Source of the DNA: Dielma fastidiosa
GTDB lineage: Bacteria > Bacillota_I > Bacilli_A > Erysipelotrichales > Erysipelotrichaceae
Reading direction: 5' to 3'
DNA length: 64,000 nucleotides
Assembly (NCBI RefSeq): GCF_000313565.1
Contig: NZ_HE578931.1
Span: forward strand, 1-64,000
The first letter of the stretch is position 1. Each line of letters starts with the position of its first letter. A model generated the notes under the pieces. That model was not told the DNA's origin, did not search any database, and saw nothing but the letters and a program-made list of their open reading frames with translations. The position numbers and the translations under genes are program-made. Shown one piece after another: positions 1 to 64,000 of the stretch.

Positions 1-3000
1 CCGTCCGTGTGAACTGATCCGCATAGATGAACTGAACGCTCTGCATTTCATTCAGGTTCAGCTTCAATGAACCGCTGTGAGTCAGAGTATCCGGAGTCCA
101 TTCCAGAATGAATGGCTGATCATAATCGATCTGAACAAGGGCTGGAACGGTAAACACATAGCATTCCCGTTCGATATCCCATTGTCCTTCCAGACTGTTT
201 TCTCCCTGTTTCAGTTTGATGCTTGTCAGCTCAGGGCCGGTATCTACCTTCACCGTGTAGCTTACAATATGACCATTTTTACCGGAAAGCATATACACAA
301 CCTGACCTGTACTAAAATCAACTTGCGTCTTCCCACTTATCTGTACCTGATTCTGTGCAGTTACTGCTATTTCATTACTAACTGTGAAAATAGGCGTTAT
401 CTTTGTTAAATTCACTGTCTCAGGCAACATAATTGAAATTTCATATGATTCATCATTAATGATGCCAAGATAATCATTATCACCATCTATAATTTTAAAC
501 TCAGTAATTCTGGCATCTTCTTCAGGAACACTTTCATTTAATGCCCAAACTGTATAAGTTGTAACATTTTCAACATTTTTTGAATCAATAATGCTGTATG
601 TAAGTGAGTTTGTAAAGTTATTAACCGTTTCCTTACTTATTTGAATAACATCTCCGACTCTCACTTCCGCATCGTTTACTTCAGTTCCTTTCTGACTTAA
701 ACTGAATTCAGCTATCAGTGATGCTTTGCTAACAAAAGTTGGCAGTAAAACAGTTATCGTATGATTATCATTATCAATATTTCCTATATAAGTATTATTA
801 TTTTTATCTGTGAGTATAAACTTTTCCATTAATATTGGTGTAGGAATTTGCTTGCTGACATTGACCATAAAGACTTTATATTTACTTGGATCTGTTTCTG
901 ACATAACAGTAATCATTGCGATTCCTTCACTTATGCCGCTGACTTTACCAGTATTGTCAACAACTGCAACTTTCTCATTGCTTGAAGTAAACCTCAGTTT
1001 ATCAGCCTCTATTGCTGATTGATCCAACGGGTCTGTTTCAAGCGTACAGTTAATTTGTGTTTCTTCACCAATTTCAATATTGCTCTTTACAATTTCTGCA
1101 TCCAAAGTAATAACAGAAACATTGCGGATTTCAACATGAATGCTGTCTTCACCAATACCTTTTACTGCTTTTACATTTATTGCTGCATTGCCACTGCGTT
1201 TTGCAGTCAATACAACACCTGCTTCATGCTGTTGTATTGTAAGCAGATCGGATGGTACGCTTGTCCAGTTTAGATATGGATTACCGAGTCCGTTTACTTC
1301 AAGTTCAGTATTTAAAGTTGCTTGATCTTTACCTTCTATTAGATAAAGTATTATTGATTTATTATTATCTTCATCAACAAGTACTGAATCACCCTTAATA
1401 TTAATTGCTGTAACTTCTTGGACAGCTTTTAATACTTTTACAAGACAAATGCTTTCAATCGTTTTTATACCATCTATGCCATCTCCGCTGATGTCAGCTT
1501 TTACTTTTAACGTAAAATCTTCATCGCTATCAATAACACCCGCTTTCAGTTGTATTTTTGACTGATCCACAGTATCAGTTGTAAACCTTAATTTATCTCC
1601 ATCATAACTATTACCCTTTGAATCATACAAAGACCATGTATATTGCACATTTTGTCCTTCTGTAATCAATGGATGCAGCTGAACTTGCAAGTTTCCACTC
1701 ATGCCGCTTTCCAATTGTATGTTTTCTTGGCTTAAATTAAGTTCATATTCCGGAATATTTAAAACATTAACTACAATTGTTTTAGTAACAGAACTTGAAG
1801 AATCTACAGGTCTTATAGTGATAACCGCTAAGCCCTGTGCTAATGCGCTTATTATTCCATCTTCATCAATAGTAGCCACTGCTTCATTATCACTTATCAA
1901 GCTTAAAGTTGGATTAGATGCTGCTGAATCTGCTGCTGCAACTATTTTCTTAGCTGAGCCAGCATATAACTCGAGTCTTGATCCTATATCATTACCCTCT
2001 TCATCTCTGACTGTAATATCAGTGACGGGTGTTTTTGCTTCTGCACTCACCTTAATATTAACAAAAGCATTCACACCATTAATGTTAAGAATTATCAGAG
2101 CTGTACCTGCTTTATCAAATGTATTGACTACCGCTTTTAATGGATCATTTTGATTTTGAGTAACAGTCGCAATTGTTTCATCAGTGCTTGACCAAGTAAA
2201 GGTTAAATCATTTATATCGCCAGTATAAACAGCTGTAGCATTCAGTACCTGACTTTTTCTAAAGCTTAGTTCTGTGGAAGATGGTGAAATTTCTAATGAT
2301 TTAACAAGACCATTTGGTTCCTTTACTGTAACTGCAAACGTTGCTTTTACGGCTGAAGCTATATCTTGATCTAATTCATCATCATGAATAATAATTGTAT
2401 GATTGCTGATCGCATGTAAATTTGCAGTGCCAGCTGATACTGCAGTAACTATACCCGTTACTTGATCTACCTTTAAAACTGCTTCATTATCACTTTGCCA
2501 TCTTATTTCTGTATTTAATGGAGTAATTTCATTATGAGAAGTATCATAAAACTTAACCTTACCCAAAGCTATCTCACCCATAGTAAGAGTCTCTGGAATG
2601 TTGATTACTTCAATTTCAGTTACTGCCACTGGCTCAGGAACTTCTTGTATTGTCTCTAGCACAGAAATTGTTATTGTATCACTAATACCATTGGCTGCTA
2701 TTACTTGAACTTCTGCTGTACCTACAGCTACAGCTGTAATTTTGCCTGTATCATCTATCTTTATAATATTATCACGGATAATTTCATTGCCATCACCGTC
2801 AGTTGTACTGATAATTTCTTGATTATTTGAATCAAACTCTCTGATCACCTGCCAAGTAAGTTTACCCGTCATTGCATCTAAAGGAGTAGGCATTACGCTT
2901 AATTGTATGCTGCTAGTTGTACTGCTGTTTTTTACTAAAACTTTCCCGCCTACAATCTTAAGTGAAGTTAATGTCCCTTTCTTCACAGTTACATTTAATT

Positions 3001-6000
3001 CATTACTTATAATTGAACTATCTGCCTTTGCCTTTGCCCTCAAACGGTAAGTTTCAGAATTACCGTTTAGCAATTTTTTTGCTTGTAAGGTATATCCTGA
3101 ACTTGTTTTAACAATCTCGACACCATCACTCTCACTTAATTCCTTAAATTTTGTTAAAGACTGATCATATATTTCCCAGATCAATTCTGTGTTTGAAGTA
3201 TTATCAGGAAGAACCTTTACTGGTAATAATGCACTGTATCCTTCTATTAATTCTATGGAGGATTGTGCAATTTGTACTGATTCAATTTTAATTTCTGAAA
3301 TTAAAATTACACATTGTGCTTCTTTACCATTAATAGATGCTGTAACAATCACACTTTCACCTGGCACAACACCTGATACTGGCTTAATTCTGATTTTTGT
3401 CAAATCGCCGCCAATAGTTTCATAAGTCACAATTCCTGTTTTGCTAAGCTTCCACTGAACTTCTTTATTCTGAAGATCGCTTGGTAGAATACTGGCATTT
3501 AATTCAACACCTGTCGTGTCTTTAGAACCTAAAGTTATTACTTTTTTATCAAGTGTTATGTTCTGAGCGCTGGCATCCTTAGTCGATATAATAATTTCTG
3601 AAACTACATCGGAACCATCACATGCAGCAGCTGTTATTTTGACATTTCCGCCTTTTTTTATAACTTTGATTCTGCCGATGGAAGCTTCTTCTTCCATGAT
3701 TCTGACACTATCTGGGTCTGAACTAGTCCAACGTAAGATTTTATTACTAGCATCTTTTCCATCAACCCCAATCACTTCTGCAGTTATCAATGCTTCGTTG
3801 CCAGGTTCCAATGAAGTTTCTGGACCATGTAATAAAATGCTTTCTACTAGTACTTCATCCAGGACTACCCTGATAACACATTCAGCATAAACACCGTTTT
3901 TCTCTGCTTTTAATATTGTGCTACCGCTTTTTAAAGCTGTTAATGTGACTTGATTACCATTTTCTTCTATTGATAAAATTGAAGAATTACTAAGCGTCCA
4001 AGTTGGATTCTCAAGCTGACTGCCTGCATTTCCGCTTGCTGTTACCTCTATCTGTTCACCCTTCACCAATAATACTTCACTTTGATCTAATATTATTTGT
4101 GTCAAATCTGCTGATGTAGAGGTAACGGTACATGTTTTCTTAATTCTTTCATCAGCAGTACTGATTGCTGTTATAACTGCTGTTCCTGCCTTTAAAGCAG
4201 TCATTAAACCTGCTTCATTAATTGCTATGATAGATGGATCACTGCTTTCCCACTTTATACGCTGATCAGTAGCTTTTAAACGGACCCCATTAATTGTTTC
4301 TCCCCAGACGACTGCACTCAGTTCTTTACTTTGGCCCGCTATTAAAGATGATGTTTCTGCTAAACTAATCAATTTCGGCTCAATGTAGGCTATTGTTCCT
4401 GAAAGCTGGGCAGTACAATGAATACCTTGCGCATTAACAGCCATAGATTCTGCGGTTATAATAATTTGTTTTCCTGCTGTAGCTTCATTTCCTACCTTAA
4501 TGTATACCATTCCTTCAATATACTCATCATTGCTTATTGTCTGTCCTGAAGCATTTAGGAAAGTTACGCTTGTATCATTACTTGACCATTTAACCTTTTG
4601 TGAAACTCTGTCTGAAGGGTCTACAATCGCCTTAATTTGTGCATTATCCGTTCCTGGTTTTAAAATAAGTGCTGATTTACTAAAAGATATACTTTGAGCT
4701 GTTGGCTCTTCGATATGAATTTTTTGCTTATATTCAATATCTTTATTATTTTCACCTTTAATTTTAACTGTGAGAATAACATCACCTGAACTAAGTGCTT
4801 TGAAGCTTCCCGTGGCTGTAATTTCTGCATGTACATCTTCATCTTCAGCATCAGCATTATTTAACGACCATAGAAATTCGCTAGCTGAAACCGTAGCATT
4901 TCCCGGTTCATATATTGCTGATAATTGCAGCTGATCTTTAGCGGTGACAGCCATACCTTCAATGGCACTGCCATCTTCTTTTATACCCTTAAGGATTGCG
5001 CCAGCTGCTGTACGGATACCATTTATTTCTGTAACATAAATCTTTTTATCTGTAACCTGTACTTCAATGATTAAAGGATCTGCTTGATAGCCGCTTAGTT
5101 CATTTATTTCGGGTGTTACAGTAATAATTGTTTCACCAATTTTCCCCTTAAATGTCAGTTTGCCTGATGAATCAACTGTTGCTATACTTTCATCACTAGA
5201 AGTGAAGTGCAAACCACGATTCGTTGTTGATTCTGGTTCAAATCCAATATTCAATTGAAGACTAGACATTCCAACATTAACGCTAATTTGATTTCCTTCA
5301 TTAGCGTATATCTTTTCTGGATATATTTCGATAATATCGATATCTGCCTCTGCTTTAATTGAACCATCTTCTTTACTAGTTGCAGTTACCTTAACTTTAC
5401 CTGGTTTAAGTGCTGTTAAATAACCGTTTTCATCTATAACCGCTAATGGATCTGATACAGTATCCAGATTTTGAACCGACCAAACTACGCTAGGATTCGC
5501 AGCAGATAATGGTGTTGGTTCTGCCTTTAGTTTTAATGTTGTACCCTTGCCAAGTGAATAAAAATTATCTATTGGTAATGGTTTTCCTGTATCACGATCA
5601 ATAATTTCTAAACTCTCAACTTTTGTCCATTCAATCATGATCCAAACGGTATCCATTATTTCATTGCCTAATGGTGAAGTAACTGTAATTTGTGCTGTAT
5701 CACCTAATTTAGCCTGTTGACTTATCTTAACAATTGGCTTATTATCCAAATCCTTATCGATTATAAATATAGATGGCATAGAACTAGTATAAATAAGTTC
5801 AGCTTCTTCTTCACTAACTGAAGCCGGTTCTATTTTTGTATGAAGTTCAACAGATTTACCGATCTCACCGCTTAAGAAAGTTTTACCTTCAGGTAATATG
5901 ATTTGCAGATTATCAATTGTGGCTTCTATGACATGAATTTCAAATTGTGTTTTAATTCCGCTGCCATCTAATGCCTCTGCTGTTACAACATAATAAACAT

Positions 6001-9000
6001 CAAATGCTGTATCTACAATTGTTACCTTACCATTTTGATCAATAAGGGCTCCATTTGTTTCAACTAATTCATCATTCACTTTTTTCTGAATTGACCACCT
6101 TATATCCTTAATTGTCGCATCGTCATTCATCTTAGCTTCTAGTATTTGCTCAGTATGACTTAGATCCATAACATGGCTGCCTATTATCTTTAGTTCGGTA
6201 ACCGGATTATTAACTATGAAATCGATACTTGCTACAACTTTAGATTCAGACTCAGCAGTAATTGTTGCCTGTCCATGCCTTAATGCATAAATTTCAATAT
6301 GTTTGTTATTTTCTGAATCCTCAATAATACTCAAGACTTCAGGATTGCTGCTAATCCACGTTAGCTGTTCATCAATAGGCTGCATTTCTGCAGTTATTGT
6401 ACGATTGTCATTAACGCATAATTCAGTATCCTTGTCTTCACCTTCAATCATTAAAATGATGCTTGTAGTTACTGCTTCTACCTTAACCTTGCACACAGCA
6501 ATCTGACCGTCTTTGGACATAGCTTTTATGATAGTAGTGCCTGGTGTTTTACCCGTAATTTTCCCTGATTGATCGACTGCTGCGATAGTTGTATTTTCTG
6601 ATTCCCAATATAAATCAGTACCCATACTTATTGGATTCACTCTTGCAGATAACGATGTCGTTTCTCCGCTCTTCATAGTTATTGAATTTTGATTCAGCGT
6701 CACTGTTGACGGATCACCTAACTCAGGATAAAGACCATTTAGACGCCATGTGCGATAAGTAATACCATCAAGTTCGGGGAGTTCTTTTATACCTTCATTT
6801 AATTGCCGTACAACTGATGAAGGATCAGATATTGGAGCTGTTGCTTGTGCAAAGTCTGCATGAATTTCATCCTTTCTATCTGTTGACTCTACCTCTGCCC
6901 CATTTATAGTTCCATTAAAAAATACATTTTCTTGTCTGAAAACACCTGGAGAAGTGTGTTCAACCACAGTCCAATAACTTCCATAGGTTGGATAAGTATA
7001 ATCAAAGTGTGCAAATACATTTTTATTGAGAATATAGTCACTGCGGCTAGTAGCAATTCGTCCGATTATTGAACCAATATATGCCGAAATATTAGTTTGT
7101 ATGGTGATATCTGTATAACAGTTAAATAAATTTTGTGATGTAGAATGGAAACTTTCATTAGCAATTAATCCACTAATCATTGCTGTTGCGGAACCACCTG
7201 CATTCACTACATTGATTTTGCCAGTTACCGATGAATTTACAATAAGTCGTAAAGCATCTGGTACATTTGAAGCTAAACCTGAAATTTGCTTTACTCCGCT
7301 GGAATGAGTGCGATAGTTAATTATCATATTATTGACGTCTACATTAATAATCGTTGATCCTTCATTCATTCCACATCCTGCAATTAATACTGCAGTTTGA
7401 TTATTAACGGCTACTGAATCGTCGATATCTAATAATGGATTATTTATACTAATGTTGCGGAACTCAACCGCCTCACCTACTCCTGTTACTATTGCAATAT
7501 TATTCGCTTTTGTCGTGCTTCCTCTAATTATTGGGGATTCAAAGGTTAAATCATGAATTACAGAATTTTTCATTCTACCAAATAATCCAACTAATCTATA
7601 TTCAAGATTTGAAATCAAAAAGTTATTGATCGTTTTTCCATTACCATTGAAATTACCGCCAAAATAATAATCAGAATCATAAGCGATAGGTGTCCAATTT
7701 CGACCGCCAAAATCTAAATCATTATCTAAAATAACTTCAATACCATCATAGTGATTTAAATTTGCATTAACCTGATTAGCAATATAAGCAAGCTGAGATG
7801 GTCTTTGGATATGAATTACATTTTCAACAGGTGTTACCATTTCTACTGAGCCATCCCATGCGTCTGAGATATTTTTATCCTTTATTTGAATAATTACTTC
7901 ATCATAAATTTCTGGATTAATTGATGATGATGCTCTGACTGTGACAGTACCGCTGTTATCTCCTGTTAATAAAGTACCTTTAGAAGATATTGAAGCATTT
8001 GTATTTTCATCATTAATTAAACTCCAATTCAGTAATGAAGCATCAGCATCACCCGGTTTTAGATAAGCATTTACTTTTTCTATACTGTTCACATAAACAG
8101 TATCCAAAGCTTCAAGCTGAATCTCACTAATATCTAAAGGTTTAGGTGTTACCATCAAAAGGCAGGTAGATTTAGGATATCGATTATCTGATGGTGTCAT
8201 TGTTATCACGGCGGCAAATGTAGGCACCGCAGTGTCCTTAACTTTTACTAACCCGTTATTATCAACCGTGACATCAGGGTGACTGCTCGTGTATGTAACT
8301 TTGACATCCTGAGCTGTAAAAGGTACAATCACTTTTTCTAATTGCAATGTTTCACCTGGTACAACCACTTTAGAGGTTGGATTCACAGTAATACTTGTGA
8401 TATTAGGACTAGCAAAACCTGGAGGTTCATTACCTGAGGTATACCATGAATTATAGTTGTATTTATTATCCATCTTAATGATATGTCCATTTAACAAATT
8501 AACAAGCGAATCTGTTATCTTATCTGAAGCAATTATTTTATCATCAGCTATTTCTATTGCACCCGTTAAATCTTCAACTGGGGTTAGCTTACCAAAATGT
8601 TCACTATGAATATAAACATTATCACACGTTACTCTTGATGTATTTCTTACAATCGGATCAAAAGTTAATGGTTCCGAAAAATCAGTATCAATATCGAAAT
8701 ACGAATTACTTATTTCTACTAGTGTTGAACCCATATTAGTATTAGAGTAAAAACCACCTGTAATAAAAGAAGCTGAACCTTTGCTGTTATCAATAGTGAT
8801 TTTTCCGGTTAATGCAACATTATATGTAATACCGTCTGGCATTACAATATGCGGAGAAATACCAGAGATTTGTTTTATTCCCCGATTGTTTGTTACATAT
8901 TTAAGATCAATATTTTTAGCATCTATATTTATTAGTGTAAAACCATAGCCAGCATGTCCAAAAAGGAATGCTGCAGTACTATTTCCTTCTCGATAATCAT

Positions 9001-12000
9001 CAATCATTAACTTACCATTACTAATAACGACATCACTGACTGAAAAAGTATCGATTGATCCACATAATAAGCCCATGTATGTAGCTGAATTTAAAGTAAG
9101 CTGAATATCAATTACAGGATTGATAAATTTAAAGTTTTTTATCACAACTGGATTATCAGCCGATCCAAACGCATTACCAAATAAACCTAAATCTTGCTGT
9201 GCAAATATTTTGTCATTAATCAGCATATTACTTATTGTTTTTCCATTACCATTAAATGTGCCTCTAAATGGATTGTATTGATTACCAATTGGTATCCAAT
9301 TGTGGCCGCCAAGATTTATATCATTCATCAATAGGATTTCTTTATTTTTAAAGCCTTGATATAAACCAGCATTTGTTTGATCAGCAACCCAAGCTAATTC
9401 GCTCGGCTTTGTAATATAATACCTTACTCCATCATTATCTGGTTCTTCAATACTGCCATCCCATATGTTTCCTGAATGAATAGTAATCAGCTTTTCTACA
9501 ATGATGCCACCTGCTTCTGCACGAACAGTAATTGCTCCTGCCTTATAGGCAGTAAGCAGACCTGAAGAGCTTACTGAAGCAATCTCACTCACAGTTTTAA
9601 CACTCCATCTTACATTTTGCTCTGCTGATGTTGGTAATACTACAGCTTTCAGCTGAACTGTATCGCCTGCTTTTATCAACCCAGAATCCTGGATAATAAT
9701 TGATTCTGCAGCAGTTTCATCAGGAAGTACAATAATTTCAGCCTGATCACTTGAAATCATCTGATTATTTTCAAATGCCTGCATTTCAATAACGGCACCT
9801 TGATGGGCAATTGCATTTCCACTGATTGACACTAAACCGTTATCATTAACACTGATTGAATCGCTGCCACTGATTTTAGAAAACTTTATATCGATGTTTT
9901 TACCAGCTATAAAAGGTATTAACTGGGTTTCAAGCTGTGCTGTTTCATTCTTATGAAGCTGAAGATAAGTATCTTTCAACACTACTTTATATGTATCACT
10001 GTCAGAAAAATAAGGAGAACTGCCTTCCTGATTGCTCCATGATAATGCTGGATAATTAGATACTGATGGTTTACCTAAATTCAGTTGATTAACCAATGCA
10101 TTTTCAATGCTGCAGTCCGCTCTAAATAATTCACTGTTTAATTTTGTTGTCTTGTTACCCAGCGTTGTATCATTGATTACAGTATCTTGTCCGCTTCCAA
10201 ACGCACGCATGTTTTCTTTACTGATTCTGCCGTTTGCATCATTGAAAACAGCATCGAGATGCCAATATACATTCGTTATTTCTGTATAAAACACCGAAGA
10301 AGTGGAAGCATAACCTCCAATTGCACCTGGTGGATTACTATTAAATACATTAGTTAGTGAATTATCTGCATATACATTATTCAAAGCAATATAAGAATTG
10401 ATAGATCCTATCAAACCACCTACATATATTGGTTTAGACGGATTTGTAATTTCTTTATTTTCAATTCTCATTGATGAATAAGAATTATAAATTTTAAATG
10501 CAGTTTCTGCTGTAGAAGGAAGTGAAGCATTATCTGATCCCACTATAATACCGACAAGTCCTCCTAAATTTACAGTTGAAGCATTATTGATTAATGTTAC
10601 TGTTCCCTCCGTGTATGAGTTAATTATCATGCCATTATATGCAATAGCTTTACCGATTAATCCGCCTGCAGTTGAAGCCTTGGCTGATAAATTTTGCGTC
10701 GTACTATTAGCAATAATGGTATTGTATTGAGCATAGCCAATTAACCCGCCAGTTAGTCCTTCAGATACTATGGCAGCATTTTTTGAACTAGTATTGGTAA
10801 TAATAGAATCCTGTGCTTGACCTGCCAATGCTCCAGCAAAACTATCAGAAGTACCATTGATGATTACTGAATTATTTAATGTTAGATTGCTGATGGATGC
10901 ATTATTCAGCCAGCCAAACAAACCATATAGTGTACTATCATGATCACTATACTTGGAGCCATCAATGTAAAGATTACTAATTGTATTTCCTTGACCATCG
11001 AAGTTTCCTGCGAAATAAGTACCCGGCTGCGAGCCTATCGGTATCCAGCTTATGTTATTGTTGCCATTTAAATCAATATTTTTATCTAAAACAATTGATT
11101 GATTCTCAAAGGTATTGCCTTTGTTTGTACTATCAGCTATCCATTTCAATTCACTAGCTGTTCTAATATGATACACGCCAGATATTAATTCTGGCTGTTT
11201 GCTGGAGATTCCATCCCATACTGTATCTTCAATATTAATCAAATAATCATCACGGATCAAAGTACCTTCAGCAATAGCTACAACTTTAACTTTGCCATGT
11301 CCCTTGGCTAGAAGCAGGCCGGTCATCTCATTAATTTCAGCTATTTGATTTTCACTGACAAGCTCTTCTTTGCCATCAGGATTATTATCTATATACCATC
11401 TTATATTGGATCGATCAGCATAAGTTGGATGCGCAGTAACAGTTAAAAGTTTTGAATTACCTGTTAGCAATTCTCCTGGGTAATTGATTTTTATTTTATC
11501 TGCTGAATCATCACTAATAACTATAAGCTTTACTGTTTCACTAATTGAACCGCATGTAACAATTAACTGAGCTGTCGTTCCAACTGCTGCATGATTGCCA
11601 TTTATAATACCATTATTTACTGTAATTCCTGTAGTATTATCACTGCCATCATCATTTTTAATAACCCATGAGATGCTGTCTGTTCGAAACGCATCATATG
11701 GGAACAGCGATGTCTTAATTTCGTTTTCTTTACTGCTATGCAAATAATATACATAACTTCCATCTTCTGCCTTATATACAGGATATAAATCTATTCCTGT
11801 AACCGGATCAATCGCAAAATCAGCAAAAGCTGATATATGATATTGCCAATCTTTCAAGATGTAATCAGGATACTTCTTACGATTTTCATTTAGATTATTT
11901 ACCATCATTGTAGATTGCAAGTCACTCGTATTACTACCTGGTATATCAATATTCACATTACTTTTATCACCAAGACCTATAGCTTTTTGGTTTTCAATTG

Positions 12001-13132
12001 AGATCGTAGCATCGCCATTAACCCACCCATTATCGCTGCGCTGCCAAAAAACACTTAATCTTGAACCAATAGTAATCGATGAATCAGAATCTATTTGCCC
12101 AATCAAGCCGCCTAAATTAGACTTAGATGCAGCTGCTATGTCACCAATTGCATATACGTTATCCAAGGTTGAAGAAGGCAAATAAGTATCATTGGGCAAT
12201 TTAACTGCTCGACCAATTAATAACCCTAAATTATATGTAAAATTTTCTTCATTGCTTTGTATATTTGTTTGACTATAGCAATTCAAAATTTTTGAATTAT
12301 AAATGGAACCAGTTAAACCACCCGCTGCTGAATCAGCGTATTCAGTTGCCAAGCCATTATTCAATACAATAACTGCACCACTCACAAAACTATTAAGGAT
12401 TGTTGAATCTGCAACTCGACCAAATATACCGCCAATCTGATCATAACCAGAAATTGTTCCTGATACTGAAATACTAGAAACAATTGTATTATCAGCTTGT
12501 GCAATTAAACCAGCTGTTGTTGAATTAGCTGAGCTGCTTATTGCTTTATTTGTTACTGATGCATTTTTAACACAAAGGTTTTCAATGCGGCTATTTTTTG
12601 AATATGCTGCTATAACTGCAGCAGATACAGCATCATCACTTACTTTTTTATCAATGAATATCTCTGGCTCAATAATTTTGAAATCCTTTATAATTGCTGA
12701 ATCAATGTATCCAAATAATGAGGCTAATTGTGTATTGGCCTTTTTTCCACTGGACATTAAACCATGGATGTTCTTACCTGCACCATCAAATATACCTTTA
12801 AAAGGGATATCTGCAGTTCCTATGGGCATCCATTCCTGCCCATTTAAATTTATATCATCTTCCAGCAATATCGTTTTGCCTTCGAAACTGATACCCTCAC
12901 GTGTCTGTTGAGCAACCCATGCAAGCTCCTCGCCAGTATAAATATGATATGTATTTCCATCATTTTTTGGCGGTGTTGCACTTATGGTTCCGCTCCACTT
13001 CTCTTCTGCGCTGGCTGTTACTTCCGTTGCCTTTACTTCCTGTATGCCTATTTCTGGTATATAAGCTGATAAGCTCACTGCCATACATAGAGCCATTCCA
13101 TATTTAAGCGCTTTCATCATTCCCTTTAACAT
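1..13132 (-). CDS. Giant secreted Ig-like/GLUG-repeat surface protein (3' end off window)
   Basis: One open frame runs without a stop in the stretches I translated from the ATG at 13132 to the left edge, giving ~4,377 residues with the C-terminus missing. The start has a good RBS (aaaggag, 9 nt upstream). Residues ~1-30 form a signal peptide (basic MLKGMMKALK, then a hydrophobic stretch). Four modules follow, at about residues 45, 637, 1222 and 1756. Each opens with W(D/S)G...(Y/I)HI..(E/Q)LAWVA.Q, continues with DI(N/D)LNG..W.PIG and FDG.GK.I, and carries GLUG-like GGLIG repeats. Big_2-type Ig-like domains (NG.(V/L)TA.K.G...(I/V)TA) link the modules and then run in tandem from ~residue 2144 to ~4075. 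The last ~300 residues in the window resemble DUF5018-like units (ITPIFTVSN...VDFSTGQVVYML). It is probably an adhesin or cell-surface stalk. The anchor type (LPXTG or other) cannot be seen. Confidence 0.9.
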   Translation of the reverse strand, partial: MLKGMMKALKYGMALCMAVSLSAYIPEIGIQEVKATEVTASAEEKWSGTISATPPKNDGNTYHIYTGEELAWVAQQTREGISFEGKTILLEDDINLNGQEWMPIGTADIPFKGIFDGAGKNIHGLMSSGKKANTQLASLFGYIDSAIIKDFKIIEPEIFIDKKVSDDAVSAAVIAAYSKNSRIENLCVKNASVTNKAISSSANSTTAGLIAQADNTIVSSISVSGTISGYDQIGGIFGRVADSTILNSFVSGAVIVLNNGLATEYADSAAGGLTGSIYNSKILNCYSQTNIQSNEENFTYNLGLLIGRAVKLPNDTYLPSSTLDNVYAIGDIAAASKSNLGGLIGQIDSDSSITIGSRLSVFWQRSDNGWVNGDATISIENQKAIGLGDKSNVNIDIPGSNTSDLQSTMMVNNLNENRKKYPDYILKDWQYHISAFADFAIDPVTGIDLYPVYKAEDGSYVYYLHSSKENEIKTSLFPYDAFRTDSISWVIKNDDGSDNTTGITVNNGIINGNHAAVGTTAQLIVTCGSISETVKLIVISDDSADKIKINYPGELLTGNSKLLTVTAHPTYADRSNIRWYIDNNPDGKEELVSENQIAEINEMTGLLLAKGHGKVKVVAIAEGTLIRDDYLINIEDTVWDGISSKQPELISGVYHIRTASELKWIADSTNKGNTFENQSIVLDKNIDLNGNNNISWIPIGSQPGTYFAGNFDGQGNTISNLYIDGSKYSDHDSTLYGLFGWLNNASISNLTLNNSVIINGTSDSFAGALAGQAQDSIITNTSSKNAAIVSEGLTGGLIGYAQYNTIIANSTTQNLSAKASTAGGLIGKAIAYNGMIINSYTEGTVTLINNASTVNLGGLVGIIVGSDNASLPSTAETAFKIYNSYSSMRIENKEITNPSKPIYVGGLIGSINSYIALNNVYADNSLTNVFNSNPPGAIGGYASTSSVFYTEITNVYWHLDAVFNDANGRISKENMRAFGSGQDTVINDTTLGNKTTKLNSELFRADCSIENALVNQLNLGKPSVSNYPALSWSNQEGSSPYFSDSDTYKVVLKDTYLQLHKNETAQLETQLIPFIAGKNIDIKFSKISGSDSISVNDNGLVSISGNAIAHQGAVIEMQAFENNQMISSDQAEIIVLPDETAAESIIIQDSGLIKAGDTVQLKAVVLPTSAEQNVRWSVKTVSEIASVSSSGLLTAYKAGAITVRAEAGGIIVEKLITIHSGNIWDGSIEEPDNDGVRYYITKPSELAWVADQTNAGLYQGFKNKEILLMNDINLGGHNWIPIGNQYNPFRGTFNGNGKTISNMLINDKIFAQQDLGLFGNAFGSADNPVVIKNFKFINPVIDIQLTLNSATYMGLLCGSIDTFSVSDVVISNGKLMIDDYREGNSTAAFLFGHAGYGFTLINIDAKNIDLKYVTNNRGIKQISGISPHIVMPDGITYNVALTGKITIDNSKGSASFITGGFYSNTNMGSTLVEISNSYFDIDTDFSEPLTFDPIVRNTSRVTCDNVYIHSEHFGKLTPVEDLTGAIEIADDKIIASDKITDSLVNLLNGHIIKMDNKYNYNSWYTSGNEPPGFASPNITSITVNPTSKVVVPGETLQLEKVIVPFTAQDVKVTYTSSHPDVTVDNNGLVKVKDTAVPTFAAVITMTPSDNRYPKSTCLLMVTPKPLDISEIQLEALDTVYVNSIEKVNAYLKPGDADASLLNWSLINDENTNASISSKGTLLTGDNSGTVTVRASSSINPEIYDEVIIQIKDKNISDAWDGSVEMVTPVENVIHIQRPSQLAYIANQVNANLNHYDGIEVILDNDLDFGGRNWTPIAYDSDYYFGGNFNGNGKTINNFLISNLEYRLVGLFGRMKNSVIHDLTFESPIIRGSTTKANNIAIVTGVGEAVEFRNISINNPLLDIDDSVAVNNQTAVLIAGCGMNEGSTIINVDVNNMIINYRTHSSGVKQISGLASNVPDALRLIVNSSVTGKINVVNAGGSATAMISGLIANESFHSTSQNLFNCYTDITIQTNISAYIGSIIGRIATSRSDYILNKNVFAHFDYTYPTYGSYWTVVEHTSPGVFRQENVFFNGTINGAEVESTDRKDEIHADFAQATAPISDPSSVVRQLNEGIKELPELDGITYRTWRLNGLYPELGDPSTVTLNQNSITMKSGETTSLSARVNPISMGTDLYWESENTTIAAVDQSGKITGKTPGTTIIKAMSKDGQIAVCKVKVEAVTTSIILMIEGEDKDTELCVNDNRTITAEMQPIDEQLTWISSNPEVLSIIEDSENNKHIEIYALRHGQATITAESESKVVASIDFIVNNPVTELKIIGSHVMDLSHTEQILEAKMNDDATIKDIRWSIQKKVNDELVETNGALIDQNGKVTIVDTAFDVYYVVTAEALDGSGIKTQFEIHVIEATIDNLQIILPEGKTFLSGEIGKSVELHTKIEPASVSEEEAELIYTSSMPSIFIIDKDLDNKPIVKISQQAKLGDTAQITVTSPLGNEIMDTVWIMIEWTKVESLEIIDRDTGKPLPIDNFYSLGKGTTLKLKAEPTPLSAANPSVVWSVQNLDTVSDPLAVIDENGYLTALKPGKVKVTATSKEDGSIKAEADIDIIEIYPEKIYANEGNQISVNVGMSSLQLNIGFEPESTTNRGLHFTSSDESIATVDSSGKLTFKGKIGETIITVTPEINELSGYQADPLIIEVQVTDKKIYVTEINGIRTAAGAILKGIKEDGSAIEGMAVTAKDQLQLSAIYEPGNATVSASEFLWSLNNADAEDEDVHAEITATGSFKALSSGDVILTVKIKGENNKDIEYKQKIHIEEPTAQSISFSKSALILKPGTDNAQIKAIVDPSDRVSQKVKWSSNDTSVTFLNASGQTISNDEYIEGMVYIKVGNEATAGKQIIITAESMAVNAQGIHCTAQLSGTIAYIEPKLISLAETSSLIAGQSKELSAVVWGETINGVRLKATDQRIKWESSDPSIIAINEAGLMTALKAGTAVITAISTADERIKKTCTVTSTSADLTQIILDQSEVLLVKGEQIEVTASGNAGSQLENPTWTLSNSSILSIEENGNQVTLTALKSGSTILKAEKNGVYAECVIRVVLDEVLVESILLHGPETSLEPGNEALITAEVIGVDGKDASNKILRWTSSDPDSVRIMEEEASIGRIKVIKKGGNVKITAAACDGSDVVSEIIISTKDASAQNITLDKKVITLGSKDTTGVELNASILPSDLQNKEVQWKLSKTGIVTYETIGGDLTKIRIKPVSGVVPGESVIVTASINGKEAQCVILISEIKIESVQIAQSSIELIEGYSALLPVKVLPDNTSNTELIWEIYDQSLTKFKELSESDGVEIVKTSSGYTLQAKKLLNGNSETYRLRAKAKADSSIISNELNVTVKKGTLTSLKIVGGKVLVKNSSTTSSIQLSVMPTPLDAMTGKLTWQVIREFDSNNQEIISTTDGDGNEIIRDNIIKIDDTGKITAVAVGTAEVQVIAANGISDTITISVLETIQEVPEPVAVTEIEVINIPETLTMGEIALGKVKFYDTSHNEITPLNTEIRWQSDNEAVLKVDQVTGIVTAVSAGTANLHAISNHTIIIHDDELDQDIASAVKATFAVTVKEPNGLVKSLEISPSSTELSFRKSQVLNATAVYTGDINDLTFTWSSTDETIATVTQNQNDPLKAVVNTFDKAGTALIILNINGVNAFVNIKVSAEAKTPVTDITVRDEEGNDIGSRLELYAGSAKKIVAAADSAASNPTLSLISDNEAVATIDEDGIISALAQGLAVITIRPVDSSSSVTKTIVVNVLNIPEYELNLSQENIQLESGMSGNLQVQLHPLITEGQNVQYTWSLYDSKGNSYDGDKLRFTTDTVDQSKIQLKAGVIDSDEDFTLKVKADISGDGIDGIKTIESICLVKVLKAVQEVTAINIKGDSVLVDEDNNKSIILYLIEGKDQATLNTELEVNGLGNPYLNWTSVPSDLLTIQQHEAGVVLTAKRSGNAAINVKAVKGIGEDSIHVEIRNVSVITLDAEIVKSNIEIGEETQINCTLETDPLDQSAIEADKLRFTSSNEKVAVVDNTGKVSGISEGIAMITVMSETDPSKYKVFMVNVSKQIPTPILMEKFILTDKNNNTYIGNIDNDNHTITVLLPTFVSKASLIAEFSLSQKGTEVNDAEVRVGDVIQISKETVNNFTNSLTYSIIDSKNVENVTTYTVWALNESVPEEDARITEFKIIDGDNDYLGIINDESYEISIMLPETVNLTKITPIFTVSNEIAVTAQNQVQISGKTQVDFSTGQVVYMLSGKNGHIVSYTVKVDTGPELTSIKLKQGENSLEGQWDIERECYVFTVPALVQIDYDQPFILEWTPDTLTHSGSLKLNLNEMQSVQFIYADQFTRT

Positions 13133-13202
13133 CTCTCTCTTCTCCTTTCTCGCCTTTTTCTTTCTTGTTTCTTTTGTGCCATATTTCCCTTCCTCTTTCC
13201 TC

Positions 13203-13231
13203 ACAAAAAATCTGAACCGTCTAATGTTCAG
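13203..13231 (-). terminator. Weak intrinsic terminator between the SARP-like gene and the giant surface gene
   Basis: Read on the minus strand, the stem ctgaac/gttcag (8-nt loop) is followed by attttttg. It starts seven bases after the stop codon of the small regulator and ~70 bp before the giant gene. The six-pair stem is short, so it could act as partial read-through control. I see no convincing separate promoter for the giant gene in the remaining ~70 bp. Confidence 0.55.
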
Positions 13232-13237
13232 CTATTT

Positions 13238-13672
13238 TTACTTATTACTTCGGCTTTGTCTTTCCTCAATCCTTCTGCGGGTTGACTCTGCCCATTCATA
13301 GCCATACATATAATCATCTTTGTATGGATAGGCTTCTGTGTTTCCTTTTATAAATTCATAATAATCACAGGTTATGCGATTGCGATTGATCTTCACTACC
13401 CCATAACCTACATCAAATAGATCATCAATTCCTTCTGCGTTAAAAGCGTCTCTTAACAGACGCAGCGTATACCTGAAGGATCGTTTAAGACTCACATCAT
13501 TGATACGGTTCTTCCATAATGTAGTGATGATGTCCTTGTTGCTTACAAAGTCTCCTTCATTATCGATGAGATAGGCCAAGAGTTCTTTTGCTTTAAGGTT
13601 CTTAAAAAGCAAAGGCTGACCGTCGATAAAAACAGCGAAACGACCAAAGGTTTCGATATAAATAGATTTCAT
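13238..13672 (-). CDS. Small SARP-type winged-helix transcriptional regulator
   Basis: A 144-residue protein. Residues ~1-90 look like an OmpR/PhoB-type winged helix as found in SARP regulators: FGRFAVFIDGQPLLF wing strands, KAKELLAYLIDNEG, then SLKRSFRYTLRLLRDAF as the recognition region. The end (YMYGYEWAESTRRRIEER) resembles the start of a bacterial transcriptional activator (BTAD) domain, but the protein stops there, so there is neither a full BTAD nor a receiver domain. I chose the ATG at 13672 because aaggggtg lies 5 nt upstream; the in-frame GTG at 13693 falls inside a palindromic operator-like site. It lies just upstream of, and in the same direction as, the giant surface gene, so control of that gene and of itself is a reasonable inference. 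Confidence 0.75.
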   Translation of the reverse strand: MKSIYIETFGRFAVFIDGQPLLFKNLKAKELLAYLIDNEGDFVSNKDIITTLWKNRINDVSLKRSFRYTLRLLRDAFNAEGIDDLFDVGYGVVKINRNRITCDYYEFIKGNTEAYPYKDDYMYGYEWAESTRRRIEERQSRSNK

Positions 13673-13692
13673 TTTACACCCCTTAATTCTCA

Positions 13693-13722
13693 CCGTCTCA
13701 AAATGTATACTTTATAAGACAG
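13693..13722. repeat. Palindromic site A (imperfect copy) upstream of the SARP-like gene
   Basis: This 30-bp imperfect palindrome centred on gtatac matches site B (13817-13846) at 26 of 30 positions in either orientation. It sits 21 bp upstream of the regulator's ATG and overlaps a plausible minus-strand -10 (tataaagtatac). This fits an operator for a dimeric regulator, probably autoregulatory; a recombination site is the alternative. Confidence 0.7.
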
Positions 13723-13774
13723 CCAGAAAACGACCATAAAATGAGTAAAAAAGATGATAAAACGCAAAAATATG

Positions 13775-13803
13775 TTTACAAATGACAAAAAACGACCTAT
13801 AAT
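13775..13803 (+). promoter_or_regulatory. Strong sigma-A promoter pointing away from the SARP-like gene
   Basis: TTTACA (13775-13780) and TATAAT (13798-13803) are separated by exactly 17 bp. A start near 13810 would fall just before palindrome B. No ORF with a ribosome binding site follows on the plus strand. Transcription would meet the bidirectional terminator at ~14000, so the product would be a ~190-nt RNA. Confidence 0.6.
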
Positions 13804-13815
13804 GAGCATAAACGC

Positions 13816-13847
13816 ACTGTCTCATAAAGTATACTTTATGAGACAGT
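13816..13847. repeat. Perfect 32-bp palindrome (site B)
   Basis: The half-site actgtctcataaagta is followed directly by its exact reverse complement, with no loop. It resembles site A 94 bp away and lies immediately downstream of the plus-strand promoter, where a bound protein could block elongation. A loopless perfect palindrome of this length is more typical of a protein-binding or recombination site than of an RNA hairpin. Confidence 0.8.
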
Positions 13848-14020
13848 TCTCATATTGTTCCAATGTTTGCATGATCGAACATGCATTTATAAAAAATAAA
13901 TGGTGTATCTATTTAATTAAGAATGATGAAAATTTAACCAAACACAATAAAAAAAGACTATCTCTCATTGTCTGATTACGACAACTAAAGATAGTCTCAA
14001 TTTTTGTATCCTTCTATGAA
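13848..14020 (+). ncRNA. Possible small RNA, about 13810-14000, with no convincing ORF
   Basis: The region 13694-14020 holds no gene I would defend. A plus-strand transcript from the 13775-13803 promoter would contain palindrome B, a small perfect stem (tgcatg/catgca, 13868-13885) and then the bidirectional terminator. The 73-codon plus-strand frame starting at 13754 begins upstream of the promoter and has no RBS. The RNA is inferred only from the promoter and terminator. Confidence 0.3.
13950..14002. terminator. Bidirectional intrinsic terminator after fhs
   Basis: The arms agactatct (13955-13963) and agatagtct (13989-13997) pair, with an inner ttgtc/gacaa stem in the loop. There is a T-run on both sides (ttttttt on the minus strand, attttt on the plus strand). 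It ends the purD-purB-fhs transcript and would also stop the outward plus-strand transcript. Confidence 0.8.
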
Positions 14021-15691
14021 TTAGAACAAGCCAACAATATGGCCATCCTCATCAATATCCATATCCAATGCCGCTGGATGTTTTGGCAGACCCGGCATCG
14101 TCATCACATTACCGGTTAAAGCGACAATGAAGCCCGCTCCAATTGATGGACGCAGCTCGCGAACCGTGATTCTAAAGCCCTTAGGCGCTCCGTAAATCTT
14201 CGCGTTATCAGTCAGCGATGTCTGACATTTAGCCATACAAATTGGTGTTTTATTCCAACCCAGCTCATTATAAATTTTAATCTGTTCAGCCGCCTCTTCA
14301 GTAAAATCAACACCATCAGCACCATAAACACACTTTGCAATGCGTTCAATCTTCGCCTCAATGGATTCATTTACATCATACAGCGGTGCAAATTCATTTT
14401 CTTGTTCACAGATGCCCACAAGCTGTTGCGCCAGATCCAGTGCACCCTCGCCGCCTTTAGCCCAAACTTGAGATAATGACATAGGATGCCCCTGTTCGCG
14501 GCACCATGCCTGCAGTGCCTCAACTTCTGCCTGTGTATCTGTCGCAAATTCATTGATCGCAACAATATACGGAAGCTTAAACTGTTTCACTGTATCAATA
14601 TGCTTCGCTAGATTCGCACAGCCATCAAGCATCGCCTGTACATTTTCTTCTTTCAAATTCTCAAATTCAATACCGCCATGCTGCTTCAATGCACGAATCG
14701 TTGCGACAATAACAACCGCGCTTGGTTTCAGATTACCAAACCTGCATTTGATATCCAAGAACTTCTCGGCCCCTAAATCAGCACCGAATCCTGCCTCTGT
14801 CACAACATAATCACCCAGCTTTAATGCCAGCTTTGTCGCTAAGATCGAATTGCAGCCATGAGCAATATTCGCAAAAGGACCGCCATGGACAATCGCCGGA
14901 TTGTTTTCCAGCGTCTGCACCAGATTAGGCTTGATGGCATCCTTCATAATCATTGCCAGTGCGCCCTCAATCTTCAGATCCTTTACAAAAACCGGTTTCC
15001 CTTCTAAATTATATCCAATCAGCATATTAGACAGCCGCTCTTTTAAATCCATTAAAGAAGTAGACAGACATAAAACCGCCATTACTTCTGAAGCAACCGT
15101 AATATTGAAACCATCTTTGCGCTCAACACCGTTGGCCTTTGGTCCCAAGCCTACCTCGATTTGACGCAGCGTACGATCATTCATATCCAGACAGCGTTTC
15201 CATGTAATCCGCTCAATATCCAGATTCAGCTCATTCCCTTGATGGATATGATTATCAATACATGCACTGATCAGATTATTCGCCGTTGTGATTGCATGCA
15301 TATCGCCGGTAAAATGAAGATTCAAATCCTCCATTGGCACTACCTGAGCATAACCGCCGCCGGCCGCACCGCCCTTTAAACCAAACACGGGTCCCAAAGA
15401 AGGTTCACGAAGAGCAATTACTGTTTTCTTACCTAACCGATTCAAGCCATCACCCAAGCCTACCGTTGTCGTTGACTTACCTTCGCCAGCCTTTGTCGGA
15501 TTAATTGCCGTTACCAAAATCAGCTTTCCGTCTTTTTTATCCTGATTCTTTTTTAATAAATCAAGATTTAACTTTGCTTTATATTTACCATAATACTCCA
15601 GATCATCTTCCTCAATACCAATCTTCTCTGCAACCTTATCAATCTTCAGCAGCTTTGCTTCCTGAGCAATTTCCAAATCTGTCTTGTACAT
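14021..15691 (-). CDS. fhs: Formate--tetrahydrofolate ligase
   Basis: A 556-residue protein of normal family length. It makes 10-formyl-THF from formate, THF and ATP. Visible features are the P-loop region [18 protein letters not shown], then [27 protein letters not shown] and [13 protein letters not shown], all typical of FTHFS. It is the last gene of a purD-purB-fhs run, 23 bp behind purB, with a purine-rich RBS (agaggcg). Its product supplies the one-carbon units used by PurN and PurH, whose genes are in the second pur cluster ~17 kb away, so the placement makes metabolic sense. In acetogens the same enzyme works in the Wood-Ljungdahl path, but no other gene of that path is here. Confidence 0.97.
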
Positions 15692-15714
15692 AGTTTCGCC
15701 TCTTTTTCTCTCTA

Positions 15715-17010
15715 TTATAAAAGACCTACACGTTTAAAGATAACATCTACATTCTTCACATGATGAGCCGGATTGAAGCAGTCATCGATTTCTTCCTGAC
15801 TCAGCACTGCTGTAACCTGTTCATTGTTTTCCATCAATTCTTTAAAGTTTACCTTTTCTTCCCATGCCTTCATCGCGTTTGGCTGCACCAAATCATAAGC
15901 CTGTTCCCTGGAGAAACCTTTTTCAATCATCTTAAGCATAAAGCGCTGTGAATAAATCACGCCATAAGTCTTATTGATATTCTCACGCATATTCTCTTCA
16001 AACACCGTCAAGTTCTCAAGGATTGAACCAAATCGGTTCAGCATATAATCTAACAGTTCTGTCGCATCAGGAGCGATAATTCTTTCCGCTGATGAATGTG
16101 AAATATCACGTTCATGCCATAATGGCACATCCTCATAAGCTGCCATCATATAACCGCGCATGACGCGTGAACAGCCGCACATATTTTCAGAACCGATAGG
16201 ATTGCGTTTATGCGGCATCGCACTTGAACCTTTCTGTCCTTTATTGAAATGTTCCTCAGCCTCACGCACTTCTGTACGCTGAAGGTGACGGATCTCAGTC
16301 GCCATCTTTTCAATTGAACCAGCTATTAAAGCCAAGGTTGCAAAGTATTCCGCATGACGGTCACGCTGTAAAACCTGTGTTGAAATATTAGCTGAATGAA
16401 TACCCAGCTTATCACATACATAATCCTGCACGAAAGGTGGAGTATTTGCGAAAGTACCAACCGCGCCGCTGATTTTGCCGGCTTCGACACCTGCTGCCGC
16501 ATCCTCAAAGCGTTTCATATTTCTTTGCATCTCATCATACCATAACGCGAAAACTAAACCAAAAGTCGTAATCTCCGCATGAACACCATGGGTACGGCCA
16601 ATCATCACCGTATCCTTATAACGGTATGCCTGTTTCTTTAAAATACTGATATAACGTTCTAAATCCTCACGCAAGATTGCATTTGCCTGTTTATATAAAT
16701 ATCCATAGGCTGTATCAACAACATCGGTGCTTGTTAAGCCGTAATGAACCCATTTTTTCTCATCACCCAATGACTCTGAAACACAACGGGTAAAGGCTAC
16801 TACATCATGCTTTGTTTCCTGTTCAATTTCATAGATCCGATCAATATCAAACTTCGCATTTGCCCACAGCTTCTCAACATCCGCTTTAGGGATCTCACCT
16901 AGCTCAGACCATGCTTCACATGCCAGAATTTCAACCTTCAGCCATGCCGCGAATTTGCTTTCTTCACTCCAAATATCACGCATGTTTTTTCTTGAATAAC
17001 GTTCGATCAT
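15715..17010 (-). CDS. purB: Adenylosuccinate lyase
   Basis: 431 residues, typical for the family. It splits SAICAR to AICAR and adenylosuccinate to AMP, each releasing fumarate. The fumarase/aspartase superfamily signature [10 protein letters not shown] is present at ~residue 265. TSTDVVDTA and the substrate-binding [13 protein letters not shown] are also visible, as is the catalytic-region [10 protein letters not shown]. The start ATG directly follows the purD stop codon, so the two are probably translationally coupled. It lies in the smaller pur cluster, whereas purC (which makes its SAICAR substrate) and purH (which uses AICAR) are in the riboswitch-controlled cluster. Confidence 0.97.
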
Positions 17011-18249
17011 TTAGTCCACCATATCTTTCTTTCCAATATCACTTCGATAGAACAAGCTATCACTCTTTATTTTCTTAATTTCAGTATAAGCCTTATCATA
17101 TGCTTCCTCAAGGGTTGCCCCTTCCTCAGTAAGCAGCAGCACCCGGCCGCCAGCTGTCAGCAATTTACCATCCTTCATCTTAGTACCCATATGGAATACT
17201 AGGCCATCAACATCCTCAACACCTTCAATCAGTGCATCTTGCGTTGATGATGCCGGATAATTGGTACTGGCAAGCACTACACCAAGGCGAACCTTATCTG
17301 ACCACTTAAGCGTCATTGTTTTACCAGCCATAACATTCAATATGACTTCCACAAAGTCACTTTCCAATCTTGGCAGGATGACTTCCGCCTCCGGATCACC
17401 AAAGCGTGCATTAAATTCTATTGTTTTGACGCCATCATCAGTCAGCATCAAGCCGCCATATAAGAAACCAGTGAATGGATGGCCTTCCTCAACCATCGCT
17501 TTAGCCATAGGTTTCATGACTTTTTCCATCGCTTCCTCAACAATATCAGGAGTAATCTTTTTCACTGGTGAATAAACACCCATACCGCCGGTATTCGGGC
17601 CTTTGTCGCCGTCATAGGCACATTTGTGATCCTGAGCGATTTCCATTGGAATTACGATATCATTGCATACAAAGCTCATTAGTGAGAATTCAAAGCCACG
17701 CAGACATTCTTCAATTACCACACGGTTATGTTCAATCGCAAACGCAATCTTTAATGCCTCAACAGCCTCTTCTAAGCTTTCCGCAACGGTTACACCCTTA
17801 CCGGCTTTCAGGCCGTCTTCCTTGATTACAATCGGCGCGCCCTTTTCTTCAACATAAGCCAGCGCATCTTCATAATTATCAAAGGTCTGATAGGCAGCTG
17901 TCGGAATATGATATTTTTTCATGATTCGTTTAGCGAAATCCTTACTTGTTTCCACCTGTGCCGCATCCTTGCTCGGACCGAAAATCTTAAGTCCTTCAGC
18001 CTGAAAAGCATCTACAACACCCAGCGATAAGCTGCTTTCAGGGCCAACGATAGTCAGATCAATCTGTTTTTCTTTAGCGAATTCAGTTAAACCCTTTACA
18101 TCATCATCACGAAGTTCAACGAGTTCAGCCAGCGGTTCCATGCCGACATTCCCCGGCGCCGCATAAATCTTATCTACCAGTCTGCTTTTTGAGCAGGCAT
18201 AAACTAAAGCATGTTCACGTCCGCCTTTACCAAGTACCAGTACCTTCAT
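17011..18249 (-). CDS. purD: Phosphoribosylamine--glycine ligase (GAR synthetase)
   Basis: 412 residues from the ATG at 18249, chosen because aaggag lies ~7 nt upstream and the protein then begins MKVLVLGKGGREHAL as usual; an in-frame GTG at 18264 overlaps that RBS. It is an ATP-grasp enzyme that joins glycine to phosphoribosylamine. Visible are the N-terminal GKGGREHAL loop, IKEDGLKAGKGV in the ATP-grasp lid, GPNTGGMGVYSP and the metal-binding EFNARFGDPE. It is the first gene of purD-purB-fhs, with its own promoter (18328-18356) and a structured leader. purF, which makes the substrate, is absent from the window. Confidence 0.97.
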   Translation of the reverse strand: MKVLVLGKGGREHALVYACSKSRLVDKIYAAPGNVGMEPLAELVELRDDDVKGLTEFAKEKQIDLTIVGPESSLSLGVVDAFQAEGLKIFGPSKDAAQVETSKDFAKRIMKKYHIPTAAYQTFDNYEDALAYVEEKGAPIVIKEDGLKAGKGVTVAESLEEAVEALKIAFAIEHNRVVIEECLRGFEFSLMSFVCNDIVIPMEIAQDHKCAYDGDKGPNTGGMGVYSPVKKITPDIVEEAMEKVMKPMAKAMVEEGHPFTGFLYGGLMLTDDGVKTIEFNARFGDPEAEVILPRLESDFVEVILNVMAGKTMTLKWSDKVRLGVVLASTNYPASSTQDALIEGVEDVDGLVFHMGTKMKDGKLLTAGGRVLLLTEEGATLEEAYDKAYTEIKKIKSDSLFYRSDIGKKDMVD

Positions 18250-18270
18250 AATGTCTCCTTCCACTGCTTA

Positions 18271-18316
18271 AAAAAACAAATGACTGTTTCCAAAAAAACA
18301 GCCTGTTTAAAGCAGG
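18271..18316 (-). promoter_or_regulatory. Structured leader of purD with terminator-like hairpin
   Basis: On the minus strand, cctg/cagg (18302-18316) is followed by a six-pair stem ctgttt/aaacag (18284-18301) and a U-rich tail (tcatttgtttttt), just before the purD RBS. A longer alternative pairing ctgctt/aagcag could enclose the hairpin. It could be an attenuator. I do not see the purine riboswitch core here (no TCTACC joining segment). Confidence 0.4.
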
Positions 18317-18327
18317 TTACCACATTT

Positions 18328-18356
18328 ATTTTACTGTATTTAATACTTTTTTACAA
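18328..18356 (-). promoter_or_regulatory. purD-purB-fhs promoter
   Basis: TTGTAA (complement of 18351-18356) and TAAAAT (complement of 18328-18333) with a 17-bp spacer. It gives a leader of ~70 nt before purD. The region 18357-18560 is otherwise AT-rich with no gene. Confidence 0.6.
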
Positions 18357-18581
18357 TGCTTATTATCAGCGTTATGTAAATAATTTTTGGCAAATTTGCA
18401 ATTTAAAATCGATTTTTTAGTTTGAAACAGCTTTTTTTATCCAAATATCCTGAATAAAAAATGATCTTTGATCAAAAATCAGCATTTTTCAGTTTTCACA
18501 TTTAAGTCTTTTCATCATCTTTGTGTGCGGATCTGTGCAAGAATTGGTTTATTGGGTTAAAATAGTAATCAGGAGGTACTG

Positions 18582-18854
18582 ATGATGAATCCAAATATCT
18601 ATGAGTTTGACGCAGTGATCCGCAAGGTTGACGGTATTGACGGCGCTTATATAGAGTTCCCATATGATGTAAAGGAAGAGTTCGGTAAAGGCCGTGTTAA
18701 GGTAAAAGCAGCCTTTGATGGTGAACTGTATCTTGGCAGTCTTGTCCGCATGAAAACACCAGGACACATTATTGGCTTAAGAAAAGATATTCGGGCTAAA
18801 ATCAATAAACAAGCTGGTGATGTTGTGCATGTAGTGATTCAAGAACGTGAATAA
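18582..18854 (+). CDS. DUF1905 domain protein
   Basis: A 90-residue protein whose whole length matches the DUF1905 pattern: F.A.I.KVDG.DGAYIEFPYDVKEEFGKGRVKVKAAFDG, then G.H.IGLRKDIRAKINKQAGD. The fold is thought to be a small beta-barrel; the function is unknown. aggagg lies 5 nt before the first ATG and 8 nt before a second in-frame ATG, so the true start may be three bases later. It is monocistronic, closed by a terminator and convergent with a GNAT gene. Confidence 0.85.
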   Translation: MMNPNIYEFDAVIRKVDGIDGAYIEFPYDVKEEFGKGRVKVKAAFDGELYLGSLVRMKTPGHIIGLRKDIRAKINKQAGDVVHVVIQERE

Positions 18855-18890
18855 GGATCGGTATCAAACTATACCGACCCTTTTTCTTTT
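18855..18890 (+). terminator. Terminator of the DUF1905 gene
   Basis: The arms ggatcggtat and ataccgaccc pair with one mismatch around a 6-nt loop and are followed by tttttcttttt. The stop codon of the convergent GNAT gene lies in the loop, so the two genes share this 3' region. Confidence 0.8.
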
Positions 18891-19414
18891 TGCCAAATCT
18901 TTGGTATGACCGTACCGCAGCTGTATAGCATAAAAAATAATATGAATTGACGTTTATTAAACTCACCGCTTTGTATTAAAATTTCCTGTATCTGTCCTGA
19001 TAGCTTCATCATATAACCGGTTTCCGCATAGCCATTGCGTAAGTAGAATTGTTTGCGTTTTTCTCTTTGCACACGATTAACCGCTAATTCATCACAAGGT
19101 TCAATAGAGACAAGGACTTTATTGGCTGCTGCCCGCTCTTGTATTTCTTTCAGTATCTGGCTGCCGTATCCTTTTGACCGCAGCTTTTCATCAACTGCCA
19201 AAAACATGATAAATGTTTGTTTTCGCAGGGATGCCATGTAGGCTATACCGCATAGTACATCTTCATCATAGTAAGCAAGAAATTCAGTATGCCACAGGCA
19301 AGACATGATCAGCATCAATGGAAACGGCATCCGTTCTGTCTTTGGAAAAGCAGCTTCATAGAGCTGTTTAATTTCATTTTTATGTTTGCTTTTGAAGACT
19401 TTTTCGACATTCAT
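18869..19414 (-). CDS. GNAT-family N-acetyltransferase
   Basis: 181 residues from the ATG at 19414 (RBS aaagg ~10 nt upstream); the in-frame GTG at 19432 is less likely. The GNAT core is visible: LAYYDEDVLCGIAYMASL, then FIMFLAVDEKLRSKGYGSQIL with the R..G.G acetyl-CoA loop, then VSIEP and FYLRNGYAETGYMMKLSG. A C-terminal extension of ~40 residues (HFILFFMLYSCG-like, hydrophobic) is shared by a subgroup of Bacillota GNATs of unknown substrate. It stands after the dap-cluster membrane gene but is separated from it by ~70 bp. The substrate cannot be inferred. Confidence 0.8.
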   Translation of the reverse strand: MNVEKVFKSKHKNEIKQLYEAAFPKTERMPFPLMLIMSCLWHTEFLAYYDEDVLCGIAYMASLRKQTFIMFLAVDEKLRSKGYGSQILKEIQERAAANKVLVSIEPCDELAVNRVQREKRKQFYLRNGYAETGYMMKLSGQIQEILIQSGEFNKRQFILFFMLYSCGTVIPKIWQKEKGSV

Positions 19415-19482
19415 AAGGATTTTACCTTTCACCGGTTATTCACATGGATACTAAGTCGATTATAACACAGGATCAGTATCAA

Positions 19483-20040
19483 TTAGTAAATTTCGTTATG
19501 CTCTTTAATTTGTTTATACAGGTTGCACGTTAATACGACACAGGAGAGTGAGAAAAAGACCTCAAGGGCGGTGCTGACAATGCCGACTAAAAGGAAAAAC
19601 AAGCATGACATTGCCGTAATAAAGTGCAGACTATAAAGATAGATTCTATAATCGCTTCGATGCTGCCGATATGCCCTTCCTACAATGCGATATAGGATTA
19701 AAAGCAGTAAGAGTGACGCCAGAAAAGCGAAAACGATATGCAGTTTTGATTGAAATGGAAATTGTTCAGGCAGATAAGGGGTTGTGACAGCCATAAACAG
19801 CAGCAATATAGCAATTTTCAACAAGATGCTTTCCAGTCTGGCCTCTTGAAAACGCATCAGAATACGATTGATTAATACATAGAAGTAAATGCCTACCAAT
19901 ACTCCCCATAGTAAAAATGCCAGCTGATTGCTTGGCAGATTTCCATGGACAGAAAAATTTGAATCAAATAAATGACTGCCTTTGATGAAAAGCAGTGTAT
20001 AAGCTGGAATTAATACATAAGTCATAAGATTAAGCAGCAT
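19483..20040 (-). CDS. Unknown integral membrane protein
   Basis: 185 residues, not recognised. Five or six hydrophobic segments are visible (around residues 5-20, 40-60, 70-90, 100-120 and 140-170), separated by short basic loops such as YRIVGRAYRQHRSDYR. No catalytic motif is apparent. The RBS is good (ggaggg, 4-5 nt before ATG). It lies 53 bp downstream of dapH in the same direction and may be the last gene of the dap transcript, but nothing in the sequence ties it to lysine synthesis. Confidence 0.7.
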   Translation of the reverse strand: MLLNLMTYVLIPAYTLLFIKGSHLFDSNFSVHGNLPSNQLAFLLWGVLVGIYFYVLINRILMRFQEARLESILLKIAILLLFMAVTTPYLPEQFPFQSKLHIVFAFLASLLLLLILYRIVGRAYRQHRSDYRIYLYSLHFITAMSCLFFLLVGIVSTALEVFFSLSCVVLTCNLYKQIKEHNEIY

Positions 20041-20093
20041 AAAATCCCTCCGTTATTAGGGTTGCCAGCTATGCTGCTTTTATCAAATCTAAA

Positions 20094-20780
20094 CTATCTC
20101 AGCGCGTCGATGATTTTGGTTTTATCGGCCTCTACTTCACATTTCATTTTAATCACTCTGGCCGGATTGCCGACTACAACACAGTTTGCTTCTACATCTT
20201 TTGTGACAATAGCACCGGCGCCCACAACAGCGCCCTTTTTGATGCGGATGCCTTCCAGAATTACCGCGTTGGCACCAATCAGTACATCATCTTCAATAAT
20301 TACTGGGGCAGCATTAGGCGGTTCAATCACCCCGGCCAGTACCGCGCCGGCACCAATATGACAGCGTTTGCCAATCTGTACACAGCCGCCGATGATTGCC
20401 CCCATATCAATCATCGTTGCTTCTCCGACAGTTGCACCGATATTAAGAATCGCGCCCATCATGATGACAGCCTTTGACCCTATTGTCACATGTTCACGCA
20501 CAATGGCTCCCGGTTCAATTCTCGCATCCAAATGTTTGATATCCAATAATCCAACAGCACTATTGCGGGCTGACGGTTCAATAACCAGCTCTTCAATTTC
20601 TGACTGATAGGCGTCTAAAACTGGTTTAATATCTTCATAATCACCAAATAGAATCTGATCCTGACTGCCAAACACATGACAATGCTTAAAGGGCAGCTGT
20701 GTCCGACATTTAAGATAGACCTTTACTGGTGTAGTTTTCTTACCTTTACTAATCGTATCGATGATTTCCGCTCGTTCCAT
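20094..20780 (-). CDS. dapH: 2,3,4,5-tetrahydropyridine-2,6-dicarboxylate N-acetyltransferase
   Basis: 228 residues, normal for DapH. It acetylates tetrahydrodipicolinate in the acetylase branch of lysine/meso-DAP synthesis. An N-terminal alpha-helical part is followed by a left-handed beta-helix of hexapeptide repeats (IGSKAVIMMGAILNIGA, IGKRCHIGAGAVLAG, IEDDVLIGANAVILEG). The conserved IEPPNAAPVII is visible. GGAGG lies 6 nt before the start, and the gene overlaps the end of dapB by 32 bp. Its presence, rather than a succinylase or dehydrogenase, indicates the acetylated-intermediate route; a PatA-like aminotransferase gene lies 4 kb away. Confidence 0.95.
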   Translation of the reverse strand: MERAEIIDTISKGKKTTPVKVYLKCRTQLPFKHCHVFGSQDQILFGDYEDIKPVLDAYQSEIEELVIEPSARNSAVGLLDIKHLDARIEPGAIVREHVTIGSKAVIMMGAILNIGATVGEATMIDMGAIIGGCVQIGKRCHIGAGAVLAGVIEPPNAAPVIIEDDVLIGANAVILEGIRIKKGAVVGAGAIVTKDVEANCVVVGNPARVIKMKCEVEADKTKIIDALR

Positions 20781-21498
20781 TAACTTCCTCCCACATGCTT
20801 AATACATCCTCCATTGTATAATATCCTTTTTCTTTATCCGATAAAAAAGCCGCCGCCTTGATGGCGCCATGAATAAAGATCTGTTTAGTTACAGCTTTAT
20901 GAGTAATTTCCAGACTTTCATCCTCACCTAGATACAAGATGGTATGTTCACCAGCTAGGTTACCGCCGCGGATCGCATGGATTCCAATCTCTTTACCGCG
21001 CTGACCGCATTCACCGCGCCGTCCGTATAGTTCATTATATTGGTGCATGTGATTCATTATCTGCGCCAGCTGTTTTGCTGTACCGCTAGGCGCGTCAACC
21101 TTTTGGTTATGATGCTTTTCAATAATTTCTATATCAAAATCCTCATTCAGAATCGGTGTTATCTGCTTCAGGGCCTGTTTCAAGACTGCAATCCCCAATG
21201 AGAAATTCGCTTCCTGGATAATGGGTATCTGCATAGCCGCGGCATGAATGGATAATTGCTGCTTCTGCGTATAATTGGTTGTACCTAATACGAGTTTGAC
21301 ATGGTGGTTTAATGCATATTCAAGTAATGCCTGCAGATTATCCGGATGTGAAAAATCGAAGATCAGTTCCGGCGGCTCACTAAGCGTTTGCAGCTCATAA
21401 CCACGATGAACCGCGGCGATACTTTCATTATTTTGTTTTTCCAATGTCTGCTTCAGCAGACTACCCATCTTGCCAGTACCCACAATTCCTAACCGCAT
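20749..21498 (-). CDS. dapB: 4-hydroxy-tetrahydrodipicolinate reductase
   Basis: 249 residues from the ATG at 21498, which gives the usual MRLGIVGTGKMG nucleotide-binding start and has gaggtg 7 nt upstream; a longer frame to 21543 is possible but lacks support. It reduces HTPA to tetrahydrodipicolinate with NAD(P)H. The catalytic motif EKHHNQKVDAPSGTA (HH and K) is present, as is GTTNYT in the cofactor loop. It lies between dapF and dapH with overlaps, so it is part of a tight operon. dapA is not in the window. Confidence 0.95.
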   Translation of the reverse strand: MRLGIVGTGKMGSLLKQTLEKQNNESIAAVHRGYELQTLSEPPELIFDFSHPDNLQALLEYALNHHVKLVLGTTNYTQKQQLSIHAAAMQIPIIQEANFSLGIAVLKQALKQITPILNEDFDIEIIEKHHNQKVDAPSGTAKQLAQIMNHMHQYNELYGRRGECGQRGKEIGIHAIRGGNLAGEHTILYLGEDESLEITHKAVTKQIFIHGAIKAAAFLSDKEKGYYTMEDVLSMWEEVNGTSGNHRYD

Positions 21499-21542
21499 AT
21501 GCCTACACCTCATCTCTATACAGTTTATGTCAGAGATCAGCA

Positions 21543-22349
21543 TTAATATTCCTGCCAGTATCCTTGTGCAATTTTTACTGCCGGCCCCTTAAGCCGAATT
21601 GTATCACCCACATCAACAATCAGTTTCCCATAGGGTAAAAGGACAGCAACCGGACTTACGCATTTACCATCTCTTACCGCTATATAAGCTGAAGCACAGG
21701 CCCCAGTTCCGCAGGCCGCGGTAATGCCGACTCCCCGCTCATAAGTAATTAGTTCAATCGTATGCTCGTCCATCACCCTCACAAAATCAACATTTGTCCG
21801 ATCTTTAAAAATCGGATGACTGCAAAGCTGGGCACCTAAACTGTCCATTGATGCAATACCTATGTCATCCATATATAAAACGGTGTGGACAGCACCGATG
21901 AATACTGAACTGAGAGACAGCAGCCGATCTGATACAAAAAGCTTCTGATGCATAAAAGTAGACTCCGTTGTATCGATAGCCATCGATGAAGCTTTACAGT
22001 CTGGTTTTCCCAGATCAATCGTGCATGAAAAGGGATCATGGCTAATATCCATAACCTTCATTTTACCTGCCTTTGTTTCGATACTGCTGATTTCACTTTC
22101 TGCCATTCCCTGATCAATACAATATTTAACAAAACAGCGCAGACCATTACCGCACATTGCCGCTTCGCTGCCATCACTATTAAATATACGCATCGTACAT
22201 GGCTTGCGGGTTACTGCCAGCAAACCATCCGCCCCAATGCCTGTTGTTCGATGACATAGCTTTCGGGCAAGCCTTGATAAGTCCTGATGCCATTCCTCGA
22301 TAATAATAAAATCATTGCCGCAGCCATGATATTTAGAAAATGCCAGCAT
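21543..22349 (-). CDS. dapF: Diaminopimelate epimerase
   Basis: 268 residues. It interconverts LL- and meso-diaminopimelate using two cysteines, seen in MCGNGLRCF (~residue 82) and ACGTGACAS (~residue 218). The N-terminal KYHGCGNDF is also typical. It is the first gene of dapF-dapB-dapH, with an RBS (ctggaggg) and a promoter at 22367-22395. Meso-DAP serves lysine and, depending on the organism, the cell wall. Confidence 0.95.
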   Translation of the reverse strand: MLAFSKYHGCGNDFIIIEEWHQDLSRLARKLCHRTTGIGADGLLAVTRKPCTMRIFNSDGSEAAMCGNGLRCFVKYCIDQGMAESEISSIETKAGKMKVMDISHDPFSCTIDLGKPDCKASSMAIDTTESTFMHQKLFVSDRLLSLSSVFIGAVHTVLYMDDIGIASMDSLGAQLCSHPIFKDRTNVDFVRVMDEHTIELITYERGVGITAACGTGACASAYIAVRDGKCVSPVAVLLPYGKLIVDVGDTIRLKGPAVKIAQGYWQEY

Positions 22350-22366
22350 TTCATCCCTCCAGAATC

Positions 22367-22395
22367 AGTATATGTCAGCAGGAATAGAATGTTAA
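22367..22395 (-). promoter_or_regulatory. dapF-dapB-dapH promoter
   Basis: TTAACA (complement of 22390-22395) and TATACT (complement of 22367-22372) with a 17-bp spacer, directly after the merR terminator. The -35 overlaps the terminator's T-run. Confidence 0.6.
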
Positions 22396-22420
22396 AAAAG
22401 AAACAGTGCGGTCTGTTTCT
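22392..22420 (-). terminator. Terminator of the MerR-family gene
   Basis: agaaacag/ctgtttct stem with a 6-nt loop, followed on the minus strand by tttttt. It lies just after the MerR stop codon. Confidence 0.8.
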
Positions 22421-22427
22421 TTATCTG

Positions 22428-23168
22428 CTAATCAATGATTTCCAGCCATGCCTCATAATAATCCGTGCGATCCTGATCAAAAGCGGTACCCATATATTTA
22501 CCAATAATCATACCTGTTTTCAAATTACGCGCCGTGGCTGCTTCATAAAAAACAGAGGCAGTGTTGATTGAGGCATCATCAGAATTTAATTTTAATAATC
22601 CTTTCAGATAACGCTTCAGCGCTTTATCACCAGCTCTAAATAATTCATCCTGTTCATTATCCGTAAACATGCCATACAAACAAGCTCCCTGCGGCAGTAA
22701 TAGAATAGCTGAACGGGATGGATCATAAATAAACAGCTCCATATCCTCCCTGCTTTCAAATGAGAATGAACGAATGGACGGTATTTTTGCTTCAACAAGC
22801 ATAAAATCTTTCATCGCTTCTAATTGTTTCACATTTTCAAGCAAGGCTTTTTTATGCTGAATTGCACTCAGCGTTTCCTCTATCTCTTTAATTTGATTCA
22901 ATAGCTTTGCTTCACTGTCAGCTAATAGCTTCAGCTGCTGATCCGCATTCATTTTAGGCAGTTCACGGATTGACTTTACGGGTATTGATAAACTGCGGTT
23001 TAATATTACATCACAAATATCCAGCATTGTTTTCCATGTAGGCATACGATAATTATTATCCGTACTGCGTTCAAAGCGGATTAAGCCTTCATTATCCCAA
23101 TAGCGCAGCGCAGAAGGGGCGACATGAAATAAGTCAGCTAATTTTTTTAGTGTTTGTTGTTCATTCAT
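22428..23168 (-). CDS. MerR-family regulator with C-terminal sensory domain
   Basis: 246 residues from the ATG at 23168 (GGAG 6 nt upstream). Residues ~1-70 are a MerR winged helix: LKKLADLFHVAPSALRYWDNEGLIRFER with the RYWDNEGL signature. Residues ~75-120 form a dimerising coiled coil, and a ~130-residue C-terminal domain probably binds an effector. It is divergent from a MATE transporter, with a MerR-type operator between them, so it probably activates that pump in response to a drug or metabolite, as BmrR-like proteins do. The ligand is unknown. Confidence 0.85.
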   Translation of the reverse strand: MNEQQTLKKLADLFHVAPSALRYWDNEGLIRFERSTDNNYRMPTWKTMLDICDVILNRSLSIPVKSIRELPKMNADQQLKLLADSEAKLLNQIKEIEETLSAIQHKKALLENVKQLEAMKDFMLVEAKIPSIRSFSFESREDMELFIYDPSRSAILLLPQGACLYGMFTDNEQDELFRAGDKALKRYLKGLLKLNSDDASINTASVFYEAATARNLKTGMIIGKYMGTAFDQDRTDYYEAWLEIID

Positions 23169-23189
23169 AGGATCTCCAATCAAATCTTC

Positions 23190-23220
23190 TTGACATTAAA
23201 GTTACTTTAAGCTTTATGCT
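23190..23220 (+). promoter_or_regulatory. MerR-type operator/promoter of the MATE gene
   Basis: TTGACA (23190-23195) and TATGCT (23215-23220) are separated by 19 bp, the over-long spacing used by MerR activators. The spacer holds a 15-bp dyad, TTAAAGT-T-ACTTTAA (23196-23210). This is a textbook MerR-controlled promoter. Confidence 0.85.
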
Positions 23221-23251
23221 CTTATTGTACGCTATTTGGGAGGAGTTTACT

Positions 23252-24544
23252 ATGCAAAAAAGATTTTTTAGTTATGTACTGCCAGCCATGCTTGCCTTTG
23301 CATTTACTGGCTTATATACAATTGTCGATGGTTTCTTTGTCGGCCAAAATATTGGTGATGTTGGTTTGGCAGGCATAAACATTGCCTTTCCTATTGTCGC
23401 ATTGATTCAGGCTGTGGGCTGCGGTATCGGCATGGGCGGAGCCATTCAGATTTCCGTGAATAAAGGACGTGGTTCAAAAGATTTAGAAGATAAGACCTTC
23501 GGCAATACCTTAACTCTGCTTTTATTAGCGGCAGTGATTATGAGTCTGTTCGTTTATGTGCTGAATTATCATATTCTTGTGCTGTTAGGTGCTGAAGGGA
23601 AAGTATTGATCACTGCCTCAAAATATCTGAGCGTTATTGCTTTAGGTTCCATCTTTCAGCTATTTGCCTGCGGCTTCACACCGCTGCTGCGTAATTATGA
23701 CCAATCAATTCTTGCGATGGCGGCCATGATTTGCGGCTTTGTTACGAATATCATTCTTGACTGGTTATTTGTCAGTGTTCTTAAATGGGGTGTCGGCGGT
23801 GCGGCATGGGCAACAATCATCGGACAGATTATGACGGTGATTCCTTGTCTTGGCTTTTTATTTAAGCGCTGCCGCAGCATATCAATCGCTGGCTTTAAGC
23901 TAAGCAAAAATGTTGTAAAGAATATAATCCGCATTGGTTTATCACCGTTTGGTCTTACGATGTCGCCCTATTTAGTGATGATTCTGATTAATAAATGGGC
24001 TGTTCTTTACGGCGGTGAAACTGCAGTCGCGGCTTATGCGGTTATTTCATATGTGACATCAATTATTTTCCTTTTACTGCAAGGTGTCAGTGACGGCAGT
24101 CAGCCGCTGATCAGCCTGTGTCTTGGCAGCGGTAATATTGAGGAAGCGCTTCAGATAAGAAAGCTCGCTTATGTGTTTTCATTAATTATCGCCTTGCTGA
24201 CTGGGGCCGGTATCTTATTGCTGAGTCATTTCATTCCTGTATTATTTGGAGCCTCTGAAGCAGTCGCAGCAATGACTGAAAACAGCCTGCCGATCTTTGT
24301 TTCCGGATTTTTGTTTGTTGCTTTCTGCCGGGTAACGACGTCTTATTTCTATGCCACCCAGAAAAACACTTCCGCATATATCATGGTTTATGGTGAACCA
24401 ATTCTGCTGGCAATCTTGCTGACTGCTGTTCTGCCTAATCTTTTGAAGCTGCAGGGTGTATGGCTTTCAGCGGTAACGGCGCAATTTATACTTGCCATTA
24501 TCGGTTTAATACTGATTATGCGTGAGAAGAAGCTACAGCTATAA
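23252..24544 (+). CDS. MATE-family multidrug/toxin efflux transporter
   Basis: 430 residues from the ATG at 23252, chosen because ggagg lies 8 nt upstream; an ATG at 23216 would fall in the promoter. Twelve hydrophobic segments are expected. The N-terminus has the MATE pattern (LPAMLAFAFTGLYTIVDGFF, then GLAGINIAFPIV). The second half repeats the fold (IRIGLSPFGLTMSPYLVMIL). It is controlled by the divergent MerR-type gene. Its 3' end overlaps the convergent aminotransferase gene by 6 bp. Substrates are not predictable. Confidence 0.9.
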   Translation: MQKRFFSYVLPAMLAFAFTGLYTIVDGFFVGQNIGDVGLAGINIAFPIVALIQAVGCGIGMGGAIQISVNKGRGSKDLEDKTFGNTLTLLLLAAVIMSLFVYVLNYHILVLLGAEGKVLITASKYLSVIALGSIFQLFACGFTPLLRNYDQSILAMAAMICGFVTNIILDWLFVSVLKWGVGGAAWATIIGQIMTVIPCLGFLFKRCRSISIAGFKLSKNVVKNIIRIGLSPFGLTMSPYLVMILINKWAVLYGGETAVAAYAVISYVTSIIFLLLQGVSDGSQPLISLCLGSGNIEEALQIRKLAYVFSLIIALLTGAGILLLSHFIPVLFGASEAVAAMTENSLPIFVSGFLFVAFCRVTTSYFYATQKNTSAYIMVYGEPILLAILLTAVLPNLLKLQGVWLSAVTAQFILAIIGLILIMREKKLQL

Positions 24545-25696
24545 TTGTCTGTCATTTTTTCTCAATTCATAAATGAAGGCTTCAATGCGGTTCAACCCTT
24601 CAATCAGCTGCCGGGTGCTGCCGCATGTAGAAATGCGGATATATCCTTCCGCATGAAAATAACTGCCCGGCACACAGGCTACCCGTGCTTCATGAAGCAT
24701 CTGCTTACAGAATGAAACAGAGTCCATGCCGAATTCTTCTATATTGGGAAAGACATAAAAAGCGCCTGCCGGCTGGTTTATAGGAAGCCCCATCTCCCTC
24801 AGCCGCCCAACAGCTAGATCACGATGCTTTTTGTATACTGTCAGCATCTCTGTCGGGTCAATCTCCAATGCTTTTATGCCGGCTTTCTGAACAAAGGTAT
24901 TAACACAGGAAAAACGATACTGGTGGATTTTCATAATTTCAGCCAGTATTTTTTTATCTGCCAGCAAGTATCCTAAGCGCCAGCCGGTCATTGCGTAGGG
25001 CTTGGAGAAACTTTTAACGGCCAAAAGCTGGGAGCGAAGATCCTGAAACTGCATAAAACTGTTATAGCTGTCATCATAAACAAGTCGATCATACACATCA
25101 TCGCATAAGACAAAGATCTGTTTATCCTTCACAAAGTCATGAATCAGCGTTAAGGATGCTTGATCATAGATGCAGCCACTGGGATTATTTGGTGAATTTA
25201 AAAGGATTGCTTTTGTTTTATCACTGAACACACGCTCTAATTCTTCACGGGATATCTGAAATTCATGGTCTTGAGTATTTAAAGGGATAAAGCGTCCGCC
25301 TTCCAGCTTAATTATCGCTTCATACTGCGGATAAGCCGGGGTCGGAACAATAATTTCATCACCCGGATCAATCAATGCCGCCAAAGCGGTAGAAAGCGCA
25401 TCAGCGGCACCCGCGCATACCATGATTTCATCAGCATCATATAAGAGATGATGGTTTTTCCATTCATAGACCGCTATTTTTCTGCGCAGATCTAAATCAC
25501 CCATCGCCGCAGCATAATGTGTATGATTGTGATCCAATGCCTGTTTTAAAGCCTTTTTGATATCCTTAGGTGTATCAAATGCCGGTTCTCCCAAGGTTAG
25601 TGAAATACAATCCGGTACAGCGGCAGCTTCTTCATTAAATGCCCGTATGCCGCTGACTGGTATCTGATGTAATTGCTTTTTTAATTTATTTAACAT
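24539..25696 (-). CDS. Class I PLP-dependent aminotransferase, PatA/DapX-like
   Basis: 385 residues, fold-type I. The PLP lysine lies in SFSKPYAMTGWRLGY; LNSPNNPSG, the aspartate of DDVYDRL and the C-terminal arginine of YIRIS are visible. This subgroup includes PatA, the N-acetyl-LL-diaminopimelate aminotransferase that follows DapH in the acetylase pathway. With dapF/B/H only 2 kb away and DapH present, this role is likely but not proven; an aromatic or alanine aminotransferase is the alternative. RBS agaggtg. It ends convergently with the MATE gene, overlapping 6 bp. Confidence 0.85.
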   Translation of the reverse strand: MLNKLKKQLHQIPVSGIRAFNEEAAAVPDCISLTLGEPAFDTPKDIKKALKQALDHNHTHYAAAMGDLDLRRKIAVYEWKNHHLLYDADEIMVCAGAADALSTALAALIDPGDEIIVPTPAYPQYEAIIKLEGGRFIPLNTQDHEFQISREELERVFSDKTKAILLNSPNNPSGCIYDQASLTLIHDFVKDKQIFVLCDDVYDRLVYDDSYNSFMQFQDLRSQLLAVKSFSKPYAMTGWRLGYLLADKKILAEIMKIHQYRFSCVNTFVQKAGIKALEIDPTEMLTVYKKHRDLAVGRLREMGLPINQPAGAFYVFPNIEEFGMDSVSFCKQMLHEARVACVPGSYFHAEGYIRISTCGSTRQLIEGLNRIEAFIYELRKNDRQL

Positions 25697-25749
25697 TGTC
25701 GCACCTCTTAATTATTATCATTCATTTTATGCTCATCATCAGAAATTCA

Positions 25750-25778
25750 TACTGTACCATTAGAAAAACTGATATAAT
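25750..25778 (+). promoter_or_regulatory. Promoter of the paired GNAT genes
   Basis: TATAAT (25773-25778) lies 17 bp after a weak -35, TACTGT (25750-25755). gaggg precedes the first GNAT gene. Confidence 0.5.
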
Positions 25779-25798
25779 AATGAAAAAGAGGGACAATT

Positions 25799-26239
25799 AT
25801 GGAAATAACAGTACGCCAGGCAGTCATTGAAGACGCTTTAGCTATACAAAAATTAAACGCTGATTCTTTGCATTATGAATATCCTTTGGAATCTACATTG
25901 ACAAAGTTAAGAGCCGCGTTAGAAAACGAACGAATGAGAGTATATGTGGCAGTTTATAAGAATGAAGTAATTGGCTATGTACATGCTCAGGATTATGATG
26001 TACTTTACGCAGGACACTGCAAGGATGTGCTTGGTCTAGCCACAGCAAAAAAATGCCAGCGAATGGGGGTCGGCACGATGCTGATGAATGCTGTTGAAGC
26101 ATGGGCCAAAGAAACCGGTGCTGATTGCGTCCGTCTTGTTTCCGGGGCTGGAAGAACTGAAGCGCATCAATTTTACCGTGCTTGTGGTTATGATGGGGGC
26201 AAGCAGCAGATTAATTTTAAAAAACAATTGGGAGATTAA
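25799..26239 (+). CDS. GNAT-family N-acetyltransferase
   Basis: 146 residues. The GNAT pattern is clear: VRQAVIEDALAIQKLNAD at the start, VAVYKNEVIGYVHAQ in strand 4, then QRMGVGTMLMNAVEAWA with the acetyl-CoA loop, and FYRACGYDGGKQQINFKK at the end. The last segment is typical of small-molecule acetyltransferases close to the aminoglycoside 6'-N-acetyltransferase/YhbS type, but the substrate is unknown. Its stop is 1 bp before the next GNAT start, so the two are co-expressed. Confidence 0.85.
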   Translation: MEITVRQAVIEDALAIQKLNADSLHYEYPLESTLTKLRAALENERMRVYVAVYKNEVIGYVHAQDYDVLYAGHCKDVLGLATAKKCQRMGVGTMLMNAVEAWAKETGADCVRLVSGAGRTEAHQFYRACGYDGGKQQINFKKQLGD

Positions 26240-26240
26240 A

Positions 26241-26702
26241 ATGATTATTAGAAAATATCAAGCTTGGGATTGCTTAGAAATCATTGAGCTGTTTAAAGAC
26301 ACTGTTTTAAATGTTAACTGTCAGGATTATAGTCCTGAGCAGCTTCAGGCATGGATTCGCAGCAGTGAGGATGTCGATGGCTGGAATAATGCTTTCCTTG
26401 AACATAGGACATTAGTCGCTTTAGAAGATAATAAAATCGTTGGTTTTGCGGACATGACCAATGATGGATTTTTAGATCGGCTCTATGTACATAAGGATTA
26501 TCAGCATCAGCATATCGGAAAAGCGCTATGTGATGAACTTGAAGCATGGATCTGGCAGCAGGGCGGTGTTAATATCCGTACCCATGCGTCGATAACCGCA
26601 AAGCCCTTTTATGAAAAAAGAGGATATAGGGTAATTTGTGAACAATATGTGCAGCGGGAGAACTGCAAGTTAAAGAACTATATTATGGAAAAAACAAAAT
26701 AA
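26241..26702 (+). CDS. GNAT-family N-acetyltransferase, YafP-like
   Basis: 153 residues from the ATG at 26241, with the RBS (gggag) inside the end of the previous gene; an in-frame start at 26088 would overlap that gene fully and is rejected. Features are IIRKYQAWDCLEIIELF, VNCQDYSPEQLQAWI, FLDRLYVHKDYQHQHIGKALC and THASITAKPFYEKRGY, a pattern shared with YafP-type acetyltransferases. Substrate unknown. Closed by a terminator. Confidence 0.85.
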   Translation: MIIRKYQAWDCLEIIELFKDTVLNVNCQDYSPEQLQAWIRSSEDVDGWNNAFLEHRTLVALEDNKIVGFADMTNDGFLDRLYVHKDYQHQHIGKALCDELEAWIWQQGGVNIRTHASITAKPFYEKRGYRVICEQYVQRENCKLKNYIMEKTK

Positions 26703-26740
26703 ATGGATGCGGCGTGATTGGCTGCATCCATCTTTGTTTA
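26703..26740. terminator. Shared bidirectional terminator between the GNAT and BlaR1-like genes
   Basis: atggatgc (26703-26710) pairs with gcatccat (26724-26731). ctttgttta follows on the plus strand and tttattttg on the minus strand. Confidence 0.7.
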
Positions 26741-28993
26741 TTCTACTATGTATACTGACACATAGGAAGCCGAATCGCCATTATCCCAATTCAACTCCAT
26801 CTCAACAAAATACTTGCCAGGTTCGTTTGGCAATTCTGCCTGATAATTTTTCGCAAACCCTTTATTCATGAATATAACATGTTCAGGTTCGTTTGGCTCT
26901 GCCTTCTTTTGATAGATTGTCAAAGGGATTTCGGTACGCAGCTTTTCATCACTTTTTTGTACATACAGCTTTAAATCTGCATCAATTTGTATATCAGCAT
27001 ACAGCGTTTCCTGATTAAAAACTGTACTTTCCATCAATTCCACAGCTTGTCTGCCGCCTGTTTCATCGACCATATTATCTTCACCAACGTGATAACTAAA
27101 TGTTTTTATGTAAAGGTCCTGTCCATTTATCTTGATACTTGGGCCATTGATGCCATTTTTAAATTCTGAACTAGAAGGCCGCCAATAAGTTTCTACAACA
27201 TATTCAATGCATGATATAGCAGAAGCATAATTATATGCGTACTCTTGCCCATCAAAAAGCATTGTATATTTAGCATAATTGTCAGGGATATAGATTGCTT
27301 GACTGCCATTCTTCAGATTAATTCTAGCCTCAATATACTCCTGATTCTCTGAATGGATATAATTATTATCATCTGTCTGATCATAAAGATAAATACTCAT
27401 AATCTGATGCATGTATTTTTGAATACTCTCTTGATTATGAAGAGCTGCCGTAAGATTTGTCTGATTATCTTTATGTGTAATGTCGATATAGTCAATATCC
27501 GTAACTTTAAATGGCAGTACATCTTTTAATTGAAAATGCTGCGCAGTGAGTATTTCATACTTATCATTCTTTAGAATTTCATCAATCGCCAATGGATTTT
27601 GGATATACATAACTTGCTCGTTGACTTTTACACATGGGGTATCTGTTAAGTCAAAAACAATCCGTTGATCATCTAGCAAAATTTCTACAGTAACTGGGTT
27701 AGGCAAGCCTTTGATTGCCTGATGATTCTCTCCACTCAGTTTTAAATCCATAATCAATTTAAGCCATTTCTCTGCATCGTCTTTAAAATATATATCCTCA
27801 TCAATTCTCTGAACGAATAGCACAGCTTCTTGGTATTCTTGATTTTGAATAATTTTTATAAATTCATCATAATCTATGTCTTGATAATCTTCTAAAGAGC
27901 GAAATGGTTTATTCACATGTGTACCCAATTTATTCATATCAAACTCTTGTGCTTTAGCTTCAGGCATTTCTTTATTGCAGGCAACCAAGCTGCCAATTGT
28001 CATAGCAAAAATCACAAACAGGCATAATGACAGCTTGCCCTTTTTCTTATCACGCATATCAAGGTTGTTTACAAATCTCTGTTTAATATGCTTTTTTGAT
28101 GAAAATGCTGTCGTAAGCGGCTTCGCTGTAAATCGTTTATCAATCGCATTTAAGATTGTTTTATTATACGATTTACGATATTCAAAATTATGATTCTTAA
28201 CTACATCCGCATCGCAGGCAAGTTCAAGATCCTGTGCTAATGCGTGGTTTAACCAATGAACCATGGGATTAAGCCAATGCATAGCTGCTGCCAGCATACC
28301 AATCATTTTGATCCAGATATCTTTGTTACGATAATGAATACATTCATGACGGCAAATGAAATGATACTCTTCTAAAGTGTAATTACAATCTGGGAAAATG
28401 AGTATTGGTTTTATCAAGCCTGTCATCATCGGTACGGTAACGTATTTCGATTGATAAACATAAACCCTATTTTTAATACCCAACCGATGACCTTCTTCAT
28501 TCGCAATCGATAGGATAGAACTATTTACCACTGTGGCCCAACGTTTCAATTGTATTCTGAAACAGATATAAGTAAGCAACTGTTTGAAGAGTAACAGAAT
28601 AAATCCTATAAACCATACAATAGCGATGCTATGGTTTAAATTGAATCGCTTTACATTTTCCTGCTTTACTGGTACATAATCATTTTCTTTTTTAATGGAT
28701 GCTGGCGCTGAATTGTATGAATTACCAATGGGGATTTCGTTCGAGGTCATGATTTGAATATCACCCGTCTTTATCATTGCGGCATTCATATCAGGAGCAC
28801 TTATTTGTACGATGGGCTGTACAAGTTCAAAATTGATAGGAAGTATCAATCTTACTGCCAGGATCAGCCAGACCCATACTTTCCACTTTGCAATGAAAAC
28901 ATTGTTAAAGAAACGAGATAGCAACAGCACCAACATGATAACAAGCGATGTGGATATGCTTATTTCGATAATTCTAAGAAATAGAGTCTCCAT
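26738..28993 (-). CDS. BlaR1/MecR1-like M56 metallopeptidase sensor with unknown extracellular domain
   Basis: 751 residues from the ATG at 28993 (aggagg 7 nt upstream). Residues ~1-340 are a BlaR1-type membrane part: several N-terminal membrane segments, then the zinc peptidase motif HECIH in YHFICRHECIHYRNKDIWIK and the third ligand in LELACDADV. A last membrane segment (~325-345) ends in GSLVAC, a lipobox-like string. The remaining ~400 residues are extracytoplasmic and unrecognised; I see no penicillin-binding SxxK/SxN transpeptidase motifs as in true BlaR1. It lies next to a BlaI-type repressor, so it probably senses an envelope signal and triggers repressor cleavage. The ligand is unknown, and no beta-lactamase gene is nearby. 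Confidence 0.85.
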   Translation of the reverse strand: METLFLRIIEISISTSLVIMLVLLLSRFFNNVFIAKWKVWVWLILAVRLILPINFELVQPIVQISAPDMNAAMIKTGDIQIMTSNEIPIGNSYNSAPASIKKENDYVPVKQENVKRFNLNHSIAIVWFIGFILLLFKQLLTYICFRIQLKRWATVVNSSILSIANEEGHRLGIKNRVYVYQSKYVTVPMMTGLIKPILIFPDCNYTLEEYHFICRHECIHYRNKDIWIKMIGMLAAAMHWLNPMVHWLNHALAQDLELACDADVVKNHNFEYRKSYNKTILNAIDKRFTAKPLTTAFSSKKHIKQRFVNNLDMRDKKKGKLSLCLFVIFAMTIGSLVACNKEMPEAKAQEFDMNKLGTHVNKPFRSLEDYQDIDYDEFIKIIQNQEYQEAVLFVQRIDEDIYFKDDAEKWLKLIMDLKLSGENHQAIKGLPNPVTVEILLDDQRIVFDLTDTPCVKVNEQVMYIQNPLAIDEILKNDKYEILTAQHFQLKDVLPFKVTDIDYIDITHKDNQTNLTAALHNQESIQKYMHQIMSIYLYDQTDDNNYIHSENQEYIEARINLKNGSQAIYIPDNYAKYTMLFDGQEYAYNYASAISCIEYVVETYWRPSSSEFKNGINGPSIKINGQDLYIKTFSYHVGEDNMVDETGGRQAVELMESTVFNQETLYADIQIDADLKLYVQKSDEKLRTEIPLTIYQKKAEPNEPEHVIFMNKGFAKNYQAELPNEPGKYFVEMELNWDNGDSASYVSVYIVE

Positions 28994-28995
28994 AA

Positions 28996-29385
28996 TCAAT
29001 CCTCCTCGTGAAGATTGTTTAAATAGTCCCTGAGGTCATTAATATCCTGTTTACTAATCGCTTCATCATTAACCAAAGATGAAACTAGAGATGTCAGTGA
29101 ATTTCCATAAAACTTTTCAAGCACTGACTTACTTTCAAGACTTGAGTATTCTGCTTCGCTAATCAGAACCGAATAAAGGTTGGCTTTCGCTGATTTATCA
29201 ATTTCAACAAAGCCTTTTTCGCTTAATCTTGTCAGCAAGGTCAATACTGATGTGATAGCCAACTGCTTCTGCTGGCTTTCTTTTAATTGATTCATCACAT
29301 AGGCAGCTGTAACCGGTTTGTCAGTCTTCCATAACACCAACATAATATTCAATTCTGCTGATGGTAGGCGTTTAATTGTAGTCAT
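28996..29385 (-). CDS. BlaI/MecI-family transcriptional repressor
   Basis: 129 residues. Winged helix of the Penicillinase_R family: LPSAELNIMLVLWKTDKPVTAAYVM, then ITSVLTLLTRLSEKGFVEIDKSAKANLYSVLIS. The C-terminal dimerisation helices (SLESKSVLEKFYGNSLTSLVSSLV) contain the usual repressor cleavage region. Its stop is 2 bp before the BlaR1-like start, so the two are coupled. Two tgtaga/tctaca dyads upstream suggest autoregulation. Confidence 0.9.
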   Translation of the reverse strand: MTTIKRLPSAELNIMLVLWKTDKPVTAAYVMNQLKESQQKQLAITSVLTLLTRLSEKGFVEIDKSAKANLYSVLISEAEYSSLESKSVLEKFYGNSLTSLVSSLVNDEAISKQDINDLRDYLNNLHEED

Positions 29386-29400
29386 AATATCACCTCTTTC

Positions 29401-29445
29401 TTCTACACATGTAGAACTTTATACTTATATTCTACATATGTAGAA
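29401..29445. promoter_or_regulatory. Twin BlaI-type operators upstream of the repressor gene
   Basis: Two 16-bp dyads, TTCTACA-CA-TGTAGAA (29401-29416) and TTCTACA-TA-TGTAGAA (29430-29445), have centres 29 bp apart. The TACA/TGTA core is the known recognition pattern of BlaI/MecI. They span the promoter region of the BlaI-BlaR1-like operon. Confidence 0.85.
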
Positions 29446-29477
29446 GATTATATGCAAGATAAATTTACAATAAATAT

Positions 29478-29506
29478 GAAAAAGGAAGAACAATTCTTGT
29501 TCTCCC
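29478..29506 (-). terminator. Terminator after the toxin-antitoxin genes
   Basis: On the minus strand gggagaac pairs with gttcttcc (one G-T pair) around a 7-nt loop, followed by tttttc. It lies ~60 bp after the antitoxin stop. Confidence 0.6.
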
Positions 29507-29567
29507 TGCTTTTTACAATTAGAAATTATGTTTATATAATCATCAATAATTTAGATTAAATTCATAC

Positions 29568-30572
29568 TTATGAAAGAACATCTAAAATATATCTTCTTAA
29601 GCCAGCTTCACATGAAAAATCATAGTTTGCATTCTTTTCAATATAGTATGTCCGTATACTCTCTATAGAAATAAGCTCGTTAGACGGAATATTGTCTGCA
29701 TAACCCATTCTAGCAAGCTGCCAAGGCATTTCACTATGTGTGATTCTCTCTAACACCTTTCCACTATATTCACCAAATGTATTAACAACCAAATCTATGA
29801 CTCTTCGCTCATTTTCAGTAAGCTCCTCTTCGGCACCATTTAATATTGCAAATCTCGCATCTTCAATAGGATTATATTTGAAATCTCTGAACATTTCATA
29901 TACTTCTGGATATACTGGCCCATGTATCCATGCCTGACAATTTTCATAAAACATAGGTCTTTCAATTACTGCATAAGAAACACCCTGAACAAAATAAAGC
30001 ATTTTCTGCAGCATTAGCGGTGTAACTTCTTCTAGTCTTACAAACAAATATGATATAACCCGCAGCATTTTATTCGATACTGAAAATAGATTCTCAAGCT
30101 GTGCCGCTGCCTCCATTGACTTACTATATGCTGCTGATGCTATTTTACTCTTATTCTCCTGAAGCTTCTCTCTCATATAGGTTGGAGAAGACAGAGCCAT
30201 TCTTATAATATCTGAATATTCTTTCGATGGTATCTGGCCAGAAAGATACCTTGTTATCGTCACTTCCCCAAAGCCAAGGGCAAGTGATAAGGGGCCTTTG
30301 CCAATTTTATAAATTTTCATGAGCTTCTCAATATCATCTATAGATACAAGTCCTTCATAAGCTCTGTACTGTGCATCTACCTCATGAATGTTTTTATCAA
30401 TTAATCCCGGAATGCTTATTTCTTCTCCACATTCATTACATATAGCAACTGTGATGCTAAAATTGTATTCTTTACCTTTTATGCTTTTTTTGATATTACG
30501 TTTCTGTAAAATATATTCAGTATTTTTGCGGCACATTGTACAAAAGTCAGTTCTTTCTTTTTTTACCATCAT
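29568..30572 (-). CDS. Antitoxin: MqsA-like zinc ribbon + HTH + Panacea (SocA-like) domain
   Basis: 334 residues. Residues ~10-50 hold two CxxC pairs (CTMC and CNEC) as in the zinc-binding part of MqsA. Residues ~75-130 are an Xre/MqsA-type HTH (SLALGFGEVTITRYLSGQIP). Residues ~165-300 match the Panacea/SocA (DUF4065) domain: TPLMLQKMLYFVQG and AWIHGPVYPEVYEMF. Panacea domains are known neutralising modules of type II antitoxins. Start and toxin stop overlap (ATGA), with aggagg just upstream; a second ATG follows at once. Toxin-first order matches mqsRA. The zinc-ribbon/HTH part probably binds the operator at 31038-31068. Confidence 0.85.
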   Translation of the reverse strand: MMVKKERTDFCTMCRKNTEYILQKRNIKKSIKGKEYNFSITVAICNECGEEISIPGLIDKNIHEVDAQYRAYEGLVSIDDIEKLMKIYKIGKGPLSLALGFGEVTITRYLSGQIPSKEYSDIIRMALSSPTYMREKLQENKSKIASAAYSKSMEAAAQLENLFSVSNKMLRVISYLFVRLEEVTPLMLQKMLYFVQGVSYAVIERPMFYENCQAWIHGPVYPEVYEMFRDFKYNPIEDARFAILNGAEEELTENERRVIDLVVNTFGEYSGKVLERITHSEMPWQLARMGYADNIPSNELISIESIRTYYIEKNANYDFSCEAGLRRYILDVLS

Positions 30573-30973
30573 GATTCCTCCTCAGTCTTTTGAAAATAGT
30601 ATTTAATCGGATATTGCTGTTCATGCAGTGAAACGATAATTACATAGCAGTTATTCATCTTGTTAAATTTTATATATAAAGAAACTGTTTTGCTGATACT
30701 GCCCATTCTTTCCAAAAGTATTACATCCTTACCGAAAACATACAGCATCTCATGCTCATATCCTATGTGCTCATTTTGCAGCACTTCTGAAAAATCATTC
30801 GCAGTCAAATCAAGTAATATATCTTTCGCCTTTGCTTCGTCTATAATATAGTCCAAAAATAAATTGATGTTATTCTGCTTATTGGAATTACGTTCAATTC
30901 TATACTTGTTATTTAGAATCGCTTCTTTTACTTCAGCTAAGTAAATGCAAATATCTGCTTTTGTGATATTCAA
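30569..30973 (-). CDS. MqsR-like toxin (putative mRNA interferase)
   Basis: 134 residues from a TTG at 30973, preceded by ggagg ~11 nt upstream; no ATG is available near the N-terminus. Segments resemble MqsR: LAEVKEAILNNKYRI near the start, ILLDLTANDFSEVLQNE in the middle, VSLYIKF and VIIVSLHEQ at the end. MqsR is a RelE-fold RNase that cuts mRNA. The weak TTG start and wide RBS spacing would keep toxin synthesis low. It is directly coupled to the antitoxin gene downstream. The assignment rests on distant similarity and context, so it is moderate. Confidence 0.7.
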   Translation of the reverse strand: MNITKADICIYLAEVKEAILNNKYRIERNSNKQNNINLFLDYIIDEAKAKDILLDLTANDFSEVLQNEHIGYEHEMLYVFGKDVILLERMGSISKTVSLYIKFNKMNNCYVIIVSLHEQQYPIKYYFQKTEEES

Positions 30974-31028
30974 TATTTGTATATCCTCCCGTCAAGCAAT
31001 GATCACTTTTTACATTTTATTCATCATC

Positions 31029-31068
31029 ATTATACTGTATGATAGCTTTTTGTCAATATCCTATCATA
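31029..31068 (-). promoter_or_regulatory. Toxin-antitoxin promoter with inverted-repeat operator
   Basis: TTGACA (complement of 31051-31056) and TATAAT (complement of 31029-31034), 16-bp spacer. An 8-bp inverted repeat tatgatag (31038-31045)/ctatcata (31061-31068) brackets the -35, as expected for an autoregulated toxin-antitoxin promoter. The stretch 31069-31248 shows nothing else I can support. Confidence 0.7.
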
Positions 31069-31248
31069 AACTCAAAAAAAACATATTCATTATAAGAATG
31101 TCATCTCTAGAAATCACTTCCAAAAGGTGTTTAGATAATCTGCAGTTCTTGTACCTGCTAAATAATATATATGAATTAAATGCTCTTATAACTAATATTT
31201 TTTCTAATTAATACAATATTTTGAAGTTAACTGAATATAAATGAGCAC

Positions 31249-31273
31249 TAAAAAAGGCAGAGTTCACTCTGCC
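31249..31273 (-). terminator. Terminator of the purE-H operon
   Basis: ggcagag/ctctgcc stem with a 4-nt loop, followed on the minus strand by tttttta. It lies 10 bp after the purH stop. Confidence 0.9.
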
Positions 31274-31282
31274 TCAATCTCA

Positions 31283-32815
31283 CTAATGTTTAAAATGTCT
31301 GATACCGGTATAAACCATCGCGATGCCATGCTTATTGCATTCATCCACTGACAGCTGATCCTTAATTGAACCGCCCGGCTGAATAATAGCCGTTATCCCA
31401 GCTTTAGCCGCTTCTTCAACGGTATCCGGCATCGGGAAGTAAGCATCTGAACCCATTACTGAACCCTTAGCCTTTTCACCGGCTTGCTCAATGGCGATTT
31501 TAGCCGCGCCGACACGATTCATCTGACCCGCGCCAACACCAACTGTCATATTATCCTTAACTAAAACAATCGCATTTGATTTCACATGCTTTACTGTCTT
31601 CCATGCAAACATCAGCTGTTCCAATTCCTGAGCAGTTGGTTTACGTTCAGTAACGCATGTTAAGTCATTGACTGTAACCAGCTTCAAATCAGCATCCTGA
31701 ACCAACAATCCATCATTTACATTGGTTACTTTCAGCTTCGCATTAACATCAAGATCAGTATCCAATGTCATTAAACGAATGTTCTTCTTCTGTGACAGAA
31801 TCGCAAATGCCTCATCCGTGAAGCCCGGCGCAATAATGATTTCAAGGAAAATCTTACTTAGCTTTTCAGCTGTTGGTGTATCCACAACCTGATTGGTTGC
31901 TACAATACCGCCGAAAATACTTGTAGAATCAGCTTCATATGCCTTATCCCATGCTTCTTCAAGATTCTTGCCAACACCGATACCGCATGGATTCATATGC
32001 TTTAAACCTACAACGCAAGGCTGACCAGCGAAATCTTTCAGAATTTCAATAGCCGCATTGCCGTCCTGAATATTATTGTAGGACAGTTCCTTACCATGCA
32101 GCTGCTTCGCATTTGCCAGTGAATACTTCGGATCAGCACTCTTATAGAAAGCCGCTTCCTGATGAGGGTTTTCACCATAGCGCAGATCCTGTACTTTCTC
32201 ATAAGTCATCGTGAAATTCTCAGGGAATTTTTCACCTGTCTTTTCAGTTAGATATTGAGCAATAATCGTATCATAGGCTGCTGTATGACGGAATACCTTA
32301 GCCGCCAGTTTTTCTCTGGTTGCCAGTTCAGTATCGCCGTTATTCTTTAATTCATCAAGCACCAGCTCATAATCCTTAGGATCACAAACAACGGTTAAAT
32401 AACGATAGTTTTTTGATGCTGAACGCAGCATACTCGGACCGCCGATATCAATATTCTCGATAATTTCATCATGAGTAACACCGGCTTTTTTTAATGTTTG
32501 TTTAAAAGGATAAAGATTAACACAAACAAGATCGATGTATTCAATCTGATGCTCCTTCAGCTGTGCTACATGACTTGGATTGTCTCTTACACACAACAGT
32601 GCACCATGCACATTAGGATGCAAAGTCTTTACACGGCCATCCATGATTTCTGGGAAACCGGTAATTTCAGAAATATTAATTGTCTTGATGCCTTCAGCTT
32701 CTAAAGTCTTGGCTGTACCGCCAGTAGAGATGATCTCATAACCCAATTCAACAAGTCCCTGTACAAAAGGTACCAGGTTTGTTTTATCTGAAACACTTAC
32801 TAAAGCTCGTTTCAT
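31283..32815 (-). CDS. purH: Bifunctional AICAR formyltransferase/IMP cyclohydrolase
   Basis: 510 residues, typical length. The N-terminal IMP cyclohydrolase (MGS-like) domain, ~1-195, carries ISTGGTAKTLEAEGI and DGRVKTLHPNVHG. The C-terminal AICAR formyltransferase domain has DLRYGENPHQEAAFY and KHMNPCGIG. It performs the last two steps to IMP, using 10-formyl-THF made by Fhs. It is the last gene of purE-K-L-C-M-N-H, starts 2 bp after the purN stop and is followed by a strong terminator. Confidence 0.98.
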   Translation of the reverse strand: MKRALVSVSDKTNLVPFVQGLVELGYEIISTGGTAKTLEAEGIKTINISEITGFPEIMDGRVKTLHPNVHGALLCVRDNPSHVAQLKEHQIEYIDLVCVNLYPFKQTLKKAGVTHDEIIENIDIGGPSMLRSASKNYRYLTVVCDPKDYELVLDELKNNGDTELATREKLAAKVFRHTAAYDTIIAQYLTEKTGEKFPENFTMTYEKVQDLRYGENPHQEAAFYKSADPKYSLANAKQLHGKELSYNNIQDGNAAIEILKDFAGQPCVVGLKHMNPCGIGVGKNLEEAWDKAYEADSTSIFGGIVATNQVVDTPTAEKLSKIFLEIIIAPGFTDEAFAILSQKKNIRLMTLDTDLDVNAKLKVTNVNDGLLVQDADLKLVTVNDLTCVTERKPTAQELEQLMFAWKTVKHVKSNAIVLVKDNMTVGVGAGQMNRVGAAKIAIEQAGEKAKGSVMGSDAYFPMPDTVEEAAKAGITAIIQPGGSIKDQLSVDECNKHGIAMVYTGIRHFKH

Positions 32816-32816
32816 G

Positions 32817-33404
32817 TTAACACTCTCCTTTTTCTATTTTTTCACATAACTGATTCAATACTTCAGGATACATCTTATACTCAAGAGCATGCACATGCTC
32901 CTCTAAAATCTCAAGTGTCCATTCAGGATCAATACTGATCTTTTCCTGATGAATAATCGGCCCTGTATCGATGCCCTCATCCAAATAATGCAGTGTAACG
33001 CCAGTTTCACTCACCTTTGCATTGTAAGCATCAAGGATACTTTGTTTTCCCGGGAAATATGGCAGATACGCCGGGTGCAGATTGACGATACGCTTTGGAT
33101 ACGCGGCAAGCAATACCGGCGACACTATGCGCATATAACCAGCAAGCGCAATCAGTTCAACCTCTCTCTTACGCAAATATTGAAGAATTTCCTCTTCATA
33201 CTCCGCTTTGGAAGGGAATGCCTTTGGATTTACATAGACCCATGGAATCTCTAAACGCTTTGCTCTCTCGATGGCCTTTGCGTGTTCCTTATCCACTACC
33301 AGCAATGCTACAGCAGCATTCTTGATTGTGCCGTCATTGATACGATTTACGATGTTCTCGAAATTTGTACCGGAACCGGAAGCAAAGACTGCCAGTTTTA
33401 CCAT
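32817..33404 (-). CDS. purN: Phosphoribosylglycinamide formyltransferase
   Basis: 195 residues. It transfers a formyl group from 10-formyl-THF to GAR. Visible are the phosphate-binding [12 protein letters not shown] at the N-terminus, LAGYMRI, the catalytic region [18 protein letters not shown] and [17 protein letters not shown] with the conserved Asp. It overlaps the end of purM by 7 bp. Confidence 0.97.
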
Positions 33405-34426
33405 TTTAGCTTAACCTCGCCGCTGTCGGTAATCTTACCGATAACATAGCTTTCTTCACCGATTTCACTTAACAGCTGCTGAAGCTTCGCAGCATCATCA
33501 GCATCAACCGCGCAGACAAAACCAATTCCCATATTGAATACATTATACATTTCTTCTTTATCGATATTGCCCAGCTTCTGCAGCAATTCAAAGATTGGTT
33601 TTTTAGGGAAAGCATTCACATCAATCTCAATACCCTGTCCGTCATGCAGCATCCGCGGCAGATTTTCATAGAAGCCGCCGCCAGTTACATGACTCATGCC
33701 GTGCAGATCTACCTTGCCAAATAAATGCTTGATGGCCTTCACATAGATTTTAGTCGGTGTCAGGATTTCTTCACCTAATGTTTTACCTAATTCAGGCATA
33801 TATTCATCTAATTTTAATTGATGATCCTTAAACAGAATCTTACGAATCAATGAGAAACCATTTGAATGGCAGCCGCTGGATGGCAGACCCACTAAAACAT
33901 CACCGACCTTAACCTTTGAACCATCAATCAAATTCGCCTTATCAACGGCACCGACACAGAAGCCGGCAATATCATAATGATGCTCATCATACATATCCGG
34001 CATTTCAGCTGTTTCCCCGCCAATTAAAGCACATTCAGATAATACGCAGCCGTCAGCAACCCCCTTGACCAGCTGTTCAATTTTCTCCGGATAGTTTTTA
34101 CCTACCGCTAAATAATCAAGGAAGAAAATCGGTGATGCCCCCTGCACCAATACATCATTGACACACATTGCCACAGCATCGATACCAATCGTATCATGCT
34201 TATCCATTTCAAAAGCCACCATCAGCTTCGTACCGACACCATCTGTTCCTGATACCAGCACTGGTTCTTTCATATTCAGCATGCTTAAATCAAACATACC
34301 GCCAAAAGCGCCGATAGAATCAATCGCACCCTTAACCTTTGTTCTCGCTACATGACTTTTAATTCTTCTTACTGACTCATAACCGGCTTCAAGATTCACG
34401 CCAGCTTCTTCATAGTGCTTGCTCAT
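33398..34426 (-). CDS. purM: Phosphoribosylformylglycinamidine cyclo-ligase (AIR synthetase)
   Basis: 342 residues. It closes the imidazole ring of FGAM with ATP. Visible are the N-terminal [25 protein letters not shown]-like [17 protein letters not shown], the [11 protein letters not shown] metal/ATP site and [12 protein letters not shown]. Spacing to purC is zero, and it shares 7 bp with purN. Confidence 0.97.
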
Positions 34427-35134
34427 TTATGCTTCCTCTTTCGTTAAACGTTTGCAGATTTCAATATAAGCCTCTTCTACATTACCCATTTCCCGTCTGA
34501 AACGGTCTTTATCAAGCTTTTCATTCGTATCCTTATCCCATAAGCGGCAGCTGTCCGGTGAAATTTCATCTGCCAGCATGATATTGCCATCCGCATCTTT
34601 ACCAAATTCAATCTTGAAATCAATCAAACGAACTCCCACACTGTCAAACAGCTTGATCAACAGCTGATTAATCTGAGCGGTAAGCTCCCAAACCCGATTT
34701 AATTCTTCACGTGTCGCAATACCCATAGCAATTGCATGTGTATCGTTAATCAAAGGATCATTTAATTCATCACATTTATAACAGATTTCAAAGATAGGTT
34801 CCTTACATGGCACACCTTCTTCAATCCCTAACCGCTTAGAAGCCGAGCCTGCAAAGACATTGCGGACAATAACTTCCAAAGGTAAGATTTCAACCTTCCT
34901 GCACAGCTGATCACGTTCATTCAGCGTTTTAATTAAATGTGTTTCAATACCGTTATCTTTTAAGTAACCAAAAATCATAGTAGAAATTTTATTATTTAAA
35001 ATTCCTTTGTTATGAATCTGATCTTTTTTCAGGCCATTAAATGCTGTGGCATCATCCTTGTAATGCATGAGAATTTCATTAGGATTCTCTGTTTCATAAA
35101 TCTGTTTAGCCTTGCCTTCATATAATAGTTTCAT
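34427..35134 (-). CDS. purC: SAICAR synthetase
   Basis: 235 residues. It joins aspartate to CAIR with ATP. Typical strings are LLYEGKAKQIYET, YKDDATAFNG, EVIVRNVFAGS and LIDFKIEFG, followed by DEISPDSCRLWD. It has a good RBS (agggag) and sits 11 bp after purL. Confidence 0.97.
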   Translation of the reverse strand: MKLLYEGKAKQIYETENPNEILMHYKDDATAFNGLKKDQIHNKGILNNKISTMIFGYLKDNGIETHLIKTLNERDQLCRKVEILPLEVIVRNVFAGSASKRLGIEEGVPCKEPIFEICYKCDELNDPLINDTHAIAMGIATREELNRVWELTAQINQLLIKLFDSVGVRLIDFKIEFGKDADGNIMLADEISPDSCRLWDKDTNEKLDKDRFRREMGNVEEAYIEICKRLTKEEA

Positions 35135-35145
35135 GTTTTTCTCCC

Positions 35146-38100
35146 TTATTTCTTGAAATAGTTTACACCATTTGTAAATATATCCTGATGTTTATTACCG
35201 CTGATATTCTGGAACAAGCCTTCCTCATAACGCTCACTGTGTCCCATCTTGCCGAAGATTTTACCATCAGCACTGGTAATTCCCTCAATAGCAAAGCTTG
35301 AGCCATTGATGTTATACAATCCATTCATCGTTGTCTGTCCATCAAGATCAGTGTATTGCGTTGCGACTTGACCATTGGCAAATAATTCTTCTGCTAATTC
35401 ATCACTGACTACAAATTTCCCTTCGCCATGAGAGAAGGCAATGGAATGCAGTTCATTTACCTTAAAGCTTGACAGCCATGGTGATTGATTGGATGTAACC
35501 TTTGTGCAGGCGATTTTTGAGACATGTCGGTTAATATTATTTCTGAACAATGTCGGTGAAGCAACATTCAGCTTCGTTATATCACCATAAGGCAGATAAC
35601 CGGATTTAATCAATGCCTGGAAACCATTGCAGATACCTAAAATTAAGCCATCACGCGCAAGCAAATCATCGATTGCTTTTCTGATTTTTTCATTACTTAA
35701 TACATTGGCAATAAACTTACCGGAGCCATCTGGTTCATCACCGCTTGAGAAACCGCCGCCAAGGGCAAGAATCTGTGCGTTTGATAGTTTATCGCTTAAT
35801 TCATTTAAGCTTTCTTCAATTGCCTGTACATTCATATTCTTAAATACTACGATTTCTACTTCAGCGCCAGCTCTTTCAAAGGCTTGTTTCGTATCATATT
35901 CACAATTTGATCCAGGGAATACCGGAATAATGACTTTGACATGATCCGTTGGATTCGCACATTTTTTGATTTCCTTTGCTTCATAGACTGGCGTATTAAA
36001 CCTTGTTTTATCTTCATCAACAATAATTGGATATAATTTTTTATAACGGCTTTCCCATGCTTCGATTGCTTCTTCAATCGTCAATGACGCTTCGTTGATC
36101 TGCAGCGTTGGCTGTTCTGTTACTGTACCTAAATAAATGAAATTTTCTTCATGAATTTCAGCCGATGTTTCAATCAGCATGCCGCCGATATTTAAGTCAA
36201 ACAAGGCTTCATCACTCTTAACACAGATGCCCAGCTTGTTGCCGAAGCTCATTTTGCATAAAGCTTCCGCGATACCGCCAACCTTGATTGTACATGCAGC
36301 GGATACTTGATGTTCACTGATCAGATCATAAACTTTTGTGAAGTTCTTCTTCAAGGCTTCATAATTGGCACTGCCGTTTTCATTCATTGGATGCTTAACA
36401 AAATAAATCTTGCTGCCAGCCTGTTTAAATTCAGTAGAAACGATATGATCCGCTTTTTCAGCAGCTACCGCAAAAGTGATTAAAGTCGGCGGAACATGAA
36501 TTTGATTAAAGGTTCCGCTCATAGAATCTTTACCGCCGATAGCTGGTGTTTCAAAGGCCATCTGGGCTTCGATTAAGCCAAGTAAAGCCTGCATCGGTTT
36601 ACCCCATTTTTCAGGTACTTGATTTAATCTTTCAAAATATTCCTGACAAGATAAGCGGGCCTTGCGATAATCACCGCCCAATGCGGTAAGCTTTGCTAAT
36701 GCCTCTACTACGCTGTAACTGCCAGTAAGATATGGGGAATAGTCCGCCAATTCTGAATTAAAGCCATAGGTCATCATCGATACTGTATTGGTAAAGCCAA
36801 GTACCGGTAATTTTTGTACAGAGCCTTCGGTTTCTCCTAATTGATACTTACCGCCATAAGGCATCAGTACCGTTGATTTGCCAATCGTTGAGTCAAACAT
36901 TTCAACTAAACCTTTTTGACTTGCGACATTAGGCTGTTTCAAATTATTTAAAATAGCGTCCTTTAAATCGCCGTACGCTGCCTGATGGAATGGATCTTTA
37001 TTTTCATCACCCGCTTTAATTACAACGGATTGATGTTGACGGACACCATTTGTATCAAGGAAAGCACGGGCAATATCGACAATGACTTCACCTTGAAAGC
37101 TCATTACCAGCCGAGGTTCTTCAGTGACTTCCGCTACCTCATATGCTTTCAGGTTTTCCTGATAAGCAAGCTCCTTAAATCTTTCTACATCTTTTGGCTC
37201 AACCAGCACTGCCATTCTTTCCTGTGATTCAGAAATAGCCAGCTCTGTGCCGCTTAAGCCTGCATATTTAACTTCAACCTTATCCAGATCGATTTTTAAA
37301 CCATCGGCAATTTCACCAACCGCTACGCTGACACCGCCGGCACCGAAGTCATTGGCTTTTTTAATCAAACGTGTTACTTCAGGATTTCTGAATAATCGCT
37401 GCAGTTTGCGTTCAATCGGTGCATTCCCCTTTTGTACCTCACTGGAACATTTAGTCAATGAAGTATCATTATGCTCCTTACTGGAACCAGTCGCACCGCC
37501 GACACCATCACGGCCAGTCGCGCCGCCAATCAATAAAATGACATCACCGGCAGCTGGCTTCTCACGCTTAACCCATGATTTTGGAGCCGCCCCGACAACA
37601 GCGCCTACTTCCATTCGTTTAGCGGTATAACCATCGTGATAGATTTCTTTTACATAAGTTGTAGCCAAACCAATCTGATTGCCATAGCTTGAATAACCTT
37701 GGGCAGCACCTTTAGAAATTCTGGACTGCGGAAGTTTATTTGGCAATGCGTCTTTTAAATCCGCTGTAATATCACCGGCTCCGGTAACCCGCATCGCCTG
37801 ATACACATAGCTTCTGCCTGACAATGGGTCACGGATGGCACCGCCGATACATGTACTGGCACCGCCGAAAGGTTCAATTTCAGTTGGGTGATTGTGGGTT
37901 TCATTCTTAAACATCAGCAGCCATGTTTCTTCCTTGCCATTGACATCAACTGGAATTTCAATGGAACAAGCATTAATTTCATCACTGATTTCCAAGTCTT
38001 CCAGCTTGCCAGCCTTACGCAGCGCTTTACCGGCAACCGTAGCCATATCCATCAACGTCATCGGTTTGCGGTTGCCATGAACCTTTTCACGCAGCGCGCA

Positions 38101-38853
38101 GTATGTATCATAAGCCTGCTGGATCTGTTCCTGATAATGACCAGCATCGATCTTTACATTTTCAAGACATGTTTCAAAGGTTGTATGACGGCAGTGATCT
38201 GACCAATATGTATCTAATACTTTAATTTCCGTTTCACTTGGATCACGCTTTTCTTCATCACGGAAATAATCGCGGATAAATGCAAGATCAGCTTCACTCA
38301 TTGCCAGACCTTCACTCTCTCTAAAAGCAGCAATCTGCTCATCGTTATATTTCGTAAAGCCAACAATGGTTAACACCGGCTCAATTTCCACATCTTCTTC
38401 ATAGGCCAATACGGATAAATCTTTTTCCCGCATTTCTACCGGATTGATCAGATAATGCTTTACCGCATCGATTTCATCTTCACTTACATTACCATTAAGT
38501 ACAATCAAGCGGCCGCTTTTCACAACGACATCCTGTTTATTATTCAGCAGCATCAAGCATTGCTCGGCAGAATCCGCACGCTGATCATACTGTCCTGGCA
38601 GACATTCATAAGCAACAATTTGTTTTTTCTCTAAATCAAGCGTATCTCTTACTTCATCGGTTACGGTTTCTGACAATACCTTTGTTTTCAAAAGCTTTAA
38701 ATCCTCTTCATCAGCATTGAATACATCATAGATATTGTAATATTCAATCCCTGTCAGACCAGTTAATGATAAGTTAGTTTTTAATTCACGATACAGTGAT
38801 TCTGATTCAATCTGAAACTGCTGTTTTTTGTTGACAAACACTCGATAGTTCAT
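35146..38853 (-). CDS. purL: Phosphoribosylformylglycinamidine synthase, single-chain
   Basis: 1,235 residues. It combines the FGAM synthase and glutaminase functions that are split into PurS/L/Q in Bacillus. The N-terminal substrate-adaptor part is followed by tandem AIRS-like ATP domains (SDHCRHTTFE, KNETHNHPTEIEPFGGAST, GGKDSMSG). A C-terminal class I glutamine amidotransferase (~residues 970-1235) has PVFPGSNCEYD and the nucleophile in GICNGFQAL, with HGEGKF near the end. Length and sequence fit the clostridial-type large PurL rather than the enterobacterial one. No purS or purQ is needed or seen. Confidence 0.97.
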   Translation of the reverse strand: MNYRVFVNKKQQFQIESESLYRELKTNLSLTGLTGIEYYNIYDVFNADEEDLKLLKTKVLSETVTDEVRDTLDLEKKQIVAYECLPGQYDQRADSAEQCLMLLNNKQDVVVKSGRLIVLNGNVSEDEIDAVKHYLINPVEMREKDLSVLAYEEDVEIEPVLTIVGFTKYNDEQIAAFRESEGLAMSEADLAFIRDYFRDEEKRDPSETEIKVLDTYWSDHCRHTTFETCLENVKIDAGHYQEQIQQAYDTYCALREKVHGNRKPMTLMDMATVAGKALRKAGKLEDLEISDEINACSIEIPVDVNGKEETWLLMFKNETHNHPTEIEPFGGASTCIGGAIRDPLSGRSYVYQAMRVTGAGDITADLKDALPNKLPQSRISKGAAQGYSSYGNQIGLATTYVKEIYHDGYTAKRMEVGAVVGAAPKSWVKREKPAAGDVILLIGGATGRDGVGGATGSSKEHNDTSLTKCSSEVQKGNAPIERKLQRLFRNPEVTRLIKKANDFGAGGVSVAVGEIADGLKIDLDKVEVKYAGLSGTELAISESQERMAVLVEPKDVERFKELAYQENLKAYEVAEVTEEPRLVMSFQGEVIVDIARAFLDTNGVRQHQSVVIKAGDENKDPFHQAAYGDLKDAILNNLKQPNVASQKGLVEMFDSTIGKSTVLMPYGGKYQLGETEGSVQKLPVLGFTNTVSMMTYGFNSELADYSPYLTGSYSVVEALAKLTALGGDYRKARLSCQEYFERLNQVPEKWGKPMQALLGLIEAQMAFETPAIGGKDSMSGTFNQIHVPPTLITFAVAAEKADHIVSTEFKQAGSKIYFVKHPMNENGSANYEALKKNFTKVYDLISEHQVSAACTIKVGGIAEALCKMSFGNKLGICVKSDEALFDLNIGGMLIETSAEIHEENFIYLGTVTEQPTLQINEASLTIEEAIEAWESRYKKLYPIIVDEDKTRFNTPVYEAKEIKKCANPTDHVKVIIPVFPGSNCEYDTKQAFERAGAEVEIVVFKNMNVQAIEESLNELSDKLSNAQILALGGGFSSGDEPDGSGKFIANVLSNEKIRKAIDDLLARDGLILGICNGFQALIKSGYLPYGDITKLNVASPTLFRNNINRHVSKIACTKVTSNQSPWLSSFKVNELHSIAFSHGEGKFVVSDELAEELFANGQVATQYTDLDGQTTMNGLYNINGSSFAIEGITSADGKIFGKMGHSERYEEGLFQNISGNKHQDIFTNGVNYFKK

Positions 38854-38865
38854 AGTTCCCTCTTT

Positions 38866-39936
38866 CTACCTGATAAAGGCTTCCGCTTCTTTTACCAATG
38901 CTTCTAAATCATCACCGCAGAATGTGACATGCCCCATTTTACGGTTATTTTTAACTTCCTTTTTACCATACATATAGACCTTCGCATAAGGTGGACACTG
39001 CTTGCTGGCTGCCGCTGATACATGCTGTCCCAAGATATTAACCATCACCGCCGGACTTTTGATTTTTGGCTGCGGCAGTGTTTCATTGAAAAGAGCCGCG
39101 ATTGCCAGATCATACTGGCTTTTATCATAAGCATCCATTGTTAAGTGACCGCTGTTATGCGGACGCGGTGCAATCTCATTGATATAGATTTCACCATCTT
39201 TACCAACAAACATTTCAAGTACGAGAATGCCTGTAAAGCCAAAGCCTGACATTACCTGCAATGCTGTATCCTTTGCCCTGCATTTAATTTCCTCACTCAC
39301 TCTGGCTGGTGAAATTGATAAGTGCAGGATACCATTTTCATGAATATTCTCAATCGGTTCAAATACGGCCATAGAGCCATTCATACTGCGTACAACTATG
39401 ACCGATACCTCACACGCAAAATCAACAAGGCCTTCAACGATATATTGCACATTGCCCTTTTCCTGCATAAACTTTTCTAAATCCGCATCAGTCCTGATCA
39501 GCCATTGACCTTTGCCGTCATAGCCGCCTTCACATGTTTTTATAATATAAGGCATAGGAATTGAAATCGTTTCACTTAATTCTTCATAGGGTGCTGTTTT
39601 AGCACCGGTTTTACGGATGGCATCTTTTTCACGCAGCCGATTCTGTGAAATATGCAATGGATCATATCCCTGCGGAACATTACCGCCATAGCTTTTCACA
39701 AGTTCCACTGCTTCCGCCTTGATGTTTTCAAATTCATATGTAATCACATCACTGTTTTCAGCCATTTCCTTCAGACAGGCAGGATCTTCATACGGGCCAA
39801 CTATCATGCGGTCGCTGTTGCGGGAAGCCGATACCGGATCTGATGGATCAAGGACAATCGTCGAATGATGAGCCATATGTGCAGCATCAACCAGATACAT
39901 ACCCAGCTGACCGCCGCCGATAATACCTACTCGCAT
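38866..39936 (-). CDS. purK: N5-carboxyaminoimidazole ribonucleotide synthase
   Basis: 356 residues, ATP-grasp fold. It carboxylates AIR to N5-CAIR with ATP and bicarbonate. Visible are [22 protein letters not shown], the lid region [24 protein letters not shown] and [15 protein letters not shown]. It overlaps the end of purE by 10 bp, has little RBS of its own and so is probably translationally coupled to purE. Confidence 0.97.
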
Positions 39937-40418
39937 ATTTCAATCTGCGCATCATCAAGCACAGTCTGCGTTTGTTTTTGTTTATAAGCTTTCAGTTTTT
40001 CACGAACGTTTAAGTCTTGCAGCGCCAAAATTTCAGCGGCAAGAATACCAGCGTTCTTTGCGCCTGATGTACCGATTGCCGTTGTCGCCACCGGAATGCC
40101 GCCCGGCATTTGAACAATGGAAAGCAAAGAATCTAATCCGCTTAACGCCCTTGACTGAACGGGTACACCGATTACCGGAATTGTCGTCATCGCCGCTACC
40201 ATACCCGGCAGATGCGCCGCACCTCCTGCACCGGCAATAATTACCTGAATTCCTCTTGCCTCTGCTTCATCTGCGAACTGCACCATAGCATGCGGTGTAC
40301 GATGCGCGGAAACCACTCTTGCTTCATACCCAATGCCAAACTCCTTCAGCATGTTCATTGCTTCCTGCATCGTCGCAAGATCTGAACGTGAACCCATAAT
40401 CACACTAACTTTTACCAT
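39927..40418 (-). CDS. purE: N5-carboxyaminoimidazole ribonucleotide mutase
   Basis: 163 residues from the ATG at 40418, chosen for the strong ggagg 8 nt upstream; an in-frame TTG at 40469 would lie in the upstream terminator stem. It converts N5-CAIR to CAIR. Visible are [12 protein letters not shown], the catalytic-region [23 protein letters not shown] and [22 protein letters not shown]. It is the first gene of the seven-gene pur operon, behind a guanine riboswitch and a second attenuator. Confidence 0.97.
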
Positions 40419-40433
40419 TCCCTGTTCCTCCTT

Positions 40434-40476
40434 CAAAAGAAAAAGACATATTGGTTGCACTAAAAACAATATGTCT
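40434..40476 (-). terminator. Second attenuator hairpin upstream of purE, overlapping the leader ORF
   Basis: On the minus strand a perfect 10-bp stem (agacatattg/caatatgtct; arms 40467-40476 and 40444-40453) with a 13-nt loop is followed by ttttcttttg. The 5' arm lies in the last codons of the leader ORF and the loop holds its TAG stop, so a translating ribosome would prevent stem formation. It ends just before the purE RBS. Confidence 0.75.
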
Positions 40477-40525
40477 GGATATCCATAAGTATATGAATAG
40501 GATTTCTCGAATTGATGACCATCAT
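40460..40525 (-). CDS. Leader peptide (21 codons) between riboswitch and purE
   Basis: ATGATG preceded by taggagg (4-7 nt spacing) opens a 21-codon frame, [21 protein letters not shown], ending in TAG. It is too short to prove coding by composition. The near-perfect Shine-Dalgarno sequence and the overlap of its last codons with a terminator stem argue for a translated leader that couples ribosome progress to transcription of the pur genes. There is no obvious run of one regulatory amino acid. Confidence 0.55.
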
Positions 40526-40545
40526 TGATCCTCCTAGTGTTTTAA

Positions 40546-40580
40546 AATAAAAAAACTGTTTTTCCACAAGTAAAAAACAG
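40546..40580 (-). terminator. Riboswitch-controlled terminator
   Basis: On the minus strand the stem ctgttttt/aaaaacag is followed by tttttttatttt. Its loop segment acttgtgg can pair with cuacaagu, the 3' arm of aptamer helix P1 (eight pairs, one G-U). Ligand binding would therefore free the terminator, and without ligand the antiterminator would form. Confidence 0.85.
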
Positions 40581-40594
40581 CATCGCTATTTTCA

Positions 40595-40659
40595 CTTGTA
40601 GTCTGCTGATTAGGTCAGCAGGTAGAGACTTGTCAGCCAAATTCTGACGGTTATACAAG
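40595..40659 (-). promoter_or_regulatory. Guanine-class purine riboswitch aptamer
   Basis: Read on the minus strand: P1 arm cttgta, then TATAA; P2 cgtcag/ctgac with a loop containing TTGG; joining segment GTCTCTACC; P3 tgctga/agcaga-like stem with loop CCTAATC; then GACTAC and the P1 return arm acaag. The paired GG and CC of the two loops and the TCTACC joining segment are hallmarks. The cytosine in GACTAC at the specificity position indicates guanine/hypoxanthine rather than adenine. It would switch the purE-H operon off when guanine is plentiful. Confidence 0.92.
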
Positions 40660-40680
40660 ATCTATTCGAATTACAGTATC

Positions 40681-40709
40681 ATTCTACAAGAGTTAACTGT
40701 TTATTTCAA
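40681..40709 (-). promoter_or_regulatory. Promoter of the purE-K-L-C-M-N-H operon
   Basis: TTGAAA (complement of 40704-40709) and TAGAAT (complement of 40681-40686) with a 17-bp spacer. The transcript would start ~15 nt before the riboswitch aptamer. The stretch 40710-40842 is AT-rich and shows nothing else. Confidence 0.7.
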
Positions 40710-40842
40710 TATAAAAAACGACTTTTTACTAAAATTCAGCAATTTTTTTAATAATTTACCTCATAAAAAATAAATTTTATGCAATCAGTATTAAAATTTA
40801 TTCGAATATCTAAAAAAATTCTTATCACATCTGCCAATATGC

Positions 40843-41385
40843 TTAATTCACTGCATTAAATACCAGGTTTTTATTATCGACATTGAAATCAACCCGATGA
40901 TTTAGAAAATTCCTTACTTCATCATGTTGAATTAGAATCGGGGTGCGATCATGAATGAATTTCATTTTATCCTGTGATTCACCGGTTACAATGACAAATT
41001 CATGCTGATCATTATAAATACCCGCCATATAGATCCAAGGCTCAGCTTCCTTTTGAATATAAATTTTATGCTTTTGCTTGCCTTCCTTGACCCATTCATA
41101 GAAACCATTGGCTAGGACAATACAACGATTGTTTAAATAAGGTTTAAATGTCCACTTATTTTCAATTCCTTCACTGCGGGCATTGATGCTTTTATATTTC
41201 GTGTTAAATCCCCATTTCATCACATCAACGTCCATCCTGCCATGCTCAGCTTTCAGAACAACAACATTCTGACTTGGGAAAACTTCTCCCTGCGCAAATT
41301 CAAAGAGATTTTTATCATACAGCTTCTTTTGGATTGCCTGTGATTCATCTGAATCATCAAAACTCATAAAAAAACGTCCGCACAT
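40843..41385 (-). CDS. SRAP-domain (HMCES/YedK-like) abasic-site protein
   Basis: 180 residues from the ATG at 41385. This start places cysteine at position 2 (MCGRFF), which SRAP proteins need to form the thiazolidine crosslink with abasic sites in single-stranded DNA; the GTG 12 bp upstream would not. Other family marks are WGFNTKY, INARSEGIENKWTFK, CIVLANGFYEW, WIYMAGIYN and the HDRTPILI histidine near the end. It protects replication from abasic lesions. It is a single gene between the pur operon and guaB and reads toward the pur promoter. RBS aggtgg. Confidence 0.93.
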   Translation of the reverse strand: MCGRFFMSFDDSDESQAIQKKLYDKNLFEFAQGEVFPSQNVVVLKAEHGRMDVDVMKWGFNTKYKSINARSEGIENKWTFKPYLNNRCIVLANGFYEWVKEGKQKHKIYIQKEAEPWIYMAGIYNDQHEFVIVTGESQDKMKFIHDRTPILIQHDEVRNFLNHRVDFNVDNKNLVFNAVN

Positions 41386-41439
41386 TGTTATCACCACCTT
41401 TAGTTTAACATATCCTTATTATCTTATGCCAATAATCAG

Positions 41440-41472
41440 AAAATAAAAAACCCCTATATTATGTTATAGGGG
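41440..41472 (-). terminator. Terminator of guaB
   Basis: cccctata (41451-41458)/tatagggg (41465-41472), 6-nt loop, followed on the minus strand by ttttttatttt. Confidence 0.9.
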
Positions 41473-41479
41473 ATAGTAA

Positions 41480-42973
41480 TTATTGATTGTCTTTTAATAC
41501 AACGTCGTGTGCTGAGCCTTCCTGAATAGAAGTTGCTGATACGAGTGTTAATCTTGCATTTTCATAGAAATGCTTGATAGTTGTCGAACCGCAGTTGCAC
41601 ATGGTTGACTTAATTTTATGTAAAGTGATGCCAACACCATCTTCCAGACTGCCGGCATATGGCACATAAGAATCAACACCTTCCTCAAATGTTAACTCCT
41701 TCTTGCCGCCAAGGTCATAACGTGCCCAGTTTCTTGCACGGTTACTGCCTTCGCCCCAGTATTCTTTCATATAACCTTTGCTGGTCTTAACCTTTGCCGT
41801 AGGTGATTCATCGAAACGTGCAAAGTAACGGCCCAGCATTACGAAGTCGGCGCCCATTGCCAACGCTAAAGTAATATGATAATCATGTACGATACCGCCG
41901 TCTGAACAGATTGGCACATAGATGCCTGTCTCTTCAAAATATTCATCACGGGCAGCAGCCACATCAAGTACCGCGCTTGCCTGACCGCGGCCGATACCTT
42001 TTGCTTCACGAGTGATACAAATTGAACCGCCGCCGATACCAACTTTAATAAAATCAGCACCCGCATTAGCAAGATAACGGAAACCTTCACGATCGACAAC
42101 ATTGCCGGCGCCAATCTTCACTGAATCACCATATGTATCACGAACCCATTTAATTGTGTCATACTGCCATTCAGAGAAACCTTCACTTGAATCGATACAA
42201 ACCGCATCAACGCCTGCCTCTACTAATGCCGGTACACGCTCAGCATAGTCACGTGAATTAATACCAGCACCTACCATATAACGCTTTTCACTATCTAATA
42301 AAGCACGAGAATTCTCTTTATCCTCAGCATAGTCTTTTCTGAATACCAGATACTGCAGGTTGCCTTCCTTATCAATGATTGGTAAACTGTTCAGCTTATG
42401 CTCCCAGATTATATCATTCGCAGCCTTGAGTGTCGTACCCTCTTTGCCAACGATCAGTCTTTCGTAAGGTGTCATGAATTCAGCTACTTTTTTAGTTAAT
42501 TCATCACGGGATGTACGGTAATCTCTTGCTGTAACGATACCTAATAGTTTTCCATTCGGCGTACCGTCAGCCGTAACCGCCATCGTAGAGTGACCTGTAC
42601 GATTCAATAAATTCAGAACATCTTCCAGTGTGTTGTCAGGTGTTAAATTTGAATCACTGATAACAAATCCAGCTTTATATTTCTTTACCTTACGTACCAT
42701 TTCAGCCTGTTCCTCAATCGTTTGAGAACCATAAATAAATGACATACCACCGTTTTTAGCCAGCGCCACTGCCATTTTATCATCAGATACAGACTGCATA
42801 ATTGCAGAAATCATTGGAATATTCAATGAAATTGCTGGTTCCTCACCTTTCTTAAAGCGTACCAGCGGCGTTTTCAAATCAACATTCGCAACAATACAAT
42901 CCTTTGTAGTCAAATTTGGAATCAACAAATATTCACCAAAAGTTCTTGATGGTTCCTGAATAATCTTAGCCAT
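41480..42973 (-). CDS. guaB: IMP dehydrogenase
   Basis: 497 residues. It oxidises IMP to XMP with NAD, the first committed step to GMP. The catalytic loop is [18 protein letters not shown], with the active-site Cys in SIC. Two CBS domains are inserted at ~residues 95-220 ([41 protein letters not shown]). The flap region ([24 protein letters not shown]) has an Arg near the expected position. The loop differs from the common GPGSICTTR, so it belongs to a divergent IMPDH subgroup. Monocistronic, with its own promoter and terminator. guaA is not in the window. Confidence 0.95.
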
Positions 42974-43026
42974 AGCATTCCCTCTCTTTCTTTCGCAAGA
43001 CTTTCCTGAGTCTTAATATTTTAGTT

Positions 43027-43055
43027 AGATTACCACAAAAATCTACAAAAATCAA
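43027..43055 (-). promoter_or_regulatory. guaB promoter
   Basis: TTGATT (complement of 43050-43055) and TAATCT (complement of 43027-43032), 17-bp spacer. A short hairpin (aagact/agtctt) lies in the leader. Confidence 0.5.
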
Positions 43056-43082
43056 TTGATTATGAAAAATTTTCATCATTAC

Positions 43083-44525
43083 TTAATCCGTCTGCTGGTT
43101 GTTCTTAATAAACTTCAATATAATTTCTTCCAAATGAATGCTGTTAATCCATAAATCAGGCTGAAAGCCTTCAAATTCCTGATAATACTCAGGATCATAC
43201 TCACTCCATGAATTTCCAAAAGCAACCTTGATTTTAGAGTTAGGCAGTACCAGTACATTGCCATTATCAGACTGCAGACATCCGGCAGACGATGTACCGA
43301 CAAAGATTACATTTTCTACATTATGCAGGGCATCAATCATATACTCTGCCGCGGATGCCGAATAGCCATTCATTAATACAAACAGTACCCGATCATTGGC
43401 AACCGTCTCATTATGACAATTATTCTTCTGATAAATACCCTTACCAATTGGGGTAGCATTAAAATAATCAATGATCTCACTCATTTTCTGCGAATCATCA
43501 GCCAATAGATGATCATTTATCTCTAAGTCACCATCATAAATCATAATGCCGGAGCTATTCAAACCAACCCGCTGACCAACGTATCTTTCAATCCATTTTA
43601 ATGGCAATAAGCCATTGCCGCCATTATTATTTCTTATGTCTAAAATTGCCGCGTCGCTCTTGCTTAACAGTTCAGCGCTGTTAAGGAACTGATCCGCCAA
43701 TTTCCTATTCTCACCATATTCAGTAAACATTTCTCCAATCTGGACAATCGGAACACCTTCCAGAACACTCTCTGTATATGCCGGTGTATTTTTCAGATAA
43801 ACATAATCAACCGAAATTGGCTCTTGTTCACCAGTATCATACGTCAATACATAAGAGGGCTGCGGATATTGCTTCAGCAATAAACCAAAATGCCAGCATA
43901 CCTGTCCTTCATCATCCAAAGACAGATAGAAATAATTCTCTGCCGCCTGATCCTGATCAACCGCTGTAACCTGCCTGCCCTTCGCATCATAGATTTTATT
44001 ATCTTTTTTATAAAATGACAGCTCCTCATTTGAGAAATACTTACTGGCCGCATTGGAACGTTTGTTGCCGATCGTAAAATGATTATCCTTTACAAAGTTA
44101 GTTGCTGTCAGCATGATCAATACAAGCTTATTTATTTCAATCAAGCCAGTTTCATTCAAATAAGACAGACACTCTGCCTTTGCCTGTTCAAACCGCTCAT
44201 CACCGCCAAAGTGCAGATATCCGCCATAGAACTGTCGCAGCATCTGAAAGTAAAACTCTATATCCTCTCGGGCAGCCTCCATTGTTATCGCTGTCCTGGG
44301 AATTTCACCATTATAAAAATACGATAAATATTCATCGTAGCTTACATACTCGCCTCTATCGAATGTTTGGTATTGCTGAAAGTCTACCGTAGGCTTATTC
44401 AACCCCTCATGATCGTTGTTGAACTGTGATAAATACATATTAAAATCATCTGACCATTGCTTATTTTCAGTTGAGCACCCCGCAGCCATAAGGACAATCA
44501 ATACCCCAATGATGAATTTCCTCAT
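43083..44525 (-). CDS. S41-family (C-terminal processing/tricorn-like) peptidase lipoprotein
   Basis: 480 residues. The N-terminus MRKFIIGVLIVLMAAGC is a lipoprotein signal with the lipobox cysteine at 17, so the protein is anchored outside the membrane. Residues ~70-150 are helical. The peptidase core at ~250-460 has AAILDIRNNNGGNGLLPLKW and the likely nucleophile serine in NGYSASAAEYMIDAL, both typical of S41. No PDZ domain is obvious. It has its own promoter at 44553-44581 and no clear functional partner. The substrate is unknown. Confidence 0.85.
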   Translation of the reverse strand: MRKFIIGVLIVLMAAGCSTENKQWSDDFNMYLSQFNNDHEGLNKPTVDFQQYQTFDRGEYVSYDEYLSYFYNGEIPRTAITMEAAREDIEFYFQMLRQFYGGYLHFGGDERFEQAKAECLSYLNETGLIEINKLVLIMLTATNFVKDNHFTIGNKRSNAASKYFSNEELSFYKKDNKIYDAKGRQVTAVDQDQAAENYFYLSLDDEGQVCWHFGLLLKQYPQPSYVLTYDTGEQEPISVDYVYLKNTPAYTESVLEGVPIVQIGEMFTEYGENRKLADQFLNSAELLSKSDAAILDIRNNNGGNGLLPLKWIERYVGQRVGLNSSGIMIYDGDLEINDHLLADDSQKMSEIIDYFNATPIGKGIYQKNNCHNETVANDRVLFVLMNGYSASAAEYMIDALHNVENVIFVGTSSAGCLQSDNGNVLVLPNSKIKVAFGNSWSEYDPEYYQEFEGFQPDLWINSIHLEEIILKFIKNNQQTD

Positions 44526-44552
44526 ATGTCCCCCTCTGTGACTATTATTTAT

Positions 44553-44581
44553 ATAATAAACTTCATTCCATACTTCTTCAA
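44553..44581 (-). promoter_or_regulatory. Promoter of the S41 lipoprotein gene
   Basis: TTGAAG (complement of 44576-44581) and TATTAT (complement of 44553-44558), 17-bp spacer, ~30 bp before the RBS agaggggg. Confidence 0.6.
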
Positions 44582-44651
44582 CTAATTATCGAAAAAACAA
44601 CAATTTACTACAAAAAGAAAACAATGATCCTAAGCTTTCAGACAACCAACC

Positions 44652-44676
44652 AAAAAAAAGAGGCTTTTTCAGCCTC
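44652..44676 (-). terminator. Terminator after rubrerythrin
   Basis: gaggct/agcctc stem, 5-nt loop, followed on the minus strand by tttttttt. Confidence 0.9.
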
Positions 44677-44685
44677 AAATTAATC

Positions 44686-45225
44686 CTAGTAGTTGTGAGC
44701 TTCTTCAGCAAATACAGCTTTAGGGTTTCCGCAAACTGGGCAAACACCAGGTGCATCAGTACCTTCATGACGGTAACCACAGATACCGCATACCCATACA
44801 ACTTTATCTTCTTTCTTGAATACTTTGTCGTTTTCAACATTAGATAATAAAGCAAGGTATCTTTCTTCATGATGTTTTTCAATCTTTCCAACAGCTTCAA
44901 ATAAGAATGCTAATTTCTGGAAGCCTTCTTCTTTTGCTTCTTTAGCGAAAGTTGCATACATGTCAGTCCACTCATAGTTTTCACCAGCAGCTGCATCCTT
45001 CAGATTTACATCAGTATCAGCAATCTTATCTTCATGTAATGCTTTGAACCATAATTTAGCATGTTCCTGTTCATTGCGAGCAGTTTCTAAGAATAATTCA
45101 GCAATTTGATTAAAGCCTTGTTCTTTTGCTTTTTCAGCATAGTAAGTATACTTGTTTCTTGCCTGTGATTCACCTGCGAATGCAGCCATTAAATTTTGTT
45201 CAGTTTTTGATCCTTTTAATTCCAT
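44686..45225 (-). CDS. rbr: Rubrerythrin
   Basis: 179 residues from the ATG at 45225 (aaggag 9 nt upstream). It reduces hydrogen peroxide in anaerobes. The N-terminal ferritin-like diiron domain carries [15 protein letters not shown] and [14 protein letters not shown], then [13 protein letters not shown]. The C-terminal rubredoxin-type domain has CGICGY and [11 protein letters not shown]. It lies 16 bp downstream of perR in the same transcript, which fits peroxide induction. Confidence 0.96.
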
Positions 45226-45241
45226 GATTTTGTTCTCCTTT

Positions 45242-45622
45242 TCAGTTTTTAATTTTACAGTTTTGACATATACCCGTAAAAGTAATGTCATGTGCTTCCG
45301 CATCAAAGCCGCAGTTATCTGCGATCTGATTCACTTCTTCCATATATCCGACCGGCAAATCGATTAATTGATTGCACTTGCGGCAGAAGAAGTGGTAATG
45401 CTTCTTGCACGTTTTATCGTATACATAGCCATAAGAAGGGTGCGCAATTTTTCGGATTTCATTCATATCCGCCAATATATTTAAGTTACGATACACAGTC
45501 GCCAAAGAAATTGGATGGATTTCATTTAGGTCCTGATAAATTTGCTCAGCACTTACATGACCCTGGATGTTTTTCATGTAACTAAGAACAAGATCCCGCT
45601 GTTTTGAACTTTTATATTGCAT
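45242..45622 (-). CDS. perR: Fur-family peroxide regulator, PerR-like
   Basis: 126 residues. Winged helix [29 protein letters not shown]...[13 protein letters not shown]. The structural zinc site CRKCNQ and CQNCKIKN supplies four cysteines. The regulatory metal site probably uses [10 protein letters not shown] histidines and the C-terminal aspartates. PerR rather than Fur or Zur is inferred from its partner, rubrerythrin, and from the operator sequences. It is autoregulated through two boxes over its promoter. Confidence 0.88.
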
Positions 45623-45638
45623 TGTCTCACTCCTTTCT

Positions 45639-45704
45639 TAAGAACTATTCTTAGTATAATTCTTAAGTTTGAATTTGTCAACACCTAATTAAGAACAATT
45701 CTTA
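45639..45704 (-). promoter_or_regulatory. perR-rbr promoter with two Per-box-like operators
   Basis: TTGACA (complement of 45677-45682) and TATACT (complement of 45654-45659), 17-bp spacer. The 15-bp dyads taagaa-cta-ttctta (45639-45653) and taagaa-caa-ttctta (45690-45704) flank the promoter. A degenerate third copy overlaps the -10. The pattern resembles Bacillus Per boxes. Confidence 0.85.
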
Positions 45705-46207
45705 ATTTTTATAAAAAAGATGTGCACAAAGTACACATCTTCATGATTGTTTCGTAGGGAAGCAGCCTGTTCATGGGTAATCACCTCCAATTCATGCCGG
45801 AGCTGCTGTAAGGCAAGTCGGATATGCCGCCCTGCGGTATTGCGTGTCTGCTCGTATTGTTTGCCGATTTCCCTTTGTGTACAATTCTGGAAATAGTAAA
45901 GGAAAATTTCTTCCTGTTTCTGTGGTGGCAACATGGACAGGGCAGCGACAAGGGTTGGGTCACTTAATAATATACTCTGCCCGCAAGTTGTAAAGGGATA
46001 GTCCTTGTCCATTGGCGGCTGTGTAAAGTATTCATCTGTGGTGCTGAATGGCATAAACTTTTCCTCGGACAGATATTCAAGGGAGATTTCCCGTTTCCAC
46101 TTGGCAAACAGCATACGGGCAGCGTCTATGGAAGCGTGACGAATAACTATCCGGCAATAGGCGTTGTGAGTGTATTGGATATGCTCTTTGTATTCGTTGT
46201 CGGTCAT
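45689..46207 (-). CDS. Mobile-element-type sigma-70-like protein
   Basis: 172 residues. The N-terminus EYKEHIQYTHNAYCRIVIRH and the C-terminal region-4-like helix-turn-helix (LPPQKQEEIFLYYFQNCTQREIGKQ, then TRNTAGRHIRLALQQLRHEL) match the small sigma-like proteins carried by integrative/conjugative elements of Bacillota. Base composition is richer in GC than its neighbours. The last ~15 residues (VYFVHIFFIKIKNCS) are encoded across a terminator hairpin and the PerR box of the next operon, so the natural end was probably lost at an element junction. RBS aaaggggg. Confidence 0.7.
   Translation of the reverse strand: MTDNEYKEHIQYTHNAYCRIVIRHASIDAARMLFAKWKREISLEYLSEEKFMPFSTTDEYFTQPPMDKDYPFTTCGQSILLSDPTLVAALSMLPPQKQEEIFLYYFQNCTQREIGKQYEQTRNTAGRHIRLALQQLRHELEVITHEQAASLRNNHEDVYFVHIFFIKIKNCS
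45709..45740 (-). terminator. Terminator inside the 3' end of the sigma-like gene
   Basis: agatgtg (45718-45724)/cacatct (45734-45740), 9-nt loop, followed on the minus strand by tttttta. It comes before the stop codon at 45689. Confidence 0.65.
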
Positions 46208-46236
46208 GGAAAATCCCCCTTTCTTTGATAATAATG

Positions 46237-46267
46237 AGGGGCGGCAGCACTCCTTGCTGTCGCCCCT
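46237..46267. repeat. GC-rich hairpin in the foreign block
   Basis: aggggcggcagca pairs with tgctgtcgcccct (13 pairs, one G-U) around a 5-nt loop. On the minus strand the loop reads aggag. It lies between the MATE-kinase and sigma-like genes. Confidence 0.7.
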
Positions 46268-46288
46268 TGATTACCCACCAGCAAGAAC

Positions 46289-46346
46289 AGGCGAGGCTGT
46301 CAACGGCGGGCGCAGCCCGTTTATTTTACCGTTGACTGGCTCGCCT
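46289..46346. repeat. Long GC-rich inverted repeat with inner hairpin
   Basis: Eighteen-base arms (46289-46306 and 46329-46346; about three mismatches) enclose a perfect inner stem cgggc/gcccg (46307-46319). It is much richer in GC than the surrounding chromosome. Such intergenic repeats are common in Tn1549/Tn4451-like elements (recalled, not searched). Confidence 0.65.
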
Positions 46347-46353
46347 GGCTTTG

Positions 46354-48360
46354 CTATTTGCGCTTATTATGAAAACAGTTAAGGAAACTGCAAATTGCTG
46401 CTGCACACTGTTCAACACCGATTGAACTGTCAATCAGCAAATCATAATTGTGGGCTTCTCCCCAACGCATATCTGAAATGCTATGATAGTAAGCGGCTCT
46501 TGCTTCATCTGAACGGCGAATATTTTTGATGGCTTCCGCTTTGGTATCTCCGTACACTTCCATAACCTTGCCAACACGATATTCTTCTGGCGCATAGATG
46601 AAAATTCTTATTACATTTTCATATTCACGCAGAACGTAATCAGCGGCACGCCCCACAATTACACAAGAGCCTTGATCTGCGATTTTGCGTATAATCTGCT
46701 CCTGTGCGGTAATCGCCTGTTGAACAACACTTGTACTTAGGTACAAGTCATGTAAAAGTTGAGGGGAGTTTGCGTTGATGTCTGAAATAAATTCCCTATG
46801 CAGACCGCTTTCCTCGGCTGCTAATGCTGCCACTTCCTTGTAGTAAAACGGGATATTCAATTTCTCTGCAACCGCTTTGCCAACCTGTTTTCCAGCAGAG
46901 CCATGTTCTCTCGCAATCGTGATAAGTACACCCTTTTTAGAGGGTTTCAGCGCCAAGTTTGTAGGTTCGACAATTTCAGTTTCTTTTCCCAGTGAACGCA
47001 TAAAACTTACCGTCATAGAAACGGCAACAATCATAGCGATAAAATCCGCTGCGGGGGCAGCAAACAGAACACCCTCAACACCAAAAAACCGGGGCAGGAT
47101 CAGCACCAAAGGTACAAAGCAAATAATATCTCTGGTGACAGACGAAATGACTGCATGAACCGGCTTTCCTACCGCCTGAAAGAAAATCGAAGTCATTTTA
47201 ATCGTGCAGGTAAAGGTTACTAATGACAGGAAAATGCGGAATGTGAGTTCTGCAAAATGCCAATAGTCTGCCGGATTTGGAATATTTGTAGGCTGTCCGA
47301 ACATACCGACAATCAAATTAGGTGCAAATTCAAACAACAAAGTAGACACAAGCCCAATCACTATTGTTGCAGTTAAAGCATAGCGATAGGTCAATTTGAC
47401 ACGCTCATAATTTTTTGCACCATAGTTATAGCTGATAATCGGCTGACAGCCCAAAATAATACCGACAACAATGTTGATGACTACGGTAAACACCTTGCTC
47501 TCAATACCGATAATCGCAATGGGAATATCAATGCCGTACTGAGAAAGTGCGCCGTATTTTGCCAACATCATGTTGCAGACCAATGAAATAATCACTATTG
47601 TCATCTGGGTAATAAAAGAAGATACGCCCAGTTTCAGTGCCGTAGAGAACACGCCAAAATTAGGGATAAAATGCTTCCATGTTAAGCGGAATGTCTTTGT
47701 GTGAAAGAAATAAATAACACTAATCACAAAAGACACTGTTTGACCGATTACAGTTGCAAGGGCCGCACCTTTCATTCCCCAGTGAAGCCCAAAGATAAAT
47801 ACAGGGTCAAGAATAATGTTCACAATCGCACCTGTGAGCATAGACGCCATAGAACTTGCCGGACTGCCGTCTGCACGAATAACAGCGTTCATCATGTTCA
47901 TCAGCATGAAAATCGGAAAGAACAGCAGAATGATATTAAAATATTCAATCGCCATACCGATACTGTTTTCAGACGCTCCGAACAACGTCAAAATCTGTGT
48001 TTTGAACGGAAAGAAAATTGCTACAAGAACAATACTTGTCAACAGGGTAATTGTAATGCCGCTTCCGATACAAACGGGAGCATTTTTCGTGTCATTTTTA
48101 CCCTGACAGATATTCAAGTATGCAGCACAACCATCTCCGAAGCACCACGCAAAAGCCTGTGCAATAATGAAAATTGGAAATACAACGCCGGTTGCGGCAT
48201 TGCCTAATGCACTTAATTCACTATTGCCAATAAATATCTGGTCTACGATGTTGTAGAGTGCGCTGACCAGCAGAGATAAGATACAGGGGATTGAAAATTT
48301 AAGCATGAGCTTAGGTATTTTTTCCTCCCCCAGATAGTTAATTTGTTGATTGGATTGCAT
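46354..48360 (-). CDS. MATE transporter fused to a cytidylate-kinase-like domain
   Basis: 668 residues from the ATG at 48360 (ggagg 9 nt upstream). Residues ~1-455 form a full MATE transporter (LMLKFSIPCILSLLVSALYNIVDQIFIG, then a second six-helix half starting near ALKLGVSSFITQM). After a linker (~455-475), residues ~475-668 match the cytidylate-kinase-like family: VLITIAREHGSAGKQVGKAVAEKL (P-loop variant), FYYKEV, and CVIVGRAADYVL, with RVGKVMEVYG and RRSDEARAAYY. The kinase part would be cytoplasmic. It may regulate or couple the pump, but its substrate is unknown. A leader with an attenuator precedes it, and the neighbours look mobile-element derived. Confidence 0.88.
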   Translation of the reverse strand: MQSNQQINYLGEEKIPKLMLKFSIPCILSLLVSALYNIVDQIFIGNSELSALGNAATGVVFPIFIIAQAFAWCFGDGCAAYLNICQGKNDTKNAPVCIGSGITITLLTSIVLVAIFFPFKTQILTLFGASENSIGMAIEYFNIILLFFPIFMLMNMMNAVIRADGSPASSMASMLTGAIVNIILDPVFIFGLHWGMKGAALATVIGQTVSFVISVIYFFHTKTFRLTWKHFIPNFGVFSTALKLGVSSFITQMTIVIISLVCNMMLAKYGALSQYGIDIPIAIIGIESKVFTVVINIVVGIILGCQPIISYNYGAKNYERVKLTYRYALTATIVIGLVSTLLFEFAPNLIVGMFGQPTNIPNPADYWHFAELTFRIFLSLVTFTCTIKMTSIFFQAVGKPVHAVISSVTRDIICFVPLVLILPRFFGVEGVLFAAPAADFIAMIVAVSMTVSFMRSLGKETEIVEPTNLALKPSKKGVLITIAREHGSAGKQVGKAVAEKLNIPFYYKEVAALAAEESGLHREFISDINANSPQLLHDLYLSTSVVQQAITAQEQIIRKIADQGSCVIVGRAADYVLREYENVIRIFIYAPEEYRVGKVMEVYGDTKAEAIKNIRRSDEARAAYYHSISDMRWGEAHNYDLLIDSSIGVEQCAAAICSFLNCFHNKRK

Positions 48361-48469
48361 TTGGGTAACCTCCATTTAATGTGATTTTATTGGAGTCTTT
48401 ATCAGAGAAAAGCTACCTAAAAACTACGCACAAGCAACAATAGGCACACCTTGAAAATGCCTATGAGGG

Positions 48470-48512
48470 GCAAAAAAAGCAGCGTAGAATCCACCAAAGA
48501 TTCTACGCTGCT
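48470..48512 (-). terminator. Attenuator in the leader of the MATE-kinase gene
   Basis: A 14-bp perfect stem (agcagcgtagaatc/gattctacgctgct, 7-nt loop) is followed on the minus strand by ttttttt. It lies between the gene's promoter and its start ~110 bp downstream. Further short pairings (aggca/tgcct; gcgtag with ctacgc) occur in the leader. This arrangement is typical of antibiotic-inducible attenuation. Confidence 0.75.
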
Positions 48513-48529
48513 CGCTGCTTGGCTAAATT

Positions 48530-48559
48530 ATTTTATCAGATAAAATCCTCAAAAGTCAA
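48530..48559 (-). promoter_or_regulatory. Promoter of the MATE-kinase gene
   Basis: TTGACT (complement of 48554-48559) and TAAAAT (complement of 48530-48535), 18-bp spacer, just upstream of the attenuator. The stretch 48560-48659 between the divergent promoters shows nothing else. Confidence 0.55.
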
Positions 48560-48659
48560 CTCCAAAAATAAAGTTCTAAGAAAATGACAATCGTATAGCT
48601 GCACTGTATTTGTCATTTTGCACAAAAGGAATGTTTTTAATTTTTAGAGAAAATCGCTT

Positions 48660-48689
48660 TTGAAAAATTATATCTAATTTTGTTATAAT
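48660..48689 (+). promoter_or_regulatory. Plus-strand promoter of the short element ORF
   Basis: TTGAAA (48660-48665) and TATAAT (48684-48689), 18-bp spacer. Confidence 0.6.
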
Positions 48690-48735
48690 TATTATCAGCA
48701 AGTAACCATATCTGCAAATACAGGAGGAAAATATA

Positions 48736-48882
48736 ATGAAACGAATTAAAGCAGCGTGTTTGCTGCAAACTATCCACTTCCAGTTAAAAGATGAACTCGG
48801 TCATGCCGTTGCGGTAAAAGCCATAAAAGACGAACTGGAACACTACAAAATACAGCTTGAACGTAAGAACACAAAATATTGA
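48736..48882 (+). pseudogene. Truncated mobile-element ORF (48 codons)
   Basis: ATG with caggagg 8 nt upstream opens MKRIKAACLLQTIHFQLKD and runs to ELEHYKIQLERKNTKY before a TGA. I recall this N-terminus from longer small proteins of conjugative elements, where the sequence continues; here it ends early and the following DNA changes character. I read it as a truncated remnant. The function of the full protein is unknown to me. Confidence 0.5.
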
Positions 48883-48957
48883 TGTGCACTTGCGGAACGG
48901 TCATGGAATTTGTTGATTTGTTTCTGCCAGATACGGGTCTAGAAGGGAGTGTTTAAA

Positions 48958-49200
48958 ATGGTTAAGAAACAGAAGCAAAAATTTGATGAGATGGATCTGA
49001 TAGCTAAAGATGAATTTACTTTATGTAAATGCTTGAATTGTGGTTATGAGCAGGAAGTTCCCTCATGGTTGATTGATGAAATTAATGATATTAACAAAGA
49101 ATGTAATCTTGATGATCACTTTGTAGATGGCTGTTCTCGCTGCAATAAAGATACAATGGTAACGATGAAATATTATCAATCCGTAAAGGAACACAAGTAA
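48958..49200 (+). CDS. Small zinc-ribbon protein
   Basis: 80 residues from the ATG at 48958 (gaaggg 9 nt upstream); a GTG nine bases earlier is the alternative. Not assigned to a family. It contains two cysteine pairs, CKCLNCG (~residue 24) and CSRCN (~residue 60), which could form one zinc ribbon, with an acidic linker between them. It has AT-rich composition like the core chromosome, so it may mark the right edge of the foreign block. Function unknown. Confidence 0.6.
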   Translation: MVKKQKQKFDEMDLIAKDEFTLCKCLNCGYEQEVPSWLIDEINDINKECNLDDHFVDGCSRCNKDTMVTMKYYQSVKEHK

Positions 49201-49298
49201 TGTTTCGATTATCTATTTTTTAATTGTGCTATTTTAAATATTCTCATTTTGTATATTTTTTATTTAATTACAACATAAAATGAAATTTCCTATATAAT

Positions 49299-49328
49299 TA
49301 AAAAAGCAGGCTGACTATTTCAGGCTGC
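49299..49328 (-). terminator. Terminator of the small membrane protein gene
   Basis: gcaggctg/caggctgc stem with one mismatch around 7 nt, followed on the minus strand by tttttta. The stop codon of the gene lies in the loop. Confidence 0.7.
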
Positions 49329-49632
49329 TTTGTTCATTGTTTAATTCTGATTCAGGATTTAACTGCTCCTTTTTTAATAATAAATGCTTTAATTTTTCAT
49401 TCATTTCACCTAACACATAGATTATGACTGAAAATAAAAACGGACTTGCGCATTGTTCATAATAATATGAAATGACATCCCGCATGTTTTCACTGATAAC
49501 AAAGCTTTGTTCAGTAACTAATGACGAGATATAAGTCATTGCGCCATAGAGCCGATAAATGGTAAAGAGTAATAGAAGTATGGATAAGCCATACATAAAG
49601 ATCGTAATTCCTGATAATTTTCCTTTGTTCAT
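49315..49632 (-). CDS. Small two-helix membrane protein
   Basis: 105 residues, not recognised. A first membrane segment (GITIFMYGLSILLLLFTIY, ~8-28) and a second (SPFLFSVIIYVLGEM, ~62-78) flank an external loop, and the C-terminus is charged. RBS aaggag. It stands alone, with its own terminator. Confidence 0.6.
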   Translation of the reverse strand: MNKGKLSGITIFMYGLSILLLLFTIYRLYGAMTYISSLVTEQSFVISENMRDVISYYYEQCASPFLFSVIIYVLGEMNEKLKHLLLKKEQLNPESELNNEQSSLK

Positions 49633-49711
49633 ATGTTCTCCTTCATCTGATTGGCCTATTATATCATTTTCAGCGTGTCAGAATGTGATGAACAAATGAA
49701 AGATTATAAGT

Positions 49712-49745
49712 AAAAACAAGGATACAGCTGTACGTAACTGTATCC
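49712..49745 (-). terminator. Terminator of the flavoprotein gene
   Basis: ggatacag/ctgtatcc stem, 10-nt loop, followed on the minus strand by ttgttttta. Confidence 0.75.
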
Positions 49746-49754
49746 TAATGTTTC

Positions 49755-51461
49755 TTATTTATTTAAAATATATTCTGCGGCTTTTTCACCAGAAATTCTG
49801 CCAAATACAACAGATGAACTGTAAGCACCGGTAGTTGCGGTAACTTCACCAGCTGCATATAAGCCTTCAACCGGAGTGTCATCGTTATTTAATACCTGGG
49901 CATTTTCATTTGCGACAACGCCGCCCTTTGTCATATGAATTGCTGATTCAACCTGTACACCATAATATGGGCCAGTTTCACTGAATGCTTCAGTAAATGG
50001 TTTTTCTCTGAATGGATCAGCAGCTTCACCGCTTACGCCTTTGTTATAGGCATCTTTAGCAGCTACAAGATTTTCTGCAGGAATTCCCAGTTTTTCAGCT
50101 AATTCTTCTAACGTATCTGCTTTCACATGATAGCCTAAGTTATTATGCTTCTCTAAGCGATATGAAGTATCATATAATCTTTGATCATAAATATAATAAG
50201 CTTTACCATCAGGCTGAGCAAGAATAGTGTGAGCCATTTCCAAGCCTGATTTGCTTTCATCAATGAAGCGGTTGCCATCTTTATTAACAAGCATGAAACC
50301 ATCACCAGCACCTGTCAGGTCACGGCGATTGGCAATGATCATCTTAAAGATACTTAAAGTATCCATGTTATCCATTTTCAGATCATATTTTTCAAATACC
50401 GGTACAAAATCACCTGTAGCTCCCATCTGATTAGAAGTATTAACATCTTCTGAACCAGGTGCATATTTAGCTAATAATTCTTTATTGAATGAGAAACCGC
50501 CAGTTGAAACGATAACTGCTTCAGCCATAATATCATAGCTTTCATTCTGATTATTAGTAACCTTTACACCGACAGCCTTGCCGTCTTCCATGATTAAGTC
50601 ATAACCCTTAGTACCAGTGCGGATATCTACATTCAGTTCTTTAGCGCGTTTTTCTAAGCCTTCCTGAATATGTTCACCCGCGTAAGCGTCAGCCTCTGCC
50701 ATGTGGTTTGTACCGCCATTGCTTTGGTTTAATTCAATGCCCATGCCACGCAGCCAAGCATCCAGTGTATACTCGCCTTCAGCCCATGCTTCAATACGTT
50801 CAGGTGAATCCGTTGATGTTTTCTTATCTTCTATAAATTGTTCCTTTGTATATTCAATACCTGCTTTTTTCTGTGCCTCTGAATTAATCAGGTCAAAGAA
50901 GTTCATATCAAATTTACCGTTACCACTCAGGATATCCAGTTTTTCAATCAGAATGACATTTTCCAAGCCAGCTTCTTTCGCAGAGATTGCCGCAGATAAA
51001 CCAGCCGGACCGCCGCCGACAATAACTAGCTGAGTTTGAACTGCTTCTAATTCTTTAGCTGGTTTCTCTTCACCCTTTGTAGTGAAAGTGATTTCACCAA
51101 AATCAACACCGCCCTGCTTAGCAGCTTCTGCTACTGCAGCCTTAACCGCATAAGATGAGAAGGTTGCTGCACTGACACTGTCTACAATTGGTGACTGTGC
51201 TTCTAAAATGCGTTCTTTGATAACTGGTAATGCACGGCTGAATACCGGTGATGATTCCTTATGGTCAATAACACGGATATCCTTGATTTCACTGCCAAGC
51301 ATATCAACTTCAACCGTAAGCTCTCCGCCATAGCCGCTGCCTTTACCTGTGTAGGTGGCTAATTCTTGTTCTGTTTTGCCCCCATCAGTCGGTTCGTTTT
51401 TTGTTGTGCAGCCAGTCAATACCATGGCTCCAACACACAATAAACAAATCAATTTTTTCAT
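49755..51461 (-). CDS. Extracellular FMN/FAD flavoprotein reductase (fumarate-reductase-like lipoprotein)
   Basis: 568 residues. MKKLICLLCVGAMVLTGC is a lipoprotein signal with the cysteine at 18. Residues ~38-115 are an FMN_bind domain. Its DSVSAATFSS motif is the site where ApbE attaches FMN to a threonine. Residues ~128-568 are an FAD_binding_2 domain (LVIVGGGPAGLSAAISA; VVSTGGF-like IVSTGGFSFN; GLYAAGEV). The domain order is that of urocanate/fumarate reductases used by gut bacteria to respire organic acceptors outside the cell. The usual HGNNRLGGN-type active-site segment after GEV is replaced by TATTGAYSSSVVFGR, so the substrate is probably not fumarate. A structured leader and a promoter precede it. 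Confidence 0.88.
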   Translation of the reverse strand: MKKLICLLCVGAMVLTGCTTKNEPTDGGKTEQELATYTGKGSGYGGELTVEVDMLGSEIKDIRVIDHKESSPVFSRALPVIKERILEAQSPIVDSVSAATFSSYAVKAAVAEAAKQGGVDFGEITFTTKGEEKPAKELEAVQTQLVIVGGGPAGLSAAISAKEAGLENVILIEKLDILSGNGKFDMNFFDLINSEAQKKAGIEYTKEQFIEDKKTSTDSPERIEAWAEGEYTLDAWLRGMGIELNQSNGGTNHMAEADAYAGEHIQEGLEKRAKELNVDIRTGTKGYDLIMEDGKAVGVKVTNNQNESYDIMAEAVIVSTGGFSFNKELLAKYAPGSEDVNTSNQMGATGDFVPVFEKYDLKMDNMDTLSIFKMIIANRRDLTGAGDGFMLVNKDGNRFIDESKSGLEMAHTILAQPDGKAYYIYDQRLYDTSYRLEKHNNLGYHVKADTLEELAEKLGIPAENLVAAKDAYNKGVSGEAADPFREKPFTEAFSETGPYYGVQVESAIHMTKGGVVANENAQVLNNDDTPVEGLYAAGEVTATTGAYSSSVVFGRISGEKAAEYILNK

Positions 51462-51481
51462 ACTATTTTCTCCTTGCAGCA

Positions 51482-51539
51482 GTTGTCATGTCTTTATTTG
51501 GACAGCTACAACTGTTCCTCAAAAACTGTCCAAGACAAC
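51482..51539 (-). promoter_or_regulatory. Nested hairpin in the leader of the flavoprotein gene
   Basis: An 8-bp stem ttggacag/ctgtccaa (arms 51526-51533 and 51498-51505) stacks on an outer gttgtc/gacaac stem (51534-51539 with 51482-51487) across a 10-nt bulge. It covers the transcript just before the RBS. I do not recognise it as a known riboswitch. Confidence 0.4.
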
Positions 51540-51612
51540 AATTCATTTATAAAACATAATATTATACAGACATTACCCTTTGTCTTAAATACTGAAATGA
51601 ATTGTCCATAAC

Positions 51613-51641
51613 ATTATATGATAATCAATTCACAAAATCAA
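51613..51641 (-). promoter_or_regulatory. Candidate promoter of the flavoprotein gene
   Basis: TTGATT (complement of 51636-51641) and TATAAT (complement of 51613-51618), 17-bp spacer. A second TATAAT lies ~45 bp downstream. Otherwise 51540-51756 holds no gene. Confidence 0.5.
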
Positions 51642-51756
51642 TCCTATATGAACAAATAAATACAACATTTTTTTGTACTGATAGTTTTATCACACATTTG
51701 TATAATTTGCCGCTTATCAACTTGCAGCTCATTTGGCTTTTCTATTCAGCTAAACA

Positions 51757-51781
51757 AAATAAAAAAGCTGACTAGCAGCTT
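51757..51781 (-). terminator. Terminator of galT
   Basis: aagctg/cagctt stem with a 5-nt loop, followed on the minus strand by tttttta. It overlaps the last codons of galT. Confidence 0.75.
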
Positions 51782-53259
51782 CCTATAAATCGATTAAAGG
51801 CCTCAACACCTTGTTTATCTTCTTTAAATACACCAGCATCCTGAAGTACCCGCTTGAATACTTGGCCTACCGCATTTTGAATGACAGCTTCAACATTTTC
51901 CTCATTGATATCAGCTTCATTTTCTAATATCTGCTTTACAAATTCACTGTGTTTCTGCAAAGCCTCTTCTTTTAATTCAGAATCACGGCGCAGCAGATAA
52001 GGCTTCAATGCATTCATCTCATCCTTTAAACGTGCCGGCAGCACAGCTAATCCCATGACTTCTATCAAGCCGATATTTTCCTTTTTAATATTGTGAACAT
52101 CGGCATGCGGATGGAAAATACCTAATGGATGTTCCTCTGAGGTACGATTATTGCGCAGTACCAAATCCAGTTCATAATAATTTTTATTAAATCTGGCAAT
52201 CGGAGTAATCGTATTATGCGGCTCACCATTTGTTTCCGCAAGTATATCTGCACTTTCATCACTATAACCGCGCCATACTTCAAGTATATGGTTCGCACAT
52301 TCTATAATTTTTTCTTTATTGCGAGTTTTTAGACGCAATACCGATAAAGGCCATTTCAAACGGCTGATAACCACATCTTCATAACCAGCCAGCGTATAAT
52401 TCTCCAACACTTCCGCGGTCTCCATCGCAAACTGATAACGGCCGCCCTGATAATGATCGTGACTTAAGATTGAACCGCCGACAATCGGCAGATCGGCATT
52501 GCTGCCGACAAAATAATGCGGCAGTACCTCGATGAATCCCAGCAGATTCTCAAAGGTTTTCTTGCGGATTGACATTGGTGTATGATTAGCATTTAATACA
52601 ATGCAATGTTCATTATAATAAGTATAAGGAGAATACTGAAGGAACCAATTTTCACCCGAAAAGCTCATTGGTATTAAACGATGTGTATTTCTTGCCGGAT
52701 GGTTCATATTACCATAAAAGCCTTCATTTTCACGGCATAATAAACATTTAGGATAAGCCGTAGACTTAACCAGCTTAGCCTTCGCAATTTCCTTAGGATC
52801 TTTTTCCGGCTTACTGAGATTGATTGTAATATCCAAATTACCATATTCAGTGGCTGTTTTCCAGCATATATTCTTATCTGTGCGATCCTTGCGGATATAA
52901 TTACTGGCAATACTTAATTGATAAAAATAATCCGTTGCCTGCTTTGGACTGTTCTCATAATAATTATTATAAGTCTGAATCACTTCACTTGGCCGCGGCA
53001 TCAGACAGTTCATTATTTTAGTATCAAGCAAGTCACGCTCAGTAACCGTATTCTCTATCAATCCACGGGATACGGCATCATCAAGCAAGCTCTCTAAAAT
53101 CGGTGTTGCGGTAGGCAATGCTTCTTCAATAGCTACATACTCAAATTCACTTAGACCCAGAACCCCTAATAATTGATTAGCGGCATATACTTTATCTTCT
53201 TCATGAATCAAACCTTGCTGAAGCGCAAAATTCAAGAGTCGATTAATTTCATTATTCAT
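51772..53259 (-). CDS. galT: UDP-glucose--hexose-1-phosphate uridylyltransferase (Firmicutes type)
   Basis: 495 residues, the length of the Bacillota GalT2 family rather than the ~350-residue E. coli type. It exchanges UMP between UDP-glucose and galactose-1-phosphate in the Leloir pathway. Family strings are IMNCLMPRPSEV, YGNMNHPARNTHR, GSILSHDHYQGGRY (histidine region) and HPHADVHNIKKENIGLIEVMGLA. RBS gggggt. No galK or galE is nearby. It follows a LysR gene in the same direction by ~50 bp without an obvious terminator between. Confidence 0.95.
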   Translation of the reverse strand: MNNEINRLLNFALQQGLIHEEDKVYAANQLLGVLGLSEFEYVAIEEALPTATPILESLLDDAVSRGLIENTVTERDLLDTKIMNCLMPRPSEVIQTYNNYYENSPKQATDYFYQLSIASNYIRKDRTDKNICWKTATEYGNLDITINLSKPEKDPKEIAKAKLVKSTAYPKCLLCRENEGFYGNMNHPARNTHRLIPMSFSGENWFLQYSPYTYYNEHCIVLNANHTPMSIRKKTFENLLGFIEVLPHYFVGSNADLPIVGGSILSHDHYQGGRYQFAMETAEVLENYTLAGYEDVVISRLKWPLSVLRLKTRNKEKIIECANHILEVWRGYSDESADILAETNGEPHNTITPIARFNKNYYELDLVLRNNRTSEEHPLGIFHPHADVHNIKKENIGLIEVMGLAVLPARLKDEMNALKPYLLRRDSELKEEALQKHSEFVKQILENEADINEENVEAVIQNAVGQVFKRVLQDAGVFKEDKQGVEAFNRFIGSC

Positions 53260-53307
53260 CAGGTTACCCCCTTTGTACTTTCTTATTTTAGCACAACTGA
53301 CAGCCGC

Positions 53308-54174
53308 CTAACAGATAGAAATTTCATTTTGCGTGATCTGTCTGATTAATGTTTTGATAATTGGCAGCATATAGCGTTCTTTGTTATAAACTAAATAGAT
53401 ACTTCGCTGTTTAACTTCATCTAATTCTTTAAAGTACAGACTGCCTGTTTGGATTTCATTTAGAATCGTTATTTTAGGCAATACAGCGATGCCTAATCCC
53501 TTCTTTACTAAGGTTTTAATTACCTCACTGCTGTTTACTTCAATAATTTTATATGGCTCAAAGCCGCTGGATTTCAGCCATGATCTAGTAAATTCATAGG
53601 TACTGGATTGCTGATCATGCATGAAAAAACATTGTGCATTAATCTGCTTCAAACATTCCTGACTGCCTGCCAATACCATCAGATCCTGACGCAGCGCAAT
53701 TGACTGCAGATGCTCATTGTCAGGTTCATGGTTCATGGAAACAAAGCCTAAATCAATTTCTAGCTGTTCTAGCATTGTTAAAATAGTTGCAGCCGGATGA
53801 ATTGACACACTTAATGGATTCTGCGGATATTCATGAACTAATTCACCGATGATTTCTGATAAATAATATTTACCTGGAATCAAGGAAGCCCCGATTTTCA
53901 AAGGCCGGCTTTTGAAATTATAGCTTTCCAGTACATTTCTTGCATCTTGGGATAGCCTTATAATTCGTTTTGCATAATGAAGTAATATTTCACCATTCTC
54001 ACTCAATATGATTTTACCGCTGGCATGGATAAATAATTTCATGCCATATTCTTTTTCCATATTTTTCATATGAAAAGAAATCGTCGGCTGAGTCAGTTTG
54101 AGTATTCTGGCTGTCTCTGTAATATTTTTTGTTTCATTGATAGAAATTAATATTTCAGCTTGTTTCTCATTCAT
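53308..54174 (-). CDS. LysR-family regulator
   Basis: 288 residues. N-terminal LysR helix-turn-helix INETKNITETARILKLTQPTISFHMKNMEKEYGMKLF; residues ~90-288 form a periplasmic-binding-type effector domain. It is divergent from the ABC transporter/MBL operon (225 bp apart), so it is the likely regulator of that operon. It also precedes galT. Effector unknown. Confidence 0.88.
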   Translation of the reverse strand: MNEKQAEILISINETKNITETARILKLTQPTISFHMKNMEKEYGMKLFIHASGKIILSENGEILLHYAKRIIRLSQDARNVLESYNFKSRPLKIGASLIPGKYYLSEIIGELVHEYPQNPLSVSIHPAATILTMLEQLEIDLGFVSMNHEPDNEHLQSIALRQDLMVLAGSQECLKQINAQCFFMHDQQSSTYEFTRSWLKSSGFEPYKIIEVNSSEVIKTLVKKGLGIAVLPKITILNEIQTGSLYFKELDEVKQRSIYLVYNKERYMLPIIKTLIRQITQNEISIC

Positions 54175-54226
54175 TAATGTTCTCCCGCTTATTGATTTTT
54201 TCTTTCAGTATAGTTTAATCAATTGA

Positions 54227-54242
54227 ATAATTCATGAATTAT
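54227..54242. promoter_or_regulatory. Palindrome in the LysR/ABC intergenic region
   Basis: The 16-bp perfect palindrome ataattcatgaattat lies ~55 bp from the LysR start. It is a candidate autoregulatory LysR box. The AT-rich setting makes chance symmetry possible. Confidence 0.4.
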
Positions 54243-54343
54243 CTGTTAATATTCTGTAAATTTCAAGCATTAACAGCATTATAGATTTTATCTATGGATT
54301 TGAATAATGAATTTATTTTTATTAACAATCTTTTAACGAACCA

Positions 54344-54372
54344 TTAACAGAAAGAAAAAGACTCAGTATTAT
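54344..54372 (+). promoter_or_regulatory. Promoter of the ABC transporter/MBL operon
   Basis: TTAACA (54344-54349) and TATTAT (54367-54372), 17-bp spacer; TATAAT three bases further is an alternative -10. The RBS ggagg follows before the ATPase gene. Confidence 0.55.
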
Positions 54373-54398
54373 AATGCTTTTGTAATGGAGGAACACCC

Positions 54399-55358
54399 AT
54401 GGAAATCAGAATCAGTAATCTATCTAAAAGCTTTGGCAGTAAACAGGTGCTGAAGAATTTGTCACTTACGATCAAGGATCAGCAGTTCACAACTATTCTC
54501 GGTCCTTCCGGATGCGGTAAAACCACCTTGCTGAGAATTCTTGCCGGACTTGAAAAGCCTGATGCCGGTGAAATTTATTTCGATGAACAGTGTGTTTATT
54601 CTTCGATCCGCAAGCTTTGGGTACCAGCTGAAAAAAGGCATTTGGGATTTGTCTTTCAGGATTTTGCATTATGGCCGCATATGAGTGTTTTTGAGAATGT
54701 TGCCTTCGGTTTAAGAGCACAGCATAAGACGCAAAACCTTTCTGAAGATGTTTTATCAGCTTTAAAAACCGTGCAGCTGGAAGGCTATGAGCAACGTTAT
54801 CCACATGAATTATCCGGCGGTCAGCAACAGCGTGTAGCCTTTGCAAGAGCAATGGTTATCAATCCTGACTGCATTCTTTTTGATGAACCGCTGAGTGCTT
54901 TAGATGCTCTGTTACGTGAAAGCATGCGGTTTGAAATCCGCAGAATTGTCAGTGAGCGTAAGATTACATCAATTTTTGTAACTCATGATCAGTTGGAAGC
55001 CATGAGTATGAGCGATGAAATTATTGTTATGAATGACGGTGAAATTGCACAGCAGGATACACCGGAAAATCTTTACAATCATCCTCAGAATCACTTTGTT
55101 GCCAATTTCATTGGGAAATCAAATTGGCTTAGTAATACGGACATGATACGGCCTGAAAAACTGAGTATTGATGCGGGGGGAAGGCTTGAAATGAAGGTTG
55201 CTGCCTGTCAGTTCATGGGCAGCAGCTATGAGGTTCTGCTTGAACATGGTGATCAGCCTTGGATCTTACTGTCTGATTATAAAATGAACATTAATGAGAT
55301 GATTCGGCTGAACTTAAATGAAAATGCTATTATTCAACTTAGAGGAGAAGAACAATGA
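54399..55358 (+). CDS. ABC transporter ATP-binding protein, FbpC/PotA type
   Basis: 319 residues. Walker A GPSGCGKTTLL (~35-45), Q-loop FVFQDFALWPHM, signature LSGGQQQRVAFARAM, Walker B CILFDEPLSALDALL and the H-loop VTHDQLEAMSMSDEI are all present. A short C-terminal TOBE-like region (~245-319) follows. It overlaps the binding-protein gene by 4 bp. With a single binding protein and a fused permease, the system is closest to ferric-iron/thiamine/phosphonate importers. Confidence 0.93.
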   Translation: MEIRISNLSKSFGSKQVLKNLSLTIKDQQFTTILGPSGCGKTTLLRILAGLEKPDAGEIYFDEQCVYSSIRKLWVPAEKRHLGFVFQDFALWPHMSVFENVAFGLRAQHKTQNLSEDVLSALKTVQLEGYEQRYPHELSGGQQQRVAFARAMVINPDCILFDEPLSALDALLRESMRFEIRRIVSERKITSIFVTHDQLEAMSMSDEIIVMNDGEIAQQDTPENLYNHPQNHFVANFIGKSNWLSNTDMIRPEKLSIDAGGRLEMKVAACQFMGSSYEVLLEHGDQPWILLSDYKMNINEMIRLNLNENAIIQLRGEEQ

Positions 55359-56392
55359 AAAAAATCACACGAATTGCAGCTGCCTTTTTAATGGCAGCAA
55401 GCTTAACTGCCTGCAGTAAGCCAAATGAAGAAACGGCATTGCAAGACCCAATCAATCAGCAGGAAGAACCACAAAAATTAGAGGGAAAAGTTGTTGTGTA
55501 CTGTCCTAGTCCAGCTGGCATGGCAGATAAGATTGCGGAAGCCTTTACCGCTAAAACAGGTGTTGATGTTGAAATGTTTCAGGGTACAACCGGCGAAATT
55601 TTGGCTCGTTTAGAAGCTGAACAAGCAAATCCGATTGCTGATGTAGTAATCATGGCTTCATGGGCTGACGGCTTAAGCATGAAAAAAGATGAATTGCTGC
55701 TTAGTTACACACCTGCAAATGCTGATAAAATGGTTCAGAATTGGATTGATGAGGATGCGATGCTTTATGGAACCAGCGCCTCTGCAGTTGGGGTAATTTA
55801 TAATACTACCATTGTTTCTGAATTAAATGCAGATTGGCATGAATTAGCTCAAAACTCTGAATATAAAAATGAATTAGCAATTCCTGATCCAGTAAAATCA
55901 GGCTCGGTAAAAGATTTCTTATCTGGTTATGTTTATAAATATGGTGATGAAGCATGGCAGAACCTTGAGGGTATGGCTGATAACGGCATGATGATTCCAG
56001 GTGCAAATAAAGCTGCTTTAGAAGCCGTAACAACCGGTGAGAAAGGCATCTTAGTTGCTGGGGTAGATTATAATGCATATAGCTCTATGGCTAAAGGTGA
56101 ACCATTAAACATTTATTATCCAGCAAGCGGTACAGTCATCAATCCCCGTCCGGCGATGATTCTTAAATCAAGTAAAAATGTAGACAATGCGAAAGCTTTT
56201 ATGGATTTCCTGTTATCTGATGAAGGTCAGCAATTGGTAGTAGATGCTTATCTGCTGCCAGGCCGAGAAGATATCACTACGGATAAACGGACAAATGTTT
56301 CAGAAATACCGGTATTTGATCTTGACTGGGAATGGATGATGGACAACTCTGAAGATATCGCCCAGCAATTAATTGATCTCTGCAGTAAGTAA
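55355..56392 (+). CDS. ABC transporter substrate-binding lipoprotein, FbpA/PhnS type
   Basis: 345 residues. The signal MKKITRIAAAFLMAASLTAC has its lipid-modified cysteine at 20. The mature part is a class II binding fold: VVVYCPSPAGMADKIAEAF, FQGTTGEILARLEAE, SASAVGVIYNTTIV, AIPDPVKSGSVKDFL, and NPRPAMILKSSKNVDNAKAFMDFLLSD. I do not see the paired tyrosines of iron-binding FbpA in a clear position, so another ligand (phosphonate, phosphate ester or thiamine-like) is possible. Overlaps at both ends (ATGA and TAATG) indicate coupled translation. Confidence 0.9.
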   Translation: MKKITRIAAAFLMAASLTACSKPNEETALQDPINQQEEPQKLEGKVVVYCPSPAGMADKIAEAFTAKTGVDVEMFQGTTGEILARLEAEQANPIADVVIMASWADGLSMKKDELLLSYTPANADKMVQNWIDEDAMLYGTSASAVGVIYNTTIVSELNADWHELAQNSEYKNELAIPDPVKSGSVKDFLSGYVYKYGDEAWQNLEGMADNGMMIPGANKAALEAVTTGEKGILVAGVDYNAYSSMAKGEPLNIYYPASGTVINPRPAMILKSSKNVDNAKAFMDFLLSDEGQQLVVDAYLLPGREDITTDKRTNVSEIPVFDLDWEWMMDNSEDIAQQLIDLCSK

Positions 56393-58044
56393 TGAAAAGC
56401 TTTATCAGAGAATCTAAGCTGCAGCTTTTGCTGCTGATAGCTTTGACTATTCTCATTCTTTGTCCTTTATTGATGATTTTTACCAAAGCGGTCTTTGTCA
56501 ATGGCCGCTTTGACTTTACCTATGCATTTGAAATCATCTTTAAAAATGAGAATATTCAAACTGTCTTCAACTCACTTTCACTGGCTTTCTGGGTTGTCAT
56601 TGTTTCATCTTTGATTTCCCTGCCGCTGGCTTTTTTACTTTCTAAAACAGATCTTGGACGGCATCATTGGCTGGATCTAATACTAATGATTCCCTTTATG
56701 ACACCTCCTTATATCAGTTCAATGGGCTGGATTTTATTTATGCAGAAAAATGGTTTGCTTCAGCAGCTTCTGCCTTCCCTTTCATGGCTGACTGACGCAT
56801 TTTTCAGTTTCGGCGGTTTAGTGTTGGTTATGAGCCTGCATGTTTTCCCATTTATGCTGTCATTATTAAAAAATGCCATGCTGAATGTACCGGCATCTTT
56901 AGATGAAGCAGCCGCTCTCTTTGGCTTAGGCTTTATGGATCGAATTCGTAAGGTTCTGCTGCCCTTAGTTTCCGGTAATTTCGCGATTGGTGCGCTGCTT
57001 GTTTTTGTAAAAACGCTCTCTGAATATGGAACACCCGCTACCTTGGGTCAGCGAATCGGGTTCACTGTGTTTACTACTGATATCCACCGTTATTCAACAA
57101 CCTCTCCAATTGATTTTGGACGTTCCGCCTCACTTTCTGTAATCTTAATTCTGATTTGTCTGCTGCTATGGCGTTCACAGAATAAGATAACAGAAAAGAA
57201 AACATACCGGCTCGTTTCTGGCAAGGGCAGCCGAACGGCCATGATAACTCTTAAAGGTAAACAAAAAATCAGCGCATGGCTGTTTATTGGTTTTATTTTA
57301 TTACTGGCACTTGGCATTCCTTATTTTTCTGTAATTTCCACATCATTCATTAAATTGCGTGGTTATGGTTTAGCCTTAGATAATTTTACTTTCAGTCATT
57401 ATCTCTCCTTGTTTACCGAGAATACAAAAGCCTTGAAAGCAATTCAGACAACCTTTATGCTTGCATTTAGTTCAGCAATGATTGCATCATTGTTTGGCAC
57501 TGCCGCGGTTTTAATCATCAGGAAAAAGAATCGCTTAAGCAAAGTTTTAGAAGCTGTCAGCTTGCTGCCTGAAATGCTGCCCAGCATTGTCTTAGTCATC
57601 GGCATTATGTTATTTTATAATCAGATTTATACTTGGGTGCCCATTTATAATACTTTGGGAATGATGATCATCGCTTATGTAATTCTCTATCTGCCTTATA
57701 CGATTCAATATGTTACTTCAGCAATGACACAAATCAGCGATTCACTGATGCAGGCTGGCAAAACCTTTGGCGGATCACCGCTGATGATTTTTAAAAGAAT
57801 CACATTACCTTTAATTTTTAAGGGAATCCTCAGCGGCTGGATCATGACCTTTATTATTTCACTGCGTGAATTAGTGGCAGCCAGCATGATAGCACCGCCT
57901 AGTGTTTTGACAATTTCAACCTTTATTGTTCGTGAATTTGAGCAGGGATCAGTATCCAGCGGTATGGCTATGGCAGTGTTATGTGTGCTATTGACAACTA
58001 TATCACTGCTGATTCTGAAAATCTTTGAAAGGAAGACAAAATGA
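56392..58044 (+). CDS. ABC transporter permease, fused dual-domain
   Basis: 550 residues with about twelve membrane segments, i.e. two fused permease halves as in FbpB and ThiP. Each half carries a binding-protein-dependent EAA loop: LDEAAALFGLGFMDRIRKVLLP near residue 165 and LMQAGKTFGGSPLMIFKRITLP near residue 455. The start overlaps the stop of the binding-protein gene by one base, and its end overlaps the MBL gene (ATGA). Confidence 0.92.
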   Translation: MKSFIRESKLQLLLLIALTILILCPLLMIFTKAVFVNGRFDFTYAFEIIFKNENIQTVFNSLSLAFWVVIVSSLISLPLAFLLSKTDLGRHHWLDLILMIPFMTPPYISSMGWILFMQKNGLLQQLLPSLSWLTDAFFSFGGLVLVMSLHVFPFMLSLLKNAMLNVPASLDEAAALFGLGFMDRIRKVLLPLVSGNFAIGALLVFVKTLSEYGTPATLGQRIGFTVFTTDIHRYSTTSPIDFGRSASLSVILILICLLLWRSQNKITEKKTYRLVSGKGSRTAMITLKGKQKISAWLFIGFILLLALGIPYFSVISTSFIKLRGYGLALDNFTFSHYLSLFTENTKALKAIQTTFMLAFSSAMIASLFGTAAVLIIRKKNRLSKVLEAVSLLPEMLPSIVLVIGIMLFYNQIYTWVPIYNTLGMMIIAYVILYLPYTIQYVTSAMTQISDSLMQAGKTFGGSPLMIFKRITLPLIFKGILSGWIMTFIISLRELVAASMIAPPSVLTISTFIVREFEQGSVSSGMAMAVLCVLLTTISLLILKIFERKTK

Positions 58045-59069
58045 TAAAGTTATCGGTTGCTGGTGGTATCGGTGAACATGGACGCAATTGTTTCTTAATC
58101 AGACAGTCACCGTTTACCTATATTCTTGACTGCGGACTTTCACAAGAGACGTTTGATCCTTACCCCCATCTTGATTCAACAGAAATAAATCAAGCTGACT
58201 TTTTGATTATCAGCCATTGTCACAGTGATCATGCCGGTGCTTTTCAATGGCTGAGACAGCAAGGTTTTCAAAAACCTTTGCTATGTACACGGGCTACATA
58301 TGAATTGTTACATCTTGATTACGATAATACGATATTTATTGATGAGACTTTTCCAAGGATGAAAACATCTCTTTGTTTTCCAGGTCTTGAAATAAAATGG
58401 GGACGCAGCGGACATTGTATCGGTTCTATTTGGCTGACATTAGCAACTTCACAATCAAAATTGCTTTATTCAGGCGATTATTATCCTGACTCTCAATTAT
58501 ACTACTGTGATAGTATTGATCAGACAGATGCTGATCTGGCTATTATTGACTGTGCTTATGCAACACAAACATTTACAGCGGCGGATTGGCTGTATCAGTT
58601 CAACAAACTGCTTGAAAGATCCAATCATAATCTGCTGATGCCGGTGCCTAAAAATGGCCGTGGTCTTGAGTTAGCTGCTTTAATACTTAATCAAAAACCC
58701 GATTTAAAATTAATCCTTGATGAATCATTATTTAAACAATACACTCAGCTTGAACAAAATAAGCTGTGGCTGAAGCCTTATAACCTCAAATCTTCAGATA
58801 GCATTCGATCTGTACATCTGATCGGCGACCCGCAGATTCAGCTAGATAAAAGCCGTCAATTGGCTGAATGGTATTTAAAAAACGGTACGATCATCTTAAG
58901 CGGCACTTGTTATAAAGACAGTTATGCTGAACAAATCAGCCGCCAGCAGCATGTTCATACGCTCATATATCCAATACACCCTAATTTGACTATGGTTAAA
59001 GAATTAATCAAACATAATCATTTTAAGAAAGTTGTGCTGTTTCACAGTCAGGAAATTATTGAAATTTAA
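58041..59069 (+). CDS. Metallo-beta-lactamase-fold hydrolase (beta-CASP-like) coupled to the transporter
   Basis: 342 residues. The metal site HCHSDHAG lies at ~residue 60, with further ligands in SGHCIGS and YSGDYYPD. The middle (LMPVPKNGRGLELAALIL) and the end (LIYPIHPNLTMVKELIKH) resemble beta-CASP nucleases such as RNase J/CPSF-73 relatives. Residues of a true nuclease cannot be confirmed by eye. Its start overlaps the permease stop (ATGA), so it is made with the transporter and probably acts on, or controls uptake of, the imported compound; PhnP-like phosphodiesterases are a precedent. It may also be a diverged nuclease. Confidence 0.82.
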   Translation: MIKLSVAGGIGEHGRNCFLIRQSPFTYILDCGLSQETFDPYPHLDSTEINQADFLIISHCHSDHAGAFQWLRQQGFQKPLLCTRATYELLHLDYDNTIFIDETFPRMKTSLCFPGLEIKWGRSGHCIGSIWLTLATSQSKLLYSGDYYPDSQLYYCDSIDQTDADLAIIDCAYATQTFTAADWLYQFNKLLERSNHNLLMPVPKNGRGLELAALILNQKPDLKLILDESLFKQYTQLEQNKLWLKPYNLKSSDSIRSVHLIGDPQIQLDKSRQLAEWYLKNGTIILSGTCYKDSYAEQISRQQHVHTLIYPIHPNLTMVKELIKHNHFKKVVLFHSQEIIEI

Positions 59070-59072
59070 ACA

Positions 59073-59104
59073 AGTCAATGCTCAATCATTGACTTTCTTT
59101 ATTT
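59073..59104 (+). terminator. Terminator of the ABC/MBL operon
   Basis: agtcaatg/cattgact stem, 6-nt loop, followed by ttctttattt. Confidence 0.85.
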
Positions 59105-59105
59105 C

Positions 59106-59137
59106 AAGAATAAAGCAGCTGACATATAATCAGCTGC
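59106..59137 (-). terminator. Terminator of the PTS/BtpA operon
   Basis: gcagctga/tcagctgc stem, 7-nt loop, followed on the minus strand by tttattctt. Back to back with the plus-strand terminator. Confidence 0.8.
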
Positions 59138-59145
59138 TAATAATT

Positions 59146-59928
59146 TTAATCATATTTTGATCTTACTACCTTCATAAAATTTTCAACTAATGTCAAATCC
59201 ACATGTTCTCCTTTCTTGAAACCACGGCCAACAATAACAGCATCAGCATATTCCAAATAATTAAGAACATTTTCGCATTTAACTCCAGCACCAATTATAA
59301 TAGGGAAATCTCCTACTGCTTCACGCATAGCCTTTACTTCATCAATACTGACCCGTTGATTGAAATCATTTTCAGTAATAATTACTGCTGCTGAATCATG
59401 ATTTTTAGCATTTTGTGCCGCTTCATTAATCGGTATATTTGGCATACCATAAGTCTCTGCCGTATGTACATCGGTAAATAACAATGTATTTGAAGGATAA
59501 TCCTTCATTATTTTAGCAATTGGTGTTGAACACGCTTCAAGATAACCAAAAGAACCTGCACGATTATCTACGAATGCCTCCAATCTTATAAAATCAGCAC
59601 CTACAGCATAAGCCATAGCCCATTCCTGACGATATGCATTCATTTCGATATTGATGCCAAACGGAAGATTACAGAAAGCTTTAATTTTTGTTGCAATATT
59701 AAGCATTAGAGAATAAGCTTCTAACGGAATTTCCGTACTGTACTGCGGCCAATCACTGAAATTTTCTAATGCAATTGCATCGACACCTCCCTTAATTAAA
59801 GTTTTAGCATCTTCAATAGCTCTTAACTCAATCTCATCCTTATTATTCTGATATGCTGCATTACCAGGCAATGGCAATAAATGAACCATTCCAATAATCA
59901 TTTTCTTTTTAAAAAATTCATTACGCAT
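59146..59928 (-). CDS. BtpA/SgcQ-family TIM-barrel protein (copy 1)
   Basis: 260 residues. The BtpA family start IIGMVHLLPLPGNAAYQ is clear, followed by GGVDAIALENFSDWP, GINIEMNAYRQEWAMAYAVGADFIRLEAF, FTDVHTAETYG and ADAVIVGRGFKKGEHVDL. The fold is a TIM barrel; the best-known E. coli member, SgcQ, lies in a PTS sugar operon of unknown substrate. It is the last gene of this operon and paralogous to copy 2 (60695-61516). The reaction is unknown; an aldolase or isomerase role is guesswork. Confidence 0.88.
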   Translation of the reverse strand: MRNEFFKKKMIIGMVHLLPLPGNAAYQNNKDEIELRAIEDAKTLIKGGVDAIALENFSDWPQYSTEIPLEAYSLMLNIATKIKAFCNLPFGINIEMNAYRQEWAMAYAVGADFIRLEAFVDNRAGSFGYLEACSTPIAKIMKDYPSNTLLFTDVHTAETYGMPNIPINEAAQNAKNHDSAAVIITENDFNQRVSIDEVKAMREAVGDFPIIIGAGVKCENVLNYLEYADAVIVGRGFKKGEHVDLTLVENFMKVVRSKYD

Positions 59929-59949
59929 TTTACTATCCTCCTAGTTTTA

Positions 59950-60702
59950 TTAATCACATAACTTTCCGCCATCAACAACGAGATTCGCACCATTGATATA
60001 GCTTGCTGCACCACTGCTTAAAAAATAAACAGCTTCTGCAATCTCGATTGGGTCCGCTGGCCTATTAATTGGACCAATATTAACTGTCTCTGACAATCCC
60101 AGCTGCTTATAATTGATTAATGTTTTTTTCATCATATCTGTATCTACCCAACCAGGTGATACAGAATTAGCCCGAATACCACAGCTGCCATATTCATTTG
60201 CTATATTTTTAGTCATACCGATTACAGCCCATTTACTTGAACCATATGCAATTTCATAAGTGTAGCCTCTCAACCCTGAGACAGAACCAAAATTAACGAT
60301 AACTCCTGCTCGCTGATCAATCATAATTGGCAATACATTCTGCATCATTAGAAATGTACCAAATACATTTACATCATATATTTTTTTGAAATTGGAAATT
60401 GATGTATCAATTGCTTTTGCATATTCACCACATATACCTGCCGCATTAATCAAAACATCAATGCGCTGATATTGCTGATAAATGTGTCTAAGAATATTTT
60501 TAACATCATTTTCATCAGTTATATCCAAAGGATAATAAGCTGCACGATCCAATTTAAAATCCATTGCCTTCATCACATTCTCAAGCTTTTCCTTATTGAT
60601 GTCTAACAGGATAATATAATAATTCTGATCATAGAACTTTTTAGCTATTTGCGAGCCTATTCCTCCTGAGGCACCTGTGATAATACAATATTTTTCACTC
60701 AT
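59950..60702 (-). CDS. Short-chain dehydrogenase/reductase
   Basis: 250 residues from the ATG at 60702, where gagg lies 9 nt upstream; an ATG at 60717 lies within the previous gene and has a weaker RBS. NAD(P)-binding TGASGGIGSQIA, LINAAGICGE, and the catalytic tetrad region FGSVSGLRGYTYEIAYGSSKWA (S, Y, K) are present. The acidic residue in LLDINKEKLE after strand 2 suggests NAD. SDRs of this type oxidise sugar alcohols or keto-sugars. It overlaps the end of BtpA copy 2 by 8 bp. Confidence 0.92.
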   Translation of the reverse strand: MSEKYCIITGASGGIGSQIAKKFYDQNYYIILLDINKEKLENVMKAMDFKLDRAAYYPLDITDENDVKNILRHIYQQYQRIDVLINAAGICGEYAKAIDTSISNFKKIYDVNVFGTFLMMQNVLPIMIDQRAGVIVNFGSVSGLRGYTYEIAYGSSKWAVIGMTKNIANEYGSCGIRANSVSPGWVDTDMMKKTLINYKQLGLSETVNIGPINRPADPIEIAEAVYFLSSGAASYINGANLVVDGGKLCD

Positions 60703-61516
60703 AATTGACAGCCTCATTTTTATCCATCAGTTTGAGCTTAGACATTAAATTCTTTACTCTCAAAAAATCAATTGGATTTAGAACTTTTCCCTCTTTTTTA
60801 AAACTGCTGCCTATGATTGCTCCATCTGCTTCACTCATAAAAGTTTGAATTGTATTTTCATTTACGCCGCTACCAATTAAAACAGGAACTGAACCAGCTA
60901 AACGTTTCATTGCCTTTACATCATCTAAGTCTGGACTTTTACCAGTAGTTATACCTGTACAGATCAATGCATCTGCACCGCCTTCAATTATTGACTCTAC
61001 AGTAAAGTCTAAAGGTTGATCTACTATTGGAAATGTATGCTTAACATGGACATCAGCAAGTAATGCGATCTCCTTTGGAAACCTTCCTTTTAAACGCATT
61101 AACTGCGGACCACAGGCATTACATACACCATTAGGCCCCATACGGTTTTCTGCAAACACTTCAACTCTTATAAAATCGAAATCACCACTATATGCAATTG
61201 CCCATTCAGCTTCAAAATCATTGAATTGTACATTTATACCCATTGGTAATTTACATTGTTCCCGCAATTTGACAGCAATAGCTGAAAAAGCAATTGTAGT
61301 TAATAATTCATTTTGTGTTGGATAAGGAATATCGCCGAAATTTTCAATAAGCACAGCATTAGCACCACCTTGAATTAAAGCATTTAAATCTTCACAAGCT
61401 GCTTCATAGATATTTTTCATATCCCCCATATAAAGCGGAGAGCCAGGCAGCGGTTTTAAATGAATCATGCCAATAATTGGCTTTTCATTACCAAACACTT
61501 TATGATATACACTCAT
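60695..61516 (-). CDS. BtpA/SgcQ-family TIM-barrel protein (copy 2)
   Basis: 273 residues. PIIGMIHLKPLPGSPLY, GGANAVLIENFGDIPY, GINVQFNDFEAEWAIAYSGDFDFIRVEVF, LADVHVKHTFP and ADGAIIGSSFKKEGKVLNP match the family. A cysteine pair (VCNACGP) near residue 133 is not seen at the same place in copy 1. It is followed directly by the SDR gene. Two BtpA paralogues in one operon suggest either a hetero-complex or two related steps. Confidence 0.88.
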   Translation of the reverse strand: MSVYHKVFGNEKPIIGMIHLKPLPGSPLYMGDMKNIYEAACEDLNALIQGGANAVLIENFGDIPYPTQNELLTTIAFSAIAVKLREQCKLPMGINVQFNDFEAEWAIAYSGDFDFIRVEVFAENRMGPNGVCNACGPQLMRLKGRFPKEIALLADVHVKHTFPIVDQPLDFTVESIIEGGADALICTGITTGKSPDLDDVKAMKRLAGSVPVLIGSGVNENTIQTFMSEADGAIIGSSFKKEGKVLNPIDFLRVKNLMSKLKLMDKNEAVNYE

Positions 61517-61548
61517 AATTGATCAACACCTTCTTTCTGAATCATTCA

Positions 61549-61923
61549 TCAGGCACTTACTTCCAATATATTATCCTCGAAAGTGATAGCACGAACTTCT
61601 TTACCACCTACTGTTGCTGGCTCATAAAGTATTTCATAACCTGAAGCCTTGAATTTAGTGATTACCTCATTCAGCTTCTCTAAACTATCTACTTTCAAAC
61701 AAATATGAATTAATCCTGCCTGATTTCGATCTTTTTTTATATCTACAATCTCTGGTTTATTCATTAACTCTAATTTAGGTCCTTCATCGAATTTTAAAAT
61801 ATAGGATTTAAATCCATTGTCCTCTTCATAAATATCATGTATTTGAGCATCGAAAGTGGTCATAAAGAATTCCTTTGCTCCCTCTAAATCATTTACATAC
61901 ATACCCACGTTACTGATTTTCAT
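61549..61923 (-). CDS. VOC-family (glyoxalase/bleomycin-resistance fold) protein
   Basis: 124 residues. Two beta-alpha-beta-beta-beta units: ISNVGMYVNDLEGAKEFFMTTF at the start, then LIHICLKVDSLEKLNEVITKF and ITFEDNILEVSA at the end. Histidine 93 or so (LIHI) and the final glutamate are likely metal ligands. The usual histidine in the first strand is replaced by Asn, so metal binding may differ from glyoxalase I. In a sugar operon, an isomerase or epimerase-like role is possible. Function unproven. Confidence 0.82.
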   Translation of the reverse strand: MKISNVGMYVNDLEGAKEFFMTTFDAQIHDIYEEDNGFKSYILKFDEGPKLELMNKPEIVDIKKDRNQAGLIHICLKVDSLEKLNEVITKFKASGYEILYEPATVGGKEVRAITFEDNILEVSA

Positions 61924-61956
61924 ATCACTAGCTCCTAACTATATTAATTTTTTTAC

Positions 61957-63561
61957 TTATGCTATCAGACCAAGAATTCCCAAAACAAAACCTAAACCCA
62001 TGGTCGCAAATGTAATTGTCGAACTTTTAACACCTTTTTTAGCTGCAAAATATACTCCAAGTGTCAGCAGCAAAGGCATAAGGTTAGGTACAATTGCGTC
62101 GAATACGCCAGTCTGCAGATTAAATATTTCCACTTCATTTTGGACCATGACAATATTCCAATTGAATGAAACATAATTACAGATTAATGCACCTGCTACC
62201 GCGCAGCCAAGAATACCAGCTATTTCTATAACCTTATTAAATAAACCGCTCTCCATGAGCCTTAAAACAGTTTCACCACCGCTTTTATAACCAATAAACA
62301 GCATCCAATAACCAACACCATAAAATATAGATAAGAAAATTATTGTATATGCGATTGGTGCCCAAACAGCCCCCTGTGTTGCTAAATTTATAAAGATAAC
62401 AGCTAATACAGGAATTAATACTACCTGTGATAATGTATCTCCTATACCTGCACATGGTCCCATTAAACCTGATTTTAATGAAACAAAAGCTTCATCAGGA
62501 ATATCTGCTCCTAATTTCTTTTGTTCCTCCATCGATGTACATATACCAAGAATCATGCCGCCGAAATCATGATCTGTGTTAAAAAACATTGAATGACGTT
62601 TCATAGCTGCTATCAAACCAGCCTTATCATTCTTATAAATTTTATTTAATACTGGTACCATTGCAGTACAGAAACCGATCCCCTGCATACGTTCATAGTT
62701 ATAGCAAGACTCATTATAATATTGCCAACGCAGCCAAGCATGAACTAACTCTTTCTTATTAATAATTTTATATGTATTTTCATTAGTATCGCTCACCTCT
62801 TTAAAAGCAGCAAAATCTGTGGCTGTAAAGCCTACTACCACGATTGCAACGATACCAAAAATAAGTGATACAGCAATTGTATTTAAGCCTAAAAAGCTAG
62901 TTGCTAAAAAGCCTAAGAACAGAAACCACTTTGCTCTGCCTTCAAAAATTGTCAACAACATCAGTCCTATACCAACAGCAGGTAATAAACCACCCATAAC
63001 ACTTAAAGCATCAAGCACTGGTCCGCTTAATGATTCAGAAATAGAAACTACTGCACTTGAACCAAAATATAGAATCACGTAGATTGCAACAAATCGAATA
63101 ATCCATTTAATTGCATAAGGAATATATACATTGACAAACATTAAATGATTAGATTTACCCTCACTGATCCATTTATCAGCTAATGTTACAAAAAAGCATT
63201 GTCCAGTCATCGTAAGAACATTCAAAACTGAACCAAACAAACCTAAAGGAACAGCTAACGCCAAGGCAGCATTGATATCCAAGCCGCCAATTAATGCAAA
63301 GGAAGTTCCAAGTATACCAGCCATTCCTGAATCAGCAGGCAGTGAACCACCCGCAGAAATAATTCCTAAATACATAATATTAATCGTTGCGCCAATGATT
63401 GTACCCTGTACTGGATTTCCCAAAATCATACCAATAATAAGACCGGATACCATTGGACGATTAATAGTTGCCCATGTTCCCATTGAACCAAAAGGCCATG
63501 CAGTTTCAGCTAAACAATAATATAGAGCAATCAAACAAATCTGTATAATACTTACTTCCAT
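61957..63561 (-). CDS. Mannose-family PTS: fused IIC and IID components
   Basis: 534 residues. Residues ~1-255 match the EIIC subunit (ALYYCLAETAWPFGSMGTW, GLIIGMILGNPVQGTIIGATINIMYLG). After a linker, residues ~265-534 match EIID (LVHAWLRWQYYNESCYNYERMQGIGF, FNTDHDFGGMILGICTSMEEQK, GLMGPCAGIGDTLSQVVLIPVL). In nearly all known systems these are separate chains, so the fusion is notable. I see no stop or frameshift at the junction. It forms the sugar-translocating complex with the IIB encoded just upstream. Sugar unknown. Confidence 0.88.
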   Translation of the reverse strand: MEVSIIQICLIALYYCLAETAWPFGSMGTWATINRPMVSGLIIGMILGNPVQGTIIGATINIMYLGIISAGGSLPADSGMAGILGTSFALIGGLDINAALALAVPLGLFGSVLNVLTMTGQCFFVTLADKWISEGKSNHLMFVNVYIPYAIKWIIRFVAIYVILYFGSSAVVSISESLSGPVLDALSVMGGLLPAVGIGLMLLTIFEGRAKWFLFLGFLATSFLGLNTIAVSLIFGIVAIVVVGFTATDFAAFKEVSDTNENTYKIINKKELVHAWLRWQYYNESCYNYERMQGIGFCTAMVPVLNKIYKNDKAGLIAAMKRHSMFFNTDHDFGGMILGICTSMEEQKKLGADIPDEAFVSLKSGLMGPCAGIGDTLSQVVLIPVLAVIFINLATQGAVWAPIAYTIIFLSIFYGVGYWMLFIGYKSGGETVLRLMESGLFNKVIEIAGILGCAVAGALICNYVSFNWNIVMVQNEVEIFNLQTGVFDAIVPNLMPLLLTLGVYFAAKKGVKSSTITFATMGLGFVLGILGLIA

Positions 63562-63586
63562 ACTAATCTCCTTTCTAATCTATCGA

Positions 63587-64000
63587 TTATAGAAGCCCCT
63601 TAATATTTTCTTTTAAATCGGCAGGTATCATTTGACAATAAATAGACACCCCGCAATTAATAATTTCTCTCATATCCTGAATTTCTTCAGGACTTGCTGA
63701 AATATTTCTGCTGAACATCTTTCTTCCTTCTGCTCCGCCCATATTACCTAATATAATTTCATGTAAAATCACACCCTCTTTAATAATCTGAAGCAATGGT
63801 TTCGGTACCTTTGTAATAATAAAAATTTTTTCACCAGGTTCAGATGCTTCCTTCAAATATACGGCTGCATCAGTATGTGTCATTACATAAACTTTTAACT
63901 CTTTAGGTGCGGCTGCCAGTAAAACACGTTTTAAGAAAGTGTTAGAAGCTGAGGCATCATCAATAATCAGCACTACATTAGCACTGCTTACTTTCAGCCA
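63587..64000 (-). CDS. Mannose-family PTS IIB component (5' end off window)
   Basis: The frame is open to the right edge, beginning WLKVSSANVVLIIDDASASN, so ~138 residues are seen and ~20-25 N-terminal residues are missing, including the region where the phosphorylated histidine (R.IHGQV) is expected. The visible part fits EIIB of the mannose/sorbose family: IDD.....TFLKRVLLAAAPKELKVYV, VPKPLLQII, and NMGGAEGRKMFSRNISAS. It lies 25 bp upstream of the IIC-IID fusion. An EIIA gene may lie beyond the edge. Confidence 0.88.
   Translation of the reverse strand, partial: WLKVSSANVVLIIDDASASNTFLKRVLLAAAPKELKVYVMTHTDAAVYLKEASEPGEKIFIITKVPKPLLQIIKEGVILHEIILGNMGGAEGRKMFSRNISASPEEIQDMREIINCGVSIYCQMIPADLKENIKGLL

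Follow-up and report, generated by a model that had tools for sequence, protein, structure and literature searches.

A predicted invertible promoter beside a giant surface-protein gene of Dielma fastidiosa, one of 16 cassettes of common design

In a 64,000-nucleotide stretch of the Dielma fastidiosa genome (contig NZ_HE578931.1; hereafter the window), two palindromes enclose a promoter that points away from a regulator gene and a giant surface-protein gene (Table 1), raising the question of whether they are operators for a DNA-binding protein or the ends of a segment that inverts. A first-pass annotation offered both readings and leaned against inversion; offering it was sound, and the evidence gathered here favours it over the operators. 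We consider it very likely that the window cassette is an invertible promoter, whose inversion would take place in living cells.

Twin palindromes and the promoter at the window locus

Site B had been annotated as a perfect loopless palindrome, and its arms (13816-13831 and 13832-13847) are indeed 16 nt each and 100% complementary. No other perfect palindrome in the window comes close to it in length, the runner-up having 8-nt arms, and about 3e-5 perfect 32-nt palindromes would be expected in the window by composition. The annotated 26/30 match of Site A to Site B held up as well, with four differences from the 30-nt consensus, as did the promoter between them, which faces away from both the regulator gene and the giant gene: TTTACA (from 13775) and TATAAT (ending at 13803), 17 nt apart, match at 11/12 positions and point through Site B. 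A promoter thus sits between two inverted repeats, the arrangement of an inverton. Promoter-like matches are no commoner in the window than in shuffled sequence; the promoter call takes its weight from recurrence in all cassettes described below, not from the single match.

Table 1. Features of the window cassette and its surroundings (positions in the window)
Feature	Positions	Strand	Remarks
Site A, gene-side inversion site (predicted)	13693..13722		28-bp core 13694-13721, centre GTATAC; 4 mismatches to 30-nt consensus
Site B, distal inversion site (predicted)	13816..13847		perfect palindrome; 28-bp core 13818-13845
Segment predicted to invert	13708..13831		124 bp, centre of A to centre of B
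Promoter TTTACA-17-TATAAT	13775..13803	+	OFF in the assembly, facing away from regulator and giant gene
Hairpin flanked by T-runs, probable bidirectional terminator	13955..13997		would stop the outward transcript and the transcript of the convergent gene 14021-15691
144-aa winged-helix-like regulator	13241..13672	-	predicted first gene driven when ON
Giant surface protein	2..13204	-	4401 aa inside the window and continuing beyond it; contains Big_2 Ig-like and GLUG repeats; predicted as second target

The label "SARP-like" given earlier to the 144-residue regulator is loose, its match to Pfam Trans_reg_C being weak (E 5.5e-4, under the gathering score). Copies of the regulator occur elsewhere in the genome, one identical on C12 and one with 62% identity on C6. 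The C12 locus (L026 7784-20000, G000:C12) carries the identical regulator copy (100%) and a second copy of the beginning of the giant gene, with a cassette of its own (98%); we take the genes beside it to be AbiEi/AbiEii-type, judging from their sequence.

Under the inversion reading, a small serine recombinase would use Sites A and B for recombination, one dimer binding at each 28-bp palindrome. The two dimers would come together over a very short DNA loop, and cutting at the GTATAC centre would be followed by religation of the segment in the inverted state. As assembled, the promoter would fire outward through Site B into the terminator, leaving the regulator and giant surface-protein genes OFF; inversion would turn it toward both genes, with expression switched ON. 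With AT at the core, the sites lack polarity, and deletion would therefore be expected alongside inversion.

Cassettes of the same design across the genome

The first-pass annotation had proposed a genome search for further copies of the 30-bp site, and we ran it over the whole 3.6-Mb genome with a degenerate 28-nt pattern, allowing up to 3 mismatches. The search returned 30 sites, and the reversed-pattern control returned 0. The sites formed 14 complete pairs plus two single sites adjoining masked stretches, giving 16 cassettes and no isolated site; the same site is thus found at many scattered loci, as for a master invertase of the Mpi type. Site spacings in the complete cassettes were 114 (n=3), 124 (n=5), 125 (n=5), and 135 bp (n=1), stepping by about one helical turn.

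One promoter rule, run on both strands of the 14 complete cassettes, called 11 OFF, one ON (C5:188889), and two without a clear target; C9:128024 and C5:212342 have no gene start on the gene-like side. The two half-masked cassettes look OFF, judged by eye. The sole ON cassette among the complete ones lies upstream of a gene for an 852-aa choline-binding-type protein. In 13 of the 14 complete cassettes, C5:188889 included, the inner half-site beside the -10 element reads TGTCTCA or TGTATCA. C5:212342 departs from the near/far half-site rule. The gene-side outer half of C5:188889 is identical to that of three OFF cassettes (TGTCTTAAAAGG), and its inner halves occupy unchanged positions with respect to the promoter. 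The inner half-sites of C5:188889 thus moved with the promoter, the signature expected of exchange at the site centre (GTATAC).

These results bear on the operator reading, in which a dimeric repressor bound to both palindromes would loop the DNA and silence the enclosed promoter with no recombination. The palindromes do flank the promoter, Site B lies just downstream of the -10 element, and the spacings of 114, 124-125, and 135 bp are the whole-turn distances that looping needs. However, C5:188889 is inverted with its half-sites exchanged, and the genome holds zero lone sites. The neighbouring 144-residue regulator is disfavoured as the shared binding protein, since its homologues lie at only 3 places in the genome versus 16 cassettes; an unlinked regulator may instead bind the paired sites. 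Similar pairs after serine-recombinase genes in many genera, and an inverted middle between genera (both described below), also argue against operators, which we regard as very improbable. We give equally little credence to the idea that the cassettes are dispersed promoter repeats that formerly inverted and are now static: 11/12 assigned complete cassettes share one orientation, as frozen repeats would, but the sites are kept in 16 cassettes, the candidate recombinase gene is uninterrupted, and one copy is ON.

The genes beside the cassettes encode the regulator and Ig-repeat giants, choline-binding-type proteins, a GGDEF-EAL protein, a LytTR regulator, and a DivIVA-like protein with its operon. 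In Clostridioides difficile, c-di-GMP phosphodiesterases are likewise described as phase-varied (PMC9286219, in excerpt). The 16 cassettes of one design would form one phase-variation regulon, mainly of cell-surface proteins with a few regulators.

A terminator search of the 14 complete D. fastidiosa cassettes gave a match on one strand in C5:102923 and C5:212342. An Rfam search of 12 cassette loci found two tRNAs and nothing else, and therefore no known RNA switch. Four loci (L028, L030, L035, and L036) share on the gene-like side a common leader with a stem ending in TCCGCC and no Rfam match; a second hairpin with a T-run follows it in L028, L030, and L035, and no gene start lies behind it in L030 and L036.

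A candidate recombinase and the site pairs beside its relatives

The genome encodes 10 proteins matching PF00589 (tyrosine-type recombinases) and five matching PF00239 (resolvase-type), among the latter a 217-aa serine recombinase, L115, from an uninterrupted gene (G000:C6:331203-331853). It has a resolvase domain (PF00239, E 7e-30) and S11, presumably the catalytic serine, which is invariant in 14 sequences; L115 thus has the make-up of an Mpi-type small serine recombinase. The solved structures closest to it are the Sin/Tn552, gamma-delta, and Tn3 resolvases and DNA invertases of the Gin/Hin type. Resolvases use accessory sites. Hin uses a Fis-bound enhancer (PMC3798978, in excerpt). We found no palindrome adjoining the L115 gene in its own genome. 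The absence of a nearby recombinase had been held against inversion at the window locus, an objection that fails because Mpi of Bacteroides fragilis acts at a distance (PMC4747536 and PMC5903667, in excerpt). L115 is a likely candidate for the enzyme acting on the cassettes, predicted to do so in trans, and the 16 switches are probably all run by a single DNA-inverting enzyme.

Among 145 genomes of the host's family, its own included, 12 carry the site at up to 2 mismatches, several of these matches being weak and probably due to chance. One genome of the set, G077, is 100% identical to Holdemania massiliensis over the compared stretches, which points to Erysipelotrichaceae, where Holdemania is placed, as the family. 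L115-like genes are present in 10/12 site-positive versus 30/133 site-negative genomes (p 4e-5, only a guide given kinship among the genomes), and they adjoin matching sites. Inversion by another enzyme, a tyrosine recombinase (e.g. L092 or L088) or a large serine recombinase, would be compatible with an invertible promoter and draws on the several such genes in the genome and on comparable C. difficile switches run by the tyrosine recombinase RecV (PMC5903667, in excerpt). This variant seems rather unlikely beside the distribution of L115-like genes: L092-like genes occur in 4/12 site-positive versus 32/133 site-negative family genomes, and none reaches the threshold among the matches listed for the site-positive genome G006.

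To collect L115 relatives, we used a search profile built from 14 sequences, obtaining 80 named loci, 71 of them followed by 500 bp of sequence. Within 500 bp past the recombinase stop codon, 37/71 loci had an inverted pair (AAAGTNNACTTT-like) matching at 20/26 or better, compared with 4/79 before the recombinase gene and 1/65 and 1/73 in control windows further off (Mann-Whitney p 6.6e-16). A few of these 37 pairs have centres other than GTNNAC. When the same 80 loci were instead selected for GTNNAC-like centres at 18/26 or better, 37 pairs were again obtained; here the next ORF is co-directional with the recombinase in 34/36 cases (one locus has no next ORF), and several next ORFs start with a signal-peptide-like sequence or resemble flagellins in sequence. 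Pairs with symmetric GTATAC centres adjoin the L115 relatives L197, L230, and L251, which removes the earlier objection that a symmetric centre speaks against inversion. At L230 and L251, the GTATAC pairs lie directly before flagellin-like genes. At two contig ends of another genome, G002 (L069 1501-1528 and L079 1501-1528), a recombinase gene whose start resembles that of L115 is preceded, at a distance of about 60-70 bp, by a perfect GTATAC palindrome.

Of 32 family-genome loci submitted to a shuffle test, 22 could be evaluated, and only 4 of these had a significant pair after the recombinase gene, one of the four pairs being probably a terminator; this result counts against the proposed reading. 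A terminator as the general content of the 37 recombinase-adjacent segments was rejected, having been found in 4/37; a simple promoter regex matched in 2/37.

The spacings of the 37 GTNNAC pairs are best described by a period of 10.30 bp (R 0.66; range scanned 8-14 bp; p 0.002), and the period stays near 10.3-10.4 bp across relatives. Phasing persisted when the recombinases were thinned to below 75% or below 70% identity (p 0.012; n=21 and n=14), and thinning to below 65% left seven pairs and no support (p 1.0). The window's family contains off-phase pairs (e.g. 86, 105, and 106-108 bp), and the helix rule is therefore only a tendency there.

Related switches occur in other genomes. G006 has a 125-bp promoter cassette similar in its distal flank to C1:187518, and both are OFF. 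At another locus, L172 (G006) and L179 (G042) align on the plus strand in their flanks and on the minus strand in the middle (E 4.9e-10); L168 and L179 likewise differ by an inverted middle between collinear flanks. In L172 a hairpin with a T-run points toward the gene, in L179 away from it, suggesting that this locus is an invertible terminator like the one proposed for cwpV (PMC2784873, in excerpt). Related site pairs enclosing a hairpin and T-run are seen in L172 (1920-2060), L179 (1988-2130), L168 (2010-2135), and L167 (2026-2150). OFF and ON states are thus seen in different copies within one genome, and an inverted middle is seen between genera in the terminator-type switch, the comparison being one of copies and of genera. 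A pattern scan of contigs for promoter plus site, from which records close to the D. fastidiosa genome may be missing, gave 0 matches.

We see an even chance that small serine invertases of one family, widespread in Clostridia and Erysipelotrichaceae, operate minimal switches, mostly of about 94-177 bp, whose two palindromic sites have to face each other on the helix, and that in D. fastidiosa this family has been turned into a master switch acting at 16 or more loci on symmetric sites free of polarity; loop geometry, rather than the core sequence, would then set the direction. The literature searched, part of it at the level of abstract openings, gave no description of the L115 recombinase family, and the word "serine" is absent from the excerpt of PMC11892184.

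Relation to known phase-variation systems

Mpi of B. fragilis, a serine recombinase, inverts 13 regions, and the likeness lies in one serine-type enzyme with many scattered invertible promoters and surface targets (PMC4747536 and PMC5903667, in excerpt). B. fragilis belongs to another phylum and uses another promoter type; in design, the D. fastidiosa cassettes differ in their symmetric GTATAC sites, their helix-step spacing, and their targets, among them giant Ig-like proteins and regulators. The RecV switches of C. difficile (cwpV, flagellar) likewise serve surface-protein phase variation in a low-GC Gram-positive bacterium, but RecV is a tyrosine recombinase (PMC5903667, in excerpt). The cwpV switch has an invertible segment of 195 bp, and a terminator has been proposed to act in its OFF transcript, a type that the terminator switches of G006, G042, and G049 resemble (PMC2784873, in excerpt); the window cassette, unlike this type, carries the promoter itself.

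The polarity-free sites raise the question of how deletion is avoided, and the helix-locked spacing offers a clean test of serine-recombinase site pairing on loops of about 100 bp. If the proposed reading is true, genes for choline-binding-type wall proteins, Ig-repeat giants, a GGDEF-EAL protein, and a LytTR regulator are predicted to switch together, and a low-GC Gram-positive bacterium would have its own equivalent of the Mpi system known from B. fragilis, with its probable enzyme named.

Follow-up and report, generated by a model that had tools for sequence, protein, structure and literature searches.

An open reading frame that runs into a terminator follows the guanine riboswitch of the Dielma fastidiosa purine operon: a candidate second attenuator recurring among relatives

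The window analysed here, a 64,000-nucleotide stretch of Dielma fastidiosa DNA (NZ_HE578931.1), carries a purine biosynthesis operon with the gene order purE-K-L-C-M-N-H, headed by a leader in which a guanine-class riboswitch unit is followed by a short open reading frame (ORF) that ends inside a second terminator (Table 1). PurL is encoded as a single chain in the operon (31283-40418), and neither purF nor purD is among the genes read there, so both must be located elsewhere in the genome.

Table 1. Features of the purE leader and the pur operon in the window; all lie on the reverse strand (-).
Feature	Position	Strand	Evidence
Promoter-like site TTGAAA-17-TAGAAT, sigma-70-type	40681-40709	-	consensus scan, 10/12
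Guanine-class purine riboswitch aptamer	40579-40678	-	Rfam RF00167, 62.9 bits, E 1.4e-8
Riboswitch antiterminator hairpin, uses P1 3' strand	40564-40601	-	MFE -17.4 kcal/mol, z -3.86
Terminator 1 (riboswitch), CTGTTTTT/AAAAACAG + U tract	40545-40580	-	sequence; independently recovered by hairpin search
Shine-Dalgarno AGGAGG of leader ORF	40530-40535	-	sequence
Leader ORF	40460-40525	-	sequence; position and Shine-Dalgarno kept in tandem relatives; stop-terminator relation kept
Terminator 2 stem-loop, 10 perfect pairs	40444-40476	-	fold and hairpin search; 5' arm inside leader ORF
U tract of terminator 2, TTTTCTTTT	40435-40443	-	sequence
Shine-Dalgarno AAGGAGG of purE	40427-40433	-	sequence
purE, first gene of operon	39927-40418	-	NCBIfam TIGR01162, 221.6 bits
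purK, purL (single chain), purC, purM, purN, purH	31283-39936	-	NCBIfam equivalogs; contiguous ORFs

The promoter-like site lies where the initial annotation had placed a promoter, though it is a consensus match only; equally many matches are expected by chance in the region, and by itself the match is no evidence of function. The aptamer exceeds the RF00167 gathering score of 37 (the covariance-model cut-off), and its J3/1 segment reads GACUAC in the RF00167 alignment, with a guanine-type C at what we take to be the specificity position; we assign it to the guanine class, with guanine as the predicted ligand. The antiterminator is, by fold and by sequence, mutually exclusive with both P1 and terminator 1 (stem 40580-40573/40563-40556, U tract running to 40545), and the aptamer and the terminator with its P1-pairing antiterminator were recovered much as the initial annotation had drawn them. 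A search of 40380-40760 for a PRPP (ykkC-2b type) or other second aptamer returned no family at E values up to 10. The other guanine riboswitch of this genome, located before an NCS2-type purine permease, has a single terminator and no leader ORF.

The leader ORF that follows is 21 codons long, or 20 if the second in-frame ATG at 40522 is used. Its final codons double as the 5' arm of terminator 2, and its stop codon UAG (40462-40460) sits within the 13-nt loop between the two arms (AGACATATTG, 40476-40467, and CAATATGTCT, 40453-40444). The stem is A+T-rich, with three G-C pairs and a stability of about -9 to -11 kcal/mol; nevertheless, the two strands of the 64 kb together hold only two perfect hairpins of 10 bp or more with such a U tract, terminator 2 being one of them, and nothing comparable appeared in 400 shuffles of the leader or in six shuffled windows. 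Terminator 2 is not a chance structure. In folds of partial transcripts we found no stable structure that competes for its 5' arm before the terminator forms. The ORF with its Shine-Dalgarno sequence (SD), and the perfect 10-bp terminator that takes its 5' arm from the last ORF codons, are thus as previously claimed.

For comparison we searched for PurE in 273 genomes of the window's family and read about 120 purE upstream regions, the relatives compared being other genera of the family (genus labels and counts in this comparison are taken from kinship codes). A short ORF running into a terminator precedes purE in 38 of the genera examined. The complete order seen in the window, guanine riboswitch, terminator, SD, short ORF, terminator and purE, is found in 11 genera, the window included (loci L005, L027, L036, L038, L039, L040, L043, L044, L045, L046, L140 and L148), and the reversed order, leader ORF and terminator followed by guanine riboswitch and terminator, in about 14 (among others L002, L003, L006, L013, L014, L019, L041, L042, L048, L049, L053, L136, L138, L156, L157, L159, L162, L164, L167, L169 and L174), some of the riboswitch calls in these tandem and reversed loci being confirmed by Rfam and the rest made from the sequence pattern. 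About 13 more genera have the leader ORF and terminator without a riboswitch (for example L008, L010, L025, L034, L047, L050, L052, L135, L143, L144, L145, L149, L151, L153 and the large genus g31). In the loci with the window's order the aptamer starts 233-278 nt and the ORF 106-128 nt upstream of purE, so the spacing is kept though the peptides differ. The tandem arrangement before the pur operon that the initial annotation had put forward is therefore shared by relatives, and its conservation check came out in its favour: an SD and a short ORF are seen again and again while the sequences of peptide and stem vary, the opposite of a stem kept without its ORF and SD, which had been named as the outcome that would speak against it. 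As a putative regulatory element, the window's own leader ORF rests on architecture. At the level of sequence, these distributions demonstrate that leader attenuator and guanine riboswitch recur across the family as separable modules.

Such modularity can be followed within one genus, g57, where L044 and L046 carry both modules and the loci L025-L030 (L027 excepted, which belongs to another genus) the leader attenuator only. About 110-140 nt upstream of its leader ORF, L028 has what looks like a relic of a guanine aptamer (CTTGTATAA...), the leader attenuator being intact; set against L044 and L046 of the same genus, which keep the aptamer, this is an apparent case of loss of the riboswitch with retention of the leader device. 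The aptamers themselves are not uniform. Those of L036 (1199-1300), L005, L039, L040 and L045 are of the guanine class with the junction TTTCTAGCC...GGGCTAC in place of TCTACC...GACTAC, changes near the binding pocket that perhaps alter ligand specificity. A few purE genes have a ZTP riboswitch instead (L171 and L205, Rfam RF01750). In the last 110 nt before purE of L196, L202, L209 and L211, the place occupied by the ZTP riboswitch in related genomes, there is a structured leader that ends in GCCGACC...GGTCGGTTTTT and is most evident in L202, L209 and L211; a scan of L196 and L202 gave no Rfam match, and this leader could be a variant ZTP-like aptamer.

What ties the leader ORF to the terminator is the position of its stop codon. 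Measured from the base at which the terminator 5' arm begins, the stop falls within -16 to +20 nt in 76 of 86 loci, compared with 9/86 and 19/86 in the two other frames and 32.5/86 expected from dinucleotide shuffles required to contain an ORF of 8 codons or more; the selection of ORFs (SD and at least 8 codons) biases this count upward, a bias that the shuffle control removes in part. Counted per genus, the stop is at the terminator in 34.3 of 38, where shuffles predict 16.9 (a binomial p of about 1e-8 with genera treated as independent, which they are not strictly). A ribosome at a stop codon in this zone would cover or abut the 5' arm. The peptide behaves differently: pN/pS ranges from 0.1 to 1.5, mostly 0.4-1.5 and often near 1, C-termini vary freely among relatives, and no regulatory codon run is shared by the leader peptides of relatives, MV(L/I/M) starts recurring in one group of leaders. 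The position of translation thus appears to be kept and the content of the peptide not, which points to translation itself, rather than a regulatory codon or an arrest peptide, as the functional property. The link of the ORF end to the terminator beyond chance, together with an unconserved peptide, supports the earlier reading that passage of the ribosome is what matters at terminator 2.

A second conserved feature concerns the start of the leader ORF. In 19 genera the start (GGAGGUCUUACUUAUGGUCUUAAGAAGA) lies within a covarying hairpin, which in 31 aligned leaders encloses both SD and AUG (consensus UUUUGGAGGUCUUACUUAUGGUCUUAAGAAGAUUUACAAAA, alignment A1). In these 31 leaders 81.7% of cells are paired, against 40-55% when the partners are slid; at 10 of the 15 pairs at least one sequence differs on both sides, and double-changed cells number 52 against 20 in shuffles. 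A covariance model of the hairpin, R1, gave a single match in each of 37 genomes from 19 genera; by position, 36 of these matches directly precede purE, and the remaining one is at a contig edge. The model found none in 43 further genomes of the order, and no Rfam family matches the hairpin. Both the start-hairpin group and the leader-first group need about 2 kcal/mol more than shuffles to expose SD and AUG, an excess that the purE starts in these loci do not show; structure thus holds back leader initiation in many genera. The window falls outside the start-hairpin group. R1 scores only 9.5 bits there (E 0.42), and sequestration of the SD was rejected, since the leader start opens more readily here than in shuffles, so the window represents a different sub-type.

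Before purE the g31 genus has a different, strongly conserved leader element, GTTTGGTAAC..CCCCGTCGGG..GGATGGAGCTATGGCGTC..GTTATGACTCTCC, which extends from about 60 nt upstream of the leader start codon to 45 nt downstream of it, with the peptide mostly MASVVMTL (L190, L193, L195, L197, L199, L200, L203, L206-L208 and L210). It has no Rfam match and is possibly another structured leader; SD sequestration was rejected here also, there being no significant sequestration of the start site. A separate type of leader ORF (MRKNLCP...FRFN) with a CATGGC/GCCATG terminator precedes purE in L144, L160, L161 and L166, and in L160 and L166 its SD and start are strongly occluded, at 8.8 kcal/mol where shuffles give about 3.9.

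Starting from the anatomy, non-randomness, recurrence and modularity documented above, we infer blockage of terminator 2 by the ribosome and the signal that sets it, and consider it likely, at a probability of roughly 0.7, that two independent transcription attenuators in series guard the pur operon, with leader translation as the antiterminator of terminator 2. Termination triggered by guanine is the established logic of purine riboswitches of this class; guanine on the aptamer would stabilise P1 and free terminator 1, stopping transcription. In transcripts that pass terminator 1, a ribosome would initiate on the leader ORF and, if close behind the RNA polymerase, would reach the end of the ORF and cover the 5' arm of terminator 2, blocking the hairpin and allowing purE to be transcribed; if leader translation is not timely, terminator 2 would form. 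Expression of the pur genes would then need both low guanine and prompt leader translation, and pur transcription would be coupled to translation status through terminator 2. Because no stable structure competes for the 5' arm, the ribosome itself is the best candidate for the antiterminator. Its input would most likely be ribosome loading or progress relative to RNA polymerase, whether set by translation capacity or by NTP-limited polymerase speed, and not one amino acid; neither peptide nor codons are conserved, and ribosome supply or polymerase speed fits this better. In B. subtilis RNA polymerase outruns the ribosome (PMC9226507), and the same behaviour, if also true in the window's lineage, would weaken ribosome-mediated antitermination.

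Within this proposal, the signal might be named more narrowly. In a pyrBI-like scheme, a refinement of our preferred explanation, scarce purine NTPs would make the polymerase pause in the leader, allowing the ribosome to catch up with it and block terminator 2. The leader ORF overlapping its terminator is the pyrBI layout, the start-site hairpins of relatives would put initiation in competition with the advance of the polymerase, and a U run adjoins the terminator in 25 of 42 cases against 8.7 in shuffles. U runs are equally common, however, upstream of the riboswitch terminators in the same loci (23/31), and TTNTTT pause motifs show no excess over shuffles. We rejected both as specific pause marks; the U runs do not decide for an NTP-sensitive pause, and we regard the scheme as somewhat unlikely. 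If, instead, the ribosome were stalled by particular codons or by a metabolite that acts on the nascent peptide, the device would belong with the well-known leader-peptide attenuators, and the MV(L/I/M) starts of one group might be taken as a hint of it. In relatives, however, the start-site hairpin explains the MVL start, and the absence of a shared codon run, the free C-termini, pN/pS often near 1 and partial-transcript folds without a stable structure capturing the 5' arm of terminator 2 all speak against such stalling; an amino-acid-specific or arrest peptide was rejected on the codons and pN/pS, and we hold this reading to be highly improbable.

The conserved hairpin raises the question of whether the ORF merely relays to the terminator a decision taken at its start, by a protein or small molecule that controls leader initiation or binds the hairpin directly. 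Such a factor is possible for the genera that have the hairpin, whose strong conservation and covariation in 19 genera, exclusively before purE, it would explain. On the other hand, the loop sequence is altered in L035, L050 and L135, no known RNA family matches, and neither the window nor the g31 genus shows significant sequestration of the start site, so that as a general account we think it unlikely. Lastly, A+T-rich DNA readily yields ORFs of about 20 codons, and leader genes can increase downstream translation via reinitiation, as has been reported (PMC4833913); the ORF could then be a chance or reinitiation-enhancing frame, and terminator 2 not regulated by translation. The relation of stop codon and terminator is far above that in shuffles, however, and in leader-first loci a terminator and the whole riboswitch stand between the ORF and purE, which rules out reinitiation there. 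We rejected reinitiation as incompatible with these loci, and judge this reading as a whole very unlikely.

How does a ribosome-released terminator 2 compare with known devices? In the ampC and pyrBI attenuators of E. coli, translation of a leader ORF as far as the terminator prevents formation of the terminator, opposite to the logic of trp- and his-type leaders, where stalling of the ribosome matters. As in an ampC/pyrBI-type attenuator, the ORF end overlaps or abuts the 5' arm in the window and in the 76 loci counted above, and translation is proposed by analogy as the antiterminator; the window differs in operon and lineage and in the combination with a riboswitch. It departs from the trp/his type in having no regulatory codon run and no antiterminator competing for the 5' arm. 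With the guanine riboswitches of pur and xpt operons (RF00167) the window shares the aptamer, the guanine-type J3/1, the termination platform and the position before purE, and it adds in series a second terminator overlapped by an ORF. The tandem guanine-PRPP riboswitch, whose two aptamers have a single terminator in common (Sherlock et al., 2018, PMC5912903), likewise brings two purine-related inputs into one leader with a guanine aptamer; the window, in contrast, has no PRPP aptamer, has two terminators and an ORF-based second unit, and the order of the units is exchangeable in relatives. The nearest Firmicute mechanism is that of the drug-induced upstream ORFs such as vmlR, leader ORFs controlling an intrinsic terminator; those of B. 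subtilis vmlR and tlrB need drug-stalled ribosomes and an alternative antiterminator (PMC9226507, PMC6851288), and no such antiterminator was found in the window. Leader peptides with runs of His codons before Firmicute histidine genes (hisS) were reported as unexpected (Naville and Gautheret, 2010, PMC2965389); they too are leader-peptide attenuation in Firmicutes, while the window concerns a purine operon and has no such codon bias. A review of tandem riboswitches makes no mention of leader peptides (PMC9481103), and no account of an ORF-based attenuator in a purE leader, or of one combined in series with a guanine riboswitch, turned up in the literature searched, which included few subscription papers, in keeping with the initial annotation, which knew of no description of the tandem design. 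The components are known; their combination and family-wide modular use appear to be new.

Taking the family as a whole, we tentatively raise a wider possibility, to which we give somewhat less than even odds: purine synthesis may be governed mainly by the ribosome-based attenuator, with leader initiation, hairpin-gated in many genera, deciding the purE terminator, and with guanine riboswitches serving as an exchangeable second module placed before it, placed after it or lost. Firmicutes have been thought to rely mostly on riboswitches and T-boxes, and ribosome-coupled attenuation has been considered rare in them (PMC2965389), partly because the polymerase outruns the ribosomes in B. subtilis. 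If our proposal is true, this lineage would couple transcription and translation closely enough for attenuation, and its purine synthesis would be set by translation status in addition to guanine. It would also provide a purine-operon analogue of pyrBI and ampC attenuation together with a new family of structured leaders, of which the hairpin described by model R1 is a concrete new RNA element.
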